Source: an uncultured delta proteobacterium (GTDB lineage Bacteria > Desulfobacterota > Desulfovibrionia > Desulfovibrionales > Desulfovibrionaceae). From it: a stretch of 64,000 bases of DNA. The position numbers and the translations under genes are program-made. Numbering within the stretch: the stretch's first letter is position 1; the number at the start of each line of letters is the position of its first letter. Under the pieces are notes generated by a model. That model saw only the letters and a list, made by a program, of their open reading frames with translations. It had not been told where the DNA came from and made no database searches. Location: NCBI GenBank assembly GCA_900079685.1, contig LT599018.1, positions 888,478 to 952,477 on the forward strand. Direction: 5' to 3'. Positions 1 through 64,000 of the stretch are shown here, in pieces.

Positions 1-4
1 TGCC

Positions 5-817
5 ATGAACGATGCGACACAACACAAGACAATCACCGGTCCCGTCACCGCGCTGGGGGGGCTTGCCATTCGCTTTCTTTCCGAGCTTGGCGCCGTCTTT
101 CTGTTCATGCTCGACGGGCTGCGGTACATTCTCCTCGGGACGAAACAGGCCGTCAAAATATTCCGCCAGACATATATTATCGGCGCCCGGTCGTTGTTTC
201 TCATTGCCCTTATCGGCGGCTTCACCGGGATGGTCCTCGGCCTGCAAGGCTACTACACCCTGATAAAATTCGGCTCCGAGGGCATGCTCGGCGCGGTTGT
301 GGCCCTGGCCCTCATCATGGAGCTCGGCCCCGTGCTGACAGCCATCATGATAACCGGGCGGGCGGGTTCCGCCATGGCCGCCGAAATCGGCGTCATGCGG
401 ATAACCGACCAGGTGGACGCGTTGTCCGTCATGGATATCAACCCCATGGGGTATCTGGTTTCCCCGCGCATTGCGGCGGCGATCATTTCCTTCCCGCTCC
501 TGACCGCCCTTTTTGACGTTATTGGCATCCTCGGCGGGTATGCGACCGGTGTCCTCATGCTGGGCATCAACCACGGGGTGTATTTCGACAAAATCGAACT
601 GAGCGTAACCTGGCCCGACGTTTACGGCGGCTTTATCAAATCCCTTACGTTCGGTCTCCTGGTCGCGGTCATCAGCTGCTACCAAGGCTACTTCGCCCAT
701 ACGCGCCGCGATGCCGTGGGGCCGGAAGCCGTGAGCAACGCCACGACGGACGCCGTTGTGTACTCCTGCGTGCTCATCCTGATCGCGGACTACGTGCTGA
801 CATCTTTCCTGCTGTAG
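5..817 (+). CDS. mlaE: MlaE-type phospholipid ABC transporter permease
   Basis: A 270-residue polytopic inner-membrane protein with the MlaE family signature: several hydrophobic segments, the conserved stretch around residues 95-125 with E-LGPVLTAIM and AGR-GSAMAAE-G motifs, and a second conserved block D-INPM-YL. The family forms the permease core of the complex that moves glycerophospholipids between outer and inner membrane. It is the first gene of a tight mlaE-F-D-C-A run; mlaF starts 7 bases downstream. No STAS partner (mlaB) lies within the cluster. The start lies four bases into the window, so upstream signals are not visible. Length is normal for the family. Confidence 0.95.
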   Translation: MNDATQHKTITGPVTALGGLAIRFLSELGAVFLFMLDGLRYILLGTKQAVKIFRQTYIIGARSLFLIALIGGFTGMVLGLQGYYTLIKFGSEGMLGAVVALALIMELGPVLTAIMITGRAGSAMAAEIGVMRITDQVDALSVMDINPMGYLVSPRIAAAIISFPLLTALFDVIGILGGYATGVLMLGINHGVYFDKIELSVTWPDVYGGFIKSLTFGLLVAVISCYQGYFAHTRRDAVGPEAVSNATTDAVVYSCVLILIADYVLTSFLL

Positions 818-824
818 GTGAATA

Positions 825-1646
825 ATGGGCGCTTGGGACATACAACTGCAAAACCTCCGCCTGGGCTACGGCAACACCGTGGTTCTGGACGATATCAACG
901 CAACGCTCCCCGGCGGGCGCATCAGCGTTATCCTGGGCGGCTCGGGCGGCGGCAAATCCACCCTGCTGCGCCACATCATCGGCCTGGCCCGGCCCATGAG
1001 CGGCAAAATCCTGCTGGGCGGGAAAGATATTTTTGCGCTGTCCGATAAAGAATTCCGCCGCCTGCGCCGCCGGATGGGCGTCCTTTTTCAGGACGGCGCG
1101 CTGCTCGGCTCCCTGACGCTGGCGGAAAACGTCGGGCTTCCCCTGCGCGAGCATACGAACCTGACGGCATCCGATATCCGGGATCTTGTATTGCACAAGC
1201 TGTCCCTTGTCGGGCTGGAAAAATTCCCGGAATACCACCCCGGCCAGCTTTCCGGCGGCATGCGCAAACGCGCGGGCCTGGCCCGCGCCCTGGTCACCGA
1301 TCCGCCCATCCTTTTCTGCGACGAACCGACGTCGGGCCTGGACCCCATCAACGCGGCGCAAATGGACGCACTGCTCCTTTCGATGAAGAAGCAGTACCCG
1401 GAAATGACCATCGTGGTCGTCAGCCACGACCTTGCCAGTTTACACACCATTGCCGACCATGTGCTCGTGCTGCACAACGGCGGCGTGGCGTTCAACGGTT
1501 CCCCCGCGGATCTGACGGCGACGGCGGACCCGTATTTACGCAGGTTTCTTGACAGGAAACCCGAAGAAGACATAGAAACCGCACCGGCCGATCTGGCCCT
1601 GGCCCCGAAAGTCAGAGCCGCGCTTGATGCCTGGCTCGGGCGTTGA
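825..1646 (+). CDS. mlaF: MlaF-type ABC transporter ATPase
   Basis: A 273-residue cytoplasmic ABC ATPase. Walker A is GGSGGGKST at residues 38-46, the signature is LSGGM near residue 142, and Walker B with the catalytic Glu is FCDEPTSGLD near 164-173; the His switch is in VVSHD. The LSGGM signature (Met instead of Gln) and the order between the MlaE permease and an MCE protein identify it as MlaF rather than a generic importer. It powers retrograde or anterograde lipid trafficking by the Mla complex. The C-terminal tail after residue 230 is longer than the core fold and may contact MlaB or MlaE in relatives. Confidence 0.95.
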   Translation: MGAWDIQLQNLRLGYGNTVVLDDINATLPGGRISVILGGSGGGKSTLLRHIIGLARPMSGKILLGGKDIFALSDKEFRRLRRRMGVLFQDGALLGSLTLAENVGLPLREHTNLTASDIRDLVLHKLSLVGLEKFPEYHPGQLSGGMRKRAGLARALVTDPPILFCDEPTSGLDPINAAQMDALLLSMKKQYPEMTIVVVSHDLASLHTIADHVLVLHNGGVAFNGSPADLTATADPYLRRFLDRKPEEDIETAPADLALAPKVRAALDAWLGR

Positions 1647-1657
1647 AAGGATACGTC

Positions 1658-2110
1658 ATGTACGCAAAAAAATACTCCATGGAATTCCTCGTCGGCATTT
1701 TTGTGCTGCTCGGCCTTTTGTGCGTGGCCTATCTCACAATCCAGCTCGGCAAGATGGAGATTTTCTCCAACAACGGGTATACCCTGGCCGCCAAATTTTC
1801 TTCCACCACCGGGCTCAGATCCGGAGCGAACGTTGAAATCGCCGGGGTGACCGTCGGCCGGGTGGTAAAAATCGAACTTGATCCGGAGTACAATTCCGTG
1901 GTGCACCTGCGCATCCGCAACGGCGTGAAACTGTCGGAAGATTCCGGGGCGTCCATAAAGACCAGCGGGCTTATCGGCGACAGGTATGTCAGCCTGACGC
2001 CCGGCGGCCTTTCGGACTACCTCGGCGATGGGGACGAGCTGACGGAAACGCATGCTCCTGTGGATATTGAAGAACTTATCAGCAAATATGTTTTCGGGGG
2101 TGTAAAATGA
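1658..2110 (+). CDS. mlaD: MlaD-type MCE-domain lipid-binding protein
   Basis: A 150-residue protein with one N-terminal membrane anchor (about residues 7-25) followed by a single MCE domain (Y-L-A-F-TTGL-GA-VEIAGV-VG motifs). MlaD homologues form a hexameric ring in the periplasm around the MlaE dimer and pass lipids to MlaC. The ATG at 1658 was chosen because AAAGGA lies seven bases upstream; an in-frame TTG at 1643 lacks a good ribosome site. The gene ends by ATGA overlap with mlaC. Confidence 0.93.
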   Translation: MYAKKYSMEFLVGIFVLLGLLCVAYLTIQLGKMEIFSNNGYTLAAKFSSTTGLRSGANVEIAGVTVGRVVKIELDPEYNSVVHLRIRNGVKLSEDSGASIKTSGLIGDRYVSLTPGGLSDYLGDGDELTETHAPVDIEELISKYVFGGVK

Positions 2111-2742
2111 TCCGCCGCGCAGCTTTTTTTGCCGCTCTTTTTCTTTTTGTCGTCGCCGCCGCACCGGCCGCTTTCGGCGCGAAAAGCGCCACCGATACGA
2201 TCCGCCAGACGGTGGATAACGTCCTGAACATTATAAAAAAGCCGGAAATGCATGACCCCGCGAAAAAAACGGCCCTGCTCAAAGACGTTGAAGAACAGAT
2301 AAAAACCATTTTCGACTTCGGGGAGTTTTCCGCGCGGACCGTGGGCCCCAAGTGGCGGACCTTCACGCCCGACCAGCAGCGCAGATTCGAAGACGCCTTC
2401 GCCTCGCTTTTGCGGGCCACGTATATTGAAAAACTGGAAGGCTACAGCGGGGAAAAGGTCAACTTTACCGGTGAAATAGTTAGTACCAAGGGCGACAAGG
2501 TCGAAGTGCAGTCCTCCATCCAGATGAAGGACAACAAGGTCATTCCCGTTTCCTATCGCCTGCTTGACAAAAACGGTCTATGGAAGGTGTACGACGTCCG
2601 GATCGAAAACGTCAGCCTGATAGAAAACTATCGCGGCCAGTTCAAGGATCTTCTGCTCAAGGGCAGTGCCGAAGACCTGATTAAACAGGTTGAGGAAAAA
2701 GCCCGGACGACCAAGAACGAAAACAATACGGTAAAACGATGA
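2107..2742 (+). CDS. mlaC: MlaC-type periplasmic lipid carrier
   Basis: A 211-residue secreted protein: basic start, hydrophobic signal segment (residues 5-22) with an AFGA-like cleavage region, then the MlaC/Ttg2D fold, recognisable by the conserved helix F-F-F-L---Y---L and the segment on V--YRLL--NG-WK-YDV-IE-VSLI-NYR. It shuttles phospholipids between the MlaA/porin site in the outer membrane and MlaFED. Start overlaps the mlaD stop (ATGA) and the stop overlaps mlaA, so the three are translationally coupled. Confidence 0.94.
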   Translation: MIRRAAFFAALFLFVVAAAPAAFGAKSATDTIRQTVDNVLNIIKKPEMHDPAKKTALLKDVEEQIKTIFDFGEFSARTVGPKWRTFTPDQQRRFEDAFASLLRATYIEKLEGYSGEKVNFTGEIVSTKGDKVEVQSSIQMKDNKVIPVSYRLLDKNGLWKVYDVRIENVSLIENYRGQFKDLLLKGSAEDLIKQVEEKARTTKNENNTVKR

Positions 2743-3509
2743 AATCTTTTCTGCTTTTGTGTTGCCTCCTGTTGCTGACAGGGGTTGCCGGATGCTCCTC
2801 GCACACCGGCGTCGGTGCGTTTGATTCCACAGACCACGCCTCCATTGCGACGTCCCTGGACGACGACGACGCGTACCTGGAAGAAGCCTACGCCACCCAA
2901 TTGATTCCCGACCCGCTCGAGGGCTGGAACAGGGCCATGTACGTGCTCAACGACGGCATCATTACCTATGTCGCCAGGCCCGTGAACACGGCCTATACGG
3001 CCGTGACCCCACGGTCGTTCCGGGACGGGTTCAACCACTTTTTCACCAACCTGCTCTTCCCGGTCCGGTTCCTGAATAACCTGCTGCAGGGCAAGGGGTA
3101 CGCCGCCGGGCAGGAGTTCGGCAAATTCGTCATCAACACCACCGCGGGCCTCGGCGGGTTTATCGACTATACCGGCCTCAACCACCCCGAGCTGGCCAAA
3201 CTCGACAGCGAGGACTTCGGCCAGACGCTCGGCGTCTGGGGAGTCGGGGAAGGCCTGTATCTTTACTGGCCCTTCATCGGCCCCAGCAACGCGCGCGACA
3301 CGGTCGGCAAGATCGGCGACTGGGCGGCGGACCCCGCCACCTGGGTCCCGCCATGGTGGGCCCCCTGGGCCATAAAGGGTTTCAGAACCGTCAACGAACT
3401 TGAGGGCATTCTTGATTTCTACGATGACTTCACCGGCTCCGCCCTTGAGCCGTACACGGCGATTCGCGATGCGTTTACCCAGTACAGGCGAGCCAAAATA
3501 GCAAAGTAA
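2739..3509 (+). CDS. mlaA: MlaA/VacJ outer-membrane lipoprotein
   Basis: A 256-residue lipoprotein. The signal peptide ends in the lipobox VAGC (Cys about residue 19). The mature part has the VacJ core: DP-EG-NRAMY--ND, then N-L-P-R--NNLLQG, and F-VN-T-G-GG--D, ending in [10 protein letters not shown]. It extracts mislocalised phospholipids from the outer leaflet of the outer membrane and hands them to MlaC. In enterobacteria mlaA is unlinked; here it is the last gene of the mla operon, as in several Desulfobacterota. Coupled to mlaC by overlap. Confidence 0.94.
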
Positions 3510-3525
3510 CCCTATTGGAGCACCC

Positions 3526-3945
3526 ATGAAAGAACGCACCTTGTCCATCATCAAGCCGGATGCCGTCGCGCGGAATCTTATCGGCGAAATTTTCGCCATG
3601 ATCGAAAAGGCCGGGCTGCGCGTCGTGGGCATGAAGCGCATCCGCATGGCAAAAAAAGACGCGGAAGGCTTTTACGCCGTGCACAAAGACAAGTCTTTTT
3701 TCAACGAGCTGACGGGCTTCATGGCGTCCGGCCCCGTGGTCGTGGCCGTGCTGGAAGGGGAAAACGCCATTGCGGCGTACCGCGACCTCATGGGCGCGAC
3801 CAACCCCGCCAACGCGGCGGAAGGCACCATCCGCAAACGCTACGCCAAAAGCATCGACGCCAACTCCGTGCACGGGTCCGATTCTCCGGAAACGGCCCGC
3901 GAGGAGATCGCGTATTTCTTCAGCGCCTTGGAGATAGTCGAATAG
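3526..3945 (+). CDS. ndk: Nucleoside diphosphate kinase
   Basis: A 139-residue cytoplasmic kinase that transfers the gamma phosphate between NTPs and NDPs. The start [12 protein letters not shown] and the active-site segment NSVHGSDS, with the phosphorylated His at residue 116, are diagnostic. GATNP and the Arg residues of IRKRYA match the nucleotide pocket. It follows mlaA by 16 bases with a ribosome site (TTGGAG) and ends the operon at a strong terminator. Length is typical of the bacterial family. Confidence 0.97.
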
Positions 3946-3960
3946 GAACCAGAAACACAG

Positions 3961-4000
3961 AAAGGGATACTGGTGTGTGCAGTATCCCTTTCTCCTTTTG
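3961..4000 (+). terminator. Intrinsic terminator after ndk
   Basis: A perfect 12-bp stem (3961-3972 with 3980-3991), loop GTGTGTG, followed by a pyrimidine-rich CTCCTTTT tail. It ends the mla-ndk transcript before the convergent mgtE gene. The A-rich 5' arm may also terminate the minus strand. Confidence 0.85.
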
Positions 4001-4055
4001 CCCAATACAGTATGCGCCGCGACAACACGGCGCATATTTTTTATTGCCCGCCTCG

Positions 4056-5465
4056 CTATGCCAGTAAGAACATCGTCGCGAGACTGAGGAAGAAGAAAAA
4101 GCCCGCGCCGTCGGTGATGGCGGTGAGGAAGATGCTCGAGGCCTGGGCCGGGTCGCGCCCGAGCCACTTGAGGCAAAGAGGAATGGACGCGCCCGCGAGC
4201 GCGCCGAGAATCATGTCCGCAAGAAGCGCGGCCACCATAACCGAGGGAATGGCCGGGGAACCGGTAAAAAGGAACACGGCCAGCCAGACGATAACGCCGA
4301 TGATGACGCCGTTGACGATGCTGATCTTGCCTTCGCGCCACACGGCGTGCAGGGCCTTTTTCCGCTCAAAGCCCTCGGTCGCCAGTTGGCGGATCATCAC
4401 GGCAAGGGCCTGTTGGCCGGTATTTCCGGCCTGGTTCGCCACCATGGGCATGAAAACCGCCAAAATCGCCATCTGTTCGATGGTGCCGTCAAAAAAGAAC
4501 ACGACGCCCGCCGACAGGGCGGAATTCAGCATGTTCAGAAGCAGCCAGGGAAGCCGCATGCGGACGGAATCCTTCCAGGGCGTGTCAACGCTCTCGTCCT
4601 GGCCGGCGCCCACCATGCCGAGCATGTCTTCGCTGGCGGTTTCCTGCAGAATGTCCATCACGTCGTCGTGGGTGACGGCGCCGAGAAAGATCCCGTTATC
4701 GTCCACGACGGGCAGGGCCATGAAGTTGTAATGGCTCATCACACGGGCGACTTCTTCCTCGTCCGTATCGGCGGTGACGGAAATCACGTTTTTCCCGGCC
4801 ATGCGGTCTGCCAGGAAGGTGCCCGGCCGCGCGAGCATGAGGTCGCGCAAGGACAGCACGCCCACAAGCTTGTGATCGTCATCCACGATATACGCGTAGT
4901 AGGGAACTTCCGTATCTTCGATCCCGGCCCGCATCTTGGCGATGGCCTGGTCCACCGTGAGGCGCTGCTCCAGAGCAAAGACCTCGGTGTTCATGACGCC
5001 GCCGGCGGTTTCCGGGTCATACGCCATGAGCGTCCGGATTTCGGCCGCGTCTTTGGTATTCAGGCTGGAGAGCAGCTCGTCCCGATGTTCCTCTTCGAGC
5101 TCGTCCAACACGTCGGCGGCGTCGTCCGGCGACATGGAGGCCAAAAACTCGCCGCCGATCTCCGGCGTCATGCTTTCCAGGATGCCCACCCGGTCGTGCT
5201 CGTCAAGCTCGGTCAGGGCTTCGGCGGCGACGTCCGGATCAATGGCGAGCAGAACCTCGACCTGGGTTTGCAGGGGAAGGGTTTCAAGAAGATGGGCGAT
5301 GTCCGCGGGGTGCGAATAATCAAGCCCTTCAAGAATATGGTCTATGGATTCCGGCTGAGCGGCGGACGCGTTTTCCGCATTTTCCGGAGGGGTGGGGGAA
5401 CCGGACGCATGGTCGGCGATCGCAGCGGCTTCGCGCTCTGTTTCTGTAGTCCGGTTTTCCACCAT
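4056..5465 (-). CDS. mgtE: MgtE-family magnesium transporter
   Basis: A 469-residue magnesium channel/transporter. The N-terminal superhelical MgtE_N domain (HPADIAHLLE, then repeated D-DD-A-VL-EL) is followed by two CBS domains (PYYAYIVDDDHKLVGVLSLR and ALPVVDDNGIFLGAVTHDD) and five membrane helices from about residue 300, including the pore motif P-V-NQAGNTGQQ-LAV. Acidic residues of the N and CBS domains sense intracellular Mg2+ in characterised members. The ATG at 5465 is preferred because AGGTG precedes it by five bases; an upstream ATG at 5525 has no ribosome site. Confidence 0.94.
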   Translation of the reverse strand: MVENRTTETEREAAAIADHASGSPTPPENAENASAAQPESIDHILEGLDYSHPADIAHLLETLPLQTQVEVLLAIDPDVAAEALTELDEHDRVGILESMTPEIGGEFLASMSPDDAADVLDELEEEHRDELLSSLNTKDAAEIRTLMAYDPETAGGVMNTEVFALEQRLTVDQAIAKMRAGIEDTEVPYYAYIVDDDHKLVGVLSLRDLMLARPGTFLADRMAGKNVISVTADTDEEEVARVMSHYNFMALPVVDDNGIFLGAVTHDDVMDILQETASEDMLGMVGAGQDESVDTPWKDSVRMRLPWLLLNMLNSALSAGVVFFFDGTIEQMAILAVFMPMVANQAGNTGQQALAVMIRQLATEGFERKKALHAVWREGKISIVNGVIIGVIVWLAVFLFTGSPAIPSVMVAALLADMILGALAGASIPLCLKWLGRDPAQASSIFLTAITDGAGFFFFLSLATMFLLA

Positions 5466-5553
5466 ACAACACCTGAAAAGTAAAATCGTGAAGCTGCCGC
5501 GCCGATGCCGCCAAGAGCGCTCCATGGCCTTGTTCGCGCCCCCTGCTCATACC

Positions 5554-5582
5554 TTGACGAAACAGCGTAAGCACCCTACATA
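5554..5582 (+). promoter_or_regulatory. Sigma-70-type promoter for nadC-nadA
   Basis: TTGACG at 5554-5559 and TACATA at 5577-5582 are separated by 17 bases and point toward nadC, 70 bases away. This is sequence matching only. Confidence 0.5.
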
Positions 5583-5651
5583 CAGGAAAGCTTATGTGCA
5601 TTCCGGCTGTGGCCCCTGTCTCTATCACCTTCTTTCAAGACTTACAAGACT

Positions 5652-6563
5652 ATGCCAACCGAATCCAGCGACCCAGCAGACCCTTTCGAGAGTTTCTTTG
5701 ACGGCCCCGCCCGCCGCTACCTTTTCGACGCCATTGCCCTCGCTTTTCGCGAAGACGGCCCGGACCTGACCTCCAGTGCAGTGTTTTCCCCCGAAGAAAC
5801 CCTTGATGCGGAAATCATCGCCAAGGCGGATCTCGTCGTCGCGGGGCTGCCCCTTCTTCCCATCATTCTGCAGGAAGCCCTGCCGGAGATGGAAAGCACC
5901 GCCTGCACCTGGGAATGCCACGCCCGCGACGGCGACAAGGTATGCGCGGGAACGCTCCTTGCCACCATCCACGGCGGGGCGCGCAGGATTCTGAAAGCCG
6001 AACGGGTCATTCTGAATTTTCTCTGCCACCTTTCCGGCATCGCGACCCTGACGGCAGAGTATGTGGACATGCTTGCAGGCACGGGCATTACCCTGCTCGA
6101 TACCCGCAAGACCCTGCCCGGGCTCCGCTACCCGGAAAAATACGCGGTTCTCATGGGCGGCGCCAAAAACCACCGCAAAAACCTGGCTGAAGTCCTGATG
6201 CTTAAAGACAACCATAACGACATGGCCGGCTCCATAACTCGGGCCGTTGCCAAACTGCGCGAAGCGTATTCCCCCTGCCCTCCCATCGAGGTCGAATGCA
6301 GGAACGAAGCGGAAGTGCGCGAAGCGGTCGCCTGCGACGTTGACTGGATCATGTTCGACAACATGACCCCGGCCCAGATAACGCAAGCGCTGACCCTGGT
6401 GCCCCGGCACATCGCAACGGAAGTGAGCGGCGGCGTGACCCGGGACAACATCGGCGATCTTGCGGCCGCAGGCAGGGCCGGTCTGACCTATATTTCCGTC
6501 GGCCGCCTGACCCACTCCGCCCCGTATGCGGATTGCAGCATGCGCATAGTAAAAAGGACCTAA
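5652..6563 (+). CDS. nadC: Nicotinate-nucleotide pyrophosphorylase (quinolinate phosphoribosyltransferase)
   Basis: A 303-residue enzyme that converts quinolinate and PRPP to nicotinate mononucleotide, CO2 and PPi in de novo NAD synthesis. Diagnostic segments are ERVILNFLCHLSGIAT, DTRKTLPGLR and the Lys/His-rich GGAKNHR, plus the C-terminal ATEVSGGVT-DNI phosphate-binding region. A short N-terminal extension precedes the catalytic barrel. The upstream ribosome site is weak. nadA starts one base after the stop. nadB (L-aspartate oxidase) is not in the window. Confidence 0.95.
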   Translation: MPTESSDPADPFESFFDGPARRYLFDAIALAFREDGPDLTSSAVFSPEETLDAEIIAKADLVVAGLPLLPIILQEALPEMESTACTWECHARDGDKVCAGTLLATIHGGARRILKAERVILNFLCHLSGIATLTAEYVDMLAGTGITLLDTRKTLPGLRYPEKYAVLMGGAKNHRKNLAEVLMLKDNHNDMAGSITRAVAKLREAYSPCPPIEVECRNEAEVREAVACDVDWIMFDNMTPAQITQALTLVPRHIATEVSGGVTRDNIGDLAAAGRAGLTYISVGRLTHSAPYADCSMRIVKRT

Positions 6564-6564
6564 C

Positions 6565-7629
6565 ATGCTTCCCAATCTTGACCCGGCCGCCGTGGCCGCG
6601 CGTATCGAGGAACTCCGTAAACAACTGGGGGCCCGCGTCACCATCCTCGGGCATCACTACCAGGACGACACCGTCATCAAACATGTGGACATCCGGGGCG
6701 ACTCCCTTGAACTCGCCCGCAAGGTCGAGGATATCGCGTCCGAGCACATCGTATTCTGCGGCGTGTACTTTATGGCGGAATCCGCCGCGCTTCTCGCCCG
6801 GCCGGGCCAGAAGGTCCATCTCCCGGAAATGAGCGCGAACTGCGTCATGGCCCAGATGGCCCCGGCGGACCTGGTGGAAGCCGTGCTCAAAAAATGCAAC
6901 GCGACCCGCAAAGTCATTCCCCTGACCTACGTCAACTCTTCGGTCGCGGTAAAAGGCGTTACCGGCAAGTTCGGCGGCGCGGTCTGCACCTCGGCCAACG
7001 CGACGAAAATGATGGAATGGGCCCTCAAGCAGGGCGACGCCGTTCTCTTTCTGCCGGACAAAAACCTGGGCTGGAACACGGCGGATCTTCTCGGCCTGCC
7101 GGAAGACAGCCGCCACATGCTCTCCATCCGCAAACGCGCGGCCGAGATGGATATGGGCGCCGTCAATGTGGCCCGGCTCATTCTGTGGCCGGGGTGCTGC
7201 GCCATCCATGCCCGGTTCAATGTGCAGCAGGTCGAAAGCCGCCGCAAGGAAAATCCCGGCTGCCGCGTGGTGGTGCACCCGGAATCGTCCCCGGCCGTGG
7301 TGGCCAAGGCCGACGCCGCCGGGTCCACCTCCTTCATCATCAAGTACGTGGCGGCCGCCAAACCGGGCGAGACCATCGTCATCGGCACCGAAATAAACCT
7401 GGTCGAGCGCCTTGCCGAGCAGTACAAGGAAACGGTAAAAATCGTGCCGCTCCTGGAGAGCGAATGCTCGCACATGGACCGCACAAAGCCCCTCAACCTG
7501 CAGACGGCGCTGGAATCCATCGCGGACCCCGCCAATCCCGCCTGGCCCTCCTGCGTCGTCACGGTGGACCCGGGCATTGCCGCCAACGCCAAATTGTGCC
7601 TTGACCGCATGCTCAAGGAAATGCAATGA
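6565..7629 (+). CDS. nadA: Quinolinate synthase A
   Basis: A 354-residue [4Fe-4S] enzyme that condenses iminoaspartate with dihydroxyacetone phosphate to quinolinate. GHHYQ near residue 31, YFMAESAA, the Cys of SANCVMAQ (about residue 93), the C of WPGCCAIH (about 210-212) and the C of ESECSHM (about 295) fit the three cluster ligands. It forms a two-gene operon with nadC. The absence of nadB nearby means the iminoaspartate source (aspartate oxidase or aspartate dehydrogenase) must be encoded elsewhere. Confidence 0.96.
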   Translation: MLPNLDPAAVAARIEELRKQLGARVTILGHHYQDDTVIKHVDIRGDSLELARKVEDIASEHIVFCGVYFMAESAALLARPGQKVHLPEMSANCVMAQMAPADLVEAVLKKCNATRKVIPLTYVNSSVAVKGVTGKFGGAVCTSANATKMMEWALKQGDAVLFLPDKNLGWNTADLLGLPEDSRHMLSIRKRAAEMDMGAVNVARLILWPGCCAIHARFNVQQVESRRKENPGCRVVVHPESSPAVVAKADAAGSTSFIIKYVAAAKPGETIVIGTEINLVERLAEQYKETVKIVPLLESECSHMDRTKPLNLQTALESIADPANPAWPSCVVTVDPGIAANAKLCLDRMLKEMQ

Positions 7630-7641
7630 GCAAGATGCATT

Positions 7642-7680
7642 GCGCCCCATGCCGGAAAGCATGGGGCGCTTGTTTTTATT
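7642..7680 (+). terminator. Intrinsic terminator after nadA
   Basis: An 11-bp GC-rich stem (7642-7652 with 7659-7669) with loop CGGAAA, followed by TTGTTTTTATT. Confidence 0.9.
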
Positions 7681-7693
7681 GATATGAAACGAG

Positions 7694-7820
7694 CGGTAGC
7701 GGCTCAATTTGCTTGATCCTGCGTCAGGCGCGCCTTGCGCGAAGCTCGTGTATGTTTTGATACACTTCGCTCCGCCCAAGGCTCGCCTTCCTTGGCTGAA
7801 GCTAAATTGAGCCGCTACCG
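7694..7820. repeat. Long-arm inverted repeat element upstream of guaB
   Basis: Perfect 17-bp arms (7694-7710 and 7804-7820) enclose 93 bases. Inside, GTGTAT...ATACAC with flanking GAAG/CTTC forms an inner hairpin around 7741-7768, and GCCAAGGC-like segments could pair further. It lies between the nadA terminator and the guaB promoter, so it is not needed to end nadA. It could be a mobile-repeat (MITE/REP-like) copy or a folded RNA; neither can be decided here. Confidence 0.6.
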
Positions 7821-7834
7821 AAAAGCGCGCATTC

Positions 7835-7864
7835 TTGACAGTAGGAGGAATGCGGCAGTATCAT
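7835..7864 (+). promoter_or_regulatory. Sigma-70-type promoter for guaB
   Basis: TTGACA at 7835-7840 and TATCAT at 7859-7864 with an 18-base spacer, about 58 bases before the guaB start. It sits directly after the inverted repeat element. Confidence 0.5.
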
Positions 7865-7921
7865 AAGCGATTAAACAAATACGCGGCTGCGTGTAACCGT
7901 TATTATTTCCGGGAGTCATTC

Positions 7922-9376
7922 ATGAGTATTTCTTTCCCCAAGGCCCTGACCTTCGACGATATCTTGCTATTACCGGCCTATTCCGAAGTCACGCCCGACA
8001 AAATTGAAGTAAGCACCTACCTGACTCCCTCCATCAAGCTCACTATCCCCCTGCTCTCGGCCGCCATGGACACCGTGACCGAATCGGAAATGGCGATCTC
8101 CATGGCCCGCAACGGCGGCGTCGGCGTCATCCACAAAAACATGAGCATTGTGGACCAGAAGCTGGAAGTGGAAAAGGTCAAAAAGTCCGAAAGCGGCATG
8201 ATCACCTCCCCGGTCACCATCTCCCCCAACAGCACGGTTGCCGACGCGCTGAGGCTCATGGGCGAGTTCCGCGTTTCCGGCCTGCCGGTCGTGCGCGGCG
8301 AAAAACTGGTCGGCATCCTGACCAACCGGGACGTGCGCTTCGTCAAAGACCTCGACACAACCCTGGTCAAGGAAGTCATGACCAGCCGCCGCCTGGTCAC
8401 GGTGCCCGTGGGCACCACATTGGAAGACGCCAAAGAGCACCTGCACGCCAACCGGATTGAAAAACTGCTGGTGGTGGATGACAACAAGCGCCTTGCCGGG
8501 CTTATCACCATGAAGGATATCGAGAAGATCAAAAAATATCCCGACTCCTGCAAGGACGACTCCGGCCGCCTGCGCGTGGGCGGGGCCATCGGCATCGGCG
8601 CGGACTGCCTGCCGCGCGCGGAAGCGCTCCTCGAAGCCGGGGTGGACTTTCTGGTGCTGGATTCCGCCCACGGGCATTCCAAGAACGTGCTGGACGGCAT
8701 CCGCGAGGTGCGCGCATCCTTCCCCAACTGCCAGCTGATCGCGGGCAACATCGCCACCTATGAGGGCGCGAAGGCCATTCTTGACGCGGGCGCGGATACG
8801 GTCAAGGTCGGCATCGGCCCCGGCTCCATCTGCACCACGCGCATCGTGGCGGGCATCGGCGTGCCCCAGGTGACGGCCGTCATCGAGGCCTCCCGCGCGG
8901 CCAGGGAAAAAGACCGCTGCCTCGTCGCGGACGGCGGCATCAAGTACTCCGGCGACGTGGTGAAAGCGCTCGCCATGGGCGCGCACTCGGTCATGATCGG
9001 GAGCCTGTTCGCGGGCAGCGAGGAAAGCCCCGGCGAAACCATCCTGTACCAGGGCCGGACGTATAAAATTTATCGCGGCATGGGATCCATCGACGCCATG
9101 AAGGAAGGCAGCTCCGACCGCTACTTCCAGGAAAAAAGCAAGAAATTCGTGCCCGAGGGCATTGTGGGCCGCGTGCCGTACAAAGGCCCTGTCAGCGACA
9201 GCTTGTACCAACTCATCGGGGGGCTCCGCTCCGGCATGGGCTACGTGGGCGCGCCGGACCTCAAAGCCCTGCGCGAAAACGTGCAGGCCGTCCAGATATC
9301 CTCCGCCGGTCTGCGGGAAAGCCACGTGCACGACGTCATCATTACCAAGGAAGCCCCCAACTACCGCGTTGAATAG
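7922..9376 (+). CDS. guaB: IMP dehydrogenase
   Basis: A 484-residue enzyme that oxidises IMP to XMP with NAD+, the committed step of guanine nucleotide synthesis. The barrel starts [16 protein letters not shown]; two CBS domains are inserted at about residues 95-205; the catalytic loop GPGSICTTR has Cys304; and the flap contains the YRGMGS and [11 protein letters not shown] motifs. The ATG at 7922 has GGGAG upstream and matches the family start; a longer reading frame from 7835 overlaps the promoter and is rejected. guaA follows 80 bases downstream. Confidence 0.97.
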
Positions 9377-9456
9377 CCGCGCGCCCGCGGAAAACGCCGG
9401 ATTTCCGGCACGGTATATTACTTGGGCCGGACCCGGCCCATAAAGGATTGACTCCC

Positions 9457-11004
9457 ATGACTGAGAGCCACAGCAAAGTTATCATCATCGACTACGGCGC
9501 GCAGTATACCCAGCTTATCGCCCGCCGCGTGCGCGAAGCGGGCGTATACTCGGAAATCATTCCCTGCACGGCGTCCCTGGAAACCGTCAAAGCCGCCAAA
9601 CCGGGCGCCCTGATCCTTTCCGGCGGACCGGACGACGTGGGGGAAGAAGGCGCGTTCACGCTGGACATGGGCCTGCTCTCGCTCGGCGTTCCCGTGCTCG
9701 GCATCTGCTACGGCATGCAGCTGCTCGCGCACTATCTCGGCGGCAAGCTTTCCCAGGGGACGGACCGGGAATACGGCCGGGCGGATCTGACCCTTACCGG
9801 CCCGTGCCCGCTCTGGAAAGATCTTGATCTCACAACGCCCCACATCGCCTGGATGAGCCACGGCAACCACGTGAAGGAAGTGCCCGCCGGGTTCAGATCC
9901 GTCGCCAGCACCAAAACCCTGCCGGTGGCGGCCATGGCCTGCGAGGAAAAGAAGATCTACGCGGTCCAGTTCCATCCGGAAGTGCAGCATACGGACTGCG
10001 GCACCGCCATTTTGCGCAACTTCCTGTTCGAGATCGCCAAGCTCGCCCCGGACTGGACGACGGCCTCCTTCGTCACCCGCTGCATCGCGGAAAGCCGCGA
10101 GAAGGTCGGCGACGCCAAGGTCGTGCTGGCCCTTTCGGGCGGGGTGGATTCCACGGTTGTGGCGGCCCTGCTGCATAAAGCCATCGGCGAGAAACTCCAC
10201 TGCGTTTTCGTGGACCACGGCCTTCTGCGTAAAAACGAAGGCGCCAAAGTCAAGGCCATGCTCGAAAAGCACATGCCCGGCCTCAACCTCCACTATGTCG
10301 AGGCCCAGGATTTGTTCCTCGACAAGCTCGCCGGCGTTGAGGACCCGGAACAGAAACGCAAGATAATCGGCGGCACGTTTATCGAAGTGTTCGAGCGCGA
10401 AGCCAAGGCCATTGACGGCGTGACCTTCCTCGGCCAGGGCACGGTCTACCCCGACGTCATCGAGTCCATCACGCCCAAGGGCAACGTCATCAAGAGCCAC
10501 CACAACGTGGGCGGCCTGCCGGAAAAAATGAATTTGAAGCTCATTGAGCCGGTGCGCGAACTGTTCAAAGACGAAGTACGCAGGGTGGCCGGAGAACTCG
10601 GCCTGCCCGATGAACTCATCTGGCGGCAGCCTTTCCCGGGCCCCGGCCTTGCCGTGCGCATCCTCGGCGACATCACGCGCGAAAAAATCGCCGTCCTGCA
10701 GGAAGCCGATGCCATCGTCACCCAGGAAATGCGCGCCAGCGGCTGGTACCGGAAGGTGTGGCAAAGCTTCGCCGTTCTGCTGCCCCTGCGCACGGTCGGC
10801 GTGATGGGCGACGCGAGAACGTACGACAACGTCATCGCGCTCCGCATTGTGGACAGCGTGGACGCCATGACCGCGGACTGGACCGCCCTGCCCTACGACC
10901 TGCTCGGCACCATTTCCCGCCGCATCATCAACGAAGTCAAGGGCGTAAACCGCGTGGTCTACGACGTATCCTCCAAGCCGCCGAGCACGATTGAGTGGGA
11001 ATAG
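9457..11004 (+). CDS. guaA: GMP synthase (glutamine-hydrolysing)
   Basis: A 515-residue two-domain enzyme. The class I glutamine amidotransferase domain has nucleophile Cys84 in GICYGMQ and the His/Glu of QFHPEVQHT; the ATP-pyrophosphatase domain begins near residue 200 with the PP-loop SGGVDST; the C-terminal dimerisation domain ends in the usual PPSTIEWE. It aminates XMP to GMP. The ATG at 9457 lies nine bases after AAAGGA, which excludes the in-frame TTG at 9448. Probably co-transcribed with guaB. Confidence 0.97.
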
Positions 11005-11039
11005 CGCCACTCCGTCACTTTCTGTAGAGTAAAGCGCAG

Positions 11040-11068
11040 CCGTTCCCGCGCCTTGCGCGCGGGAACGG
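11040..11068 (+). terminator. GC-rich hairpin after guaA
   Basis: A perfect 12-bp stem (11040-11051 with 11057-11068), loop CTTGC, but no T tract follows, so termination would be weak or Rho-dependent. It lies between guaA and tatB. Confidence 0.4.
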
Positions 11069-11120
11069 CCGGCGGCAAACACGGCCCACGCAAACACGGC
11101 CATCACGGCGGAAGACTCCC

Positions 11121-11486
11121 ATGTTTAACCTTGGCGGCATGGAAATAGTTGTCATTCTGGTAGTGGCGCTCCTGGTCCTCGGCCCGGACAAACTCCCGAA
11201 TTTCATGCGGACCATCGGCAAGGCCGTGGGCGAACTGCGCCGCGCGTCCACCGAATTCCAGCGCACCATCCATACCGAAATCGCGCAACACGACGCGTCC
11301 CTTTCCCGGACGTCCCTCACGCCGGAGCAGGAAGCCCCGGCGCGGGAACCGGCATCCACCGCTCCCAGAAAAACCGCCGCTGAAAAAACCACCATAACGG
11401 ACGCCGCGCGCAAGCGGCCCCTGCCCCGCGCCCATCGTCCACGGCGCCCGCTCACCCGGAGCGGCGGCGACACGGGGGACGCATGA
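11121..11486 (+). CDS. tatB: Sec-independent translocase component TatB
   Basis: A 121-residue protein: one N-terminal membrane helix (about 7-20), the hinge Gly-Pro (LGPDKLP), an amphipathic helix (FMRTIGKAVGELRRA) and a long charged, Pro/Ala/Arg-rich tail. This is the TatA/B layout, and the amphipathic helix with the long tail next to tatC favours TatB. With TatC it forms the receptor for folded proteins that carry twin-arginine signals. It overlaps tatC by ATGA. No tatA is adjacent, so it may be elsewhere or this protein may serve both roles. Confidence 0.85.
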   Translation: MFNLGGMEIVVILVVALLVLGPDKLPNFMRTIGKAVGELRRASTEFQRTIHTEIAQHDASLSRTSLTPEQEAPAREPASTAPRKTAAEKTTITDAARKRPLPRAHRPRRPLTRSGGDTGDA

Positions 11487-12412
11487 ATCCCTTCGCCCGC
11501 GGCAAAAAAAAACCGCGCACGGCCATACCGGCCCCGGAAACGCCGCCCGCCGCTCCGTCTGGCCCGGAAGCCGCTTCGCCTGGACCGGAAGCCGCTTCGC
11601 CCGGAGTAGACGCCGCTTCGCGGACGCTCACCGGTGAGGAAAAAGCGGACGCCATGCCCTTGCGCGAGCATCTTCTGGAACTGCGCACACGGCTTATCCG
11701 CTGCGTCATCAGTGTGTTTGCCGCGTTCGCCGGTCTTTTTTCCTGCGCCCCGTTCATCCGGGGGATAATGGAAAAAACCTTGAAGGCCGCTCTCCCCCCC
11801 ACGGGCTCCATTACCTTCACCGACATTACCGAGCCGTTCATGGTGGATATGCACCTCGCCTTCGTGCTCGGTTTTTTTGTGGCGAGCCCGTATATTTTTT
11901 ATCAGATATGGGCGTTTATCGCGCCGGGCCTGTACGCGTCGGAGCGCAAATACGTCGTGCCGGTCGCGCTGTGCTCGGCCCTTTTTTTCATCGCGGGCGG
12001 GGCGTTCTGCTATATCGTGGTCATCCCCTTTACCTACAGTTTCTTCATCGGGTACGGCGGCGGCGAAGCCACCCCGCTCATCACCCTTGCCAACATGTAC
12101 CGGTATTCGCTCAAGCTCATGCTGGCTTTCGGCATCATGTTCGAGATGCCGCTGTTCAGCTTTTTCCTGGCGAAACTGCGCATCGTGACGGCAACCCGCC
12201 TCCGGGCCTGGCGGAAATACGCTATCCTGGCCAATTTCATCATCGCCGCCCTGATAACGCCGCCGGATGTTCTTTCCCAACTGCTCCTGGCCGGCCCCCT
12301 TCTGCTCTTGTACGAGCTATCCATCCTGGTGGCGGCCACGTTCGGCCCCAAACCGGCTGCGCCCGATAAAACGGACAAAGCGGACAAGGCGGACCCCCAA
12401 CCCGCCGCTTGA
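11483..12412 (+). CDS. tatC: Sec-independent translocase TatC
   Basis: A 309-residue six-helix inner-membrane protein with the TatC signature: PLREHLLELRTRLI before helix 1, then FMVDMHLAFVLGFFVASPYIFYQIWAF split by the family pattern, and F--F-MMFEMPLFSF before helix 5. It binds the twin-arginine signal. Unusual is a 55-residue Pro/Ala-rich N-terminal extension with a repeated GPEAASP unit encoded by an imperfect 24-base DNA repeat, and a Lys/Asp-rich C-terminus. Translationally coupled to tatB. Confidence 0.94.
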   Translation: MNPFARGKKKPRTAIPAPETPPAAPSGPEAASPGPEAASPGVDAASRTLTGEEKADAMPLREHLLELRTRLIRCVISVFAAFAGLFSCAPFIRGIMEKTLKAALPPTGSITFTDITEPFMVDMHLAFVLGFFVASPYIFYQIWAFIAPGLYASERKYVVPVALCSALFFIAGGAFCYIVVIPFTYSFFIGYGGGEATPLITLANMYRYSLKLMLAFGIMFEMPLFSFFLAKLRIVTATRLRAWRKYAILANFIIAALITPPDVLSQLLLAGPLLLLYELSILVAATFGPKPAAPDKTDKADKADPQPAA

Positions 12413-12421
12413 GCCCCGAAA

Positions 12422-12475
12422 AACACGGTACAAAAAAACACCACGGCATGCCGTGGTGTTTTTTTGTACCGTGTT
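12422..12475. terminator. Bidirectional terminator between tatC and the chemoreceptor gene
   Basis: A perfect 54-base palindrome centred between 12448 and 12449. Each arm has an outer ACGGTAC, an A7/T7 tract and an inner GC-rich core, so transcripts from either side end in hairpin plus U tract. Confidence 0.92.
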
Positions 12476-12484
12476 CCGCCGGAT

Positions 12485-14503
12485 CTATTGCAGCCGCTCA
12501 ATCAGACCGCGCAAGGCATTGGCCTGGGTGGCAAGGCTTTCCACCGCCTTGGCGGCTTCCTGCATGGCGGAGGACGTCTCATCCGAAATCCGGGCCACCT
12601 GGCCGACCGAGGCGTTTATCTCGTTGCTGGCCGCGGATTGCTCTTCCGCCGCCGTGGCAATGGATTGCACCTGCCCGGCCGCGCTGTCCACGAGCGAAAC
12701 GATCTGCGCGAGGCTGCTCCCCGCCCGGTCCGCCAGCTCCGCCACCCGCGAAACGGCGGAAGCGGCGGCGTCCACGCTGTTGACGCTGTTCTGGGTACTT
12801 TGCTGAATACCGGTGATGACCGTCCCGACCTGGTGGGTCGCTTCCATGGTCTTTTCCGCCAGTTTGCGGACCTCGTCCGCCACAACGGCAAAACCCCGGC
12901 CCGCGTCCCCGGCCCGGGCGGCTTCAATGGCGGCGTTCAGGGCCAGCAGGTTCGTCTGGTCGGCGATGTCATTGATAACGTTGATGATTGCCCCGATGCC
13001 TTCCGCCTGCTTGCCCAGACTGTTCATGCCTTCCTTGACCACCCCGGTGAGACCGGTTACGTCCTCAATGCCCTTCGCCAACTGGGAGACGACAGCGGCG
13101 CCTTCCTGGGCCTTTTCCTTCGCTTCCCCGGTCGCCTGCGACGTTGAGGCCGCGTTGCGGGCAACCTCAATAACCGTGGCATTCATCTCGGCCATGGCGG
13201 TCACGGTCTCTCCCACCCTGTCGCGCTGCTCGGCCGAGCCCTTACTGGCCTGATCGACCTGAACCGATATCTCCGTGCTGGCGTTCGATACGCTGTGAGC
13301 GACTTCCTGGGCGGACGCGGCAACGTCCGCAATTCGGCGGCTGCTCTCCTCAATGGCCTGCTGCTTTTCCACAACGTCGGTGATATCAACCCAAATGGAC
13401 AAGGTGCCCAGAATAACGCCGTTCTTGTTATGGAACGGGGCCGACGAAATCCGGACATGGCGCTTGTGGCCCTTGCGAGTCATGATTTCACGCTCGACGG
13501 ACAGGGCTTTATTCTCACGCAGCGCCTTTGTGGACAGGGTTTCGCTGTTCTTGTCCCCCCATATATATTCGCCTGACGTCATGCCGTAGTAATCTTCCGG
13601 GCTTCCGTCGCGTTCGATAAGGGCCATCATCTGCCGGTTCGTATAGCGTGTTTTGTCTTCCGCCGAAAACACGGAGCAGGGAACCGTCATGCCGCGCAAT
13701 ATCCCCTGCGAGAATGCCAGTTCCTCCCCAAGATGCCCGACCATGGACGCGATGTTCGCGGCCAGAATGCCCAGTTCGTCTTCCCGGTGATACGCAAGCT
13801 CGCAGTCCTTGCCCTCCTTGCAGCACTCGGAGTAGTGCGTAATAAGCCCGATGGGACGCAGGATGTTGGTAAAAAGAAAAACCGCCAGAAGAATTACCAC
13901 CAGAAGGGTCGCGCTCCCGAGAACGGCGATGGTGATGTAGGCGGAACGGATCTCCGCGTTAAAGGCAAGCAGTTCGGCCTGGACTTCCGCCTGGAGCAGA
14001 GAGCGCACATCCGCGAGCTTTTTTTGCACCTGCTGCAATGCGGGCAGCGTGCGGGTGCGGAAAACCGCGCGAGCCTCACCCATTTTTTCCGCTTTGACGA
14101 AACCCTCTATTTCCTGCGCTGTCGCATGCAGTTCCTTGTGCGGCGTTTCTATCGCGGCCAGCGCTTCACCCACGACCGGGAACATGGAGCCCGCCTTTTT
14201 CCTTCCTTCCCCGTAGTACCATTTGCCGAACCCGCACAACGTCGGGTCTTTGACCACGGTAACGGCAACGGGGTCTTCCGCGATAAGATAAATGGAAAGG
14301 GTGCTGACCCATTGCAGATGCTGTTGCTCACGCTCAAGCAATTCTTGGCTGAGTGTTACGCCATCGACATAAATATCATAATTGGAATCAACGTTTTTCA
14401 AGGCATATGCAAAGAGCAGCGAGCTTGCTATAGTAGACAGGGCAACAACAAAAATTCCAGCTAAAAACTTTCGCTTTATACTTAAGTTTTTCTGGATGCT
14501 CAT
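12485..14503 (-). CDS. Methyl-accepting chemotaxis protein with CZB-type sensor, HAMP and PAS domains
   Basis: A 672-residue receptor. Membrane helix 1 is at about 13-35 and helix 2 at about 188-212. The segment between them carries His62 (HLQW), Cys90 ([11 protein letters not shown]), His122 and His126, the pattern of a chemoreceptor zinc-binding (CZB) domain. A HAMP domain follows, then a PAS domain (about 270-395) and the coiled-coil signalling domain with the conserved hairpin ([15 protein letters not shown] near 540). No C-terminal CheR-binding pentapeptide is present. Zn2+ or hypochlorite-type sensing is inferred from CZB proteins of other species. Excellent ribosome site AGGAGG before the start; no che genes adjoin it. 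Confidence 0.9.
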
Positions 14504-14894
14504 ATTTCCTCCTCATCGCCCCCCATTTTTTGCAGAATGGTCAGGATACGTTCGCAAGAAATTTTTGAGACTGGAAAAATAACGTCTAAAAATGAATCAG
14601 GGGATATAAAAAAATATTTTTCTTATATATATCAAATCAGAAAAAATAGTACAGCGGAAAAAAACATTGCCATAATTGTTTCCGGATATTTTCATCGCTC
14701 AAGGAAAAACCCGCCGTCGCCTCCCGGCGGAAAGTACCCGGGAAAAATTCCGGCGCGCGATCCGGCGCGAAACGCTCCGGAAACAAAAACTCCCGGACAG
14801 CTTGATTTTTTACGGCAAAGTCTCTTGCACTCTTTGCACAGGCATGCCAAAAGTAACCGAGCAACTCTGACCACCAGCAATAAGGACACGGCGT
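14504..14894. other. AT-rich divergent intergenic region
   Basis: A 391-base gap between the chemoreceptor (-) and hisB (+). The half next to the receptor is very AT-rich (14570-14690) and presumably holds its promoter. Only the two ribosome sites (AGGAGG for the receptor, AAGGA for hisB) are convincing; no riboswitch, operator or small gene was recognised. Confidence 0.5.
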
Positions 14895-15485
14895 ATGACT
14901 TCCCGCCAAACAACATTACGGCGCACATCTTCTGAAACCGATATCAGCCTCAGCCTGTCCCTGGACGGAAAAAAGGAAATATCGGTTAAAACCGGGTATG
15001 GTTTTGCCGACCACATGATAACCCTTCTCGCGTTCTGGGCCGGGTTTGACCTTACCCTGGAATGCAAGGGCGACCTTGACGTGGATGCGCACCACACGGT
15101 GGAAGACGCCGCTCTCTGCCTCGGTCAGGCCCTGCTCGAAGCGCTCGGGGACAGGAAAGGGATTGCCAGGGTCGGCACGGCCAAGGTTCCCATGGACGAA
15201 TCCCTCGCTGACGTAGCCATTGACCTTTCCGGCAGGCCGTTTCTCGTTTTCCGGGGGGAGGAACTCCTGCCGGAGATCATTGCCGGTGAGGAGCGCGCCC
15301 TGTGGCACGAGTTTTTCAAGTCGTTCGCTTCCGGCGCGCGCATGAATCTGCACATTTCGTTTCTCTATGGTTCCAACGGCCATCATCTTCTCGAATCAGC
15401 CTGCAAAGGCCTGGGACTGGCGCTGCGTTCCGCCGTCTCCCTTTCCGGCACAAGCATCCTCAGCACCAAAGGAAGGTTGGACTAA
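14895..15485 (+). CDS. hisB: Imidazoleglycerol-phosphate dehydratase
   Basis: A 196-residue Mn-dependent enzyme of histidine synthesis that dehydrates imidazoleglycerol phosphate to imidazoleacetol phosphate. The family motifs are R-TSETDI, GFADHM, the metal-binding DAHHTVED and the C-terminal [10 protein letters not shown]. Length is that of the monofunctional form, without the phosphatase domain of enteric HisB. AAGGA precedes the ATG by eight bases. It opens a compact operon: the next gene starts inside its stop codon. Confidence 0.95.
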
Positions 15486-16141
15486 TGAAATCCTTCAGTT
15501 TCTCCCGCAGCCGCATCATTGTCCTGGTTTTCGTCTCGCTCGCCCTTGGCCTTTGGGGGTGCGCCACTCCCCGGCAAGGGCCGGAGCTGCCGAAGGTCAA
15601 CATAGGTGTTGCCGCGTTCACGCAGCCCCAATCCACCATGGAAATGCTGGCAGGGTACATGGCTGAGGACGCGCCGCGCGTGCCGCAAAAAAGCATGACG
15701 GAACTTGATGCGGCGTTTGCCGACGTGCTGCGCAAGGAAACCAAACGCAGCTACGCCTCGGCGGAAGCCTATCTCGGCTGCCGGGACGCCAAGGCGCCCG
15801 GCCAAACCACGGGCCGGGTGGCCGCGCTCAAACATTGGGCCGCGGTCGGCGCCTGCATGAAAGTGGATTTTCTGCTCGTGCCCCAAGTCCTGGAAATGCA
15901 CGAACGGGAAGGGAGCGAAGCTGGGGTGACGCGCCCGGCGGGTATGATTATGGACTTTTTCCTGATCGACGTAAAAAACTCCGTGCTGACCAGCCGCTCG
16001 CATTTTGATGAAACACAAACCGCCCTCGCCGACAATCTGCTGGAAACCGGCAAATTCTTCTCCCGCGGCGCCAAATGGATTTCCGCGATCGAACTCGCCA
16101 AGGAAGGAATGGTCAAAGCAGTAAAGGATCTGGGCCTGTGA
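15485..16141 (+). CDS. Predicted lipoprotein between hisB and hisA
   Basis: A 218-residue protein with a lipoprotein signal peptide (Arg/Ser-rich start, hydrophobic core, lipobox LWGC with Cys about residue 26). The mature part has no motif I recognise; it contains a Cys-bearing region (GCRD, GACMKVD) and strand-helix alternation, with [15 protein letters not shown] suggesting a beta strand seen in small periplasmic assembly lipoproteins. It overlaps hisB by one base (TAATG) and hisA by four (GTGA), so it is translated with histidine genes although a role in that pathway is unlikely. Confidence 0.75.
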
Positions 16142-16890
16142 TCATTTTTCCCGCTGTCGACATCAAGGACGGCCAGGCTGTCCGCCTGCGCCGGGGCCGC
16201 GCGGACGACGTGACGGTATTCTCCCCCGACCCCGTGAGCATGGCCGCGCAGTGGCAGGCCATGGGCGCCCGGTTCCTGCATATCGTGGACCTGGACGGCG
16301 CGTTCGCCGGGAGTGAGGTCAATTTGCCGCTCATTACCAGGATGCGGAACGAGCTTTCCATTCCCGTCCAGGTGGGCGGCGGCATCCGCTCCCTGGCGGC
16401 CGCCAGAAAATACGTGGAGGCCGGGGCGGATCGCTGCATCATCGGCACCATGGCCCTTGAGGACCCGGACGGATACGCCGCACTGTGCGAAGCCCTGCCG
16501 GGAAAAATAGGGGTGTCCCTCGATGCCGAGGGCGGCAAACTGAAAACCAAGGGCTGGGTCGCGGATTCCGGCCTGACTGTTGACGACGTTCTGCCCCGGC
16601 TGGAAAAGACGGGAACCGCTTTCATCGTCTATACGGATATTGACCGCGACGGCATGCAGACCGGCGTGAACGTTCCGGCACTAGAAGCGCTGGCGAAAAA
16701 GAGCAGCATTCCGGTTATCGCCGCGGGCGGGGTGGCCACGCTTGACGATATCAAGGCCCTCTACCCCATCAGCCGCACGGCCAACTTGGAGGGAGCCATC
16801 TCCGGGCGCGCGCTGTACGAAGGCACCCTGGATCTGCGCGAAGCCATGGACTGGATACGCTCCCAGGAACAAAAGCCGGGGCTTGCATGA
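16138..16890 (+). CDS. hisA: ProFAR isomerase (HisA)
   Basis: A 250-residue (beta/alpha)8 isomerase of histidine synthesis. It starts with GTG inside the previous stop (GTGA) and reads [16 protein letters not shown]; the catalytic Asp is in PAVDIK and the second in YTDIDRDGM. The two phosphate loops are VGGGIRS and AAGGVAT. GTG at 16138 was chosen because it gives the family start with no extension. It ends by ATGA overlap with the zinc-ribbon gene. Confidence 0.94.
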
Positions 16891-17090
16891 TGTGGCGATC
16901 CCCCCGCTCGGCCCGGACGGACATACCGTGCAAGGAGTGCAAAACGCCGCTTGTGGCGGAACGTTCCTGCCGCGAAATACGGCTGCATTGCCCTGTCTGT
17001 AAAACGTCCGCCGCCGTTGCCGACTATGCCGGAAAGATGGATGCAAAACTTGAAGAATTCATGAGCGCGGTTCCCTGCGACAGAATCTGA
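16887..17090 (+). CDS. Small zinc-ribbon protein downstream of hisA
   Basis: A 67-residue protein with two CxxC knuckles (CKEC and CPVC), predicted to form one zinc ribbon, and a short C-terminal helix ([11 protein letters not shown]). It is coupled to hisA by ATGA overlap and ends before a strong terminator. Function unknown; dual-Cys ribbons of this size often bind nucleic acid or protein partners. Confidence 0.65.
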
Positions 17091-17107
17091 ACGGCAAAAA
17101 AAAACAA

Positions 17108-17159
17108 GCCGGTACAAAAAGCGAGACTCCCATACGGGAGTCTCGCTTTTTGTACCGGC
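17108..17159. terminator. Bidirectional terminator between the hisA operon and the receiver gene
   Basis: A 24-bp perfect stem (17108-17131 with 17136-17159) and loop ATAC. Each arm contains an A5 or T5 tract inside outer GGTAC, the same design as the palindrome at 12422. Confidence 0.92.
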
Positions 17160-17169
17160 ACGACCGGGC

Positions 17170-17580
17170 TCAGGAGGATTTGGTAAGCGGCAGCCCCAGG
17201 GCCGCGATTTCATCAAACAGGGCCTGGTTGTGGATAGGTTTGACAATGTAGCTCGTCGCGCTGCCGAGGAAAAAGGCGTCATGCACTTCCTTGGCGTCAT
17301 CAAGGCCGGAAACCATGATAACCTTAACGGCCTTGTCTTCCGCAATCTGCATTTCTTTTTCTATTTCGCGTATCTCGCGCAACGCCTCCTGCCCGTCGAT
17401 GTTGGGCATCAGAATATCGAGCGTGATGAGGTCGTAGGGTTCATCCTGCTTGAGGGCAAGCCGGAACGCTTCAACCGCTTCTTCGCCGTCGGTCGCAACT
17501 TCAGTGATGCCGTAAGGATGCAACAGCCGCTGTATCAAACTGCGCGCCTGAAAATCATCGTCCACGACAAGAAACCGCAT
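17170..17580 (-). CDS. CheY-like response regulator receiver
   Basis: A 136-residue stand-alone receiver. Acidic pocket D7-D9, phospho-acceptor Asp55 (LITLD-ILMPN), Ser91 and Lys114 (YIVKPI) are all in place. There is no output domain, so it likely acts by protein contact. It is downstream of pgm on the same strand (42-base gap), but no histidine kinase lies nearby, so the cognate sensor is unknown. Confidence 0.9.
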   Translation of the reverse strand: MRFLVVDDDFQARSLIQRLLHPYGITEVATDGEEAVEAFRLALKQDEPYDLITLDILMPNIDGQEALREIREIEKEMQIAEDKAVKVIMVSGLDDAKEVHDAFFLGSATSYIVKPIHNQALFDEIAALGLPLTKSS

Positions 17581-17622
17581 AGCTTGCTCCTTGGTATATA
17601 CTCTCTGTTACAATGTACCCTG

Positions 17623-19254
17623 TTACCTAGCATGCATCAACGCGGCAGTCACCAGTTTTTCGGCTTCCGATTGCAGAGCGGCCAGATGCTCCCTTCCTTT
17701 GAAGCTTTCGGCGTAGATCTTGTAGACGTCTTCGGTCCCGGAAGGACGCGCCGCAAACCAGCCGTCATCCGTTACGACCTTAAGACCGCCGATAGGCGCG
17801 TCGTTCCCCGGGGCGCGCGTCAAAATCGCGGTGATGGGCGAACCCGCCAGCTCCTTTGCCGTGACGTTCTCCGGCGAAAGGGAGGAAAGCGCTTTCTTCT
17901 GCGCGGGGGTCGCCGGGGCGTCTTTGCGCTCATAGCAGGGCGCGCCGAAGCGTTCCGTCAGCTCCGCGTAGACGTCCGCCGGGTTTTTTCCCAGCACGGC
18001 CGTCATTTCGGCGGCAAGCAGCCCGAGCAGGAGGCCGTCCTTGTCCGTCGTCCAGACCGCGCCGTCCTTCTGGAGAAAGGAGGCGCCGGCGCTTTCCTCG
18101 CCGCCGAAAGCGCACACGCCTGTCATAAAGGGCTCCACGAACCATTTGAAGCCCACCGGAGTTTCATACAGTTTCCGCCCCAGGGAGGCCGCGACCTTGT
18201 CCAGCATGCTGCTGGACACAAGCGTTTTGCCGATGGCCGCGTTTTTGGGCCACCCGGCCCGGCGGGTGTAAAGATACCATACGGCGGCGGCCAGGTAATG
18301 GTTGGGGTTCATCAGCCCCTTGGGGGTGACGATGCCGTGCCTGTCCGCGTCCGGGTCGTTGCCGAACGCGATATCGTACCGGGAGGCATGGTGCAGCAGG
18401 CCGGACATGGCCCAGGGAGACGAGCAGTCCATGCGGATTTTACCGTCATAATCGCGGGGCACGAAATGGAAATCCGGGGCCAGTTCCTTGTTTGTCACGG
18501 TCAAGTCAAGTTTGTAGTGTTGCGCCACCGGCTCCCAGTAGGGGAAAGACGATCCGCCCAACGGGTCCGCGCCGATGCGCAGCCCCGAAGCGGCAATGGC
18601 GTCCATGTCGAGAATATTCGCAAGCTCTTTCACATACGGGGCGATAAAGTCGCCGCTGACCATCCCCTCGCGGTGCGGGGTCCGTTTCACCCCGGCCAGT
18701 TTGTCGCTCAGAAGCTCATTGGCGCGTTTCTGGATCCAGCCGGTGACGTCGGTATCGGCGGGCCCGCCGTTAGGGGGATTGTACTTGAAGCCGCCGTCGG
18801 AAGGCGGGTTATGCGACGGGGTGATGACGATGCCGTCCGCCGGCGAAGACGGTTTTGCCGCGTTGTAGCGCAAAATATTGCGCGAGACCACCGGCGTCGG
18901 TGTCGGTTTGCCGCCTTCTTGCACATGCACGGCAACGCCGTTGGCGCACAGCACGTCGAGGGCGGTCTCGCAGGCCACGGAAGAAAGCGCGTGCGTATCC
19001 CGCCCGAGATACAGCGGACCGCGTATCCCGGCCTGGGCGCGGTAATCGCACACGGCCTGGGTAACCGCCAGAATGTGGGACTCGGTAAAACTGCCGTTCA
19101 GGGATGTCCCCCGGTGCCCCGACGTACCGAACGCTATGCGCTGCGCGGGGTTCTCCGGATCGGGGACGGCGGTTGCATACGCTTGTAACAGCGCCGCCAC
19201 GTCAAGGCGTTCGGATTCAGGGACGAGCTTTCCGGCATCAGGGTGGATGGACAT
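17623..19254 (-). CDS. pgm: Phosphoglucomutase (alpha-D-glucose type)
   Basis: A 543-residue phosphohexomutase. FGTSGHRG at residues 42-49, the phosphorylated Ser147 in TPSHNPP, the metal loop DPDADRHG near 305, the sugar loop GGEESAGASF near 380 and the phosphate-binding RPSGTED near the C-terminus are present in family order. It interconverts glucose-1-P and glucose-6-P for glycogen, nucleotide sugars and possibly the glucans made by OpgGH at the other end of the window. Confidence 0.95.
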   Translation of the reverse strand: MSIHPDAGKLVPESERLDVAALLQAYATAVPDPENPAQRIAFGTSGHRGTSLNGSFTESHILAVTQAVCDYRAQAGIRGPLYLGRDTHALSSVACETALDVLCANGVAVHVQEGGKPTPTPVVSRNILRYNAAKPSSPADGIVITPSHNPPSDGGFKYNPPNGGPADTDVTGWIQKRANELLSDKLAGVKRTPHREGMVSGDFIAPYVKELANILDMDAIAASGLRIGADPLGGSSFPYWEPVAQHYKLDLTVTNKELAPDFHFVPRDYDGKIRMDCSSPWAMSGLLHHASRYDIAFGNDPDADRHGIVTPKGLMNPNHYLAAAVWYLYTRRAGWPKNAAIGKTLVSSSMLDKVAASLGRKLYETPVGFKWFVEPFMTGVCAFGGEESAGASFLQKDGAVWTTDKDGLLLGLLAAEMTAVLGKNPADVYAELTERFGAPCYERKDAPATPAQKKALSSLSPENVTAKELAGSPITAILTRAPGNDAPIGGLKVVTDDGWFAARPSGTEDVYKIYAESFKGREHLAALQSEAEKLVTAALMHAR

Positions 19255-19412
19255 GCGTATCTCCTAGGGCTAGTGCGAACAAAACATCATTGCATTCTAC
19301 CGTGCGGGCACTCAAAGCTCAACAAAAGAGAATAAGCTATTTCTTATATCTTGTATTTTGTATATCTTCCGCAGTATATACGGCTAGTTCTATGATACAT
19401 GGGGAGGCTCCC

Positions 19413-19607
19413 TTGGACGTTATCACCGCCATTCACATACGCAGAAGCGTACGGGTGTATACCGCCGAACCCGTCGCGGCAGAGGATATCCAAACACTGC
19501 TCGCGGCGGGCATGGCCGCGCCGAGCGCGGGCAACGGCCAACCCTGGCAATTCGTCGTGGTCGACGACCCCGCCCTTCTGGCGAAAATCCACCGCAATCA
19601 GTTCTAA
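19413..19607 (+). pseudogene. Truncated nitroreductase-family gene
   Basis: The reading frame from a TTG at 19413, with GGGGAGG six bases upstream, encodes the N-terminal third of a nitroreductase: LDVITAIHIRRSVRVYT, then MAAPSAGNGQPWQFVVV, the FMN-binding start of the family. It stops after about 64 residues; the FMN-binding middle and C-terminal parts (normally to about 170-180 residues) are absent. The next 220 bases are AT-rich and carry no continuation in any frame that I can see, pointing to a deletion or insertion-excision event. Confidence 0.8.
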
Positions 19608-19831
19608 TATCACTTATAAATATCAATTTATAAAAACATTGCGCAGCCGGGCAAACAGGCTTCGGCGCGGCGGAAAGCATAAAAAAAACTGCTTCTCCTT
19701 TCATATTATAATAGCGTATGATACAAAGGACTTAATTTGGGCAGCCACCTGTTTTACCGGCGATTAAAACGGCTGCATGCAACGGATAGCAACACCCCCG
19801 CCCGGCGCGTGGTTGTGATACGGAGGGATCC

Positions 19832-20518
19832 ATGGCTCATACGACACCTGATAACGCTTCTATGGAACAAGTGCGCGAACTGCTGATGGGGACGCAGCTC
19901 AAGGATATGGAAAACCGCATCCAGCGCCAGGAAGAGCGTTTCATGCAAGAAATCGCGGATCTGCGCGATACCGTCAAAAACCGCGTGGAATCGCTTGAAA
20001 ACTTTATGAAAAGCGAAGCCTCTTCCCTGCTCCACCGGTTGCAGGAAGAAAAAACGGAACGCGCGACCGCCATTAAAAACGAACAGCGCGAACGCGCGGA
20101 AAGCCTCAAGGCCGAGCATAAAGACCGCGTGGACGCCATGAAGCAGGACAAACGCGAACGCGACGACGCAGTCGCGCAGTTGAACAAAGATCTGGCGAAG
20201 AAGGAGGAAGACTTTGAGCGCAAGCTGACGACCCTCTCCTCAACCCTTGATACCGCCGAACAGCAGCTGCGCCAGTTGCTGCTTGCGGAAAGCGCGAGAC
20301 TCTCCGCCACGACGGAAGAAAAATACAAGGAAGCCCTTTCCGCCCTGGCCCGCACGGCGGCGCAACTGCGCCACGATCTGGTCTCCCGTTCCGCCCTGTC
20401 GGCCCTGTTCACGGAGAATGCCGTCACGCTGGCGGGCGATTTGACGATCGCCGAAGGAGAAGGCTCTCCTACGAAAACCACGAGCGGAACTGACAAAGCG
20501 GCCGTTGCCGGATCATAG
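19832..20518 (+). CDS. Coiled-coil protein of the small-GTPase cluster
   Basis: A 228-residue soluble protein that is almost wholly helical: heptad-patterned, highly charged coiled coil from about 12 to 190 with repeats of E-R--A---E-RERAES. No signal peptide or membrane segment. It starts 8 bases after GGAGG and is followed after two bases by the OmpA-domain gene. A scaffolding or partner role for the downstream membrane protein and GTPase is inferred from order only. Confidence 0.75.
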   Translation: MAHTTPDNASMEQVRELLMGTQLKDMENRIQRQEERFMQEIADLRDTVKNRVESLENFMKSEASSLLHRLQEEKTERATAIKNEQRERAESLKAEHKDRVDAMKQDKRERDDAVAQLNKDLAKKEEDFERKLTTLSSTLDTAEQQLRQLLLAESARLSATTEEKYKEALSALARTAAQLRHDLVSRSALSALFTENAVTLAGDLTIAEGEGSPTKTTSGTDKAAVAGS

Positions 20519-20520
20519 GA

Positions 20521-22449
20521 ATGACGGATCTCGACGCCTTGTCCCCCCCCTCGGTTGAGGGCACAAAGGCCGAATCCCAGCTCCCGGGGACAGAGCCGGA
20601 CGACGCTGGCAGCGCCGGCCACACGGTCGACGCCACGCTGACGCGCGACGTGCCGCCCCCGCCCGACAACGAGGAGCTCATACGCCTGCGGGAATTGTTG
20701 TTCTCGCGGGAAATCGCGCTTCTGGACAATATCAGGGAGGCCCTTGACAGCCGCCAGATGACGGCCAAGCGGGTCAGTGACGTTCTCGCCGAGGCCATTC
20801 ACCTGCGGTCCGGCAAAGACCCCCACCTTTCCATGGCGCTGGAGCCGGTCGTCGACGCCATCGTCAAAACCTCGCTGCACACCCGCCGGAACGATTTCGT
20901 CAACGCGCTCTTCCCGCTCATGGGGCCGACCATCCGCAAGTCCATGTCGGAGAGTTTCCGCTCCATGCTGGGCAGCTTCAGCAAAAGCGTCGAAATGGCC
21001 TTTTCCTGGAAAGGACTGCGCTGGCGCTTCGAGGCCATGCGGTCGGGCAAGCCGTTCAGTGAAATCGTCATGCTCAACACGCTTGTCTACCGTGTCGAGC
21101 AATTGTTTTTCATCCACAGCGATACGGGTCTGGTTCTCTCGCACGTGGCGAACGAAAGTGTCGAGTCCCAGGACGCCGACATGGTTTCCGCGATGCTGAC
21201 GGCCATCCAGGACTTTGTGCGCGATTGCTTCGCCGGCGGCAGGGAAGAGGATCTGGATTCCCTCCAGATGGGCGAGTTCACCATCTACATTGAAAAAGCC
21301 CCCCAGGCCTATCTCGCCTGCGTTGTGCGGGGCACGCCCCCGGCGGACTTCCGCTCCCACTTGCGCGCCACGCTGGACCTCATGCTCGTGGAATACGCGG
21401 ACACGCTCGAATCGTTCAACGGCGACACGGAGCCGTTTGCCGACGCCGTCCGCTATCTGGATTCCTGCCTGCTGTCCCGCTATGTGGATGAAAATAAAAA
21501 ACTCCCTTTCTGGGCCAAGGCCTTGCCCGTCGCCCTCCTCCTGGCGTGCATCGCGGGCGGCGGGTGGCTGTACTACACAAAGGAACGGGCCCGGACGGAA
21601 CAGGCCGCGTTCACAGCCTCAATGCACACTGCCCTTGGCTATTTGAGGAACGAGCCCGGCCTCATGCTCATTAACGTCGTTGAAGCTCCGGCCGCGCCCT
21701 GGGAAATCCTGGTGCTCAAAGACGCGCTCACCCCCTCTCCCGAAGAGGTTCTGCGCGGCAATAACGTAGACCCCGCGCTTTTTTCCGTCCGGAGCATCCC
21801 GTTCATTTCCTACGATCCCTCCGTCGTCATGCGCCGGGTGAAAAAATCCATCCAGCCGCCGGACTCCGTGACAATGGTTTTTGACGAAAAGGGAACGCTG
21901 ACGTTTACCGGCACCGCGCCGATGTCCTGGATCGTCGCCACCCGCGAGGACGCGCGCGCCATACCCGGCGTGGAGCACGTGGACGTGGACGGCGTGCGCG
22001 ACCCCATGATGGACCGTATCTCCTTCATGATACACGAGATAGAGACCGCCGTTATCGAGTTCCCGCTCGGGAAGGATACCCCCCTGCCCGCGGACATGCC
22101 CGCGCTTAAAAAAGCCATTGACACGCTGATCGAATTAGAAAATATTACTAAAAAGATGGGTTTTTCCGCCACGCTGACCATTTACGGTCACGCGGACACG
22201 GTCGGAAATGATCGGCGCAATTACGAAATCAGCCAGGCTCGCGCGCGAACCGTTGCGGCCATGTTGTACGGCAAAGGCTCCAGCATGCCTGTTGCCACAT
22301 ACGGCATGGGATCTGAGTATCCCCGGGGCGGCCATGAGGAAACGGCTCCGGCAACCGCCAGAGGTGGGGATCAGGCCAACAGGCGCATTGAACTGCGCGT
22401 GCATTTTGCCTTGTCGCCTTCCGCCAAGCCTGAGATGTTCAGAAGATAG
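20521..22449 (+). CDS. Membrane protein with C-terminal OmpA-like domain
   Basis: A 642-residue protein. Residues 1-330 are predicted cytoplasmic and helical with no signal peptide; one membrane helix lies at about 338-356 (LPVALLLACIAGGGWLYYT); the periplasmic part ends in an OmpA-like peptidoglycan-binding domain with the motif TIYGHADTVGNDRRNYEISQ split by the family pattern and ARA--V---L. A large cytoplasmic domain joined to a peptidoglycan-binding domain suggests a link between an internal GTPase switch and the cell wall. Close spacing to both neighbours supports one operon. Confidence 0.8.
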   Translation: MTDLDALSPPSVEGTKAESQLPGTEPDDAGSAGHTVDATLTRDVPPPPDNEELIRLRELLFSREIALLDNIREALDSRQMTAKRVSDVLAEAIHLRSGKDPHLSMALEPVVDAIVKTSLHTRRNDFVNALFPLMGPTIRKSMSESFRSMLGSFSKSVEMAFSWKGLRWRFEAMRSGKPFSEIVMLNTLVYRVEQLFFIHSDTGLVLSHVANESVESQDADMVSAMLTAIQDFVRDCFAGGREEDLDSLQMGEFTIYIEKAPQAYLACVVRGTPPADFRSHLRATLDLMLVEYADTLESFNGDTEPFADAVRYLDSCLLSRYVDENKKLPFWAKALPVALLLACIAGGGWLYYTKERARTEQAAFTASMHTALGYLRNEPGLMLINVVEAPAAPWEILVLKDALTPSPEEVLRGNNVDPALFSVRSIPFISYDPSVVMRRVKKSIQPPDSVTMVFDEKGTLTFTGTAPMSWIVATREDARAIPGVEHVDVDGVRDPMMDRISFMIHEIETAVIEFPLGKDTPLPADMPALKKAIDTLIELENITKKMGFSATLTIYGHADTVGNDRRNYEISQARARTVAAMLYGKGSSMPVATYGMGSEYPRGGHEETAPATARGGDQANRRIELRVHFALSPSAKPEMFRR

Positions 22450-22470
22450 CATAAAAGGTGTTTAGGAATC

Positions 22471-22965
22471 ATGGTCAGTAAGAAGGTCTGTATGCTCGGC
22501 GGGTTTTCCGTGGGGAAAACATCCTTGGTGGAACGGTACGTGCATTCGCTTTTTTCCGATAAATATCTTTCCACCGTCGGCGTCAAAATCAGCAAAAAAA
22601 TCCTGTCCCTGGGCGATACGGATATGACGCTGGTCCTCTGGGACATGGAAGGGAAAGATATCTACACAAACGTCAACCTTGCGTACTTACGCGGCGCCAT
22701 GGGATTCTTTGTCGTTGCCGACGGAACGCGGAAAGAAACCCTTGAAATGGCTATTTCCCTGCGTGAAGCGGCCATAAACATCGCGGGGGATATCCCCTCC
22801 TGCCTGCTCGTCAACAAGGCGGACATGCGGGATCAGTGGGAAATTACTGAAGCCATGCTGGCGCCACTGGCCGAACAGGGCATTACCGTTCTGCGCACCA
22901 GCGCCAAAACCGGGGAAGGCGTTGACGAGGCGTTTACCGCATTGGCCCGGAATATGTTGCAGTAG
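22471..22965 (+). CDS. Ras/Rab-like small GTPase
   Basis: A 164-residue single-domain GTPase with all five motifs: G1 GGFSVGKTS (10-18, Lys16), G2 Thr35 in YLSTVGV, G3 WDMEGK (57-62), G4 NKAD (115-118), G5 SAK (144-146). This order and length match prokaryotic Ras-superfamily proteins of the Rup type. The residue after the G3 glycine is Lys62, where eukaryotic Ras and Rab have the catalytic Gln, so intrinsic hydrolysis may be slow or rely on a partner. No lipidation motif is present. It sits between an OmpA-domain protein and a diguanylate cyclase. Confidence 0.9.
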   Translation: MVSKKVCMLGGFSVGKTSLVERYVHSLFSDKYLSTVGVKISKKILSLGDTDMTLVLWDMEGKDIYTNVNLAYLRGAMGFFVVADGTRKETLEMAISLREAAINIAGDIPSCLLVNKADMRDQWEITEAMLAPLAEQGITVLRTSAKTGEGVDEAFTALARNMLQ

Positions 22966-23025
22966 CGTTGCGCATCGTGCCCGGAAAAGGCCCGCCCTCT
23001 CCGGAAAATCCATAAGGACGATCCT

Positions 23026-23949
23026 GTGACGAATACTGAAAGCCTCGCCCTCAATCTTCTGCAGTCCTTTAATTACGCGATTCTGCAACGGATCGGCCCC
23101 AAAAAATACACTTTTTTCGGGCAGGCTCCCGCGTTTTACAACGCGCTTTTCCCCCCTTGCGCGGACGGCCCCTGCACAACGCCATGGGAGACGTCTCCCA
23201 TGCTGGATTTTTTTCTGGAGGAAGCGGAAGCATTTTTCGCGCGCAAGGAACTCGGCGCGTTAGCGTCCGGCATTTGGGAAGAGGACGGCATCACCCAAAA
23301 AGATACCGCCCTTATGGCTTTGGCGAAAAACCTCGGCGAGACGCAGCTTATCGTCATCCGTCTTTTGCAGGAAGACTACATCGATCGCGTCGGCATTTTG
23401 CGTAAAGCCCGCGAACAATTGCTGGAAAACAGGCAATTGTCGCAAAATCTCGCCATGTTCAAGGAAAAGTCGCGCATTGACGGGTTGACCAGCATTTTCA
23501 ACCGGGCCACGTTCATGGAACTGCTGCACGATGAAATCAAGCGCAGCCAGATACTGGAGTACCCCCTCATTCTCCTGATTCTGGACATTGACGATTTCAA
23601 AAAAGTTAACGATACGTATGGGCACCTTGTCGGCGACAAGGTATTGCAGGGTATGGGAGCGACCTTGAAAGCCTCTCTCCGCCGGAACGATATTGTCGCC
23701 CGCTACGGCGGCGAGGAATTTGCGGTGCTCATCCCCCATGAGGCGATGGACAGGGCCTTGCAAATCGCGGAAAAAGTCCGTAAAAACGTTGCGGCCATGG
23801 TTATTCCCGATGCGCCGCCCATAACCGTCAGCATAGGCTGCACGGCGTATTCCCCGGGGGAGGCCTCCGAAAGCTTTTTCAAACGCGCCGATGAGGCGTT
23901 GTATTTAGCCAAGACGACCGGCAAGAACAAAGTATGTATCGGGCGTTGA
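23026..23949 (+). CDS. Diguanylate cyclase (GGDEF)
   Basis: A 307-residue protein that begins with GTG after AAGGACG. Residues 1-125 form an unrecognised helical domain with a Cys pair; a short coiled coil (125-150) leads into a complete GGDEF domain with active motif GGEEF at 228-232, metal Asp in ILDIDDFK, and an RxxD inhibitory site (R219-D222) five residues upstream. It should make cyclic di-GMP with product inhibition. Its place behind the small GTPase suggests that the N-terminal domain receives a signal from that module; this is inference. Confidence 0.92.
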   Translation: MTNTESLALNLLQSFNYAILQRIGPKKYTFFGQAPAFYNALFPPCADGPCTTPWETSPMLDFFLEEAEAFFARKELGALASGIWEEDGITQKDTALMALAKNLGETQLIVIRLLQEDYIDRVGILRKAREQLLENRQLSQNLAMFKEKSRIDGLTSIFNRATFMELLHDEIKRSQILEYPLILLILDIDDFKKVNDTYGHLVGDKVLQGMGATLKASLRRNDIVARYGGEEFAVLIPHEAMDRALQIAEKVRKNVAAMVIPDAPPITVSIGCTAYSPGEASESFFKRADEALYLAKTTGKNKVCIGR

Positions 23950-24002
23950 TGGAAAAACAGGCATGCGACAAGTCTTGAACGCGTGAAAGGAAGGAGTGCA
24001 TC

Positions 24003-24308
24003 ATGCTGGCTGTTTCGGTCCTGATTGAAGTCTATCCGGAATTCATAGAGCAGTTCATGAAAGCCGCGTTGCGCCACGCGAACAATACGTGCGCCAAGGA
24101 AGAGGGCTGTCTCGGGTTTGCCGTGCACAGGCACGAGAACGATCCGAACCGCTTTTTCTTTTACGAAACATACCGTTCGCGGAAAGATTTCGACGACGTC
24201 CACAAGGTGGCGCCGTACCTTGCGGAATACAACACATTGACCGCTCCCTGGACGAAATCAAAAGAAATTCTTGTCTGGGACGGCGTTTCCCCGGACCAAA
24301 AAACATGA
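24003..24308 (+). CDS. Antibiotic biosynthesis monooxygenase-fold (YgiN-like) protein
   Basis: A 101-residue protein of the ABM dimeric alpha/beta barrel fold: the pattern E-C-GF-VHRHENDPNRFFFYE-Y-S--DFD-H is typical. Members are small quinol or hydroxyquinol monooxygenases or peroxide-tolerant binding proteins; the substrate cannot be told here. AAGGAAGGAG precedes the ATG. The metN gene begins 55 bases downstream. Confidence 0.85.
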   Translation: MLAVSVLIEVYPEFIEQFMKAALRHANNTCAKEEGCLGFAVHRHENDPNRFFFYETYRSRKDFDDVHKVAPYLAEYNTLTAPWTKSKEILVWDGVSPDQKT

Positions 24309-24363
24309 ACCAGGCGTACACCACTACGGCGGCGGGCACCGGCCCGCCGCTGGAATTCTCACG

Positions 24364-25392
24364 ATGATTACAGTACGGAACCTTGAAAAGCATTACGGCG
24401 GCGCCCCTGTCCTGCGCGATCTCTCCTTTTCCATTGAGAAAGGGGAGATTTTCGGCATTGTGGGGCACTCCGGCGCGGGAAAATCAACGCTTCTGCGCTG
24501 CTTTAACGGCCTGGAGCGGTATCAGGGCGGCAGCGTCACGGTTATGGACAAGGAAGTGTCCGGCCTCAGCGAGGAGGAGCTAAAGCGCCTCCGCCGCGAC
24601 ATGGGCATGATCTTCCAGAACTTCGGCCTGATGGGCCGGAAAAACGTGTTCGAAAACGTGGCGTTCCCCTTGCACATATGGGAAACGCCTACGGCCGGCG
24701 CCGGGGAATTTTTGGCGCGGCTGCGGTTTTGGCGCGGGCCGTCGCGGGAAATCACCGACCGGGTCATGGAATTTCTTGAGCTTGTAGGCCTTGCGGACAA
24801 GCGTTTCGAACGGGTCCAAAACCTTTCCGGCGGGCAAAAGCAGCGCGTCGGGATTGCGCGGGCGCTGGCCCTGTACCCAAAAATTCTGCTGTGCGACGAA
24901 GCGACTTCCGCCCTGGACCCCAACACGACCATGGATATTCTGGACCTTCTCCAGGACATCAATTCACGGATGAAGCTCACCATGGTTGTGGTCACGCACC
25001 AGATGGAGGTCGTCAAACGCATCTGCCACCGGCTGCTCCTTCTGGACAAAGGCGTCGCCCAGTGCCTCGGCAAGACCGAGGAACTGTTCATATCCCCCCC
25101 CGAAGGCCTGAAAAAGTTCGTGGAGGACGAATACACGCTGATACCGACCGGTACGAACATCCGCATGATTTTCCCGCGCGAAATATCCCAGAACGCGGTC
25201 ATCACCACCATGGCGCGCGACCTGGACATCAGTTTTTCCATCGTTGGCGGCAAACTGGAGCGCTACCTCGACGATGTGCTCGGTTTTCTGATAATAAACG
25301 TACCGGACGAACACCTGGAAGCCGTGCTCAACTATATGCGCGGAAAAAATCTGCATTGGGAGGTGCTCGGCAATGGCCGAAATGCTGTTTAG
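24364..25392 (+). CDS. metN: Methionine ABC transporter ATPase MetN
   Basis: A 342-residue ATPase. Walker A GHSGAGKST, signature LSGGQKQRVGIARAL, Walker B ILLCDEATSALD and the switch His in VTHQ are intact. The C-terminal NIL domain (residues about 265-340) is the regulatory methionine-sensing module of MetN. The ATG at 24364 gives the family start MITVRNLEKHY. It overlaps metI by 20 bases. With metI and metQ it forms a complete D/L-methionine importer. Confidence 0.94.
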   Translation: MITVRNLEKHYGGAPVLRDLSFSIEKGEIFGIVGHSGAGKSTLLRCFNGLERYQGGSVTVMDKEVSGLSEEELKRLRRDMGMIFQNFGLMGRKNVFENVAFPLHIWETPTAGAGEFLARLRFWRGPSREITDRVMEFLELVGLADKRFERVQNLSGGQKQRVGIARALALYPKILLCDEATSALDPNTTMDILDLLQDINSRMKLTMVVVTHQMEVVKRICHRLLLLDKGVAQCLGKTEELFISPPEGLKKFVEDEYTLIPTGTNIRMIFPREISQNAVITTMARDLDISFSIVGGKLERYLDDVLGFLIINVPDEHLEAVLNYMRGKNLHWEVLGNGRNAV

Positions 25393-26008
25393 CGCCCTCT
25401 ACGAAACCCTGTACATGGTTTTCTGCTCTACGCTCCTCTCCGCCGCCGGCGGGTTCGGGCTTGCGATACAGCTTATCATGACGGGCCCGCACGGCTTGCG
25501 CCCCAACCCCAGAGTGTATACCGTTCTGGACATCGTCGTGAATTTGCTGCGCTCCTTCCCGTTCATGATCCTGATGGTCGCCCTGATCCCCTTCACCCGG
25601 ATCGTCGCGGGCGTGGCTTACGGCAGCACGGCGGCCATCGTGCCGCTGACCGTCGCGGCCATTCCGTTCATGGCGCGGCTCATCGAGGGCAGCCTTCTGG
25701 AGGTCGATCCCGGCGTCGTTGAAGCCGCGCGGTCCTTCGGCGCGTCCGACAGCCAGATCATATTCAGGGTCATGGTCAAGGAAGCCCTGCCGTCCATCAT
25801 CCTCAACCTGGCGATTCTGGCCATCACGCTGCTCGGCTATTCCGCCATGGCCGGTGCCATCGGGGGCGGCGGCCTCGGGGCTTTGGCCTACAACGAAGGG
25901 TATATCCGCTTCAAGGCGGATATCATGTTCTGCGCGGTCGTCGTGCTCATCGTCGTGGTGCAATGCATCCAGAGCGGCGGCAATTACCTGTACAAAAAAC
26001 TGCGCTGA
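25373..26008 (+). CDS. metI: Methionine ABC transporter permease MetI
   Basis: A 211-residue permease with five predicted membrane helices and the cytoplasmic coupling loop EVDPGVVEAARSFGAS (EAA motif) that docks to MetN. Length and motif positions fit MetI. It begins inside metN. Confidence 0.94.
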   Translation: MAEMLFSALYETLYMVFCSTLLSAAGGFGLAIQLIMTGPHGLRPNPRVYTVLDIVVNLLRSFPFMILMVALIPFTRIVAGVAYGSTAAIVPLTVAAIPFMARLIEGSLLEVDPGVVEAARSFGASDSQIIFRVMVKEALPSIILNLAILAITLLGYSAMAGAIGGGGLGALAYNEGYIRFKADIMFCAVVVLIVVVQCIQSGGNYLYKKLR

Positions 26009-26031
26009 TACGCGCACGAAAAGGAAATACC

Positions 26032-26808
26032 ATGAAACGTCTTCTTCTGGCTTTTGCCGTCGTCATCTGTCTCGTTGGGAACGCCGTCGCGGCGCAGACC
26101 CTTACCGTGGGCGTAACGCCCTTCCCGCACAAGGATATCATGCTTGTGGTCAAAGACCTGCTCGCCAAGGAGGGCATCGAACTGACCATCAGGGAATTTT
26201 CCGATTACGTGCAGCCCAACATGGCGCTCGCCGACAAGGCGCTCGACGCCAACTTTTTCCAGCACATACCGTACCTTGACAACATGAACATGGAAAAGCG
26301 GCTGAATCTTGCCTGGGTCGCCAAGGTCCACATCGAACCGCTGGGGCTGTATTCCAAAAAGATCAAAAGCCTGGATGACCTTAAAAAGGGCGATACCGTC
26401 GCCGTGCCCAACGACCCGACCAACGAGGCCCGCGCCCTGCGCCTTCTGGAAAAGCACGGCATTATTGCGGTAAATTCCGGCGAGCTGATAACGGTGCGGG
26501 ATATCACGAACAACCCGCGCGGCCTGAAATTCGTGGAACTGGAAGCGGCCCAGCTGCCGCGCATCCTGCAGGACGTGCGCGCGGCCGTAATCAACACCAA
26601 CTTCGCCTCTGAGGCGGAACTCATCCCCTCCCGCGACGCCATCATCATTGAAGGCAAGGATTCGCCTTACGCCAACGTGGTGGTCGTGCGCAAAGACGAC
26701 GTGAATTCCCCCGCGATCAGGGCGTTGGTCAAAGCGTCCAACTCCCCGGAAGTGCGGGCCTATATCGAGCAAAACCTGATTCCCAAAGGGATCGTGCCTG
26801 CGTTTTAA
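26032..26808 (+). CDS. metQ: Methionine-binding protein MetQ (NlpA family)
   Basis: A 258-residue periplasmic substrate-binding protein with a cleavable signal peptide (about residues 1-20, AVAA). The family features follow: TLTVGVTPFPHKDIM, the segment FSDYVQPN-ALADK-LDANFFQH, VAVPNDPTNEARAL and AVINTNFA. The ATG at 26032 has AAGGA upstream. Unlike most MetQ proteins there is no lipobox Cys at the cleavage site, so it may be soluble in the periplasm. Confidence 0.93.
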   Translation: MKRLLLAFAVVICLVGNAVAAQTLTVGVTPFPHKDIMLVVKDLLAKEGIELTIREFSDYVQPNMALADKALDANFFQHIPYLDNMNMEKRLNLAWVAKVHIEPLGLYSKKIKSLDDLKKGDTVAVPNDPTNEARALRLLEKHGIIAVNSGELITVRDITNNPRGLKFVELEAAQLPRILQDVRAAVINTNFASEAELIPSRDAIIIEGKDSPYANVVVVRKDDVNSPAIRALVKASNSPEVRAYIEQNLIPKGIVPAF

Positions 26809-26830
26809 CCGCCGGATATCCGGCATGCGC

Positions 26831-26862
26831 AAGGGCGGGGCGGCAATTGCCCCGCCCTTTTT
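26831..26862 (+). terminator. Intrinsic terminator after metQ
   Basis: An 11-bp stem (26831-26841 with 26849-26859), loop GGCAATT, and a T6 tract. Confidence 0.92.
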
Positions 26863-26979
26863 TCATCCCGTAATATCGGGCCTCTCATACATATTTCACA
26901 AATATGCATTGTAATACAAGATGTTATAAGTCTAGATTTTTCTTGCTCCAGGGCCACCCGTCCTGTATACATACTAACC

Positions 26980-27753
26980 ATGAACAACACACACGCTGAC
27001 GGCGCCGTTGGCAGCACGTGTCTTCTCTTTACGCGCCGTATACTCCCTCTGGTGTTTCTTGTTGTCTCTCTCCTCTCTTTCTGCGCAGGAGACCTTTTTT
27101 TGCCGGCCCCCGCGCAGGCTAACCCGGCTCAAGCGGCAGCCAAAGCGCCGTTCAAACCATCCGCCGCGCCGGCGGTGACAAAAGCCTCGGCCAAGAAGGC
27201 CCCCCAAAAGACCGCCGTAGCCCCAAAACGGCGCAGGCAGGTGTACGCCCGCTCCCTGATGCCCGCGGAAGAACGAGAAGCCCTTAATGATCGTGGAATC
27301 AGTTCGGGCTTCGGCGACCGGGCCATCTCCCGCAAAAAGACGCGCATGCACAAGGGGATTGATATCCCCGGCCCCAAAGACAGCAAGGTCCTCGCCTATA
27401 ACGACGGCGAAGTCATTTTCGCCGGCGTCAGAAACGGCTACGGCAAAACGGTCGTCATCCGCCAGCTTGACGGCCGGGAAGCGCTCTACGCCCACATGAA
27501 CAAGTTCGTCGTCTCCGTCGGGGACAAAATCAAACGCGGCGATCATATCGGGCACGTGGGCCGGACAGGCCGCGCGACCGGCTACCATCTGCACTTTGAA
27601 ATTATCGACGACGGGGAAAACCTGGACCCCGCCCTGCATGTCTGGCATGGCTCCGAGTTGGTTCTCGGTCCCAACGACCTTGATCCGGATGCCGCAAGCC
27701 AGACCCAGGTGGCTGAACCCAACAACAAGCGCGCGCCCGTTTCTCTCTATTGA
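26980..27753 (+). CDS. M23/LytM-family peptidoglycan endopeptidase
   Basis: A 257-residue exported protein: N-terminal membrane/signal segment (20-46, ending AQA), a low-complexity Ala/Lys/Pro linker (47-90), then a LytM domain with zinc ligands His124 and Asp128 (MHKGIDI) and His205, with catalytic His203 in GYHLHFE. All catalytic positions are present, so it is likely an active cell-wall hydrolase rather than an EnvC-type activator. The ribosome site is poor. It lies just before tRNA-Pro. Confidence 0.9.
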   Translation: MNNTHADGAVGSTCLLFTRRILPLVFLVVSLLSFCAGDLFLPAPAQANPAQAAAKAPFKPSAAPAVTKASAKKAPQKTAVAPKRRRQVYARSLMPAEEREALNDRGISSGFGDRAISRKKTRMHKGIDIPGPKDSKVLAYNDGEVIFAGVRNGYGKTVVIRQLDGREALYAHMNKFVVSVGDKIKRGDHIGHVGRTGRATGYHLHFEIIDDGENLDPALHVWHGSELVLGPNDLDPDAASQTQVAEPNNKRAPVSLY

Positions 27754-27806
27754 CCGTGCATTTTTTGCTTGGCTGAACGAGCGAGAATGGCTACATTCGC
27801 TTTCCC

Positions 27807-27883
27807 CGGAGCGTAGCGCAGCCTGGTAGCGCGCCTGGTTTGGGACCAGGATGTCGGAGGTTCAAGTCCTCTCGCTCCGACCA
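27807..27883 (+). tRNA. tRNA-Pro (anticodon UGG)
   Basis: A 77-base cloverleaf with 7-bp acceptor CGGAGCG/CGCTCCG, D arm GCGC...GCGC, anticodon stem CCTGG/CCAGG around loop TTTGGGA (anticodon TGG), T arm GAGG-TTCAAGT-CCTC and encoded CCA. Confidence 0.97.
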
Positions 27884-27891
27884 ATAAAAAC

Positions 27892-27928
27892 AATGAGTTA
27901 CGACATAAAAATCGTAACTCATTTTTTG
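27892..27928 (+). terminator. Intrinsic terminator after tRNA-Pro
   Basis: A 12-bp stem (27892-27903 with 27912-27923) ending in a T tract. Confidence 0.88.
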
Positions 27929-27981
27929 TTGTAGGTACAAAAGTAGGTACATAGTACTTGGCGCGATTCTTGATTCATGTA

Positions 27982-28188
27982 GCGCGACATTTATTCTTAC
28001 CCTAAACGACACTTATTTTTGCCGCGATTTTCTGACGTGATCAGGGGTGTCGGTGGTCGGTGCGCGGGGCAAAATTCGTTCTTCTTTTATTTCCCGCCAT
28101 GTTGCGTTCTCCTTACCCCGTGGGGCTTGCGTTTTTTACCCTGTTACGGCACTTATAGTTTGCCGCTGTAGAACGTGGCACTTAGAAG
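27982..28188 (+). repeat. Transposase-binding-site-like repeats, right prophage end
   Basis: Four related sites in the same orientation: 27982-27998, 28006-28024, 28146-28165 and 28174-28188, sharing CG-CACTTA with a TTTGCCG tail in two of them. Copy 28006-28024 matches the inverse of 43791-43809 at 18 of 19 bases. The outermost may begin with TG at 27978, like Mu ends. Confidence 0.6.
28044..28078 (+). repeat. Direct repeat copy 1 flanking the small coiled-coil gene
   Basis: A 35-base segment that recurs at 28655-28689 with two mismatches. The two copies bracket the gene at 28230-28616, as if that gene were an inserted cassette or tandem remnant. Confidence 0.8.
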
Positions 28189-28229
28189 GGCTTCCATATG
28201 CGTGTAACAATCAAGCCAGGGGGGATTGC

Positions 28230-28616
28230 ATGTCTGCTATTGAGAGCGCCATAAACCTATTGAACAGCCTCAAATTATCCAGCGTTAAGCAGGCTGAGAT
28301 TGACTTGCTCAAGACGCACCTGAATCTTGCCAAAGACAAACTTTCCTCTCTTGAATCAGAAAATTCCGGCTTGCTTCGAGAGAACCGCGAATTGCGAAAC
28401 ACGATTGAGCAAATAAAAAAAGACAATCAGTATCTTGATCTTGGCGCTTGCGCGGTAAAAAAGAACGATGATGGAAGCATTGTCGATACCCCTCTGTGCC
28501 GCGACTGCCACAATCCTTTCAGGGCAAAAGCCAACAATTATTCCTGTGGCAAGTGCGGGGTTGTAGTATCGAGAGAGGAAGTATACCGTGCCATCGCCAG
28601 CGTTGCCAATCCATAG
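28230..28616 (+). CDS. Coiled-coil plus zinc-ribbon protein (prophage accessory gene)
   Basis: A 128-residue protein: helical coiled coil (residues 10-75, LESENSGLLRENRELRN) followed by a zinc ribbon with CRDC and CGKC knuckles. AGGGGGG sits six bases before the ATG. It is the only late-end gene on the plus strand, opposite to the phage transcript, and is bracketed by 35-base direct repeats, which marks it as a moron (independently transcribed phage cargo). Function unknown; a DNA- or RNA-contacting role is possible. Confidence 0.7.
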   Translation: MSAIESAINLLNSLKLSSVKQAEIDLLKTHLNLAKDKLSSLESENSGLLRENRELRNTIEQIKKDNQYLDLGACAVKKNDDGSIVDTPLCRDCHNPFRAKANNYSCGKCGVVVSREEVYRAIASVANP

Positions 28617-28654
28617 GCCGGGGAACACATGGTGTCCGCAATTTAGCGGCCTCG

Positions 28655-28689
28655 GGGGTGTCGGTGGTCGCTGCACGGGGCAAAATTCG
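28655..28689 (+). repeat. Direct repeat copy 2 flanking the small coiled-coil gene
   Basis: Second copy of the 35-base repeat at 28044-28078 (33 of 35 identical). Its right half also forms one arm of the hairpin at 28674-28719. Confidence 0.8.
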
Positions 28690-28719
28690 ATCATTTTTTC
28701 AGGTCGATTTTGCCCCGTG
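28674..28719. terminator. Hairpin between the accessory gene and dam
   Basis: A 13-bp perfect stem (28674-28686 with 28707-28719) around a 20-base loop, located between two convergent genes. T-rich stretches lie in the loop rather than after the stem, so its terminator role is likely but not certain. Confidence 0.5.
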
Positions 28720-28742
28720 TGTGGAGCAAAGCTTAGTGAGCT

Positions 28743-29546
28743 TCAGTAGTTCCGAATGAGTACCTCGCCTGCGGGCATATTCTTGCCGTTGCTGCAGGTG
28801 TATTGGGTCTGCACCGCTTCAATGGCAAAGGCTCCGAAGGTCTCGCGCACACCGGGCGTATCGTTCAGGCTGAGAAGGAATTTCCCCTTGATGCCCGCGA
28901 GCTGCGCGGCCAGTTTTGCGAAATCATCCCGGCTGAAGATGCCCTGGCCGTAGCGGTCCTCACAATCCCAATACGGCGGGTCCACGTAGAAAAACGTGTC
29001 AGGCCCGTCATACCGGCTTATGACCTCGGCATAGGGCAGGCATTCCACATACACCCTGGCCAGCCGAAGGTGCGCAGCCGAGAGATACTCCTCTATCCGC
29101 AGCAGGTTCAGCTTGGAAGCCCGGGTAATCCCGTACCCGAAGGTCGGACTTGTGATGCGCCCGCCGAAGCACGCCTGCTGCAGATAGTAAAACCGGGCTG
29201 ACCGCTGAATATCGGTCAACGTGTCCGGATCGGATTTTTTCAGCCGCTCAAACTCCTCGCGGCTGACCAGCACCCATTTGAAGTAGCGGATAAACTCCTC
29301 CAGGTGCCACTGGAGGCAGCGGTACAGGGTGACCACTTCCTTGTTGATGTCGTTAATCACCTCCACCTTGCTCTCGGGCTTTTTGAAGAGAACCCACGCG
29401 GCACCGGCAAACGGCTCCACGTAGCAGGCGTGCTCGGGAATACGCTCAATGATGCGCTTGGCCAGCAGACTTTTGCCGCCCATCCACCCGGCAAGCGGCG
29501 GACGGCTGGAGGTGTTTATGGGAAGATCAGGGATGGAATTTGGCAT
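28743..29546 (-). CDS. dam: Phage DNA adenine methyltransferase (D12 class)
   Basis: A 267-residue N6-adenine methyltransferase. The AdoMet motif WMGGKSLLA is near residue 22, the second motif YVEPFAGAAWV near 42, and the catalytic DPPYWDCED near 193. It follows a Com-like zinc ribbon, the arrangement in which Mu expresses its Mom modification gene under Com control. It probably methylates phage DNA against host restriction. The target sequence (GATC in classical Dam) cannot be read from sequence alone. Confidence 0.9.
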   Translation of the reverse strand: MPNSIPDLPINTSSRPPLAGWMGGKSLLAKRIIERIPEHACYVEPFAGAAWVLFKKPESKVEVINDINKEVVTLYRCLQWHLEEFIRYFKWVLVSREEFERLKKSDPDTLTDIQRSARFYYLQQACFGGRITSPTFGYGITRASKLNLLRIEEYLSAAHLRLARVYVECLPYAEVISRYDGPDTFFYVDPPYWDCEDRYGQGIFSRDDFAKLAAQLAGIKGKFLLSLNDTPGVRETFGAFAIEAVQTQYTCSNGKNMPAGEVLIRNY

Positions 29547-29580
29547 GAGAGCCTCCTTTATATATAGAGGCTCTCGGCCT

Positions 29581-29856
29581 TCATTTGTGTTTGGCGGTCT
29601 GGATCACCCGAATGCCGCTCTTGGTTAACAACAGCCTCGCACCACATCTGGGGCAGACTGTCTCATAGTCTTCAGCAACGCCTTTGCCGAGCAGCCTTTT
29701 GCAAGGTCTGCCGCTTGGCAAGAAACACACACACCGGTACTCATCGGCTCTTTTCACTGTAAACACTCTTGTGTGCTTGCCCTGTCCGCTGGTAAACACT
29801 TCTTGTCCCGTCGACGTGGACAAGGCAGCGGCTGATCCGTGCGGGTGGTACCGCAC
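29581..29856 (-). CDS. com: Com-like zinc-ribbon translational regulator
   Basis: The C-terminal part has the Mu Com pattern: RC-C...C-RLLGKG followed by ETVCPRCG, a small zinc ribbon that in Mu activates translation of mom by remodelling its mRNA. The open frame starts with GTG at 29856 without a ribosome site; GTG codons at 29766 or 29757 would give a more typical length near 60 residues, so the start is uncertain. It lies 34 bases before dam, the presumed target gene, and its 5' region overlaps a run of three hairpins. Confidence 0.7.
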   Translation of the reverse strand: MRYHPHGSAAALSTSTGQEVFTSGQGKHTRVFTVKRADEYRCVCFLPSGRPCKRLLGKGVAEDYETVCPRCGARLLLTKSGIRVIQTAKHK

Positions 29857-29908
29857 TGGGGACGTGGGCGGTGTTCGCGCACCGCTCGGTGGGGTGTTTC
29901 GGCACCCC
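29839..29908 (-). promoter_or_regulatory. Three consecutive stem-loops upstream of com
   Basis: Three adjacent 6-bp stems, each with a 6-base loop: 29839-29856, 29868-29885 and 29891-29908. They lie between the recombinase stop and the com reading frame, and the first covers the longest possible com start. RNA-level control of com/dam or a terminator after the recombinase are both possible. Confidence 0.5.
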
Positions 29909-29925
29909 GCCTGCCTCCTCTAAAA

Positions 29926-30840
29926 TTATCTTCCTAAAATAGCTTGAGCATGGCGCATATCAAGGTAGTCGGCCCAGGCTTGCATCATATTGCGGCGCTC
30001 GGTCAAAAGCTCCGACCGCTGATATGCGGCGCGGACCTGATTGCGGTCGACGTGGGCGAGCTGGCGCTCGATAACCTCGCTCGGCCATCCCTGCTCGGAC
30101 AAGGTCGACGCAGCCATTGCACGGAAACCATGTGCGCTCATGGCTTCGGGACCGTATCCTATGCGCCGCAACGTCCTACTCAAAACACGGCCCTGCATGG
30201 GCCGGGTTCTGTCCTTTGGTGAGGGGAACAGCCAATTCCCGCCCCCGGTCAGGCCGCGCAGATCGCGGATTACGTCTTGGGCTTGCCGGGACAACGGTAC
30301 AATGTGCGGGCGCTTCATCTTCATTTTCCTGGCCGGGATTCTCCAAATTCCGGTATCCATTTCTATTTCTCCCCATTCCCCTTTGCACAGTTCGCCGGGA
30401 CGGACGAAAGTTAACGCGGCCAACTGCAATGCACATCTTCGTTGTTTTGCCGGGAAGGCTCCTATATCCCGCATCAACTGCCCAATCTGGCGGGGTTCCA
30501 TTATGGCCGCCCGTGGTTGGTGCTTTTTGGGTTTCAGCGCAAAACCTAGATCTCGCGCCGGATTCGTTAGGATAAGCCCGCAGGCGATGCCATAGCGCAG
30601 TGTCTGTGACACATGGCTCCTGACCTTCCGCGCCACTTCATACGTGCCGCGTTCTTCTATCCGGCGCAGAATTTTTAATATCGCCGGAGCTTTGATTTTT
30701 TTGACATCCCGGTCCCCAAGGTCCGGGAAAACCTCGCGCTCAAGGCGCTCCCAGGATTCCTCCGCATACACGGCGCTGCCGGTAAGCATGTGCCGTTCCC
30801 ACCATTCCCGCGCCAATTTCCGGAAAATGACCTCTGCCAT
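29926..30840 (-). CDS. Tyrosine recombinase without arm-binding domain
   Basis: A 304-residue recombinase with a core-binding domain (about 5-100) and a complete catalytic domain: Arg147 (RPGEL), Lys in the 172-176 beta hairpin, His237 and Arg240 (HGFR), His263 (LAHV) and nucleophile Tyr273. The core resembles P4-type integrases, but the N-terminal arm-binding domain (about 90 residues) is absent, as in shufflon and inversion recombinases. AAAGGAGG precedes the ATG at 30840. It begins 32 bases from one of two 43-bp inverted repeats. A Mu-like phage needs no integrase for transposition, so DNA inversion is the more likely role. Confidence 0.85.
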   Translation of the reverse strand: MAEVIFRKLAREWWERHMLTGSAVYAEESWERLEREVFPDLGDRDVKKIKAPAILKILRRIEERGTYEVARKVRSHVSQTLRYGIACGLILTNPARDLGFALKPKKHQPRAAIMEPRQIGQLMRDIGAFPAKQRRCALQLAALTFVRPGELCKGEWGEIEMDTGIWRIPARKMKMKRPHIVPLSRQAQDVIRDLRGLTGGGNWLFPSPKDRTRPMQGRVLSRTLRRIGYGPEAMSAHGFRAMAASTLSEQGWPSEVIERQLAHVDRNQVRAAYQRSELLTERRNMMQAWADYLDMRHAQAILGR

Positions 30841-31173
30841 ATGACCTCCTTTTCTGAGGAGGCTTATCGGCAATTTCCGGCCACTCCCGGCGTGGGATGT
30901 GTCATTGGGGACAGGAATAGGCCGGTTGCAGGAACAGTCTCCGATACCAACGGGAGCGGAAGTATTTTTGCACGTGGCGGATCTCAAAAAATAGACAGCG
31001 CACTGACGTTTGGCGGGACCGCTGTATCCACATCATACGCAGCCGGTTCGTTTGGGTTGCCTGCCTATGTACTGGGGTTGGACACCAACCGCGTCACGCC
31101 GACCGGCCCGACAAACGAGGTCCGTAGCTTCGTCTCGTCGCTCCGCGTCTACGTTGGCCCGCTTGCCTCATGA
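30841..31173 (+). CDS. Alternative C-terminal coding segment A (tail-fibre-like), plus orientation
   Basis: An open frame that crosses the left inverted repeat (encoding FPATPGVGCVIGDR), then a unique region rich in Gly, Ser and Thr, and ends in RVTPTG-TNEVRSFVSS and LRVYVGPLAS. The same ends, but a different middle, occur in the minus-strand segment B. It abuts the recombinase start codon and has no ribosome site of its own, so it looks like a silent cassette awaiting fusion to an upstream constant part. Tail-fibre identity is inferred from phage position and analogy to Mu G segment and plasmid shufflons. Confidence 0.6.
   Translation: MTSFSEEAYRQFPATPGVGCVIGDRNRPVAGTVSDTNGSGSIFARGGSQKIDSALTFGGTAVSTSYAAGSFGLPAYVLGLDTNRVTPTGPTNEVRSFVSSLRVYVGPLAS
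30873..30915 (+). repeat. 43-bp inverted repeat, left copy
   Basis: Matches the inverse of 31396-31438 at 42 of 43 bases. It encodes the shared N-terminal junction of both C-terminal segments, as recombination sites do in shufflons and Mu-type invertible segments. Confidence 0.93.
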
Positions 31174-31419
31174 CGCCAGCGGCCCGACATACACCCGCAA
31201 GCTGGAGACGAAAGAGCGTACTTCGTTCGTGTCGCCGGTGGGGGTGACGCGGGCGGTATCAAACAACTCTCGCCATGCGGCAAGAGTCTGACCAGCCTGC
31301 CCGATACCTCCGCCAACGTTCTGCGGCGCAAAGGGGCCGTTACCATCTGCCCCATAGCATGCATAAGAGCCGGTTCGGCCCGTAAGCCGCCTCTGCCTGT
31401 CCCCAATGACACATCCCAC
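31168..31419 (-). CDS. Alternative C-terminal coding segment B (tail-fibre-like), minus orientation
   Basis: Frame from within the right inverted repeat (GVGCVIGDR) through a unique middle (YACYGADGNGPFAPQNVGGG) to the same C-terminal 27 residues as segment A with one substitution. Its stop overlaps that of segment A in TCATGA. The orientation equals that of the phage tail genes, but an in-frame TAG lies eight codons before the repeat, so no constant fibre part is joined in the present arrangement. Confidence 0.6.
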   Translation of the reverse strand: MGCVIGDRQRRLTGRTGSYACYGADGNGPFAPQNVGGGIGQAGQTLAAWRELFDTARVTPTGDTNEVRSFVSSLRVYVGPLAS

Positions 31420-31438
31420 GCCGGGAGTGACCGGAAAT
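31396..31438 (-). repeat. 43-bp inverted repeat, right copy
   Basis: Inverse partner of 30873-30915 with one mismatch. The pair encloses 480 bases with the two convergent segments. Confidence 0.93.
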
Positions 31439-31478
31439 CGAAAAACTCTCTATTCGGTTTTCAAAGATCAATGCGGTT

Positions 31479-31559
31479 TTACCGCGTAGACTCACAGCGA
31501 CGGCAGACCCACTGGTCGCCGTTGAAAACCATTATGTGGCCGCAGCAAGGGCAGGTCAC
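31479..31559 (-). CDS. 26-residue zinc-ribbon microprotein
   Basis: A GTG-started frame overlapping the stop of the upstream gene (GTGA) encodes 26 residues with two CxxC-type knuckles (CPCC and CRRC) and a central GDQW. The size and knuckles recall the core of Com. Translational coupling supports expression. Function unknown. Confidence 0.55.
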   Translation of the reverse strand: MTCPCCGHIMVFNGDQWVCRRCESTR

Positions 31560-32701
31560 GGAGCTACCTCTTTCAAGACGTGGGCGGGAAAGATCACATC
31601 CAGGGACTTCCGGACGCGGTAATCATCATCCAGGAAGTCGCCCTTGATCGGGTTGCGTTCCCATATGTAGTCGCCGCCCCGGAATTGCGGAGGCAGAATG
31701 CACTCGGAGCGCACAACTTTTTCAGGAGGCCAGAACAGGGATATATAGCTCTTGGTCTGCGGGCAGATGCAACAGCCCTTGGAAACGGCATGGCCGATCA
31801 GCTCCAGGGCGTTCTTGTACCAGCCCTCTTTACCGGCAACTGAACCGGCCAGGACGCAGATGTCCGCGTTGTATGCGCCGTGGCGGCGGTGGGCTTGGGC
31901 CAGGGCCAGCTTGAAAAAGATATTACCGGTCAGCTTCCAGCCAGCATAGCAGCCAAGAACTTTGGAGTGTGTATTGTAGGTGGCGATGCCGTAAACACTG
32001 CCAAGCCATATCTGCGCATCCGGGCATCCCATGAGCAGGCCGGGAGCCTGCAGGATCAGGGTGGCATAATAGGCCGTGAGGTAGCGGCGCTCGCCGGTGA
32101 TCTTCCAGCCCATGTAGAGCCATACAAGGGCCGTCAAAATATCTTCCGACCCGAAAACCCACCAGGGACGCCAGATATGGCCGCGTGCGAAAACCTCTTT
32201 TTTGCCGGTGGCAGCGTTAGCAAAAAGGAGCGGGAAGCCCTGCCATGTGGTGCGCTCCCACAGCCTACAAAGTTTTATCCATTCTTCCCTGGTCGCTTCC
32301 CCCTTGGTCAGTGCCGGAAGACGGCGAAGCACTGCCAGCAGCAGCCCGGAAAGCATATCCCCGGAAAACGGCACGGTGCTGGTTTCCGGCGCAAGGCTGC
32401 GCTTTATGGTGCCGTCATCCTGCACCAGCGCCAGAACGTTTTGCCACTCCGCATGGTCGCCGGTGGCATAGTACAGCATGCCAAGGAATTTGGCGCTATC
32501 ACCGCCCTGGCCGTATATGGAGCGGTCAAGGGTTTGCAGCCGGTCCTTGGCGACGGCAAGCAGCTCGTCCAGGATGTACGGCGAGGGCATGCCCGCCACC
32601 ATGGGTGGGTGCCATAAAAAACGCATGACAAAGCCAAGCAGACAGCGCAAGGGCTGTAAGACGAGTGAATCCACGATGAGGACAAGGTAAAAGAGAATCA
32701 T
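31556..32701 (-). CDS. Unknown 381-residue prophage protein with N-terminal hydrophobic helix
   Basis: Begins with a membrane-spanning or signal-anchor segment (residues 1-30), then about 350 residues rich in Trp, Tyr and aromatic-flanked helices (repeated W---Y and helical hairpins), which recalls an alpha/alpha toroid such as those of glycan-active proteins. I do not recognise the family. It overlaps the tape-measure stop (ATGA) and occupies the place where baseplate and spike genes stand in intact relatives. It may be a cell-envelope acting protein or cargo carried by the deleted phage. Confidence 0.65.
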   Translation of the reverse strand: MILFYLVLIVDSLVLQPLRCLLGFVMRFLWHPPMVAGMPSPYILDELLAVAKDRLQTLDRSIYGQGGDSAKFLGMLYYATGDHAEWQNVLALVQDDGTIKRSLAPETSTVPFSGDMLSGLLLAVLRRLPALTKGEATREEWIKLCRLWERTTWQGFPLLFANAATGKKEVFARGHIWRPWWVFGSEDILTALVWLYMGWKITGERRYLTAYYATLILQAPGLLMGCPDAQIWLGSVYGIATYNTHSKVLGCYAGWKLTGNIFFKLALAQAHRRHGAYNADICVLAGSVAGKEGWYKNALELIGHAVSKGCCICPQTKSYISLFWPPEKVVRSECILPPQFRGGDYIWERNPIKGDFLDDDYRVRKSLDVIFPAHVLKEVAP

Positions 32702-33885
32702 ACGGACACCTCTTCTGCAGGAGGAATGGCCGCGAGGCGCTCACGCCAAACCGCCGCTTCTTCCTCATGAATGTTGTATTGTTCCCGCGCAAAGGCATCG
32801 CCAACAGCAAGGCCCGCAAGGACTCTGGCTGTGAGATACTCCGCGTCCAGCGCCGCGAGTTGTCCGAGCACATAGGCTCGGGCCTCGGCGTTGATTTCTC
32901 CCTCGGTGGGGTTGGGATATTCCGTGAAGTCCTTTGGCAAGGGACCCGGCTCCCCGCCCTCCATAAACGTCAGGTAGTCATCCACCAGCGCCACGATGCC
33001 GAGCAGGCCGGTGATGATCATACCGATGGGCGTGGCCAGGAAACCGGCGTTCATCAGCTTCCACGCGGCCAGAAGGAGGCCCACGCCGACGATCACCTGT
33101 TTCTGGCCGTCACTGAGCTTGTCGAACCAGGACACCAGTGCGCTGATCCAGGTGATCACCCGGTAGGCAAAACCGCTGATAACCGCCGCGATACGCAGGA
33201 TGATCGCGATGGCCCCTTCGAAGATGCGTTTGATCTTGTCGAAGTTTTCCATGATCACTTTGCGTAAATTGGCCACGTCATGGCGGATCTTGCCGATGAA
33301 AGCGAGAGACACGCTTTTGGCCAGCAGCCCCACCATTGTGGAGAGCTTGCCGATTTCCCCCATGAATTCCTTGCTGGCCTTGCCCGCCTCTTTGGCGTCA
33401 ATGCCAGCCACGCTGTACATGGCCCGGAATTCGTCCTTCAGGGCGCTGGCGTCATTGATGAGCGCCGGGATAAGCGAAGGATCAATACCCATGCGGGCGG
33501 CATATGCCTTGCGCTGCATGTCGTTCATCCGCTTCATGCGGTCCCCGGCCACCTCCAGCGCCTTGGCCGCGTCCTTGATGCGCGGGTTTTTGCTGACCAG
33601 CCCCTCCATGCTTCTGGTCACGGCATCAAGGCTGGAGCCGCTTTGCTCCGCGATATAGCCAAGTTCCTGGAGCTTGTCCGAGGTGGTGCCGAGTTTCTCC
33701 GCCTTGCGGGCCATCTCGGCTTCGCCTGAAGCCACCTTGACCAGACCGGCGTAAATACCAACGGCCATCATCTGCACCGTGGCACCGAATGCTGCCACCT
33801 TGGTGAGTGATGCTTTCAGCGACTTCTCGTCAGCCTTAAAACCGACGCTCGCTAAAAATTCCGTAAGTACGCCGCCTGCGCTCAT
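32698..33885 (-). CDS. Phage tail tape-measure protein (short)
   Basis: A 395-residue protein starting with the tape-measure-type N-terminus (GVLTEFLASVGFKADEKSL), a helical, Ala/Lys-rich middle, and two to three hydrophobic segments (about 205-300). It follows the tail assembly chaperone, the usual position. The length is short for a contractile tail, and it stops by ATGA overlap with an unrelated gene, so an internal or 3' deletion is possible. Confidence 0.75.
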   Translation of the reverse strand: MSAGGVLTEFLASVGFKADEKSLKASLTKVAAFGATVQMMAVGIYAGLVKVASGEAEMARKAEKLGTTSDKLQELGYIAEQSGSSLDAVTRSMEGLVSKNPRIKDAAKALEVAGDRMKRMNDMQRKAYAARMGIDPSLIPALINDASALKDEFRAMYSVAGIDAKEAGKASKEFMGEIGKLSTMVGLLAKSVSLAFIGKIRHDVANLRKVIMENFDKIKRIFEGAIAIILRIAAVISGFAYRVITWISALVSWFDKLSDGQKQVIVGVGLLLAAWKLMNAGFLATPIGMIITGLLGIVALVDDYLTFMEGGEPGPLPKDFTEYPNPTEGEINAEARAYVLGQLAALDAEYLTARVLAGLAVGDAFAREQYNIHEEEAAVWRERLAAIPPAEEVSV

Positions 33886-33949
33886 CTATTTTTCCCTTCG
33901 CAATCTTGCGGCGGCGGGCAAAGCCCGCCTTGCGCCGCTTCGCGGGCGT

Positions 33950-34096
33950 CTATCGCCGCTCTTTCGCCGCCATGTACCGGCGCTCGTTTTCAAACTGGAC
34001 GTCCAGCGCGTCGTTCATCAACGCCACATCAACCAAAGACAAGGTGCCGTCCTTCAGACTTTCAAACTTACACATGCCCTTGAGCACTGGCCGCAA
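33950..34096 (-). CDS. Small phage tail protein between chaperone and tape measure (DUF6889-like)
   Basis: An open frame reading RPVLKGMCKFESLKDGTL and VALMNDALDVQ, resembling a small conserved protein at this place in Mu-like phages. A TTG at 34096 has GGAGG eight bases upstream. The same frame stays open upstream through the chaperone stop codon (34123-34125) in the -1 frame, so production by ribosomal frameshift from the chaperone, as for lambda G/GT and Mu, is an alternative. No clear slippery heptamer is seen. Confidence 0.55.
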   Translation of the reverse strand: MRPVLKGMCKFESLKDGTLSLVDVALMNDALDVQFENERRYMAAKERR

Positions 34097-34122
34097 CAGG
34101 TAATCCTCCCAATCCGGCAGGC

Positions 34123-34584
34123 TTACCCAAGCAATCCCTTCGCTTTCAGGAAGCCCTCCAGGCCGGAAAGAGAGGGCAGGTCGTCGAAAAAATCAGTCAG
34201 GTTCTCCGCGATGACGTGGTAGGCGATCTGGAGCATGACCGGGAGGGTTATGCCGTCGAACATGGTCGCATTGCCCACGCGCAGCCGCGCCCATGTGTTA
34301 CCGGCCTGCTTGCGCTCCGTGACCGCGAGGCAGGCGTTCAGGATGTACTCCACATCCTCATCCTTCAGGGAACTGAGAGCGTTGGAAAGCGGCGTCATGA
34401 TTTCGCCAAGGTCGCCCTTGAAGTCTATTACCTTGCCTTTCTCGTCCTTTATGAGTTCGATATCGGCGGAAGCGAGGCCAGCGAGCGGCCCCAGGCAAGG
34501 GGTCAGGCGGCGGGCGATGTGCAGCTGGTTGAACGCGTCAAGCGGGCACGTTCTGTAAACATTGTTCTTGATAGTGAATTCCAT
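34123..34584 (-). CDS. Phage tail assembly chaperone
   Basis: A 153-residue protein with the chaperone layout seen before tape-measure genes: EFTIKNNVYR start, central helices with AFNQLHIARRL-P and a C-terminal Asp/Phe-rich end (LTDFFDDLPSL). Ribosome site AAGGAGG. It sits between the tube and tape-measure genes. Confidence 0.75.
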   Translation of the reverse strand: MEFTIKNNVYRTCPLDAFNQLHIARRLTPCLGPLAGLASADIELIKDEKGKVIDFKGDLGEIMTPLSNALSSLKDEDVEYILNACLAVTERKQAGNTWARLRVGNATMFDGITLPVMLQIAYHVIAENLTDFFDDLPSLSGLEGFLKAKGLLG

Positions 34585-34593
34585 GATGCCTCC

Positions 34594-35052
34594 TTAAACT
34601 TCCGTCATGCCCGCGCCGAGTGTAGGCTCGAATCTGCCCACATCAAACACCCACGCCAGCTTGCCGCCTTCCACCGCAAAGGGGATGCCCGGCTGTTTGG
34701 CAAAGGCCACCCCCTCGCAAGGGATGAGGTCGCCGGAAACAACCTGCCGGATGGTGACGGTATTCCGCCCGTGGTAGCGGGCGGAACTGCGCTGGTAGTT
34801 CAGCATGGCCTGCAGCTTGGCGTTGGTCGGGCTGTTCCGCAGCAGGGTCACTGTCAGCGTGCCGCCCTTTGACGCCCGGAGGCTGTGCATCCAGGAACCG
34901 TCCGCGCCCTCGGTCATGATGTTGACGTCGCCTTTGGGTTCAATATTGACGCCTTCCTCGGCGGTCCCGGTATCGGGACCGCCGAGAGTGAAACCGCCTC
35001 CCGGCCCTTCAATGGACGCCGAGACATCCAGAAAACTCCATGCGAATGACAT
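34594..35052 (-). CDS. Phage tail tube protein (DUF3277-like)
   Basis: A 152-residue beta-rich protein. SFAWSFLDVSASIEGPGG and GSWMHSLRASKGGTLTVTLLR are split features of the DUF3277 family, which accompanies DUF3383 sheath proteins in contractile-tailed Mu-like phages. Immediately follows the sheath gene. Confidence 0.8.
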   Translation of the reverse strand: MSFAWSFLDVSASIEGPGGGFTLGGPDTGTAEEGVNIEPKGDVNIMTEGADGSWMHSLRASKGGTLTVTLLRNSPTNAKLQAMLNYQRSSARYHGRNTVTIRQVVSGDLIPCEGVAFAKQPGIPFAVEGGKLAWVFDVGRFEPTLGAGMTEV

Positions 35053-35062
35053 TGATTGCTCC

Positions 35063-36538
35063 TTATCTGTTTACGTCGACCTGAACGTCGATAGAATGCA
35101 CCGCGCCCGCCAGCTTGACCGCCACCTGGATGGGCGGAGCCTTGCGCTGCTCGCGCTCGGACTGCGGCTGATCATCAACCGACTGCGCGTAGATGTACCA
35201 GCCGGTCTGCAGGTAATCGCCGCGCTCCAGATCGCCAAAGCCGTCGCCGTTCCACACGCCGGGCGCGATCAGGCCGTTGTTCACGCCCTCGTTCAGCACC
35301 TTGGCGATGGTGTTTACAATTTGGGTAATCCCCGGCTCGGTCTGCGGGATCTTGGTCTTGCTCTGGTACAGCAGGTTCCAGCACTCGTTCTGGATGGCGT
35401 TTTGCAGCCAATCCAGACCGTGGACTTCGTCAAAGAACGCGCCGTTACTCATCACGCCTTCCTGCAGGATGGCGGTGTCGTTGTCGTATTTGACGAAGAC
35501 GTTGCAGTTCTTTTTTTCCAGGGTAGCGGCCTGGCTCTCGGTCAGCCCTTCGGCCACGATGCTCGGCTCCTGCTTGAATTTCAGGGTCAAGGTGGAGCGG
35601 TTGGCGTTGAAGTTGACGGTAAAGGCCCGGCCAAAGGCGGAGCACACGGCATGCGGGTTTTTGCTGTACTGCAGGAAGGTGCGTTGCCTGGACAGCGCCT
35701 TGGAGCGGGAAGCAAGGTCATTCGTCACGGTTGAAGACAGCACCCGGCTGTCCGTGATGGTCGCGCCGTAGATCCGACTCTTGGAGCTGGCTTCAATGAA
35801 CCCGCCGACCTCCAGGTGATCGTCATCGTCAATTTCGTCGGCAAAGGTCAGGCCGTACCAATCCCCGGAAAGGTCCGCCAGATTGGCCACGCATTCCAGG
35901 GGGGTCTCGGCGTTCCTGCCGGTGATAAGCGGCAGCGCCTTGGCCACCGTCAACGCGAGGCGGGAGGAAAGGTCCGTGCCTTCCCCTGCGGAGGCTGCGT
36001 AGCCGAGTTCCTGAGTCGGCCCGGTGCCCTTGGTGGAAACGACAAAATACTCGCCGGTCCATTTGCAGATCAGGTTGTCTTGCGCCAGCTTGGCACTGAT
36101 AACCGAGGCCACCCCGTTCATGTTGGTCACGGTGCTGAAATTCAGACCGGAAACCGTAATGCCGGTATTGTTCGTGATGATGCCGAAAGAACCGTCAGTA
36201 ATTCCTTTCCAGGCGGTGGCGTCCAGATCCGCGTCCGCGACCAGCCCGCCTTTGAGGTAGGCCGGGGTCGGCTCCTTGACGTGCCGGGCCAGCATGAGGA
36301 TGTAAGGCCGGGGCACCTGTGAGAAAAACAGCGCGGAGCTTTTGTAGAAGTTGGAATACACCCCGCAGTCCTCGGTGATGCCCGTGATGCCGGTGTATGT
36401 GCGGATACGTTCCAGCGGGTCGATGGCCGGATCGTCCGACACAATGGCCAGCACGCCGAAGTTGCGCCGGGCGGAGGCTTTGGGCTGCAGGTTGACGGTA
36501 ACGCGGACGACGCGGTCCACGGATAATGCATTGGCCAT
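35063..36538 (-). CDS. Phage tail sheath protein (DUF3383-like)
   Basis: A 491-residue protein with the DUF3383 start (VDRVVRVTVNLQP), a central variable region and the C-terminal core (YLQTGWYIYAQ, ERE-R-APPIQVAVKLAGA). Members form the contractile sheath. Ribosome site GGAGA. It appears intact in length, so the tail-shaft part of the module was retained while head and baseplate genes were lost. Confidence 0.85.
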   Translation of the reverse strand: MANALSVDRVVRVTVNLQPKASARRNFGVLAIVSDDPAIDPLERIRTYTGITGITEDCGVYSNFYKSSALFFSQVPRPYILMLARHVKEPTPAYLKGGLVADADLDATAWKGITDGSFGIITNNTGITVSGLNFSTVTNMNGVASVISAKLAQDNLICKWTGEYFVVSTKGTGPTQELGYAASAGEGTDLSSRLALTVAKALPLITGRNAETPLECVANLADLSGDWYGLTFADEIDDDDHLEVGGFIEASSKSRIYGATITDSRVLSSTVTNDLASRSKALSRQRTFLQYSKNPHAVCSAFGRAFTVNFNANRSTLTLKFKQEPSIVAEGLTESQAATLEKKNCNVFVKYDNDTAILQEGVMSNGAFFDEVHGLDWLQNAIQNECWNLLYQSKTKIPQTEPGITQIVNTIAKVLNEGVNNGLIAPGVWNGDGFGDLERGDYLQTGWYIYAQSVDDQPQSEREQRKAPPIQVAVKLAGAVHSIDVQVDVNR

Positions 36539-36550
36539 AATGGTCTCCTA

Positions 36551-37174
36551 TCAGCGCCAGCAGGCGCGGGAACAGGCTTGGCAGCCGAAGGGAGCGCTCG
36601 CGCCCGGCCTGCTGCCGTCTTGAGGTTGTTCGGAAACAAGCGTTCCGCTCATTTGCTTCAGGTTCAGGGCCGCATATATCTGGCTGGTCACCAGTTGGAA
36701 GGTGAGCGTGATGTCCACCCGGGCACGCCATTGCAGGGCCACCTGCTCCGGCACCGGAACGATTGCCCCGGCCTTGACGAAGGCCAGCCCGTTTTTCCGC
36801 AGGATCTTCCGGTTCTGACTGATATGCAGGCTCCGCCGCAGCTGGCGTGCCTGATCCACAGGCCCCGGCCCGTAAAAGGATATGAGGACGGTGAGGTTCT
36901 CATGATCCGTCAGTATGTCGTGCCCTTCGCCTTCCCCGGAGTGTTCGGCCACCGGGAAATTCAGGGGGTCATAGTTGGTGATGCCGAAGGCGCACCAGGA
37001 AACGCCCGCCTTGGGCACGCGGGGAGCTTCCTCCTGCCAGCGGGGGCGGACCAGATTGCCGCAAAGCCTTGTAACGCCCGCGATGCAATCGTGGAGCACG
37101 TCCTCTATCGCTTCCTGCCCGGGAACGGGCGAGGGATGGATAAACCCTCCGGCGGCGCTGGTGTTTTCGCTCAT
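36551..37174 (-). CDS. Phage neck/tail terminator protein (LIC_12616-like)
   Basis: A 207-residue protein matching the neck terminator family in pattern: PVPGQEAIEDVLHDCIAG at the start, NLVRPRWQEE-P--P, the beta-rich NLTVLISFYGPGP and QARQLRRSLHISQNR. It caps the tail tube in related phages. The C-terminus carries a Cys/Ser-rich tail not typical of the family. ATGA overlap with the preceding gene. Confidence 0.75.
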   Translation of the reverse strand: MSENTSAAGGFIHPSPVPGQEAIEDVLHDCIAGVTRLCGNLVRPRWQEEAPRVPKAGVSWCAFGITNYDPLNFPVAEHSGEGEGHDILTDHENLTVLISFYGPGPVDQARQLRRSLHISQNRKILRKNGLAFVKAGAIVPVPEQVALQWRARVDITLTFQLVTSQIYAALNLKQMSGTLVSEQPQDGSRPGASAPFGCQACSRACWR

Positions 37175-37533
37175 AGCGGCCTCTCCAGCACGGCGATGGC
37201 CTTGGTGAAACCCGCGTGGTGCTGCCAGGGTTCCGCCAGGGAAACTCTGTAAACACTGCCCTCATGGTAGATGCGGTCGGCCTTATCCTTGCTTTCGCCT
37301 GCGGTTAAATTTGCCGGGGTGAAGATGAGGATGGCCGCTTTCTGGCGGTCGCCTTCCTCCAGCACTTCCCGCTCCTTGCCGGGCGCAGGCTGGATGTTCC
37401 CGTCAGCGGGAAGGAGCTGCTCCGACAATTCGGCGCGGCCCTTGTCGTTGACGGTCTCCGTGATGCGCCCGTACCGGAAGCTGCAGCCGCCGAGATCCGG
37501 ATCCGTTATGAGGTCAAGCAGATCATCCATCAT
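37171..37533 (-). CDS. Phage head-tail connector-region protein
   Basis: A 120-residue protein with an acidic start and a beta-rich body (GCSFRYGRITETV, VYRVSLAEPWQHHAGFTKAIAVLER). Position between the morphogenesis and terminator genes and the strand pattern suit a minor head-tail joining or tail completion protein. I do not recognise a named family. Overlaps both neighbours by ATGA. Confidence 0.6.
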   Translation of the reverse strand: MMDDLLDLITDPDLGGCSFRYGRITETVNDKGRAELSEQLLPADGNIQPAPGKEREVLEEGDRQKAAILIFTPANLTAGESKDKADRIYHEGSVYRVSLAEPWQHHAGFTKAIAVLERPL

Positions 37534-38108
37534 TTCACCACCAGCGCCGTGTTGCCTTTTTTCCGGATCACGTAGGTGTACGCCTTGCGCAGCCCGGACG
37601 TGTCGATGAGCGGGTTGATGGCCCCGCGCTCGCGCCGGGACTTGCCCATCTTCTTGACCGTTTTGCCCTTGGCGGTGACGGTCTCACTGACTTTTTTACG
37701 GCGGTCCAAAGTGCTGTCCGCCAGCGGGGCCCAGTCGTTGCTCACGAACCGCGCCCGCACCGCGTTCTGCCCAAGGAGGCCGATCTTGTTCAGGCCGGTG
37801 TCCACCGCGCCCTCGTTGCCCTCCAGCGCCTTTTTGGCCGTGTCCTTCAGGATCTCGGTGGCCTCGGCCTGGATATCCTGGATGCCGGGAATGAGCGCGG
37901 CCCGGGCCGGGATGTTTTTCTCCGGCACGCCGTGCTCATGGATGTAAGCGAGATAGGCGTTGCTGATGCCGGTGTCCCCTGCAGCTTCCCGGGCAGCCTT
38001 GTCCTCGGGCACGCCGATAAACACATCTTGCTCGGTCAGCTTCTGCACGGCCCGGCGTATGGCGGCGGTGTTGTCAAAGGTCTTGGTGACGTTGACGGTG
38101 GGCATCAT
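37530..38108 (-). CDS. Phage virion morphogenesis / tail completion protein
   Basis: A 192-residue protein: YIHEHGVPEKNIPARAALIPG split as the conserved element of HK97 gp10/Mu gpG-type completion proteins, with a basic C-terminal half (SKRRERGAI-PLIDTSGLR-AYTY). Start chosen at 38108, which overlaps the upstream stop (ATGA). Confidence 0.75.
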   Translation of the reverse strand: MMPTVNVTKTFDNTAAIRRAVQKLTEQDVFIGVPEDKAAREAAGDTGISNAYLAYIHEHGVPEKNIPARAALIPGIQDIQAEATEILKDTAKKALEGNEGAVDTGLNKIGLLGQNAVRARFVSNDWAPLADSTLDRRKKVSETVTAKGKTVKKMGKSRRERGAINPLIDTSGLRKAYTYVIRKKGNTALVVK

Positions 38109-38503
38109 AGCTGCAGCCCTCCCGCGCCGACCATGTGCCGCATTTTCCAGTACTTCTTGCCGTACCACGTCAGGTTGTATTCACCCGCTTCCGGATCGTC
38201 GCTGGAGGCTGTCCCGGCCCGGCCTTCCGATTTGGAGACGCCGCCCACGGCTTTGCTGGTGGAGACGACCGGCCCGGCTGCGGCAGTGATGCCGCCCGTG
38301 CCGTCTTTGCTTTTGATCGCTTCCCGTTCAAGGGTCAGGTCGTGGGCGGCGTGCAGATAGCAGCCTTCGAGCCACCAATCATCCCAACGCGCCCTGTCGA
38401 GCTGCTTACCGGCGAGATTCAGATAGAAGCTCACGCGGCCATCGGGGAACAGCTCCTCGGTAAACTGCGGGAAAGACTCCCTGAACCCTTGAACGGTCAG
38501 CAT
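38105..38503 (-). CDS. Phage head-tail adaptor-like protein (DUF4054)
   Basis: A 132-residue protein with the DUF4054 pattern: FRESFPQF-EELFPD--V-FYLNLAG, then W-DW-LEGCYLHAAHDLTLER, and the terminal WYGKKYWKM. In relatives it lies directly after the capsid gene and joins head to tail. Confidence 0.75.
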   Translation of the reverse strand: MLTVQGFRESFPQFTEELFPDGRVSFYLNLAGKQLDRARWDDWWLEGCYLHAAHDLTLEREAIKSKDGTGGITAAAGPVVSTSKAVGGVSKSEGRAGTASSDDPEAGEYNLTWYGKKYWKMRHMVGAGGLQL

Positions 38504-38505
38504 GG

Positions 38506-38883
38506 TTATTCCGCCAGTCGGACGTAGATGCCGTCCGGGCCTTTGACGAGTGTGACGCCTTCCTGGCCAGCGAGCAGCAGATCACTGAGGACATCCTTGG
38601 ACGGGTTGCCCGGGGGAACGGTCCCACCGGCCTGCTCAAGAAGAGTCTTCAACTCGGTCGCCTTCAACTCCATCAGCTGTGCCTTGGTGGGAGCGACAAG
38701 CTCGCCGCCTTCGTCTCCGGCCTCGTCTGCCAACGGGAGGGCGCGGCCTTCCTTCAGGCAGGCTTTGAGAAACCAGTGGCCGTGTTCCTCTTCGGTGATG
38801 TCGTGAACGCCTGCCGGGAATTCGCGCACCGGCTTGTCGGAAGCGAGGCGGAGGGAGAAAGGGTGGATGACGGTAATTTTCAT
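38506..38883 (-). CDS. Small phage structural-region protein (STY1053-like)
   Basis: A 125-residue protein that starts MKITVIHPFSLRL and contains EFPAGVHDITEEEHGHWFLKA, the pattern of a small protein found just after the capsid gene in several Mu-like phages. The C-terminal half has an SAP-like helical stretch (LKATELKTLLEQAG). An in-frame ATG at 38895 overlapping the capsid stop is possible. Confidence 0.65.
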   Translation of the reverse strand: MKITVIHPFSLRLASDKPVREFPAGVHDITEEEHGHWFLKACLKEGRALPLADEAGDEGGELVAPTKAQLMELKATELKTLLEQAGGTVPPGNPSKDVLSDLLLAGQEGVTLVKGPDGIYVRLAE

Positions 38884-38884
38884 A

Positions 38885-39382
38885 TTATTCACCATCCATG
38901 TACCCGACGGTCTCGGGGTAAACGAACTCTATATGGCCGAGCTTGCAGAAGTAGACCATCAACTGGTAGATGCCGCGATGCTCCAGGGGAGTCTTTTGCA
39001 TGGGCACCAGCGGGTAGCGCACGTACTTCTTGTCCTTGGTGTAGGCGAGCGTGCGGTCTTTTTTGCCCACGCCGCGCTCGTTCAGCCACTTGAGGGACTT
39101 GATATTCAGGGCGCGGCCCGTTTCCACAAAGGTCAGGCATTTTTCGGAGATATACTTGAGCAGGCTCTCGCTGCCCGCGCTGGTGACCGGGCGGGTCAGC
39201 CGGGCGAGCTTTTTGGGCGGCAGGCGCAACTGATCCGGCACAACGGCATAGCCGCTCCGTTTCCAGGTATCAGCGAGCAGGTCGTTCACATCACCGAGGA
39301 TCTGCTCCGGCTGCGCGGTCTCCCAATTCAGGGTGGAGTTGCCTACCGGGACGTTCGGGTTGTTGACGAGGCCGTACAGCCC
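38885..39382 (-). pseudogene. C-terminal half of a DUF2184-type major capsid gene
   Basis: From about 39382 the frame reads GGLYGLVNNPNVPVG, then LRLPPKKLARL, and ends YPETVGYMDGE, the C-terminal half of the DUF2184 capsid fold (about 165 of some 300 or more residues). The N-terminal half is missing and the frame joins the MuB coding sequence out of phase. It therefore cannot give a capsid. Confidence 0.85.
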
Positions 39383-39978
39383 TCCACCGCGTCGACGATC
39401 TTCATGAGCAGATCGTCGGTGATGGAAACATCGGGGCAGAAAATGCGGGCCAGCAGTTTGCAGTCCGCCAGATCGCAAGGCTGCGCCTTGACCCAATCCA
39501 GCATGCGGTTGTGGAAACGCTCAAAGCGCTTCAGCGTGCGCGGCAGGTTCTCCTCGCCGATCAGGATGATGGTGGCGAAGCTGCCCTCGTAAATATCGCG
39601 GATGATCTCGACCATGCCCTTCTGCACCAGGAAGTCCGCCTCATCCACGATCAGCGGGCGCTTGGACTTGGTGAGCTGCTCTGCTATCTGGTCCACCATC
39701 TCGGCCAGGGTCTTTTCCGGGACGATGCCCATCTGGCCGAGAACCGTCTGGCACAGATACTTGCGCGTCCACGCGGCCTTGACCTGCACATAATAGGCTT
39801 TGTGCTTGTTGGCCGCGTAGGCTGCCGCCGTGCTCTTGCCGACGCCCGACTTGCCGTAGAAGGCAGCCATGCCCGGCAGATTGTCGCGGCGCTGTTTCAC
39901 CCGCTCCACCAGGGAGGAGAAAGCGGCCACGTTCCGCAGAGGCGCTGTTGTGGGAGGAGTGGTCTGTTCTTGCGTCAT
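39343..39978 (-). CDS. MuB-like AAA+ transposition protein with deletion-altered C-terminus
   Basis: A 211-residue ATPase: Walker A YGKSGVGKST (41-50), Walker B LIVDEAD (109-115) and a sensor-like region IILIGEENLPRTL. It delivers target DNA to MuA and gives target immunity in Mu. At Gly200 the frame crosses the deletion junction into capsid DNA and ends with 11 foreign residues, so any C-terminal part is lost. The ATPase core is intact. Starts 12 bases after muA. Confidence 0.85.
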   Translation of the reverse strand: MTQEQTTPPTTAPLRNVAAFSSLVERVKQRRDNLPGMAAFYGKSGVGKSTAAAYAANKHKAYYVQVKAAWTRKYLCQTVLGQMGIVPEKTLAEMVDQIAEQLTKSKRPLIVDEADFLVQKGMVEIIRDIYEGSFATIILIGEENLPRTLKRFERFHNRMLDWVKAQPCDLADCKLLARIFCPDVSITDDLLMKIVDAVEGCTASSTTRTSR

Positions 39979-39990
39979 GAGTCTCTCCTG

Positions 39991-42192
39991 TTATGAGATG
40001 GCGAAGGCTTCTATGCCGTCAAAGGCACTCGGCCCGAAATCCGTGTACATGCTCAGATGGACCCGGTATTCTATAGTGCTCTGGTAGCCCATGTTCCATT
40101 TGACCTCGGCGGGAGTGAGTTTGCCCCCCTCGCGCTGACGCTGGACCAGGGACATGTGCGTCACAAAGGCTTCTTTGCTGCCCAGGTCGTTCTGTGTGAT
40201 GTTCTGCAGCTTGGGGATGTTGTTCAGCACCCACTCTTCGGTAAAACGCTGCCGGTCAGCGGCCTCGGCAGCCGTCATGGGCGTGGGTTTTGCAAAGTCG
40301 CGGGAGGCAGCGGCAAGGGCTGCTTCTTCCAGGGCGGGGGTGGAGTATTCTTCTGTCGGAAGGTTCGCGGCCCGGGCAGCCCGGTTGACCGCAGCCGTCT
40401 TGGCCTTGTGCTCAAGGATGAGCTGCGCGGTCTCATACGGCTTTTGCTCGCGCACGATGCGCTTGCCTTCCTTGACCTTCTCGCCAATGACTGCCTTCTG
40501 GTGCGCCTTGCGTGCGAGCGCCAGCTCGCGCAGGGAGACGCCGGTGAGTTCCGGATCTTCGGCCCGGCAGATGAACATGCCATTGAGGTCGAACACGTAA
40601 ACGTATCCGGCGTTCTGCTCGTCGAGGCGGATCTTCACATCCTGGCCTTCCAGCCCGCCGAGCAGCGCCGCGTTGTAAACACCGTTGTTGGCACGCAGAC
40701 CCTTTTTGGTAACAGCGCGGATGCCGTTATTGCCTGCCAGCGGCATGAGGAGCATATCCAGCGCTCGCTCGTCCGGAACGGATCGGATCACGCCCTCGGC
40801 TTGCGCGGCTGCATCGTTGGGAGGCATGCCGAGTTCGGAATGCTTTTTCTCGTTGTAGTCGTCCTGGCACCATGCATCGCAGATGGCCTGGAACTCTTCC
40901 GGCGTATAGCGGAACTCCTGCACCGGAGTCGCGCCTTCCTTGCGGCTTACCCGCTCGGCAAAGGATCTGCGGCTCTCAATGGCTTTTCTGTCCGCGACGG
41001 AGTGGCCTATGAAGCCTTCCAGCCTGATGCAGAAGCCATGCTGGAAGGTCTGGAAGAACCGCTCGATATGCGGCTTCTCTTCCGGGGTGAAGGGCGTGCA
41101 CCAGTTAGGCATGATGTCGAGATCGTGAACGACGCTGGTCACCTGAAGGCTGGTGTAATCTGAACCGTTGTCCATTTTGATGCTTTCGGGGATGCCGAAG
41201 GAGAGAAGGGCCCGGCGCAAAAGAGCGCAGACGCCCTGTGCGCTGGACGTTCTGGCCAGATGCAGTATGCCCCGGCGCGTGGAAACGTCGATGCAGCCGA
41301 TGAGGGTGTACCGCTTGCCGTCCGCGAGGATCACGTCCGTGGGGCTGGAGTCCAGCTCCCAAAGCTGGTTGACGCGGTTAATGCCAGCAGAACGGCTGCC
41401 AGCTGCGGATTGGTATTTGCTGCGCCAGCCGTCCGGGTTCTGAATTTTCAGAATGGCCTGCTCGTTGTCTTCGCGGTACTGCTTCATCCACCGCTGCAGG
41501 CTGCGCAAGGTAGGCAGGCGCTGCCCTTCAAACTTCGCTTCCAGCGCTTCCATGACGGATGCGGCGGACACATCGTAAAACTCTATGATTTCAGCAATGA
41601 TGTATTCCGCCATCCCGGGCGTCGAGTCGATGACACCGGAACCTTTGCGGTGCTGCCCGTGTTTACCACTCAGAGCGGCCACGCCTTTTTCCAGAATGCG
41701 GTCCTCCCAATTGGTGAGGGATGAGCGGCATACGGATGGGATGAGGTTGCGTACCCAATCGGGCACGGTGATCGCGCCACGGTTGTATTCGTGACAGAAA
41801 ACTTCATATGCGGAGGTGCGCGGCGTGCCGGAAGCAGCGCCGAATTCCCGCGCCATACTCACCAGCAGCGCCCGGGCGCTCGCCCGCTCGCGCTTGCGTT
41901 CCGGAATGTTGGCCAGGGTGTTTACGGTAAACAGTACCGGCGCGATATGCGGATGCAACGCGGAGTTTCTGTTGGGCTGCGACTGCGCGATCTCGGTGAC
42001 GATGGCGGTGGCAATGGCCTGCCGGGTGGCTTCCGGCATGGATTCAAGCAGCCATTCGTGACCGCCGCCCTTTCCCTTGCGTGGGCGCGACATCCAGCCT
42101 TCACGAGAAGCCTTTTCGAGCACAGCCTTCCGCGTAAACGAAAGCAGCTCGCAAAGCTCTTTCGTGGTATAAGCCGTCAGTACACCCGCCAT
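39991..42192 (-). CDS. MuA-like DDE transposase
   Basis: A 733-residue transposase. N-terminal Mu-type winged-helix DNA-binding domain (YTTKELCELLSFTRKAV, GWMSRPR), a second helical DNA-binding domain (about 170-250), catalytic core with Asp281 (LWELDSSPTD), Asp341 (MDNGSDY) and Glu377 (KPHIERFFQ), then a beta-barrel and a C-terminal helical domain that would bind MuB and ClpX. All key residues and a full-length frame are present, so the element may still transpose. Confidence 0.95.
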   Translation of the reverse strand: MAGVLTAYTTKELCELLSFTRKAVLEKASREGWMSRPRKGKGGGHEWLLESMPEATRQAIATAIVTEIAQSQPNRNSALHPHIAPVLFTVNTLANIPERKRERASARALLVSMAREFGAASGTPRTSAYEVFCHEYNRGAITVPDWVRNLIPSVCRSSLTNWEDRILEKGVAALSGKHGQHRKGSGVIDSTPGMAEYIIAEIIEFYDVSAASVMEALEAKFEGQRLPTLRSLQRWMKQYREDNEQAILKIQNPDGWRSKYQSAAGSRSAGINRVNQLWELDSSPTDVILADGKRYTLIGCIDVSTRRGILHLARTSSAQGVCALLRRALLSFGIPESIKMDNGSDYTSLQVTSVVHDLDIMPNWCTPFTPEEKPHIERFFQTFQHGFCIRLEGFIGHSVADRKAIESRRSFAERVSRKEGATPVQEFRYTPEEFQAICDAWCQDDYNEKKHSELGMPPNDAAAQAEGVIRSVPDERALDMLLMPLAGNNGIRAVTKKGLRANNGVYNAALLGGLEGQDVKIRLDEQNAGYVYVFDLNGMFICRAEDPELTGVSLRELALARKAHQKAVIGEKVKEGKRIVREQKPYETAQLILEHKAKTAAVNRAARAANLPTEEYSTPALEEAALAAASRDFAKPTPMTAAEAADRQRFTEEWVLNNIPKLQNITQNDLGSKEAFVTHMSLVQRQREGGKLTPAEVKWNMGYQSTIEYRVHLSMYTDFGPSAFDGIEAFAIS

Positions 42193-42200
42193 AATCGCCT

Positions 42201-42491
42201 CTATCTTGTGAGTTCCCGTTCCCGCATTTCTCGGTTCACGGCCAGCGCGGGTACAACCGCTCGGCGCGGGTCAAACAAATATTCCTCGGGCACGCCAAGC
42301 TCGCGCAGGGCATCAAGCACCATCGGGCTGTGTGCCCCGCCGGTGATCGTCTTGGAAACGTTCTGGCCACTGCAGCCAAGCGTTTTAGCCAAGGACAAAC
42401 CGGAGTAGCCGCGCAGTCGCATTTCATGCAGGATAAGATGGCTGACCTCGGCACGCTGTGCGCCAAGCCGTCTACGAAGTTCAGGTGTCAT
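42201..42491 (-). CDS. Ner-like helix-turn-helix regulator
   Basis: A 96-residue protein with an HTH (GLSLAKTLGCSGQNVSKTI), located just before muA like Ner of Mu. Probably a negative regulator of early transcription. ATGA overlap with the upstream gene. Confidence 0.7.
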   Translation of the reverse strand: MTPELRRRLGAQRAEVSHLILHEMRLRGYSGLSLAKTLGCSGQNVSKTITGGAHSPMVLDALRELGVPEEYLFDPRRAVVPALAVNREMRERELTR

Positions 42492-42946
42492 GATCTCGCC
42501 TCCAGGGCCTTCTTACGCTCGCGCAGTTTGCGCTCCGCCTTGCATAGCTTGCCGTACTCCAGATCCTCCAGGTCGCTCTCGGGAATGGCAGTAAGGCCCA
42601 GGTATTTCAAAATGGGTTTGATGGGGCTGGCTGTTCCGGTTGCGAGACAGAAACAGATGACGGCTTCCCAATTCGGTGCGTGGCCGCGATCCAAAGACTG
42701 GAGCCATTTGTCGAGAGTGGCGGGATCAATCGTCTTCGCACCGCCAGGGGTGAGCGCAACGGCCTCCCGTTGGGCCACTTTTATGATGGCGTCGACGAGG
42801 AGTTTGCGACCCGGCTCATACGATGCGGCCACCCGGTTCATCTCGGCCCGGACGGAAGGCATCATGCCAGCCAGCCCGATGGCTTCATCGGGATTTTCCG
42901 GAGGGAGGAGATCAAACAGGGAGCCTTGGCGCATAAGTCCGTCCAT
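42488..42946 (-). CDS. First early protein of the Mu-like prophage
   Basis: A 152-residue protein with a helical N-terminal part (EAIGLAGMMPSVRAEMNRVA) and a Trp/His-containing middle (DKWLQSLDRGHAPNWEAVI). Such a gene commonly precedes the ner/transposase genes in Mu-like phages of this type. A second ATG at 42934 is possible. Function unknown. Confidence 0.65.
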   Translation of the reverse strand: MDGLMRQGSLFDLLPPENPDEAIGLAGMMPSVRAEMNRVAASYEPGRKLLVDAIIKVAQREAVALTPGGAKTIDPATLDKWLQSLDRGHAPNWEAVICFCLATGTASPIKPILKYLGLTAIPESDLEDLEYGKLCKAERKLRERKKALEARS

Positions 42947-43073
42947 TTTCAGGTGGTAGGGCTGCTGCTGCCGTCCATAATTAGGGCGGCGGCAGCATTG
43001 ACCCTCTTACGCGAGGCGGGTAATGTTGGATTGCAAATTGGACTATCAACCGGCTCGCACTTCCTTTTTATAC

Positions 43074-43102
43074 TTTTTAGGCGTGATGTCAACGCCTAAA
43101 AA
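43074..43102. promoter_or_regulatory. Operator-like inverted repeat in the early control region
   Basis: Perfect 11-bp arms (43074-43084 and 43092-43102) around seven bases, between the divergent repressor and early genes. On the minus strand TTGACA overlaps the spacer, so binding here would block early transcription. Confidence 0.6.
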
Positions 43103-43126
43103 GGTAAATAGTTGTAACAAGACATA

Positions 43127-43144
43127 TATTGGACTTTTCCAATA
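43127..43144. promoter_or_regulatory. Second operator-like inverted repeat
   Basis: TATTGGA and TCCAATA with a 4-base spacer, 25 bases from the first operator and 49 bases before the repressor start. Confidence 0.5.
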
Positions 43145-43192
43145 AGTTCATTGTATTACTTGAAGCGCGAGGTAAACAGAAAAGTAAACAGA

Positions 43193-43705
43193 ATGGACGA
43201 CAAACTCTTACGCCTTGAGCAACAAATAGCTCGACTTAAGGAAGCAACGGGGGCCACCTCTGACACTTCTCTTGGCAAGATTCTAAACATCTCTCAAAGT
43301 GGAATATTCAACGCTAAAAGGCGTGGAAATATCCCCCATAAGTGGTTTGTGCAGATTGCCACGCAATATGGCGTAAATTTAGAATGGCTTATCTCAGGTG
43401 AAATGCCTATGCGGCCCGATGAGCCGCTAAAGGGTGCCCCTAATTCCGGAGAGCCAAACATTGAATATTTGAAGGGGCGCAATGAATATCTGGAATACGC
43501 CCAGAAAGACTTGATGGCGCGGATTGAGCGGCTTGAGAAAAGAAATGAATACCTTGAGAAGCGCAATGATGAAATGCATAGCAAGCTTGTTGAACTAATG
43601 GAAAAAACCTTGGAACTGAAGCAGACGATCTCTAAACCGGATCCTATTACAGGTGTGCCCGTATCTGCCCCCAGTGCCCCTTCGACAAACCCACCCAGTG
43701 AATAA
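43193..43705 (+). CDS. Mu-like prophage repressor (CI-type HTH with coiled coil)
   Basis: A 170-residue protein with a phage CI-type HTH (SLGKILNISQSGIFNAKRRG, residues about 24-45) and the companion segment WLISGEMP. The C-terminal part is a heptad coiled coil (EYLKGRNEYLEYAQ...LEKRNDEMH) rather than an S24 peptidase, so RecA-stimulated self-cleavage is not expected. Divergent from the early operon as c is in Mu. The ATG at 43193 follows two GTAAACAG copies; no good ribosome site is visible. Confidence 0.8.
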   Translation: MDDKLLRLEQQIARLKEATGATSDTSLGKILNISQSGIFNAKRRGNIPHKWFVQIATQYGVNLEWLISGEMPMRPDEPLKGAPNSGEPNIEYLKGRNEYLEYAQKDLMARIERLEKRNEYLEKRNDEMHSKLVELMEKTLELKQTISKPDPITGVPVSAPSAPSTNPPSE

Positions 43706-44022
43706 GAGTTGCCGTTTACACGAGGCAAAACACGAACAAAAAAATAGCGACGGATTGCTCCGCATATGGAGCAAAACCGGCGCTTCTTTTCGGTAAAAAT
43801 AAGTGTCGTTTCCGGATCGTCTCCGGACTTTTTATGTGTCGCGCCCTCCGACGCTCGCCCGCGTTTCTAACACCGAGCCGACGCGCCCGGCCCCTTGCCC
43901 CACGCGGATTCCCGTTCCCCTATGTCCTTCTATATCCCGCTGTATCCCGGGTGTCGGTCCCGGTAAATCTATGTGGCGTGTGACAATTCAATTGTTTAGA
44001 TCGTCCCCCTACCCACCCCGCC
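43706..44022. other. Left prophage end and junction with host DNA
   Basis: No gene is supported. Contains short hairpins (GCTCC...GGAGC at 43757-43772) and transposase-site-like motifs at 43791-43809 and 43831-43844, then GC-rich host sequence from about 43850. Confidence 0.55.
43791..43844 (-). repeat. Transposase-binding-site-like repeats, left prophage end
   Basis: Site 43791-43809 is the inverse of 28006-28024 with one mismatch; 43831-43844 carries GCGCGACA as at 27982. Inverted orientation of the two ends fits Mu-type termini. Confidence 0.65.
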
Positions 44023-44148
44023 TCAGGGCAGCCGGGCGCGCAGTTTTTCCCGGATGCCGCACACACCGTTGACGATTATCGCGACAGGAAGAGCGACGAG
44101 AAGCATGATGTCCAGACTTAAAAAGGCCCACAGCACTTTTACGGTCAT
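44023..44148 (-). CDS. Small membrane protein
   Basis: A 41-residue frame with GGGAGG nine bases before the ATG, one hydrophobic helix (residues 7-29) and a basic end (REKLRARLP). Typical single-span bacterial small protein. Function unknown. Confidence 0.5.
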   Translation of the reverse strand: MTVKVLWAFLSLDIMLLVALPVAIIVNGVCGIREKLRARLP

Positions 44149-44807
44149 AGCCTGCCTCCCTCAATAGATGTTTGGCTCCAGCATACACCCTTTTTCAGTT
44201 CTTGCCATACTATTCGACGCGAATGATCTTCTCACGCCAAAGACAGTCCCCGTGAGCCCCCCTTTGTGCAAAAAGCGGGGTACGGCGCGGGTCCGGCCGG
44301 CTGCGCGACAAGGTTACTGCAGCTGAAAAATCAAATAAAACTACTATGATAGGCAGCATAACCGGCGGCGGCGTTTTAATCATACTGCTATAAACCACCT
44401 GCCGGTATTTGACAGATGAAGTCCTCGGGAACGGCCGCCCGATGGGCATTCTATATACGAGGGAACCATTTAACCGCGCCCGAAGGACCCACGGGCGCGC
44501 TTCGATACAAAACCCGGCAATTTGCCGGGTTTTGTATTTATCATTCCATCATTCGCCTGGGTATGGTTATATGAAGCCATGCGGGCCGGAATGGTCAGGA
44601 CTCCGGGTGCCCGCATGGGCAATGATTCATACACGTTGCACAACAGGTCTCCCACAGCCGCCCCGGAAGCTTCGCTTCCGGGGCACCGTATTTTGCGGGG
44701 TGCCGTTGCGCGCTCCATCCGGCATAATAAGCCCCTCTTTTTCCCACCGGCAACATGGTTCGAAAAAGAGGGGCTTACCGGCTCCATCGAGCCGCCGTGT
44801 GACTGCC
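44149..44807. other. Structured non-coding stretch
   Basis: A 659-base stretch without a credible gene but with at least five strong hairpins: 44476-44498, 44505-44537, a long stem pairing GCCATGCGGGC near 44577 with its inverse near 44610, 44661-44683, and 44728-44777 (16-bp arms). Candidate non-coding RNA locus; strand and ends unknown. Confidence 0.45.
44505..44537. terminator. Symmetric terminator-like hairpin
   Basis: A 14-bp perfect stem (44505-44518 with 44524-44537) with TACAAAA/TTTTGTA outer arms, the same build as the palindromes at 12422 and 17108. Confidence 0.7.
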
Positions 44808-45047
44808 TCACAGCGCCGGTTCACTCCCCCTGCTCCCGGCTTCCGCCATATCCAGGCAGTTTTCAGCGGCCTTATCTATCTCTTCCGAACGCAAATTATA
44901 CCCGTGCAAGATAAGCTCCACCGTTCCCCTGGGCCAGCCGGAGCTTCTCATTATCGCAAGCGTCACCCGTTCCCTGATTGCCGCGCCCCCGGCGGCCTCA
45001 CGCCGTCTGAGTTCCTTGAGCCAGGCAGGAAGTCTGTTGTCTCGCAT
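44808..45047 (-). CDS. Hypothetical protein
   Basis: A 79-residue frame, basic and helical (RLPAWLKELRRREAAGG, VTLAIMRSSGWPRGTVELILHG), no recognised motif. GGTGA lies six bases before the ATG. Moderate support only. Confidence 0.4.
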   Translation of the reverse strand: MRDNRLPAWLKELRRREAAGGAAIRERVTLAIMRSSGWPRGTVELILHGYNLRSEEIDKAAENCLDMAEAGSRGSEPAL

Positions 45048-45172
45048 ACTGTCACCCGCAATCTATATTTTCCCGGTGCCGCTGAGGAACGACCGGGTAT
45101 ATACCGGCATAAAGGTAACTATACCTGTTGTGTATGATAATCAGATTGATCTATCTTCCTAAAATACCAAAT

Positions 45173-45203
45173 AAAAAGGGGCCGCGGCTACACACCGCGG
45201 CCC
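45173..45203 (-). terminator. Intrinsic terminator after the hydrolase gene
   Basis: On the minus strand a 9-bp GC stem (45195-45203 with 45179-45187) is followed by C and T5. Confidence 0.85.
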
Positions 45204-45233
45204 GCCTCCGGGAAATGGGCACAACAAATATTT

Positions 45234-46217
45234 CTAGCGCTTCAGACCGAACACGATCGTCTCACCCTGCGTCTTTTCTTCCGCCTCACCGAGCGCGACA
45301 AGCCGGTCAAGATGAGAAAGGGCTTCGCCGCAGGCGAACCATTTTTGCGGCACGGGGAAGTCTTCCCATTCTCCCCGCATGTCCCACGTCATGTGCGCGG
45401 CAACGTCGTAGGCCTGCCTCGGCCCCTTTGCGAGAAGCTCCCTGACCTCGTTCAACCGCCGCTCGTGGTGCGCGTAAAGCTCGCGGATGCGCTTTTTGGT
45501 ATCCGGAACAAGAGACCGGTGCGCCGGAAGGGTGAGGGAGACGTCCATCTTCTCCACCATCGCCAGGCTGTTTAAAAAATCGCCCAGAGAATCCCGCACG
45601 TTGGGCCAACGGGCTATGTTGGGCGTGATGTCGCCCAGAATAAGGTCGCTGGAGAACAGAATTTTGTTGCCGGGCTCGTACAGGACGAGAAGGCCCGGCG
45701 TGTGCCCGCGCGCATCCAGGATGTGGAGGGTATACCCGCCGTATTCCAGCACGTCGCCATGGCCCACGGTGACAAAATCCAGTTCATGGCTGGGGCAATA
45801 CCGGATTGCCGGATGGTTGGAACTCAAGATCGCGGCCTGTTCCTCACTGAATCCGTGGGGAATCATGCTCCGCAAAAAGCCCGCCCAGTGGGATGGGCCG
45901 CGCGTCGTGTTATTGATGCTCACCCCGTCCAGCGCGCTGGCGTAGATCTTGGAATCGCCGCTCTCGCACAGGTCGGCGGTAAGGCCGCAGTGGTCCGCAT
46001 GCAGGTGCGTCAGGAAAAAATCCAGATCCTTGCGCGCAATGCCGAGGCTGTCCAAAGCGCCGTTCATGGCTTCGAGACATTCCGGACGGTTGAAGCCGTT
46101 GTCAATGAGCAGGTGCCTCTCTTTCCCCTTGATGCAATAGGCGTTCAGCATCCTGAGGGGGTTCTTCGGCAACGGGACCTCTATCTTGATGATGCCCGGG
46201 AAAAGTTCTTCGATCAT
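45234..46217 (-). CDS. Metallo-beta-lactamase-fold hydrolase
   Basis: A 327-residue enzyme with the metal motif HLHADHCG near residue 72, a further His in GHTPG and Asp in SSDLILGDI, and the C-terminal winged-helix segment of the LACTB2/glyoxalase II-like group (YAHHERRLNEVRELL). Likely a thioester or lactone hydrolase; the substrate cannot be named. Last gene of a minus-strand run. Confidence 0.88.
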   Translation of the reverse strand: MIEELFPGIIKIEVPLPKNPLRMLNAYCIKGKERHLLIDNGFNRPECLEAMNGALDSLGIARKDLDFFLTHLHADHCGLTADLCESGDSKIYASALDGVSINNTTRGPSHWAGFLRSMIPHGFSEEQAAILSSNHPAIRYCPSHELDFVTVGHGDVLEYGGYTLHILDARGHTPGLLVLYEPGNKILFSSDLILGDITPNIARWPNVRDSLGDFLNSLAMVEKMDVSLTLPAHRSLVPDTKKRIRELYAHHERRLNEVRELLAKGPRQAYDVAAHMTWDMRGEWEDFPVPQKWFACGEALSHLDRLVALGEAEEKTQGETIVFGLKR

Positions 46218-46247
46218 GCAAATCTCACTCGTCAGCCGCCGGATACG

Positions 46248-47063
46248 TCAGCGGTCGACTTTCGCATAGAGTTCCGCGATTTCCGCGTTGTCGGGATCCA
46301 AACGGACCGCTTGGCGCAGGACATCAAACGCCTTGTCCTTCTTATTCCACTGAATGTACAGCTTCCCCAGATTTGTCAGCGTCTTGGGATGCGCGCCGAA
46401 TTCCTTGATGGCCGCAAGGTACAACTTTTCCGCTTTTTCAAGCTCCCGGAGATCCAGGTAACAGGAGGCAAGCATCGCATAGGCCCGGCTTTCCCGTGGA
46501 AATGCCGCGATGGCCTGTTCCAGATACGGAACCGCGTCGTGCGGGAAATTCGCCTCGACCAGAATACTCCCGATCGCGGCCAGAGCTCCCGGTTCCGAGC
46601 CGTACTCCTCGCCGAGCCTGCGCAGCAATGCCCTGCCTTTCGGGGTTTCTCCGTTCCGGATGGCGTTGTGCGCCGCCGCGAACTGCGCTTCCTTGCGTGT
46701 CCGCGCCTCTTCCTCCGCCGCTTTTTGCCCGGCGTTTTCCGCCTCAGTCAGGGCTTTGCGGATCAGGCCGAGGACGGCGACGAGTTTGGCCTCCTCACCG
46801 GGAACATAGACAATGGCAGCCGTGTCCGATCGGGCGATTTTCCGGATCAGCCCACGGATATCCTTGTGGTTGTTGCAGGCGTCGACGCATTCCTGGATGG
46901 AAAATTCCACCCCGGCCCGCGCTCTGCCCAGAACCTCGGCCGCTTCAAAGGTGTTGATGGCGGATACAAGCGCTTCCAAAGCGCGCACCGGTTCGTTGCG
47001 CCCAAGCAGGCTTTTGGCTCTGGCAAAGTTCTGCGCGACCGTCGGCGGCACTGTAAGCTGCAT
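46248..47063 (-). CDS. TPR-repeat protein
   Basis: A 271-residue soluble protein: helical N-terminus, a charged helix (EAENAGQKAAEEEARTRKEA) at about 115-140, then three to four TPR units from about 150 (ALAAIGSILVEANFPHDA, AYAMLASCYLDLRELEKAE, TLTNLGKLYIQWNKKDKA). Scaffold function is likely; partners unknown. Its stop and start lie within 30 and 15 bases of the flanking genes. Confidence 0.85.
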   Translation of the reverse strand: MQLTVPPTVAQNFARAKSLLGRNEPVRALEALVSAINTFEAAEVLGRARAGVEFSIQECVDACNNHKDIRGLIRKIARSDTAAIVYVPGEEAKLVAVLGLIRKALTEAENAGQKAAEEEARTRKEAQFAAAHNAIRNGETPKGRALLRRLGEEYGSEPGALAAIGSILVEANFPHDAVPYLEQAIAAFPRESRAYAMLASCYLDLRELEKAEKLYLAAIKEFGAHPKTLTNLGKLYIQWNKKDKAFDVLRQAVRLDPDNAEIAELYAKVDR

Positions 47064-47078
47064 GGTCTCCTCCCGGGT

Positions 47079-48272
47079 TTACGCCGGGAATGCGTCCCGC
47101 GCGCGTTTCAGGCCGTTTTCGGCCCGGCGGATAACGTCCTCCCCGACGCAGAAGGTCAGCCGGAAATGCCCCGGCCCGGCAAACCCGGAACCCGGCACCG
47201 CGAGAACGCGCTCTTCCTGCAAGCGGTTGACAAAGGCGACATCGTCGCCGCCCGGCGCTTTGGGGAAGAAGTAAAACGCACCCTTGGGCATGAAAAACTC
47301 ATACCCCGCCCTGGTGAGAACTTCCGCCATGGCCTTCCGGCGGGCGGCGTACACGCTCACGTCCGCCTGAGAGCCGAGCGCGGCAACCATAATGTGCTGC
47401 CCGATGACCGGCGGGTTCACGAAACCGAGAATCCTGTTGGCCAGGATAAGACCGGCCACCAGTTCCCCGCGCCCTTCCAGGCTGGGAGAGACCGCGATAT
47501 ACCCCACCCGCTCCCCGGGCAGGGACAGGTTTTTGGAAAAGGAACTGGCCAGAATCGCATAAGGATACAGCGGCAACACCGAGGGAACGTCGCCGCCCTC
47601 GAAGTTCAGGAAGCGGTAGGGTTCGTCGAGCAAGAGGAAGATGGGCCTGCCGTTTTCCTTGCCCTTGCGTAAGAGCAGCGCGGAAAGCGCCACCAGCGAT
47701 TCCTTGGAGTATATCTGCCCCGTGGGGTTGTTGGGGCTGTTGATAATCAGGGCGCGCGTCCGGGGGCCGATCGCTTTTTCCAGAGCCGCGAGGTCCAGCG
47801 AGAAGTCGTCGGGATTGGACGGCACGGCTTTCAAAACCCCGCCGTGGTTGCCCGCATAGCCGCCGTATTCCACAAAATAGGGCGCAATGGCGAGGACCTC
47901 GTCACCGGCCTCGAGAATGGTCTTGAACACGACGTTCAAGGCCCCGGCCGCACCGCAGGTCAGGATGACGTCATCACTGGTCAAGGGAGCGCCCTGCTCC
48001 TTGGAAAGGTGCTTGGCCAGCGCTTCGCGCGCCCAGGGAAACCCGGCGTTGGGCATATACCCGAAGGCAAAGGGCTGGTCGGCTATCGCGAGCACGTTCT
48101 TTAAACCTTCCGCCACGGCGGGAGGAGCGGGAAGGTCGGGGTTGCCGAGGCTGAAGTCGCACACGGCGTCTTCACCGTACTGTTTTTTCAGGGCGGTTCC
48201 GGCTTCGAACATGCGGCGGATCCAGGAGGCGCTCTGAAGCTGGCCGGCAATGGATTTGGTGACAAGACTCAT
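47079..48272 (-). CDS. Class I/II PLP-dependent aminotransferase
   Basis: A 397-residue fold-type I enzyme: FSLGNPDLPAP near 40, the pyridoxal-phosphate Asn/Pro motif NSPNNPTGQIY near 178, the Schiff-base Lys in SSFSKNLSLPGERVGY near 245, and the C-terminal Arg in FRLTFCVGED. It resembles alanine/aspartate-type aminotransferases of this lineage; the exact amino acid cannot be told. Confidence 0.88.
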   Translation of the reverse strand: MSLVTKSIAGQLQSASWIRRMFEAGTALKKQYGEDAVCDFSLGNPDLPAPPAVAEGLKNVLAIADQPFAFGYMPNAGFPWAREALAKHLSKEQGAPLTSDDVILTCGAAGALNVVFKTILEAGDEVLAIAPYFVEYGGYAGNHGGVLKAVPSNPDDFSLDLAALEKAIGPRTRALIINSPNNPTGQIYSKESLVALSALLLRKGKENGRPIFLLLDEPYRFLNFEGGDVPSVLPLYPYAILASSFSKNLSLPGERVGYIAVSPSLEGRGELVAGLILANRILGFVNPPVIGQHIMVAALGSQADVSVYAARRKAMAEVLTRAGYEFFMPKGAFYFFPKAPGGDDVAFVNRLQEERVLAVPGSGFAGPGHFRLTFCVGEDVIRRAENGLKRARDAFPA

Positions 48273-48355
48273 GCTATTCTCCCTGTTTGAGCATCGCGAT
48301 ATTCACAATATACACTGCCAAAATGTTCCGGCCTTGTGAAGCCGCGCGGAACACA

Positions 48356-48380
48356 CCGCGAAAAAATCACCTTTTCGCGG
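48356..48380 (-). terminator. A/T-tract hairpin after the EPSP-like gene
   Basis: CCGCGAAAA (48356-48364) pairs with TTTTCGCGG (48372-48380); the T tract is inside the stem. Weak candidate. Confidence 0.35.
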
Positions 48381-48395
48381 ACGGCATTAAAAAAA

Positions 48396-50294
48396 CTAAA
48401 ACTCTTGCGTGCGTATCCGGCGGCGTTGCTTTTCTTCTTTTTCGGGAGCTTTTTTCACTTCCGAAGGATCGGGCAACGCATTGTACAACGCCCAGAACGA
48501 AGGCATGAGCGAGGCCACAACGGTGGGGTTTGCCAGGCGCATGTTCGGGCTGTCGTAGGCGCAGAGCGCATAGGCGAAAGCCCACTCCGGCGAGGGGCTT
48601 GTCCATGCGGAACGCTCGCCCTGGAGACTCGCTTGGGCGGAACGCTCACCCTGGAGACTCGCTTGGCCGGAACGCTCACCCTGGGGACTCGCTTGGCCGG
48701 AACGTTCGTCCGAAGGACTTGCCTGGGCTGAACGCTGCCCCTGCCCCGCAGCAACGGGTTGGGGAACAAGCATGCCGTCGCGCACGCCAAACCCGGCGTG
48801 GGTATAAAACCCTTCCGCAACGGCGGGGTCGAGCGATTCCGGCAACAGGGGCAGCGGCATTTCCTTTTTCAGACGCCAGGCCTGCCGCGCGGCAAGAGCC
48901 AGCCCGAGCGGCACAAGCGGCTCTTCCGTCTGGCTGAGGTCGAAGGGCGCGTTCCCTTCCTCCCCGGCGCCCTCCATGGCGCTCTCCACCGCCGTCCGGA
49001 TACCGTCACTCCCGGCCTGCACGGCAAGGCCGCCCCGCCGCAAAAGATGTTCCGCCGGGGCGGCAAGGGGCAGGCCGCCCTCCCACTTTCCGGCAAGGGC
49101 GACCGTTCCGCCGGCAAAGACCGGCAAGGCGAGCAGATAGGCCGTCAAAACCGGGTCCAGCGGGCAAACGTCCGCATCGGGAAGGGCCGCGTTTGTCGCG
49201 TCAAGGGTCACAACGGTGCCGCTCATGCCGTCCGTGACGGAGCAAGCCCGCAGCACCGGCAAACTTTCGGCAAGGGCCGCCGTAAAGAGCGGCAGAGGCA
49301 AGGCGGCGCAGTCTATGCTCACCTTTTTCCGCCAGGCCGCCGCCGCGCAAAACAGCGCCATGACGCCCTCGCGGGGCAGGTCCGCCGGGACGGTGATCCG
49401 CTCCGGCAGCAGCCCGGAAGATTCCACGCTTCCCGGCAGCCCGTTGGATTTGGGAACACTGTGGGCCAAGCGCGCGCCCAGATCGGGCAGGAACCGCCTG
49501 AGCGGCGTGAGATCCGCCATTTTCAGGCCGGAACCGCCCGTGAACCGGGCCTTGCCGGTATGCGAGGCGGTAAGAAAGGCCATCAGGTACATGGTCAGGA
49601 GGTCTTCGCCTATGTACAGGGCCTTGTCCCTGGCCAAAGAAACGCGCGCGCCGGAAGGCGCATGGCGCAAGGTCCCTTCGCCGATTCTCGCCCCGACGGT
49701 CCAGGAGAACCCGGCCCCGGCGTTGTTCAAGGCCTTGACGGCATCCATCAGGGGATCGTTCAGCAACACGTTTTCAATGGTGAGGGGGCTGCCGAACCAG
49801 GCCGCCAGCACCGCGAACATGCGGGTTGCCGTGACGGAGCGCGGCCCCGGAAGCGCTACGGCGACGGGGCGGCGGGAGGGCGCAAGGTTGAACGCGCCGC
49901 GCGCCGAGGCATCGGCCTGGGAGTCGACGCGCACTTCCTGCAGCAGGGAAAAAAGCTGCCGCGCGAATTTATCGTCACGGGAAAAGGACACGGCGTTCTT
50001 TTCCCAGGCCGTCCTGACCTCTTTTTCCGCCCCGGCGGCCGCCGGGGTCGCCGCGTGCTCTTTTCCGGCGCGCAGCTTGCTCACGAGCTTTGCCCGGCGC
50101 ACCAGGAGCTTCATGATGTCGCGGTCAAGCCCGATCAGTTCCGCGACGATCTCGGGCTTGTAGGCTCTGGGTTTTCCCGCATCGGCCCCGGCATCGAAAT
50201 TGTTATCCGAAAAATCGATCTCCGGAGAACGCTTCTCCGAGAAATTCCTCCCCGGGCGATCACTTCCCCTGGGATTTTTTTTGAAAGTATCCAT
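48396..50294 (-). CDS. Chorismate-mutase-like/EPSP-synthase-like fusion protein
   Basis: A 632-residue protein. Residues 50-78 look like helix 1 of an AroQ chorismate mutase (IGLDRDIMKLLVRRAKLVSKL-type), and from about 142 the chain follows the EPSP synthase pattern: LPGPRSVTATRMF (149-161) in place of PGSKSI-NR, then LTIENVLLNDPLMDA, and later RFTGGSGLKMADLTPLRRFL. The catalytic Lys of PGSKS is Arg, and several other EPSP motifs are blurred, so normal AroA activity is doubtful. A Gln/Ala/Ser-rich decapeptide repeat is inserted near the C-terminus. Confidence 0.65.
   Translation of the reverse strand: MDTFKKNPRGSDRPGRNFSEKRSPEIDFSDNNFDAGADAGKPRAYKPEIVAELIGLDRDIMKLLVRRAKLVSKLRAGKEHAATPAAAGAEKEVRTAWEKNAVSFSRDDKFARQLFSLLQEVRVDSQADASARGAFNLAPSRRPVAVALPGPRSVTATRMFAVLAAWFGSPLTIENVLLNDPLMDAVKALNNAGAGFSWTVGARIGEGTLRHAPSGARVSLARDKALYIGEDLLTMYLMAFLTASHTGKARFTGGSGLKMADLTPLRRFLPDLGARLAHSVPKSNGLPGSVESSGLLPERITVPADLPREGVMALFCAAAAWRKKVSIDCAALPLPLFTAALAESLPVLRACSVTDGMSGTVVTLDATNAALPDADVCPLDPVLTAYLLALPVFAGGTVALAGKWEGGLPLAAPAEHLLRRGGLAVQAGSDGIRTAVESAMEGAGEEGNAPFDLSQTEEPLVPLGLALAARQAWRLKKEMPLPLLPESLDPAVAEGFYTHAGFGVRDGMLVPQPVAAGQGQRSAQASPSDERSGQASPQGERSGQASLQGERSAQASLQGERSAWTSPSPEWAFAYALCAYDSPNMRLANPTVVASLMPSFWALYNALPDPSEVKKAPEKEEKQRRRIRTQEF
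48609..48737 (-). repeat. In-frame 30-bp tandem repeat in the EPSP-like gene
   Basis: Four full 30-base units and a partial one encode SAQASLQGER-type decapeptides. The period is a multiple of three, so copy-number change keeps the frame. Confidence 0.9.
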
Positions 50295-50338
50295 ATACTA
50301 CTCTGTCACGTGATAAAAACTTCGGCCTTACAGCCGTT

Positions 50339-51385
50339 TCAGGGTGCGGTCGTTTCCGGCCACACCTCTTCCAAAGCCGCCAGCACTGCCGCCGCGTCAA
50401 TACGGCCAAGGCATTCGCCGCCATGCGGGCATTGCTTACGCCCATGCAACGAACAGGGGCGGCACGGCATATCGCTTTCCAAAACGCGGTCACGCGGCCC
50501 GGAGGGGAAAAAACCCCACTCCCTGGTCGTCGGACCGAACAAACCGATAACAGGCGTCCCCACGGCCGTCGCCAGATGCATGGGGCCGGAGTCGCCGGAA
50601 ACGAGCACGGAACAGGCCGCAAGGAGCGCGGCGCTCTCCCGCAAGGTCGTTTTGCCCGTGAGGTCTCGCGGGTCCCCCGGGAAAAGGGCCTCTCCCTGGC
50701 CGAGCGCCACCCAGGGAATACCTTTTTTTTCAAACTCGCGGACGAGCTCTTTGTACCGGTCCCCCGGCCACGCCTTGTGCGCGTGGGCCGCGAATGGGTG
50801 GAGCGCCACGCACCGGGAAAGCGGATCAAAGGTGTTTTTCAGTACCCCATCCCGGAACAGGTTAGCAAGAAAAGACTTCGCCCGCATCCGTTCCGCGTCC
50901 GTGAGATACAGGGAGGGGAGAAGCTCCCCGGCAGGCGGCGCCGTCTTTGCCACGGCAAGCGCATACCGCTGCGGCACGGTCAGGGAACGCAGAGTCTCTT
51001 TATAGACCCGCCCGCCGGAAAGCAAAAACGCCCGCCGGGCAAACCCGTGTTTGGCGTACCGCCTGACCGGCCCCTTCCAGAGCGCGGCCAGCAACGCCGA
51101 CCGCAAAGTCCCGTGCAGGTCGAGGAGCCCGTAATCCTTATATCGGCGCGCCAGTTCCGCGAACCAGGCCCCCATGCGCGGCATGGCGAGGTTTGCCGCT
51201 TCAGCCGTGATAACGCCGTCCACCATGGGGTTGTTGTCAAACACCGGAGCAAAGGCTTCTTTCGTCAGCACCTGAAAACGCCAGCCGTACATTTCATGCC
51301 AGTGCCGCAGCACGCCGGTGGTCAGTACAATATCACCCAGCGCCGAAAGGCGGAAAACAACCCATTTTTTCGGAAGCATGTGCAT
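50339..51385 (-). CDS. Glycosyltransferase family 9 (heptosyltransferase-like)
   Basis: A 348-residue cytoplasmic GT-B enzyme: N-terminal RLSALGDIVLTTGVLRHW, and the C-terminal ADP-sugar site SGDSGPMHLATAVGTPVIGLFG split over the family pattern, with GPTTREWGFFP after it. Family members add heptose in lipopolysaccharide core synthesis. A Cys-rich C-terminal stretch (CRPCSLHGRKQCPHGGEC) is typical of deltaproteobacterial members. The ATG at 51385 has AAGG ten bases upstream; an ATG at 51406 lacks a ribosome site. Confidence 0.88.
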   Translation of the reverse strand: MHMLPKKWVVFRLSALGDIVLTTGVLRHWHEMYGWRFQVLTKEAFAPVFDNNPMVDGVITAEAANLAMPRMGAWFAELARRYKDYGLLDLHGTLRSALLAALWKGPVRRYAKHGFARRAFLLSGGRVYKETLRSLTVPQRYALAVAKTAPPAGELLPSLYLTDAERMRAKSFLANLFRDGVLKNTFDPLSRCVALHPFAAHAHKAWPGDRYKELVREFEKKGIPWVALGQGEALFPGDPRDLTGKTTLRESAALLAACSVLVSGDSGPMHLATAVGTPVIGLFGPTTREWGFFPSGPRDRVLESDMPCRPCSLHGRKQCPHGGECLGRIDAAAVLAALEEVWPETTAP

Positions 51386-51500
51386 GTGCCGTACGCCTTG
51401 CCGCATTGCAGCGGACCGTCATTGTTCCTTTGTTCGGCGGATACTATCCCCTAGGGGAAGCGAAGTCACCGAAAAAATACGCCCGCATGCCCGGACGTCA

Positions 51501-51529
51501 AGGCCCCTCCCGCAAGCGGGAAGGGCCTC
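51501..51529 (-). terminator. GC-rich hairpin after dctM
   Basis: A 12-bp stem with one G-U pair, no T tract. Weak terminator candidate for the TRAP operon. Confidence 0.4.
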
Positions 51530-51584
51530 GGAACGACATGTAGCGTTTTACGTTCAGAGCTTGTCCGTGAATAACGGCCAAGCT

Positions 51585-52859
51585 CTATTTCATCATATTC
51601 GGCAGCCAGGTCGTCGTCGCGGGCACGTAGGTGACAATCATCAAGACCAGGATGGCGATGAAGATCATCGGCAAGGCGCTTGCGATGGTCTTCTCCAGCT
51701 TTTCTCCGGCAATCTCGTTCCCCAGCAGGATGCACGCTCCGACAGGCGGCGTGACCAGCCCGATGCAAAGGTTGAGCGCCATGACGATGCCGAAGTGCAC
51801 CGTGGAAATGCCGTAGGATTTCAAGAGCGGGATGATCAGCGGGGTCAGCATGACGATGGCCGCGTTGCCTTCCATCAGCATGCCCACGATCAGCAGCAGG
51901 AAGTTGAGGAACAGCAGGATGACGACCGTGCTGTCCGTAAGGCTCGCGAAGACGCCCAAAATATCCATGGGCAGCTTGGAAGTTACCACCACCCAGCTCG
52001 AGACCTTGGACAAGGCCAGCAGCATCAGGATGGTCGCGGTGGTAATGGCGCTGTCCACCAGGATTTTCGGCAAATCTTTCAGCGTGATGTCCTTATGGAT
52101 GAACAGGCCGACGAACAAAGCATAGGCCACGGAAACGGCCGCCGCCTCGGTGGCGGTGAATATCCCGAAAAAGATGCCGCCCAGGATGAGCACCGGCATG
52201 AACAAGGCCCAGATGCTGTCCAGCGTCACTTTCGCCTTTACTTTGGCGCTCACTTTCTCGTGGACCGGAAACTTGTGCTTGCTCGCGTAAAAATACACGT
52301 ACAGAAGGAGCACGGCGGCCACCAGTATGCCCGGAATCACGGCCCCGAGAAAAAGCTGGGCAATGGAGGTATCCGTGGAGCTGCCGTACACGATCAGGAA
52401 AATGCTCGGGGGAATGATCGGCCCGAGAATGGAGGCCACCGAAGCGACCGCCGCGGCGAAGTCCGGGTGATACTGTTCCTTCTTCATGGCAGGGATGGTC
52501 ATGCCGCCGATGGCGGAGACGGTGGCGACGCCGGAGCCGGAAATGGCGGCGAACACGGCGGACGCGCACACCGTGACCATGCCGAGCCCCCCCCGGATGG
52601 ACCCGATGATGGCGTTGGAAAAATTCAGAATTTTTTGTGTTATCCCTCGCGCCATCAGGTTCCCCGCCAGGAGAAAGAAGGGAATGGCGAGGAGCGGTAC
52701 GGAATCGACCCCGGTGAACATCTTTTGCGGGATGACAAGAAGCGGCATGCCGCCATAGATCATGGCGACGATGGTGGCTATCCCCAGGGAAAAACAGATG
52801 GGAATGCCCAGAAACGCCAGCAGCAGGAGGAGTAAAATCAGGAGCAGGCCGACGTTCAT
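51585..52859 (-). CDS. dctM: TRAP transporter large permease (DctM)
   Basis: A 424-residue protein with about 11-12 membrane helices, the DctM elements PLLAIPFFLLAGNLM, GSGVATVSAIGGMTIPAM and GCP-like LVTPPVGACI. It carries the Na+-coupled substrate path. Four-base ATGA overlap with dctQ. Confidence 0.94.
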   Translation of the reverse strand: MNVGLLLILLLLLLAFLGIPICFSLGIATIVAMIYGGMPLLVIPQKMFTGVDSVPLLAIPFFLLAGNLMARGITQKILNFSNAIIGSIRGGLGMVTVCASAVFAAISGSGVATVSAIGGMTIPAMKKEQYHPDFAAAVASVASILGPIIPPSIFLIVYGSSTDTSIAQLFLGAVIPGILVAAVLLLYVYFYASKHKFPVHEKVSAKVKAKVTLDSIWALFMPVLILGGIFFGIFTATEAAAVSVAYALFVGLFIHKDITLKDLPKILVDSAITTATILMLLALSKVSSWVVVTSKLPMDILGVFASLTDSTVVILLFLNFLLLIVGMLMEGNAAIVMLTPLIIPLLKSYGISTVHFGIVMALNLCIGLVTPPVGACILLGNEIAGEKLEKTIASALPMIFIAILVLMIVTYVPATTTWLPNMMK

Positions 52860-53377
52860 GAAGTTTCTCCTTGCCGGCTCGCGGCGCCTCCGGAAAGCTC
52901 CCGCAACGCCGCGACTTTCTTGGCGATAAATTCAACGCAGGCCAGCACCATGAACGCTCCGCCCACCGGAATGGCGGCATAGGGAACAGCCATGGGAACC
53001 CGCAGACCGGCGGATTTGTTGATCATGGTCCTGCCCATGAGGTCAACGCCCAACCGGCAGAGGTACAGAAGAAAGAGAAGGATCAACGTGTAGGTGACGA
53101 TCTGGAGTATATATCGCGACCGCGGCTTCAGGGTATCGACGATCAGATCGACCCGGAGATGGACGTTGCGGCGGATCGCCACACTGGCGCCCAGCGTGGC
53201 CACCCAGACGAACATGAACCGCGCAAGCTCCTCGGCCCAGACGTTGGCGGCGGCAAAGCAATAACGCAAAACGACCTGGTACAGAATAACGACAACCATC
53301 GCGGCTGAAAGGGCGCCAAGGAGCAAACAAAGCACCTTGTCAAGCTGATCGAGAAAAGCACTGTATTTTTTTAGCAC
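52856..53377 (-). CDS. dctQ: TRAP transporter small permease (DctQ)
   Basis: A 173-residue protein with four membrane helices and the family motif VWAEELARFMFVWVATLGASVA with R--H-RVD following. It scaffolds the large permease. Downstream of dctP after a terminator-like hairpin. Confidence 0.93.
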   Translation of the reverse strand: MLKKYSAFLDQLDKVLCLLLGALSAAMVVVILYQVVLRYCFAAANVWAEELARFMFVWVATLGASVAIRRNVHLRVDLIVDTLKPRSRYILQIVTYTLILLFLLYLCRLGVDLMGRTMINKSAGLRVPMAVPYAAIPVGGAFMVLACVEFIAKKVAALRELSGGAASRQGETS

Positions 53378-53460
53378 GCGATTCCTCCTTCCGGTCTTTC
53401 TGCGCTAAAATGGGGCATGTCGTGTTTCGCGGCACGGCCTGCCGCATTGCCGGAAAACGC

Positions 53461-53495
53461 AAAAAAGTTGTCCCTCCGCATCGCGGAGGGACAAC
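53461..53495 (-). terminator. Terminator/attenuator between dctP and dctQ
   Basis: On the minus strand a 13-bp perfect stem (53483-53495 with 53467-53479), 3-base loop and T6. Partial read-through would keep the binding protein more abundant than the permeases. Confidence 0.88.
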
Positions 53496-53507
53496 TGCAC
53501 CATGGTA

Positions 53508-54509
53508 TTACTTGAGCGCTCTGATTTCCGTGGCCCACGGAACGAGTTTGGGGAACAGTTTTTCCACAAAGCCGTCAAAGGCGGCGATGAACTGGGCGCG
53601 GTCCGGCTCAATGATGGTAACGCCCTGTTCCTGGAACTTTTTCTTGAAGTCGGCTTCAACGCGGATGCACTCTTCGTTGCGCCACGCGGCGGCTTCGAGC
53701 ATGGCTTCGGTCAGAACCTTCTGCACGTCGGCAGGCAGGTTTTCAAAGTACTGCTTGTTGAAAATGAACATGTCCGCGCTGAACACGTGGTTGGTTTCGA
53801 TCAGGTATTTGCAGACGTCGTAAAAGCTGAAGGCGTACGATTCGATGGTGGGGTTTTCCTGCGCCACAACCGTGTTCTGCTGGATCGCGGTGAAGGTTTC
53901 TGTCAGCGCGAGAGGCGTGGGAGAAGCGCCAAGGGTCTTCCAGGTTTCAATGTACACCTGGATGTTGGGCACGCGCAGCTTCAGGCCCTTCAGTTCCGCC
54001 AGATTCTTGAAGGGAACCTTGCTGGTGACGATACGGGCGCCGCGGTTCATGGGGCCGATAAGCTTGAAGTTGCCCTGGTCGCCGACGGTTTTCAGAATTT
54101 TTTCGCCGATGGGGCCGAACCAGACTTTGCCGAAATGGTTGAGATCGCGGTACAGATAGGGAACCGCGTCGATATTGGCCATATCGCTGTAGGCGTCCAG
54201 GGTGCCGAGGCTTTCCAGCACGATTTCGTTGATGCCCATGCTCAAGCCTTCAATGGCGTCGCGCCAGTCGCCGAGCTGGCCGCCCGAATATACTTCCACG
54301 ATAACCTTGCCGTTGGACTTTGCTTTCGCCAGTTCGGCCATTTTCAGGCAGGCTTTGTCGCGAATGTCGCCGGCGGGGCTGGAGAGCGCCAGTTTCAGAA
54401 CGATTTTGTCACCCGCCGCCTGCGCTGGAGCGACGCTGCCCAAAGCCATGGCCACGGTGGCCGTTAACGCCAGCACGCTCAACATTTTCACAAATCGTTT
54501 CATACGCAC
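53508..54509 (-). CDS. dctP: TRAP transporter solute-binding protein (DctP)
   Basis: A 333-residue periplasmic binding protein with a signal peptide ending APAQA (about residue 31) and the DctP features: AELAKAKSNGKVIVEVYSGGQLGD split by the family pattern, GARIVTSKVPF, LKGLKLRVPN with the carboxylate-binding Arg and GASPTPLALTE. The ligand is probably an organic acid. GGAGG precedes a GTG at 54509 by five bases; ATG at 54503 is an alternative. Confidence 0.93.
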   Translation of the reverse strand: MRMKRFVKMLSVLALTATVAMALGSVAPAQAAGDKIVLKLALSSPAGDIRDKACLKMAELAKAKSNGKVIVEVYSGGQLGDWRDAIEGLSMGINEIVLESLGTLDAYSDMANIDAVPYLYRDLNHFGKVWFGPIGEKILKTVGDQGNFKLIGPMNRGARIVTSKVPFKNLAELKGLKLRVPNIQVYIETWKTLGASPTPLALTETFTAIQQNTVVAQENPTIESYAFSFYDVCKYLIETNHVFSADMFIFNKQYFENLPADVQKVLTEAMLEAAAWRNEECIRVEADFKKKFQEQGVTIIEPDRAQFIAAFDGFVEKLFPKLVPWATEIRALK

Positions 54510-54764
54510 TCAATCCTCCTCAACAGGGTTATTCGCCCGGCTGCTCAGTGCAAAGCAACTCCGCGGCATCGCGGGAACAGCAGCAAAACCGACTCCGCCC
54601 AACGGGAAACTTCCGTTTGCCTCAGTGGGATATAAACAAAAAAACGTTTTCTCACGGCCGCAAAGGGCCGGCAAACACACCCGCCCACCCTCCGCCGGAT
54701 CGACAAGGGGGCTTGCACAACCAAGCGGGATACCCTAATGTTCACAAGCAGACGTATGATGTCG

Positions 54765-54832
54765 TTGACAGTTTTTATTATCAGGGTACAAAAAGTAGAT
54801 GTGATTTTACAAGGAATCTTCTATTTGTCAAC
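54765..54832. promoter_or_regulatory. Overlapping antiparallel promoters for dctP and the GntR gene
   Basis: Plus strand: TTGACA 54765-54770, 16 bases, TACAAA 54787-54792. Minus strand: TTGACA at 54831-54826, 16 bases, TAAAAT at 54809-54804. The two -35 boxes form an inverted repeat GTTGACA/TGTCAAC, a possible regulator site. The rest of 54510-55058 is AT-rich and shows no gene. Confidence 0.5.
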
Positions 54833-55058
54833 TCCGGGTGTTATGGGGTACTATCGTTCCAACCCTACGAAAAAGACAAATATTACTTGATATTAACAAA
54901 TATACCCTGTAAAAAGCGCTACGCCGCAAACGAACGCGATGACGACACCCCAGCCCCGCTCCTTTTTACCGGGAGCAGTTCGCAATATTCCCTAAATAAA
55001 AACGGCAAGAAGGCAATTGCAAGAGGTATGACGTGAAAGGCAAAAGGAAAAGCAGCAC

Positions 55059-55754
55059 ATGAAAAATCTTTACGTCCCCTTATCGCATTCCGTTGCAAAC
55101 GCCATTACGGAAATGATTTTTTTGCAAAAACGATTTCTGCCGGGAGACAGAATTCCCAGCGAAGTCCAGCTTGCAAAGGAAATCGGCGTCAGCCGCACAT
55201 CCATCCGGGAAGCCGTGCGGCTTCTCATCGCCAAGGGCGTGCTGGAAATCCAGCGCGGCAAGGGAACGTTCGTCACCGCCGCCCCGGACGTCACCGACGG
55301 CCTTTTGGGCATCCCCATGATTGAAGACCACCGCCTGCTGGTCCGCGACTGGTTCGAGTTCCGCCTGATCCTGGAACCCGGCGCCGTCCGGATGGCCACC
55401 ATGCAGGCCACGGCGGAAGAGCTGGACACCATTGAGCACTATGAACAGCTGGCCGCGGCCCACCTGGGGGACAACCAGGTATTCGACGTGGCCGACGCCC
55501 AGCTGCATATCGCCATCGCGAAAGCGACCCACAACCGGGTTATCGAACGGCTGGTGCCCTTTCTTCAGGACTCCTTGGCGGAAGCCCGCCGCAGATCGCG
55601 CTACATGCACACCATAACCCCGGACCCGGTGGCTAAAAATGCGGTTGTGACCCATCGCCAAATTATCCACTACATGCGCCTCGGGGACGCCGAGGGCGCG
55701 AGCGTGGCCATGGCGTACCACATAAAACGCGCCATGCTCGACCTGGAATTGTAA
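55059..55754 (+). CDS. GntR-family regulator, FadR/FCD type
   Basis: A 231-residue regulator: winged HTH (LPGDRIPSEVQLAKEIGVSRTSIREAVRLL split, residues 25-55; KGTFV wing) and a C-terminal FCD domain with conserved Asp/His metal or ligand residues (FEFRLILEPGAVRMA, D--LH-AIA-ATHN, HR-I). It diverges from the TRAP genes and precedes an oxidoreductase, so it probably controls both in response to the imported acid or its catabolite. Confidence 0.92.
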   Translation: MKNLYVPLSHSVANAITEMIFLQKRFLPGDRIPSEVQLAKEIGVSRTSIREAVRLLIAKGVLEIQRGKGTFVTAAPDVTDGLLGIPMIEDHRLLVRDWFEFRLILEPGAVRMATMQATAEELDTIEHYEQLAAAHLGDNQVFDVADAQLHIAIAKATHNRVIERLVPFLQDSLAEARRRSRYMHTITPDPVAKNAVVTHRQIIHYMRLGDAEGASVAMAYHIKRAMLDLEL

Positions 55755-55874
55755 TAGTCCCGCTCCGGGGCGGAGCGGGACACGCCGGAAATACGGAATC
55801 AACCTCAGCACACACCAGGCGCACGCGCGGGAGCAAACGCTCATCCGGACAGTGGCCGCAACAAAGGAGCCTCT

Positions 55875-56624
55875 ATGGATTTCACCGGTAAAACAGCGAT
55901 CGTCACGGGTGGGGCCAACGGCATCGGCAAGGCGGTTGTCGAGGGCATCATCAGGGGCGGCGGCACCGCCGTCATTACGGATATCAACGAGCAGGCCGCC
56001 AAGGCGACCCAGCGGGAGCTGGGCGACAAGGCGCATGTCTATGCTCTGGATATTTCCGACCCCGCGGCCATCCGCAAGACGATCGCGGCAATCATACACG
56101 ACCTGAAGCGGGTGGATATCCTGATCAACTGCGCCGGAATCGTCAGCACCAAACCGTTTACGGAAATCACCGATGCCGAGTGGGAACGCGTGCTGCGCAT
56201 CAACCTGACCGGCACCTTCACCACCTGCAGCGCCGTTTTTGAACACATGAAAGCCATCGGCGGCGGCAGCATCGTCAACATAGCCTCGGTCGCCGGTAAA
56301 ATCGGCGGCGGGCTTCTCGGCACGTCGGCGTACGCCGCTTCCAAGGCCGGCGTTATCGGGCTGAGCAAGGCGGTGGCCCGCGAAGGCGGCCCCTTCAAAA
56401 TCCGCTGCAACGCGGTCTGCCCCTCCTACACAATGACCGCCATGACGCAGTCCATAACCGACGATCCCTCCAGAATGGAGCGCGTCTTCAGCATGATCCC
56501 CCTCGGCCGGGGCGCTCAACCGGCGGAAATCGCCAATATGATTCTGTTCTTCGCGTCCGATCTTGCCAGCTTCGTCACCGGTGAAATCGGCGACGTTGAC
56601 GGCGGCCTCACCAGGGACGGCTGA
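55875..56624 (+). CDS. Short-chain dehydrogenase/reductase
   Basis: A 249-residue classical SDR: cofactor motif TGGANGIG (11-18), Asp36 after beta 2 (favours NAD+), NCAG (85-88), catalytic Ser138, Tyr153 and Lys157 (YAASK). C-terminal DVDGGLTRDG is typical. Linked by position to the TRAP transporter and GntR regulator, it probably oxidises a hydroxyl group of the imported substrate. Substrate unknown. Confidence 0.9.
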   Translation: MDFTGKTAIVTGGANGIGKAVVEGIIRGGGTAVITDINEQAAKATQRELGDKAHVYALDISDPAAIRKTIAAIIHDLKRVDILINCAGIVSTKPFTEITDAEWERVLRINLTGTFTTCSAVFEHMKAIGGGSIVNIASVAGKIGGGLLGTSAYAASKAGVIGLSKAVAREGGPFKIRCNAVCPSYTMTAMTQSITDDPSRMERVFSMIPLGRGAQPAEIANMILFFASDLASFVTGEIGDVDGGLTRDG

Positions 56625-56653
56625 GCATCGCCATTGCATTAAGGGCCTGAGCC

Positions 56654-56690
56654 GCCCTCCCCTCACTCCGTGAGGCGGAGGGCGCTTTTT
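56654..56690 (+). terminator. Intrinsic terminator after the SDR gene
   Basis: Interrupted stem (GCCCTCC...GGAGGGC with inner CTCAC/GTGAG) followed by GCTTTTTG. Confidence 0.85.
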
Positions 56691-57121
56691 GTTTGCCGCC
56701 GTGGCGTTCGCGAACCGCGCTGAAAAATTGCTGGCGTAAAAAATTGTTTTTCGGTAGTATCCAGGCAACAAAAGAGTTTTCGGATGGACACACGTAACCC
56801 CGCCATTTTAAAGAGAGCCTCCTGCTCCTTTGCCGGCAAAAGCCAGGGGTTTACCATTGTGTCCTCTTCTTTTTCCTCCCCTGTTTCTTTCCTCTTTTCC
56901 TCTCATGACGCATCCCTCCTTTCCGCTTCCGGGTCCGCCGCCGCGGCCGCCGTCGTCGCCGTACGACTACTCTAGCCGGTTCCGAGGCAATTTGTTGTAC
57001 ACAGCCTTGGCGCCGGCGGCAGCCAGTCTCTATTGCATCGTAAAAACAATTTTTGCCGGTACCGGCAAAGATATTTGGACAATATAACAAGGTTGCGCTA
57101 CACCTGAGCGCCGGAGGACTT
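56691..57121. other. Intergenic region upstream of ilvE
   Basis: No credible gene. Contains a pyrimidine-rich stretch (56855-56925), a plus-strand frame ending in Ala/Val/Leu codons at 56975, and an 18-bp perfect palindrome TTTGCCGGTACCGGCAAA at 57052-57069, 53 bases before ilvE, that may be an operator. Confidence 0.45.
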
Positions 57122-58207
57122 ATGAACATCAAGTATGAATTGATCGACGAATCCAAACGCGGTTTCCTCAAAAGCGAGGACAACCTCCCCTTTGGCGCGA
57201 TGCGTACCGACCACATGTTTGTGGCGGACTATGAAAACGGGGAGTGGAAAAACCCCCGCGTCACGCAATACGGCCCCTTCTCCGTGATGCCCGGTGCCGT
57301 GGTTCTGCACTACGGACAGGCCATTTTTGAAGGCGCCAAAGCCTTCCTGCACCCGGACAAGGAAATCTACCTGTTCCGGATCGATGAGAACATCAAACGC
57401 CTCAACCATTCCGCGGACATCCTGTGCATGCCCCACATGCCCCTCGAGATGCACCGCGAAGGCCTCATGCGCCTCATCGACGTGGAACGCAAATGGTGCC
57501 CCTCCGTCCCGGAATCCTCCCTCTACGTCCGGCCCTTCATGTTCGGCACGCAGGACACCCTTGGCGTTAAGTCCAGCAACAAATACACCTTCTGCATCAT
57601 TCTTTCGCCCTCCGGCCCGTACTACGCGGGCGGGTTCTCCAAGCCGGTCAAACTCCTGATAACCCAGAAATTCCACCGCGCGGTTTCCGGCGGCACCGGC
57701 ACGGCGAAATGCGGCGGCAACTATGCCTCCTCCCTGCGCGCGGCCGAGTATGCCCACTCGCACGGCGCGGGCCAGGTGCTCTATCTTGACGCGAGCAACG
57801 AGTTCATCGAAGAAGTGGGCACCATGAACCACTACCACGTCCTCAAGGACGGCACGTTCATCATCCCGGAATTCAACGACTCCATCCTGCGCTCCGTCAC
57901 ATCCATTTCCGTCCTTGAACTGGCGAAAAAAGGCATCATCAAGGCCAGAACGGAACACATCCGGGTCGACGATTTCCTGAACAAGGTCAAATCCGGGGAA
58001 ATCATCGAAGCCGGCGGCTTCGGCACGGCGGCCGTGGTCAGCCCCGTCGGCTCCTACCTCCTTGAAAGCGGCGAGGAAATCACCGTCGGCGACGGCCAGA
58101 TCGGCAAACACTCCCGCGCCCTGTACGAAATGTACAGCAGCATGCAAATCGGCAAATCGCCCGCCCCCGAAGGCTGGCTCACCCAAGTGCCCCGCTACGG
58201 CAAATAG
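57122..58207 (+). CDS. ilvE: Branched-chain amino acid aminotransferase
   Basis: A 361-residue fold-type IV PLP enzyme. Lys196 in GGTGTAKCGGNYA binds PLP; the N-terminal HYGQAIFEG segment and EEVGTMN near 241 complete the active site. It is of the long, eukaryote-like BCAT group. The ATG at 57122 has GGAGG five bases upstream; a longer frame from 57053 is rejected. It transaminates Leu, Ile and Val with 2-oxoglutarate. Confidence 0.95.
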   Translation: MNIKYELIDESKRGFLKSEDNLPFGAMRTDHMFVADYENGEWKNPRVTQYGPFSVMPGAVVLHYGQAIFEGAKAFLHPDKEIYLFRIDENIKRLNHSADILCMPHMPLEMHREGLMRLIDVERKWCPSVPESSLYVRPFMFGTQDTLGVKSSNKYTFCIILSPSGPYYAGGFSKPVKLLITQKFHRAVSGGTGTAKCGGNYASSLRAAEYAHSHGAGQVLYLDASNEFIEEVGTMNHYHVLKDGTFIIPEFNDSILRSVTSISVLELAKKGIIKARTEHIRVDDFLNKVKSGEIIEAGGFGTAAVVSPVGSYLLESGEEITVGDGQIGKHSRALYEMYSSMQIGKSPAPEGWLTQVPRYGK

Positions 58208-58217
58208 CAGACCCTAT

Positions 58218-58258
58218 GCGAAACGCCGGAGCCGCAAAGGTTCCGGCGTTTTGCATTA
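58218..58258 (+). terminator. Terminator-like hairpin after ilvE
   Basis: A 16-bp stem with two G-U pairs (58218-58233 with 58239-58254); the U-rich part is the 3' arm TTTTGCATTATT. Confidence 0.65.
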
Positions 58259-58382
58259 TTATGCGTATTTTCTTGCCCCCGCCCCGGATAACACGTATAC
58301 CTCATCGTTACGTCTTTACTGTAAACAATTCAGGCGCACTTCCCGGCGCCGGAAAATCTATTGTTATTGCGGAGAGTTAGTC

Positions 58383-59963
58383 ATGAGTAAACGGAAAATC
58401 GGTATAATCATCGGTGCGGTATGCCTGCTCGCCATTGGCGGGGGCTTTATCGCCAAAATGCAATTTGAATCAAAGGTCCGCGGCGGCATTGAGGATTTCC
58501 TGGCAAGCCTGCCGCCCTCCGTGAGCGCCAAAGCGGAAAAAATCGACGTTTCTTTCTTTGAAAAGTCGGTAACCCTCACCAACCTTAAAGGGGTCTACAA
58601 CCTTCCCCTCCGCCAGGAGGGGAAAGAGACGACCATCCCCATGGCCTTCAGCTCCGAACGCATTACCGCCACCGGCGTGAACATGGACGGGTTCAAGGAA
58701 GGCGCAGGGGTCGCGAAGCTCATCGATTCGCTGACCTGCGTGAATACCACCGTGGACAGCTCCGTGGCAAAGTCCAGCATTGAAAGTTACGTCGTCGAAA
58801 ATATTTCCGGCGACTTCACCCAGCTTCACACGGCGATAGAAAAGGCGCTCCCCGCCCTGATGGCTGCCGGCGCCGCAACGGACTTTCCCGCGAGCAGCGA
58901 GGACGCCCAGCGCCTCATGGGAGCCGCGGCCGGTATCCTGAAGGCCTATGAAACCCTTCATATCGGCAAATCCTCCATCAAAAACTACACGTATGTCGTG
59001 GATGTTAACGGAGAAAAACTGGATATGGTCATAGAGGCGGCCGACGCCGCGGATTACTCCATCCGCAAAATGGGCCCGTTTTCGATGCGTAACGTAAAGG
59101 CCGCCTACAACGGCGCGCCCATCCTGGACATGGAATCCCTGACCTCGGACGAAATCCTTCTCCCCAGCTTCACGGGCCTCTTCGAGATGCTGGCGAAAGA
59201 CCCCTTCCCCATGCCCCATATGGTTCAGGAGGCGTTCAAGGGCCAGACCTTCTCCATAAAAAACATGCGCGTTAAAAACATGAACGTGCGCCACCCCATG
59301 CTGAAAGACCGCGTCCTCTTTTCCCTTGCGGACACGAACTTCAACTATATGGCGGAAACGGCCCACACGATGGACTTTTCCTTCAACAACCTAAATATCG
59401 ACAGATCGCTCCTGGCGGCGCAGTCGCAGCTGCCCGAGCAGGTATTCGCCTCCCTGCCGGAAACCATCACCCTTGAAGGTTCCGTCCAGCAGGTCACGAC
59501 GCCCAAGGAAAAGAACACCTTCGACATCGACTGCAAAAAAATCTTTCTCAAGGGAACGGGCATGGGCGAAGCCACCCTTTCTTTCGCGGTGAACGATCTC
59601 AACCTCATGGCCCTGGCCATGGGAATGCCCAACCGCAGCGCGCTGAAAAAGTACGATATCGCGCTGACCGACCAGGGAGCTTCCGAAGTTTTCTTCGCGA
59701 TCGAGGGTTTCTATGACGACAACACGGCGGAACAGGCCCGCGCCAAAGAACTGGAGTCCCTGCGCGCCCAGATCGAGGTTGAGCAAAGCCAGGCAGGCAA
59801 AGACATCCTGAACGGCCTCGTCAACTTCCTGGAAAAATCCGGCGGAACGCTGCAGATCGTCGTGCAGCCGGAAAGCCCGTCTACCCTCGAGCAACTGATG
59901 CAGGCGTATATGATGAACCCCGCCGCGCTGGGCTTGACCGTGACCTTTACCCCCGGCAAGTAA
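58383..59963 (+). CDS. Membrane-anchored periplasmic protein of unknown function
   Basis: A 526-residue protein with one N-terminal membrane helix (residues 5-24) and a large exported part of alternating strands and helices; residues 45-70 (KAEKIDVSFFEKSVTLTNLKG split) resemble the start of AsmA/DUF945-type envelope proteins, which are built of repeated beta units. I do not assign a family. GGAGAG precedes the ATG at 58383. It forms its own transcription unit between two terminators. Confidence 0.75.
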   Translation: MSKRKIGIIIGAVCLLAIGGGFIAKMQFESKVRGGIEDFLASLPPSVSAKAEKIDVSFFEKSVTLTNLKGVYNLPLRQEGKETTIPMAFSSERITATGVNMDGFKEGAGVAKLIDSLTCVNTTVDSSVAKSSIESYVVENISGDFTQLHTAIEKALPALMAAGAATDFPASSEDAQRLMGAAAGILKAYETLHIGKSSIKNYTYVVDVNGEKLDMVIEAADAADYSIRKMGPFSMRNVKAAYNGAPILDMESLTSDEILLPSFTGLFEMLAKDPFPMPHMVQEAFKGQTFSIKNMRVKNMNVRHPMLKDRVLFSLADTNFNYMAETAHTMDFSFNNLNIDRSLLAAQSQLPEQVFASLPETITLEGSVQQVTTPKEKNTFDIDCKKIFLKGTGMGEATLSFAVNDLNLMALAMGMPNRSALKKYDIALTDQGASEVFFAIEGFYDDNTAEQARAKELESLRAQIEVEQSQAGKDILNGLVNFLEKSGGTLQIVVQPESPSTLEQLMQAYMMNPAALGLTVTFTPGK

Positions 59964-59981
59964 CCCGGAACCGCCCATTAT

Positions 59982-60013
59982 AAAGCGGGTCTTTTACAGG
60001 CCCGCTTTTTTTT
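59982..60013 (+). terminator. Intrinsic terminator
   Basis: An 8-bp stem AAAGCGGG/CCCGCTTT with an 11-base loop and a T tract. Confidence 0.85.
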
Positions 60014-60097
60014 GTATGGTGCATTTGCGTGCGGCGGCCGCCGGCCGCCGCGAAATACTCTGGACAGCATCCTATACGGGGAGTATAGCATTTACCC

Positions 60098-61744
60098 ATG
60101 GTAAACTTTGATTGTTTCGCTCTCTTCCACGTCTCGAACGGTGCCCGCATTGCGTTGCTTGCCGCGTTGGTCTTTGTTGCGCCTTTTTCCGCCGCGGCCG
60201 CTCCCGCCCCGCTTTCCAAGGCGGCGGAGCCGGAAGCCGTCGTGGACCCGTTCCCGTCCGTCATTGAAAAGGCCCAGCGAAGGGCCACCCGGTCCTACAA
60301 ACCGGCAGAGGCCCAGGCGCCGGATTTCCTGCTCTCCCTGCCGGAAGCCCAGTGGCGGTCCATCAGCTTCAAACCGGAAAAGTCTTTATGGCGCAACAAA
60401 AACCTGCCGTTTGAGGTCGAGTTCTTCCATCCCGGTTTTATTTATAACCGCCAGGTCGATATCTCCATCGTTGACGGCGCCGCAACCACGCAGCTCCCCT
60501 TTTCGCCGGATATGTTCGCATACGGCAACAAGGCTCTGGCGGAGAAGGTAAAACAAACGCCTCCGGGCTTTGCCGGATTCCGCATCGTATACCCGCTCAA
60601 TGCGCCGTCTTCCCGTGACAGCGTCGCGTCTTTTCTCGGCGCGTCCTATTTCCGGGGCGCGGGCAAACACTCGGCCGGGGGCCTGCACGCCCGCGCGCTG
60701 GCCGTCAACACCGCCCTTTCCGACGGCGAGGAATTCCCCCTTTTCCGCGAGTTCTGGATCGTCACGCCGAAACCCGGCGACACAAGCCTGACGTTGTGCG
60801 CCCTTCTGGATTCGCCGAACCTGACCGGGGCGTACCGGTACGTCATCACTCCAGGAACATCTACCGTCATGGACGTGGAAGCCAGAATTTTTCTCCGCAA
60901 AGACGCGGCCTGGCCGCAGAAAATCGGCGTGGCTCCGCTGACCAGCATGTTTCTATACTCGGAAACGGATAACGTGCGCCCCAACGACTACAGGCCGGAA
61001 ATCCACAACTCCGACGGCCTCCTTTTCTCCACCGGGGAAAACGCCTGGGCCTGGGCGCCGCTTGCCAACCCCGCACGGTTGGCGATCAACACCTTCCCCA
61101 TGGAAAACCCGCGCGGTTTCGGCCTGTTGCAGCGCGACGCCAATTTCGACCACTACCAGGACATCGCCGCCCGCTTTGAACGCAAAGCGTCGGTTTGGGT
61201 CGAGCCGCACGGCGACTGGGGACCGGGAAGGATAGAACTGATCCAGATCCCCAGTTCCGAGGAAATCCACGACAACATCACGGCCTTCTGGGTTCCGGAT
61301 TCTCTCGCCCCCGCCGACGGCGCGAAAGATTCCCAAGCCCTGTCGCTGGCGTACAAGCTGTATTGGATGACGCCGGGAGTCACCCCCCACGCCCTGGGCC
61401 GCGCGACAGCCACCAGGCTGGTAAAAAGCGGCGATACCGCCCGTTTTTTGGTCGACTTTGAGAGCGAGGCGCTGGCAAGCCTGCCGGCGGATTTCGGCCT
61501 CACCAGCTTTGTCGAAACGCCGGAAAACGCCCCGATCGTCGAAAAGCAGCTCATGAAAAACCCGGCGACCGGCGGCTGGCGCTTGTCTTTCACCGTCAAG
61601 CTGCCCCGCCAGGACAGTGTTATGCAAAGCATCATCTCCGCCCGCGAAGGCTCGGCCCGGCTGCGCTTCCGCGCCCTGCTCAAAAAGGGGGAGAATCTGC
61701 CGGCCCCCCTTACGGAAGAATGGATTTACGATTTGCCGCTGTAG
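60098..61744 (+). CDS. opgG: Periplasmic glucan biosynthesis protein OpgG/OpgD (MdoG family)
   Basis: A 548-residue protein with a signal peptide (residues 15-40, ending AAAAPA) and the MdoG domain: WRSISFKPEKSLW, LPFEVEFFHPGF, FPLFREFWIV, SMFLYSETDNVRPNDYRPE and WVEPHGDWGPG. It modifies or assembles osmoregulated periplasmic glucans. OpgG and OpgD are paralogues; linkage to opgH favours OpgG. The ribosome site is remote (GGGGAG 14 bases upstream). Confidence 0.92.
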   Translation: MVNFDCFALFHVSNGARIALLAALVFVAPFSAAAAPAPLSKAAEPEAVVDPFPSVIEKAQRRATRSYKPAEAQAPDFLLSLPEAQWRSISFKPEKSLWRNKNLPFEVEFFHPGFIYNRQVDISIVDGAATTQLPFSPDMFAYGNKALAEKVKQTPPGFAGFRIVYPLNAPSSRDSVASFLGASYFRGAGKHSAGGLHARALAVNTALSDGEEFPLFREFWIVTPKPGDTSLTLCALLDSPNLTGAYRYVITPGTSTVMDVEARIFLRKDAAWPQKIGVAPLTSMFLYSETDNVRPNDYRPEIHNSDGLLFSTGENAWAWAPLANPARLAINTFPMENPRGFGLLQRDANFDHYQDIAARFERKASVWVEPHGDWGPGRIELIQIPSSEEIHDNITAFWVPDSLAPADGAKDSQALSLAYKLYWMTPGVTPHALGRATATRLVKSGDTARFLVDFESEALASLPADFGLTSFVETPENAPIVEKQLMKNPATGGWRLSFTVKLPRQDSVMQSIISAREGSARLRFRALLKKGENLPAPLTEEWIYDLPL

Positions 61745-61768
61745 CCCGCCCGCAGGCATGAACGCACC

Positions 61769-62146
61769 ATGACAATGAACCAGGCACGCATACCGGACAC
61801 CAAAAGCCTTGTCGCGCGCGACAGGGTCCTTCTCTACACGCGCGGCATGGATATCGAGCCGGAGGACGGCGTGGCCCTCGCGCTGGAAAGTATGCGCCGC
61901 GCGGGGCGCGGCGCCGGGCCGGACAAGGTGATGGCAGAATTGTTCGGGCTCTTGCGGGAAAACGGCGGCCCTCCTGCCGTGGCGGGCGGCGAATCCCTGC
62001 CGCTGGTATGCGCGCCCCCTCTGAACCGCAGAACCGTTTTGCCGAAAGATATGGAACCCCTCTCGCTCACGACGGCGATCATCAAATGGTGCCGGACGGT
62101 TTTTACCCGGACGGCAAAAAAGGATGCTACAAAGGATGAAGGCTGA
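61769..62146 (+). CDS. Small protein between opgG and opgH
   Basis: A 125-residue soluble protein. An alpha-helical stretch (GVALALESMRRAGRGAGPDKVMAEL split) and a Pro-rich middle (APPLNRRTVLPKDMEP), which resembles the N-terminal cytoplasmic start of longer OpgH proteins. It overlaps opgH by 11 bases. It may be a detached N-terminal part of OpgH: enteric OpgH has a long cytoplasmic N-terminus that this OpgH lacks. Confidence 0.6.
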   Translation: MTMNQARIPDTKSLVARDRVLLYTRGMDIEPEDGVALALESMRRAGRGAGPDKVMAELFGLLRENGGPPAVAGGESLPLVCAPPLNRRTVLPKDMEPLSLTTAIIKWCRTVFTRTAKKDATKDEG

Positions 62147-64000
62147 GACTCCCAACCCCGCATGGATGCATGCGGGAAACCGCCGCCGCTCGGTCCTGCT
62201 CGCGCTTATCCTCATCCCGTCTCTTCTCGCGGCCACGATCATGTACTCGCTCCTGCCCGCGGCAACGGGTTTGTTGTGGAACTCCGTCATCACGGCGCTC
62301 TTCGCTGTCCTCTTTTCCTGGATATCCGTGGGGTTCTGGAGTTCCCTGGCCGGGTGCGTCATTGTTTTCAACAAAGTGGACAAATACAGCGTAACGGCGA
62401 ACCTTCCGGAAAGCTGTGATCTCCCCGATGACTTCCGCACCGCCCTCCTGTTTCCCGTCTATAATGAAGACACCCGGATGGTGGCCGAAGGCATACGCAC
62501 GGTTATCGCCTCCCTGCGCGAGCTGGGTGTTGCGAATCATTTCGACACCTTTATTTTGAGCGATTCCACGGACCCGGAAGCCTGGGTCCGGGAAGAAGAG
62601 GCATGGTACTCCCTGGTGCGGGAGGAAAACGCCTTCGGCCGCATCTTTTATCGCCGCCGGAGAAGCAACCTGAAACGCAAAAGCGGCAACATCGCGGACT
62701 TCTGCCGGCGTTGGGGCGCGAATTACCGCTACATGATCGTCTTTGACGCGGACAGCGTCATGGCGGGAAAAACCCTGGCCCGCATGGTGCAGGCCATGGA
62801 AGCCCATACCGATATCGGCATCTTGCAAACCCCGCCGAAAGCCTTTGGCAGCCGTTCCCTCATCGCCAGGGTCCAGCAGTTCGCCAACCACCTGTACGGC
62901 CCTATTTTCGCGGCGGGCCTGCATTACTGGCAACTCGGCGACGCCCAGTACTGGGGGCACAACGCCATCATCCGGACAGCCCCGTTCATGGAATTCTGCC
63001 AGCTGCCGACCCTGCCCGGCAGGTCTCCGCTCGGCGGCGACATCATGAGCCACGACTTTGTGGAATCGGCGCTCATGCGCCGGGCCGGCTACGGCGTCTG
63101 GCTGGGATACGACCTGGACGGCTCCTACGAGCAATGCCCCCCGACCCTCATTGACGAACTCATCCGCGACAAACGCTGGTGCCAGGGCAACTTGCAGCAC
63201 AGTCGCCTACTGTTCACGCGCGGCTTCTTCCCCACCCACAGGGCGTTGTTCATCAACGGCATCATGTCGTACGGCTCGGCGCTGCTGTGGTTTTTCTTTC
63301 TTATTGCCAGTTCCGCCCAGGCCATGGCGGAAATTTTCGTCGTGCCCACTTACTTCCCTTCCGGCCCAAGCCTTTTTCCGGACTGGCCCCAGTATTTCCC
63401 ACGCTGGGCGTTAACGCTCCTCAGCAGCACTGCGGCGTTGCTCTTTCTTCCCAAAATATTCGCCCTTATTCTGGTTGCCGTCCGGGGAGGCGCCAAGCAC
63501 TTCGGCGGGGTTGCGGCCATGACGTTCAGCGTGATCGGGGAAGTCGTCATCTCCACCCTGCTCGCTCCCGTCCGCATGCTGTTCCACAGCTATTTCGTGG
63601 TTACCACGCTTCTGGGAAGCCCCAGCGGCTGGAACACCCAGAACCGCTCGCAGGAAACAACCTGGGGCGACGCCGTGCGTTTCCATTGGTGGGGAACGCT
63701 CCTCGGCCTGCTCTGGGGCGGCGTCATGTACCTTGCCAACCCCGGCTTTTTCCTCTGGCTGTCCCCCATTATCATCGGGCTTGCCGTTTCCATTCCCCTG
63801 TCCGTTCTGACCAGCAGAGTCCGCCTCGGCAACGGCGCGCGGCTGATACGCCTGTTCACGACGCCCCCGGACGTCGAGCCGCCCAAAGAGCTGGCCTTTC
63901 TCAAGCGCAACATCCGCAAACCCCTGCCCCCCAGCCCCTTTGAACTTGCCAGGGACAAGGGATTCATGCGGGCCGTGGTTATCCCCCGGGTCTTTTTCCT
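62136..64000 (+). CDS. opgH: Glucan glucosyltransferase OpgH (partial, runs off the window)
   Basis: An open frame from ATG 62136 to the window end (over 620 residues). Two N-terminal membrane helices (about 18-85), then a GT2 domain with FPVYNED, MIVFDADSVM (metal Asp), GGDIMSHDFVE (base) and KRWCQGNLQH (QxxRW type), then further membrane helices. This is inner-membrane synthesis and export of periplasmic beta-glucan backbone. The 3' end is not in the window. Confidence 0.92.
   Translation, partial: MKAETPNPAWMHAGNRRRSVLLALILIPSLLAATIMYSLLPAATGLLWNSVITALFAVLFSWISVGFWSSLAGCVIVFNKVDKYSVTANLPESCDLPDDFRTALLFPVYNEDTRMVAEGIRTVIASLRELGVANHFDTFILSDSTDPEAWVREEEAWYSLVREENAFGRIFYRRRRSNLKRKSGNIADFCRRWGANYRYMIVFDADSVMAGKTLARMVQAMEAHTDIGILQTPPKAFGSRSLIARVQQFANHLYGPIFAAGLHYWQLGDAQYWGHNAIIRTAPFMEFCQLPTLPGRSPLGGDIMSHDFVESALMRRAGYGVWLGYDLDGSYEQCPPTLIDELIRDKRWCQGNLQHSRLLFTRGFFPTHRALFINGIMSYGSALLWFFFLIASSAQAMAEIFVVPTYFPSGPSLFPDWPQYFPRWALTLLSSTAALLFLPKIFALILVAVRGGAKHFGGVAAMTFSVIGEVVISTLLAPVRMLFHSYFVVTTLLGSPSGWNTQNRSQETTWGDAVRFHWWGTLLGLLWGGVMYLANPGFFLWLSPIIIGLAVSIPLSVLTSRVRLGNGARLIRLFTTPPDVEPPKELAFLKRNIRKPLPPSPFELARDKGFMRAVVIPRVFF

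Follow-up and report, generated by a model that had tools for sequence, protein, structure and literature searches.

A silent pair of tail-fibre tips beside an armless tyrosine recombinase in a Mu-like prophage, probably the orphaned part of a four-tip shufflon

The window analysed here, a 64,000-nucleotide stretch of DNA (C1:888478-952477 of the 4.0-Mb genome G000), contains a short Mu-like prophage in which two convergent coding segments are enclosed by inverted repeats and adjoin a tyrosine recombinase. This cassette is very probably the silent, recombinase-proximal pair of a four-tip tail-fibre shufflon that belongs to Mu-like and related phages of the same bacterial family and was orphaned here by a deletion. 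The anatomy of the cassette, its homology to the loci of related phages, the deletion and the DNA-level conservation of the sites are established.

The cassette and its prophage

The prophage lies at ~28-44 kb of the window on the minus strand, with its genes in the order MuA, AAA ATPase, capsid, sheath-type (DUF3383), tube-like and tape-measure genes, cassette, recombinase, Com-like gene and D12 methyltransferase (Table 1). The AAA ATPase is, by its position, presumably MuB-like, and the overlap of its gene with the truncated major capsid gene points to a second large deletion, one of head genes, as a second sign of decay. No portal, terminase, baseplate or fibre gene was recognized among the proteins scanned, a subset of the prophage ORFs, and the ORFs read, and the 381-aa ORF next to the deletion junction has no match among the ORFs of the related loci L217, L051, L101, L109, L102 and L099. 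Near the left edge of the prophage within the window, a 48-nt direct repeat (88%; 28041-28088 and 28652-28699) flanks an ORF with a zinc-ribbon-like end.

Table 1. Features of the prophage and its cassette (positions are those of the window)
Feature	Position	Strand	Remarks
MuA-type transposase	39991..42192	-	Mu-transpos_C, rve, HTH_Tnp_Mu_1
AAA ATPase gene	38885..39978	-	overlaps major capsid gene that lacks the N-terminal part
Tape-measure gene, deletion-cut	32698..33885	-	tape measure up to residue 336, followed in frame by 59 residues from another source
381-aa ORF between deletion junction and cassette	31556..32701	-	no family match above cut-off
26-aa zinc-ribbon ORF immediately before cassette	31479..31559	-	compare zinc ribbon before the L037 silent pair
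Distal inverted repeat, putative crossover site	31396..31438	-	43 bp
Silent tail-fibre tip segment, 84 aa	31168..31422	-	convergent with the other segment
Silent tail-fibre tip segment, 94 aa from GVG	30889..31173	+	reads away from recombinase
Recombinase-proximal inverted repeat, putative crossover site	30873..30915	+	42/43 identical to distal arm
Recombinase leader, predicted hairpin pairing Shine-Dalgarno GGAGG	30838..30872	-	5/5 GGAGG bases paired
Armless tyrosine recombinase, 304 aa, intact	29926..30840	-	Phage_int_M + Phage_integrase, no arm domain
Com-like zinc-ribbon protein, Mu type	29581..29856	-	below Pfam cut-off
D12 adenine methyltransferase	28743..29546	-	downstream of recombinase as in L037

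An earlier sequence-only reading had noticed the two 43-bp repeats, identical at 42 positions, and their match is confirmed and lies far beyond chance; the 33-bp repeat core (up to three mismatches) occurs in only these two places in the window, with a mean of 0.00 in 100 shuffles. The CGGCGTGGG core of the proximal repeat is common to the sites near the armless recombinases of several relatives. The two convergent segments are built as that reading had described them: the first nine residues are common, 26 of the last 27 are the same, the middles differ (14 of 59 residues alike), and the two stops overlap in TCATGA (31168-31173). The two segments agree at 56 of the 81 bases in their last 27 codons, and of the 26 residues in common there, 17 are encoded by different codons, compared with a site of 24 identical bases; with synonymous changes at 0 of 8 codons in the site versus 17 of 26 in the tip ends (Fisher p = 0.003), both segments have evidently been kept for long as protein and the site as DNA. 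A constant fibre gene upstream, a point that the earlier reading did not raise, is absent for both segments, as judged from the flanking frames: on the right flank, the frame is closed by stops near the repeat, where the 26-aa zinc-ribbon ORF lies, and on the left flank, the frame is open but runs back over the start of the recombinase in antisense.

The neighbouring tyrosine recombinase had been read as lacking an arm-binding domain, and the domain search agrees, with Phage_int_M and Phage_integrase as the only families matched. Five residues (R147, H237, R240, H263 and Y273), which we take to be the catalytic ones, are invariant in the alignment of 13 sequences including that of the window. 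Comparison with three relatives reveals no stop, differences of 0.56-0.59 at third codon positions and 0.17-0.24 at the first two, dN of 0.20-0.24, and dS of 3.7 in one case and beyond estimation in two, so that the recombinase is not visibly decayed. There is no serine recombinase near the cassette, and the earlier statement that a Gin-type gene is missing holds for the neighbourhood, the sole Resolvase-family match in the genome being at C1:2951059, far outside the window.

Related loci and the deletion

The layout from which the cassette appears to derive can be seen in a 42.5-kb IMG/VR record (L037 and L217) that carries MuA at 4033-6180, a recombinase 70% identical to that of the window and a similar methyltransferase, and is collinear with the window prophage in sheath, tube, tape measure, recombinase and methyltransferase. 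Between the tape measure and the recombinase, this record has baseplate genes and a 312-aa fibre gene, the last 97 residues of which are enclosed, together with a convergent alternative tip, by 39-bp inverted repeats (37/39). Next in order are the fibre-assembly genes and a 27-aa zinc ribbon, and between these and the recombinase stands a second repeat pair (37/37) that encloses a further two convergent tips. Stop codons precede this pair, which lacks a constant part. It is the position of this second pair, with the zinc ribbon before and the recombinase after, that the cassette in the window occupies.

The full order, that is, a constant fibre gene with its tip, an inverted tip, a second, silent pair and then the recombinase, is found in four phages (L037, L051, L101 and L100), each with four dissimilar C-terminal segments bounded by repeats, compared with two in the window. 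Fibre-assembly genes lie between the pairs in three of these, namely L037 and, with assembly-like genes recognized by eye, L051 and L101; L100 (genome G279) has a different site and a tip family ending in LTPAIFLGV, its recombinase belongs to the same clade, and no assembly gene was identified there. The sites follow the order + - + - in L037, L051 and L101, and so do the tips in L100. One-pair forms, in which the fibre's pair is directly beside the recombinase, occur in L099 (from the window's genus), L052 and L109, the fibre-linked tip of the latter being frame-broken; in L064 and L055, the pair lies behind what is, by eye, an assembly-like gene. A constant N-terminus is joined to a variable C-terminus at the site in L037, L051, L101, L099, L109, L102 and L052, an arrangement that is absent in the window. 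The tips adjoin the recombinase in 12 of the 14 full-length armless loci (13 rows of the tree described below and L055, where the recombinase has one stop); in L102, the pair is ~1.5 kb away, and in L105, a keyword look over 2.6 kb upstream of the recombinase found no recognizable tips. The suggestion, made from the letters of the window alone, that the cassette has the build of a shufflon is borne out by these relatives, which display a tail-fibre shufflon layout with a dedicated armless recombinase, and the check proposed with it, a search for the repeats joined to a tail-fibre gene, turned up repeats of the same kind joined in this way.

Four cassettes (L056, L058, L218 and L219) come without such a recombinase in the DNA fetched. 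For L056 and L218, one is present elsewhere in the same genomes; for two of the four cassettes, the genomes are G119 (82% complete), with none at E 1e-70, and G280 (62%), with a best match of 44%. The paired-site pattern, searched at spacings of 500-560 only, gave six loci in IMG/VR, of which L217 is real and the other five (L212-L216) do not read as fibre tips and were taken as chance; at the same spacings, the pattern occurs at nine places in 7 of the 288 genomes of the family, with the reversed control found in one. No strain with the opposite orientation was found: L100, the copy in G279, and the IMG/VR locus L110 are identical throughout the 12.2 kb compared. Genome G061 has two recombinase loci (L103 and L104) with 83% identity along 1.3 kb, and 134 bases at the start of its contig C1 match the end of C6 at 99%; a tip lies at or beside the end of L230, L232 and two G061 contigs, where mixed orientations are a possible cause.

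Association with Mu is narrower than the family of loci. Six of the 12 genomes and records searched contain MuA at E 1e-40, and in only two of these, the L217 record and G040, is it on the contig that carries the recombinase; it is absent at this threshold in G117, G043, G089, G039, G093 and G279; the Mu DNA-binding family is matched in 3 of 10 (G089, G061 and the L217 record). By these matches, only the window, L217 and L051 are shown to have a Mu-type phage.

Residues 1-336 of the window tape measure are 70% identical to the 549-aa tape measure of L217, to which its last 59 residues are unrelated. These 59 residues are 42% identical (E 5e-4) to the end of a protein just before the cassette of G284, the only match besides self among the 199 genomes searched; this protein, read in L064, resembles by eye the assembly protein of L037, which matches tail-fibre and tail-fibre-assembly families. 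This comparison maps a deletion by which a fibre-assembly-like end became joined in frame to the tape measure. The stretch lost between these two genes takes in the baseplate genes, the fibre and the first pair, and it is the loss of the fibre gene and first pair that leaves the cassette orphaned, with no fibre to switch.

A search of the same genome at BLAST sensitivity found no replacement: neither the cassette nor the site recurs elsewhere, and a constant fibre that would match is absent. A fibre fragment matches at C1:1592781-1592894 (71% over 38 residues), and two other matches are weak (27%, E 5e-5). The fibre that contains the fragment (L068, G000:C1:1592494-1592898) was considered as a partner and rejected; its boundary, DVGGVHGD, is similar, but it has no site strings, and no inverted partner or repeat was found.

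Recombinase clade, sites and alternative readings

In a tree of 31 rows, the armless recombinases, 13 in number, group as a single clade with support of 100/99; each of the remaining 18 rows has 97 or more open codons preceding the shared region. Among the armless rows checked, L099 has 125 open codons upstream, without a Pfam domain, and its start was placed by the leader. In the nearest outgroup relatives of the clade (~49-54% identity), there is space for an arm domain. Of 348 genomes of the order searched with a profile, 14 pass E 1e-110, and all of them belong to the window's family. The full-length armless type is present in 11; G126 and G129 have arm-length frames, and in G088 the catalytic part is fused to a DUF4815 protein. 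The last of these (L106, G088:C89, 283-2574) was rejected as a full-length member, the catalytic domain being fused in frame behind the DUF4815 protein, and is another sign of deletions at this spot.

Among the IMG/VR matches listed, the armless members are L037 and L110: the profile query placed L110 (68%) among the best 80 of at least 600 matches, and queries with a single tip or the recombinase gave L037 as the only close relative, the others being at 35-43%. In 50,697 phage records, the tip protein has no match and the recombinase has 392, all below 60% identity, with 42% the best among the 20 of the 392 that were listed. The GTDB scan with the window recombinase produced 12 relatives that are 31-52% identical.

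The leaders of the recombinase genes share a predicted fold. Pairing takes in all five GGAGG bases in 11 of 14 leaders; L099 and L055 have four of the five paired, and L102 three of the four bases of AGGA. Eight leaders gave z from -2.6 to -4.7 against shuffles (-3.34 in the window), and the stems of L102 and L105 seem, by eye, to be kept by changes on both sides. The predicted stem is likely to be a translational brake on the recombinase.

The sites are conserved as DNA, beyond the need of coding. In 13 pooled pairs, synonymous changes affect 10 of 98 same-residue codons in the sites versus 161 of 259 in the shared ends of the tips, a count that leaves out 2 of the 15 pairs (the first pair of L051, and L056), where the ends differ in length and need gaps, as well as the broken tip of L109 and the tips of L100, L055, L103 and L104. 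The pattern used to collect the sites itself fixes codons 1 and 2 and most of codon 3; once codons 1-2 are set aside, the changes amount to 10 of 72, and with codons 1-3 set aside to 10 of 59 (p ~2e-10). The 31 sites have one conserved and one variable side, with most of positions 0-8 fixed by the gathering pattern itself.

The tips, by comparison, are diverse, with a median middle identity of 22% over 496 tip pairs. An exception is L051, where the expressed tip has 42 of 49 middle residues in common with the silent tip adjoining the recombinase, and the two agree at 96 of 99 and 108 of 119 bases. These near-copies indicate that the two pairs exchanged or copied tips, and they call for copying or duplication, which goes beyond what inversion alone provides. 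In L037, exchange between the pairs is doubtful, since the central part of the site is not the same in pair 1 as in pair 2. A profile of 29 tips, among them the 94-aa tip of the window, which as a single query matches no PHROG, has one match at E <=1, a solved short tail fibre (9cuy, E 1.7e-6), with profile positions 3-72 aligned to residues 224-294 of the 554 in the chain; taken singly, one of the 29 tips matches the tail-collar family and one a family without function.

Several of these observations could be accommodated by other explanations. The repeats and paired tips might be static remnants of fibre-gene duplication that gene conversion has kept similar, with no inversion involved, and the near-copy tips of L051, which attest to copying between cassettes, would fit this, as would the failure to find an inverted copy and the four pairs without a recombinase in the DNA fetched. 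Such an origin is unlikely, however, given that the sites have little synonymous divergence and the shared ends of the tips much, and that convergent pairs recur in many phages, with one recombinase clade beside most of them. Less probable still is that the recombinase is an ordinary prophage integrase which came to lie beside the repeats by chance: MuA, present in the window phage, the L217 record and the L051 contig, makes an integrase unnecessary there, the arm domain is missing across one whole clade, and the tips adjoin the recombinase in all but two of the 14 full-length loci, even though the nearest outgroup relatives (~49-54%) do look like ordinary integrases.

The least probable alternative, to which we give hardly any credence, is that the cassette is a regulatory on/off switch for the recombinase or neighbouring genes and not a store of tips. 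The distance of only 32 bp between the left repeat and the start of the recombinase would fit such a switch, as would the recurrent Shine-Dalgarno hairpin in its leader, but both segments are coding under protein-level constraint (26 of 27 residues, with 17 synonymous changes), and the single sigma-70-like match of the scan (31559-31531; 0.5 expected) is outside the cassette and reads towards it. The silent pair of a tail-fibre shufflon, orphaned by deletion, remains the preferred reading.

The proposed switch and known systems

We infer that inversion happens in these phages, that it is carried out by this recombinase and that the tips set adsorption. In the intact relatives, the armless recombinase would recombine inverted sites at the conserved GVGxVxGD coding boundary and so join different C-terminal tips in frame to the constant fibre N-terminus. 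As deduced from the + - + - orientation of the sites, one inversion of the first pair would swap its two tips, and an inversion between the outermost sites would bring a silent tip to the fibre, turning the middle region over, which the inner sites, mutually inverted, could turn back. Exchange between pairs may be limited to phages with matching sites, such as L051. In the window, the intact recombinase could flip the silent pair without changing any fibre. Of the earlier idea of a Mu-like phage with a tyrosine-type tail switch, the build is supported and a working switch in this genome is not, the fibre gene and first pair being gone.

A more inclusive scheme is put forward tentatively: an expressed pair and a remote silent pair (+ - + -), an invertible block of assembly genes, a hairpin-limited recombinase, and an orphan that is a possible donor for a co-resident phage might form a whole. 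With the assembly-gene block itself invertible, a silent tip would need two inversions, the exchange between pairs and then the restoration of the block. The switch of the intact relatives looks built to swap the fibre tip and hence the cells attached to, and the conserved sites, the four-tip layout and the leader hairpin yield concrete predictions.

In phage Mu (Gin), P1 (Cin, G segment) and p15B (Min), serine recombinases invert the C-termini of tail fibres, and in Mu the chaperone genes are inside the invertible segment. The assembly genes here, in three phages, lie between two pairs. The likeness to the Gin, Cin and Min systems, as these are also described in PMC6109161, consists in the tail-fibre C-termini and the tail-fibre region of a Mu-like genome, and the difference in the recombinase, which is of the serine type there and of which no such gene lies near this cassette. 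If the proposed explanation is true, one function is served by two recombinase families in the tail-fibre region, where Mu uses the unrelated Gin.

The R64 shufflon, as described in PMC11852207, is similar in having a tyrosine recombinase and C-terminal exchange, and its several asymmetric sites with a conserved part (the sfx sites of Rci have a conserved core and one conserved arm) may have a counterpart in the sites here. Its target, however, is a pilus adhesin (pilV), whereas the tip profile here matches a short tail fibre and a tail-fibre gene ends in such tips in the relatives. For prophage 03 of Pseudomonas fluorescens Pf-5, a recombinase is compared with Rci in a description that mentions no invertible tail segments (PMC2647930), inversions at prophage tail fibres have been detected in four species of Proteobacteria (PMC5903667), and the main text of a 2025 account of Mu-like prophages of Desulfovibrio piger covers diversity-generating retroelements and mentions no shufflon or recombinase (PMC12724379).

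The closest parallels are the Rin-type loci. The Rin shufflon of Bifidobacterium prophages, which form siphovirus particles, is reported as the first phage-encoded tyrosine-family invertase and is likewise without an arm domain (PMC6109161), and a Rin-type locus in Eggerthella lenta prophages has a tyrosine recombinase that acts on the C-termini of receptor-binding proteins (PMC8778435). Tail shufflons with a tyrosine recombinase are therefore already known, and the novelty claimed in the sequence-only reading is to be narrowed accordingly: in the open-access literature, to which the search was confined, no description of such a switch in Mu-like phages was recognized. According to the descriptions in PMC6109161 and PMC8778435, the Rin loci resemble those analysed here in that a phage-borne recombinase lies beside alternative C-terminal receptor-binding segments and short repeated sites join these to a constant N-terminus, with the armless form described for Bifidobacterium (PMC6109161), and differ in belonging to actinobacterial prophages, with 11-bp or 8-bp sites and the variable genes in one block (PMC6109161, PMC8778435). 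The loci here belong to Mu-like phages where tested positive, and have sites with the CGGCGTGGG core, convergent tip pairs and a silent pair apart from the fibre. If our explanation is true, tail switching by tyrosine recombinases extends from actinobacterial phages to Mu-like phages of another bacterial family; what is new is the link to a Mu-type transposase in three phages, the silent pair set apart and the hairpin over the ribosome-binding site of the recombinase.
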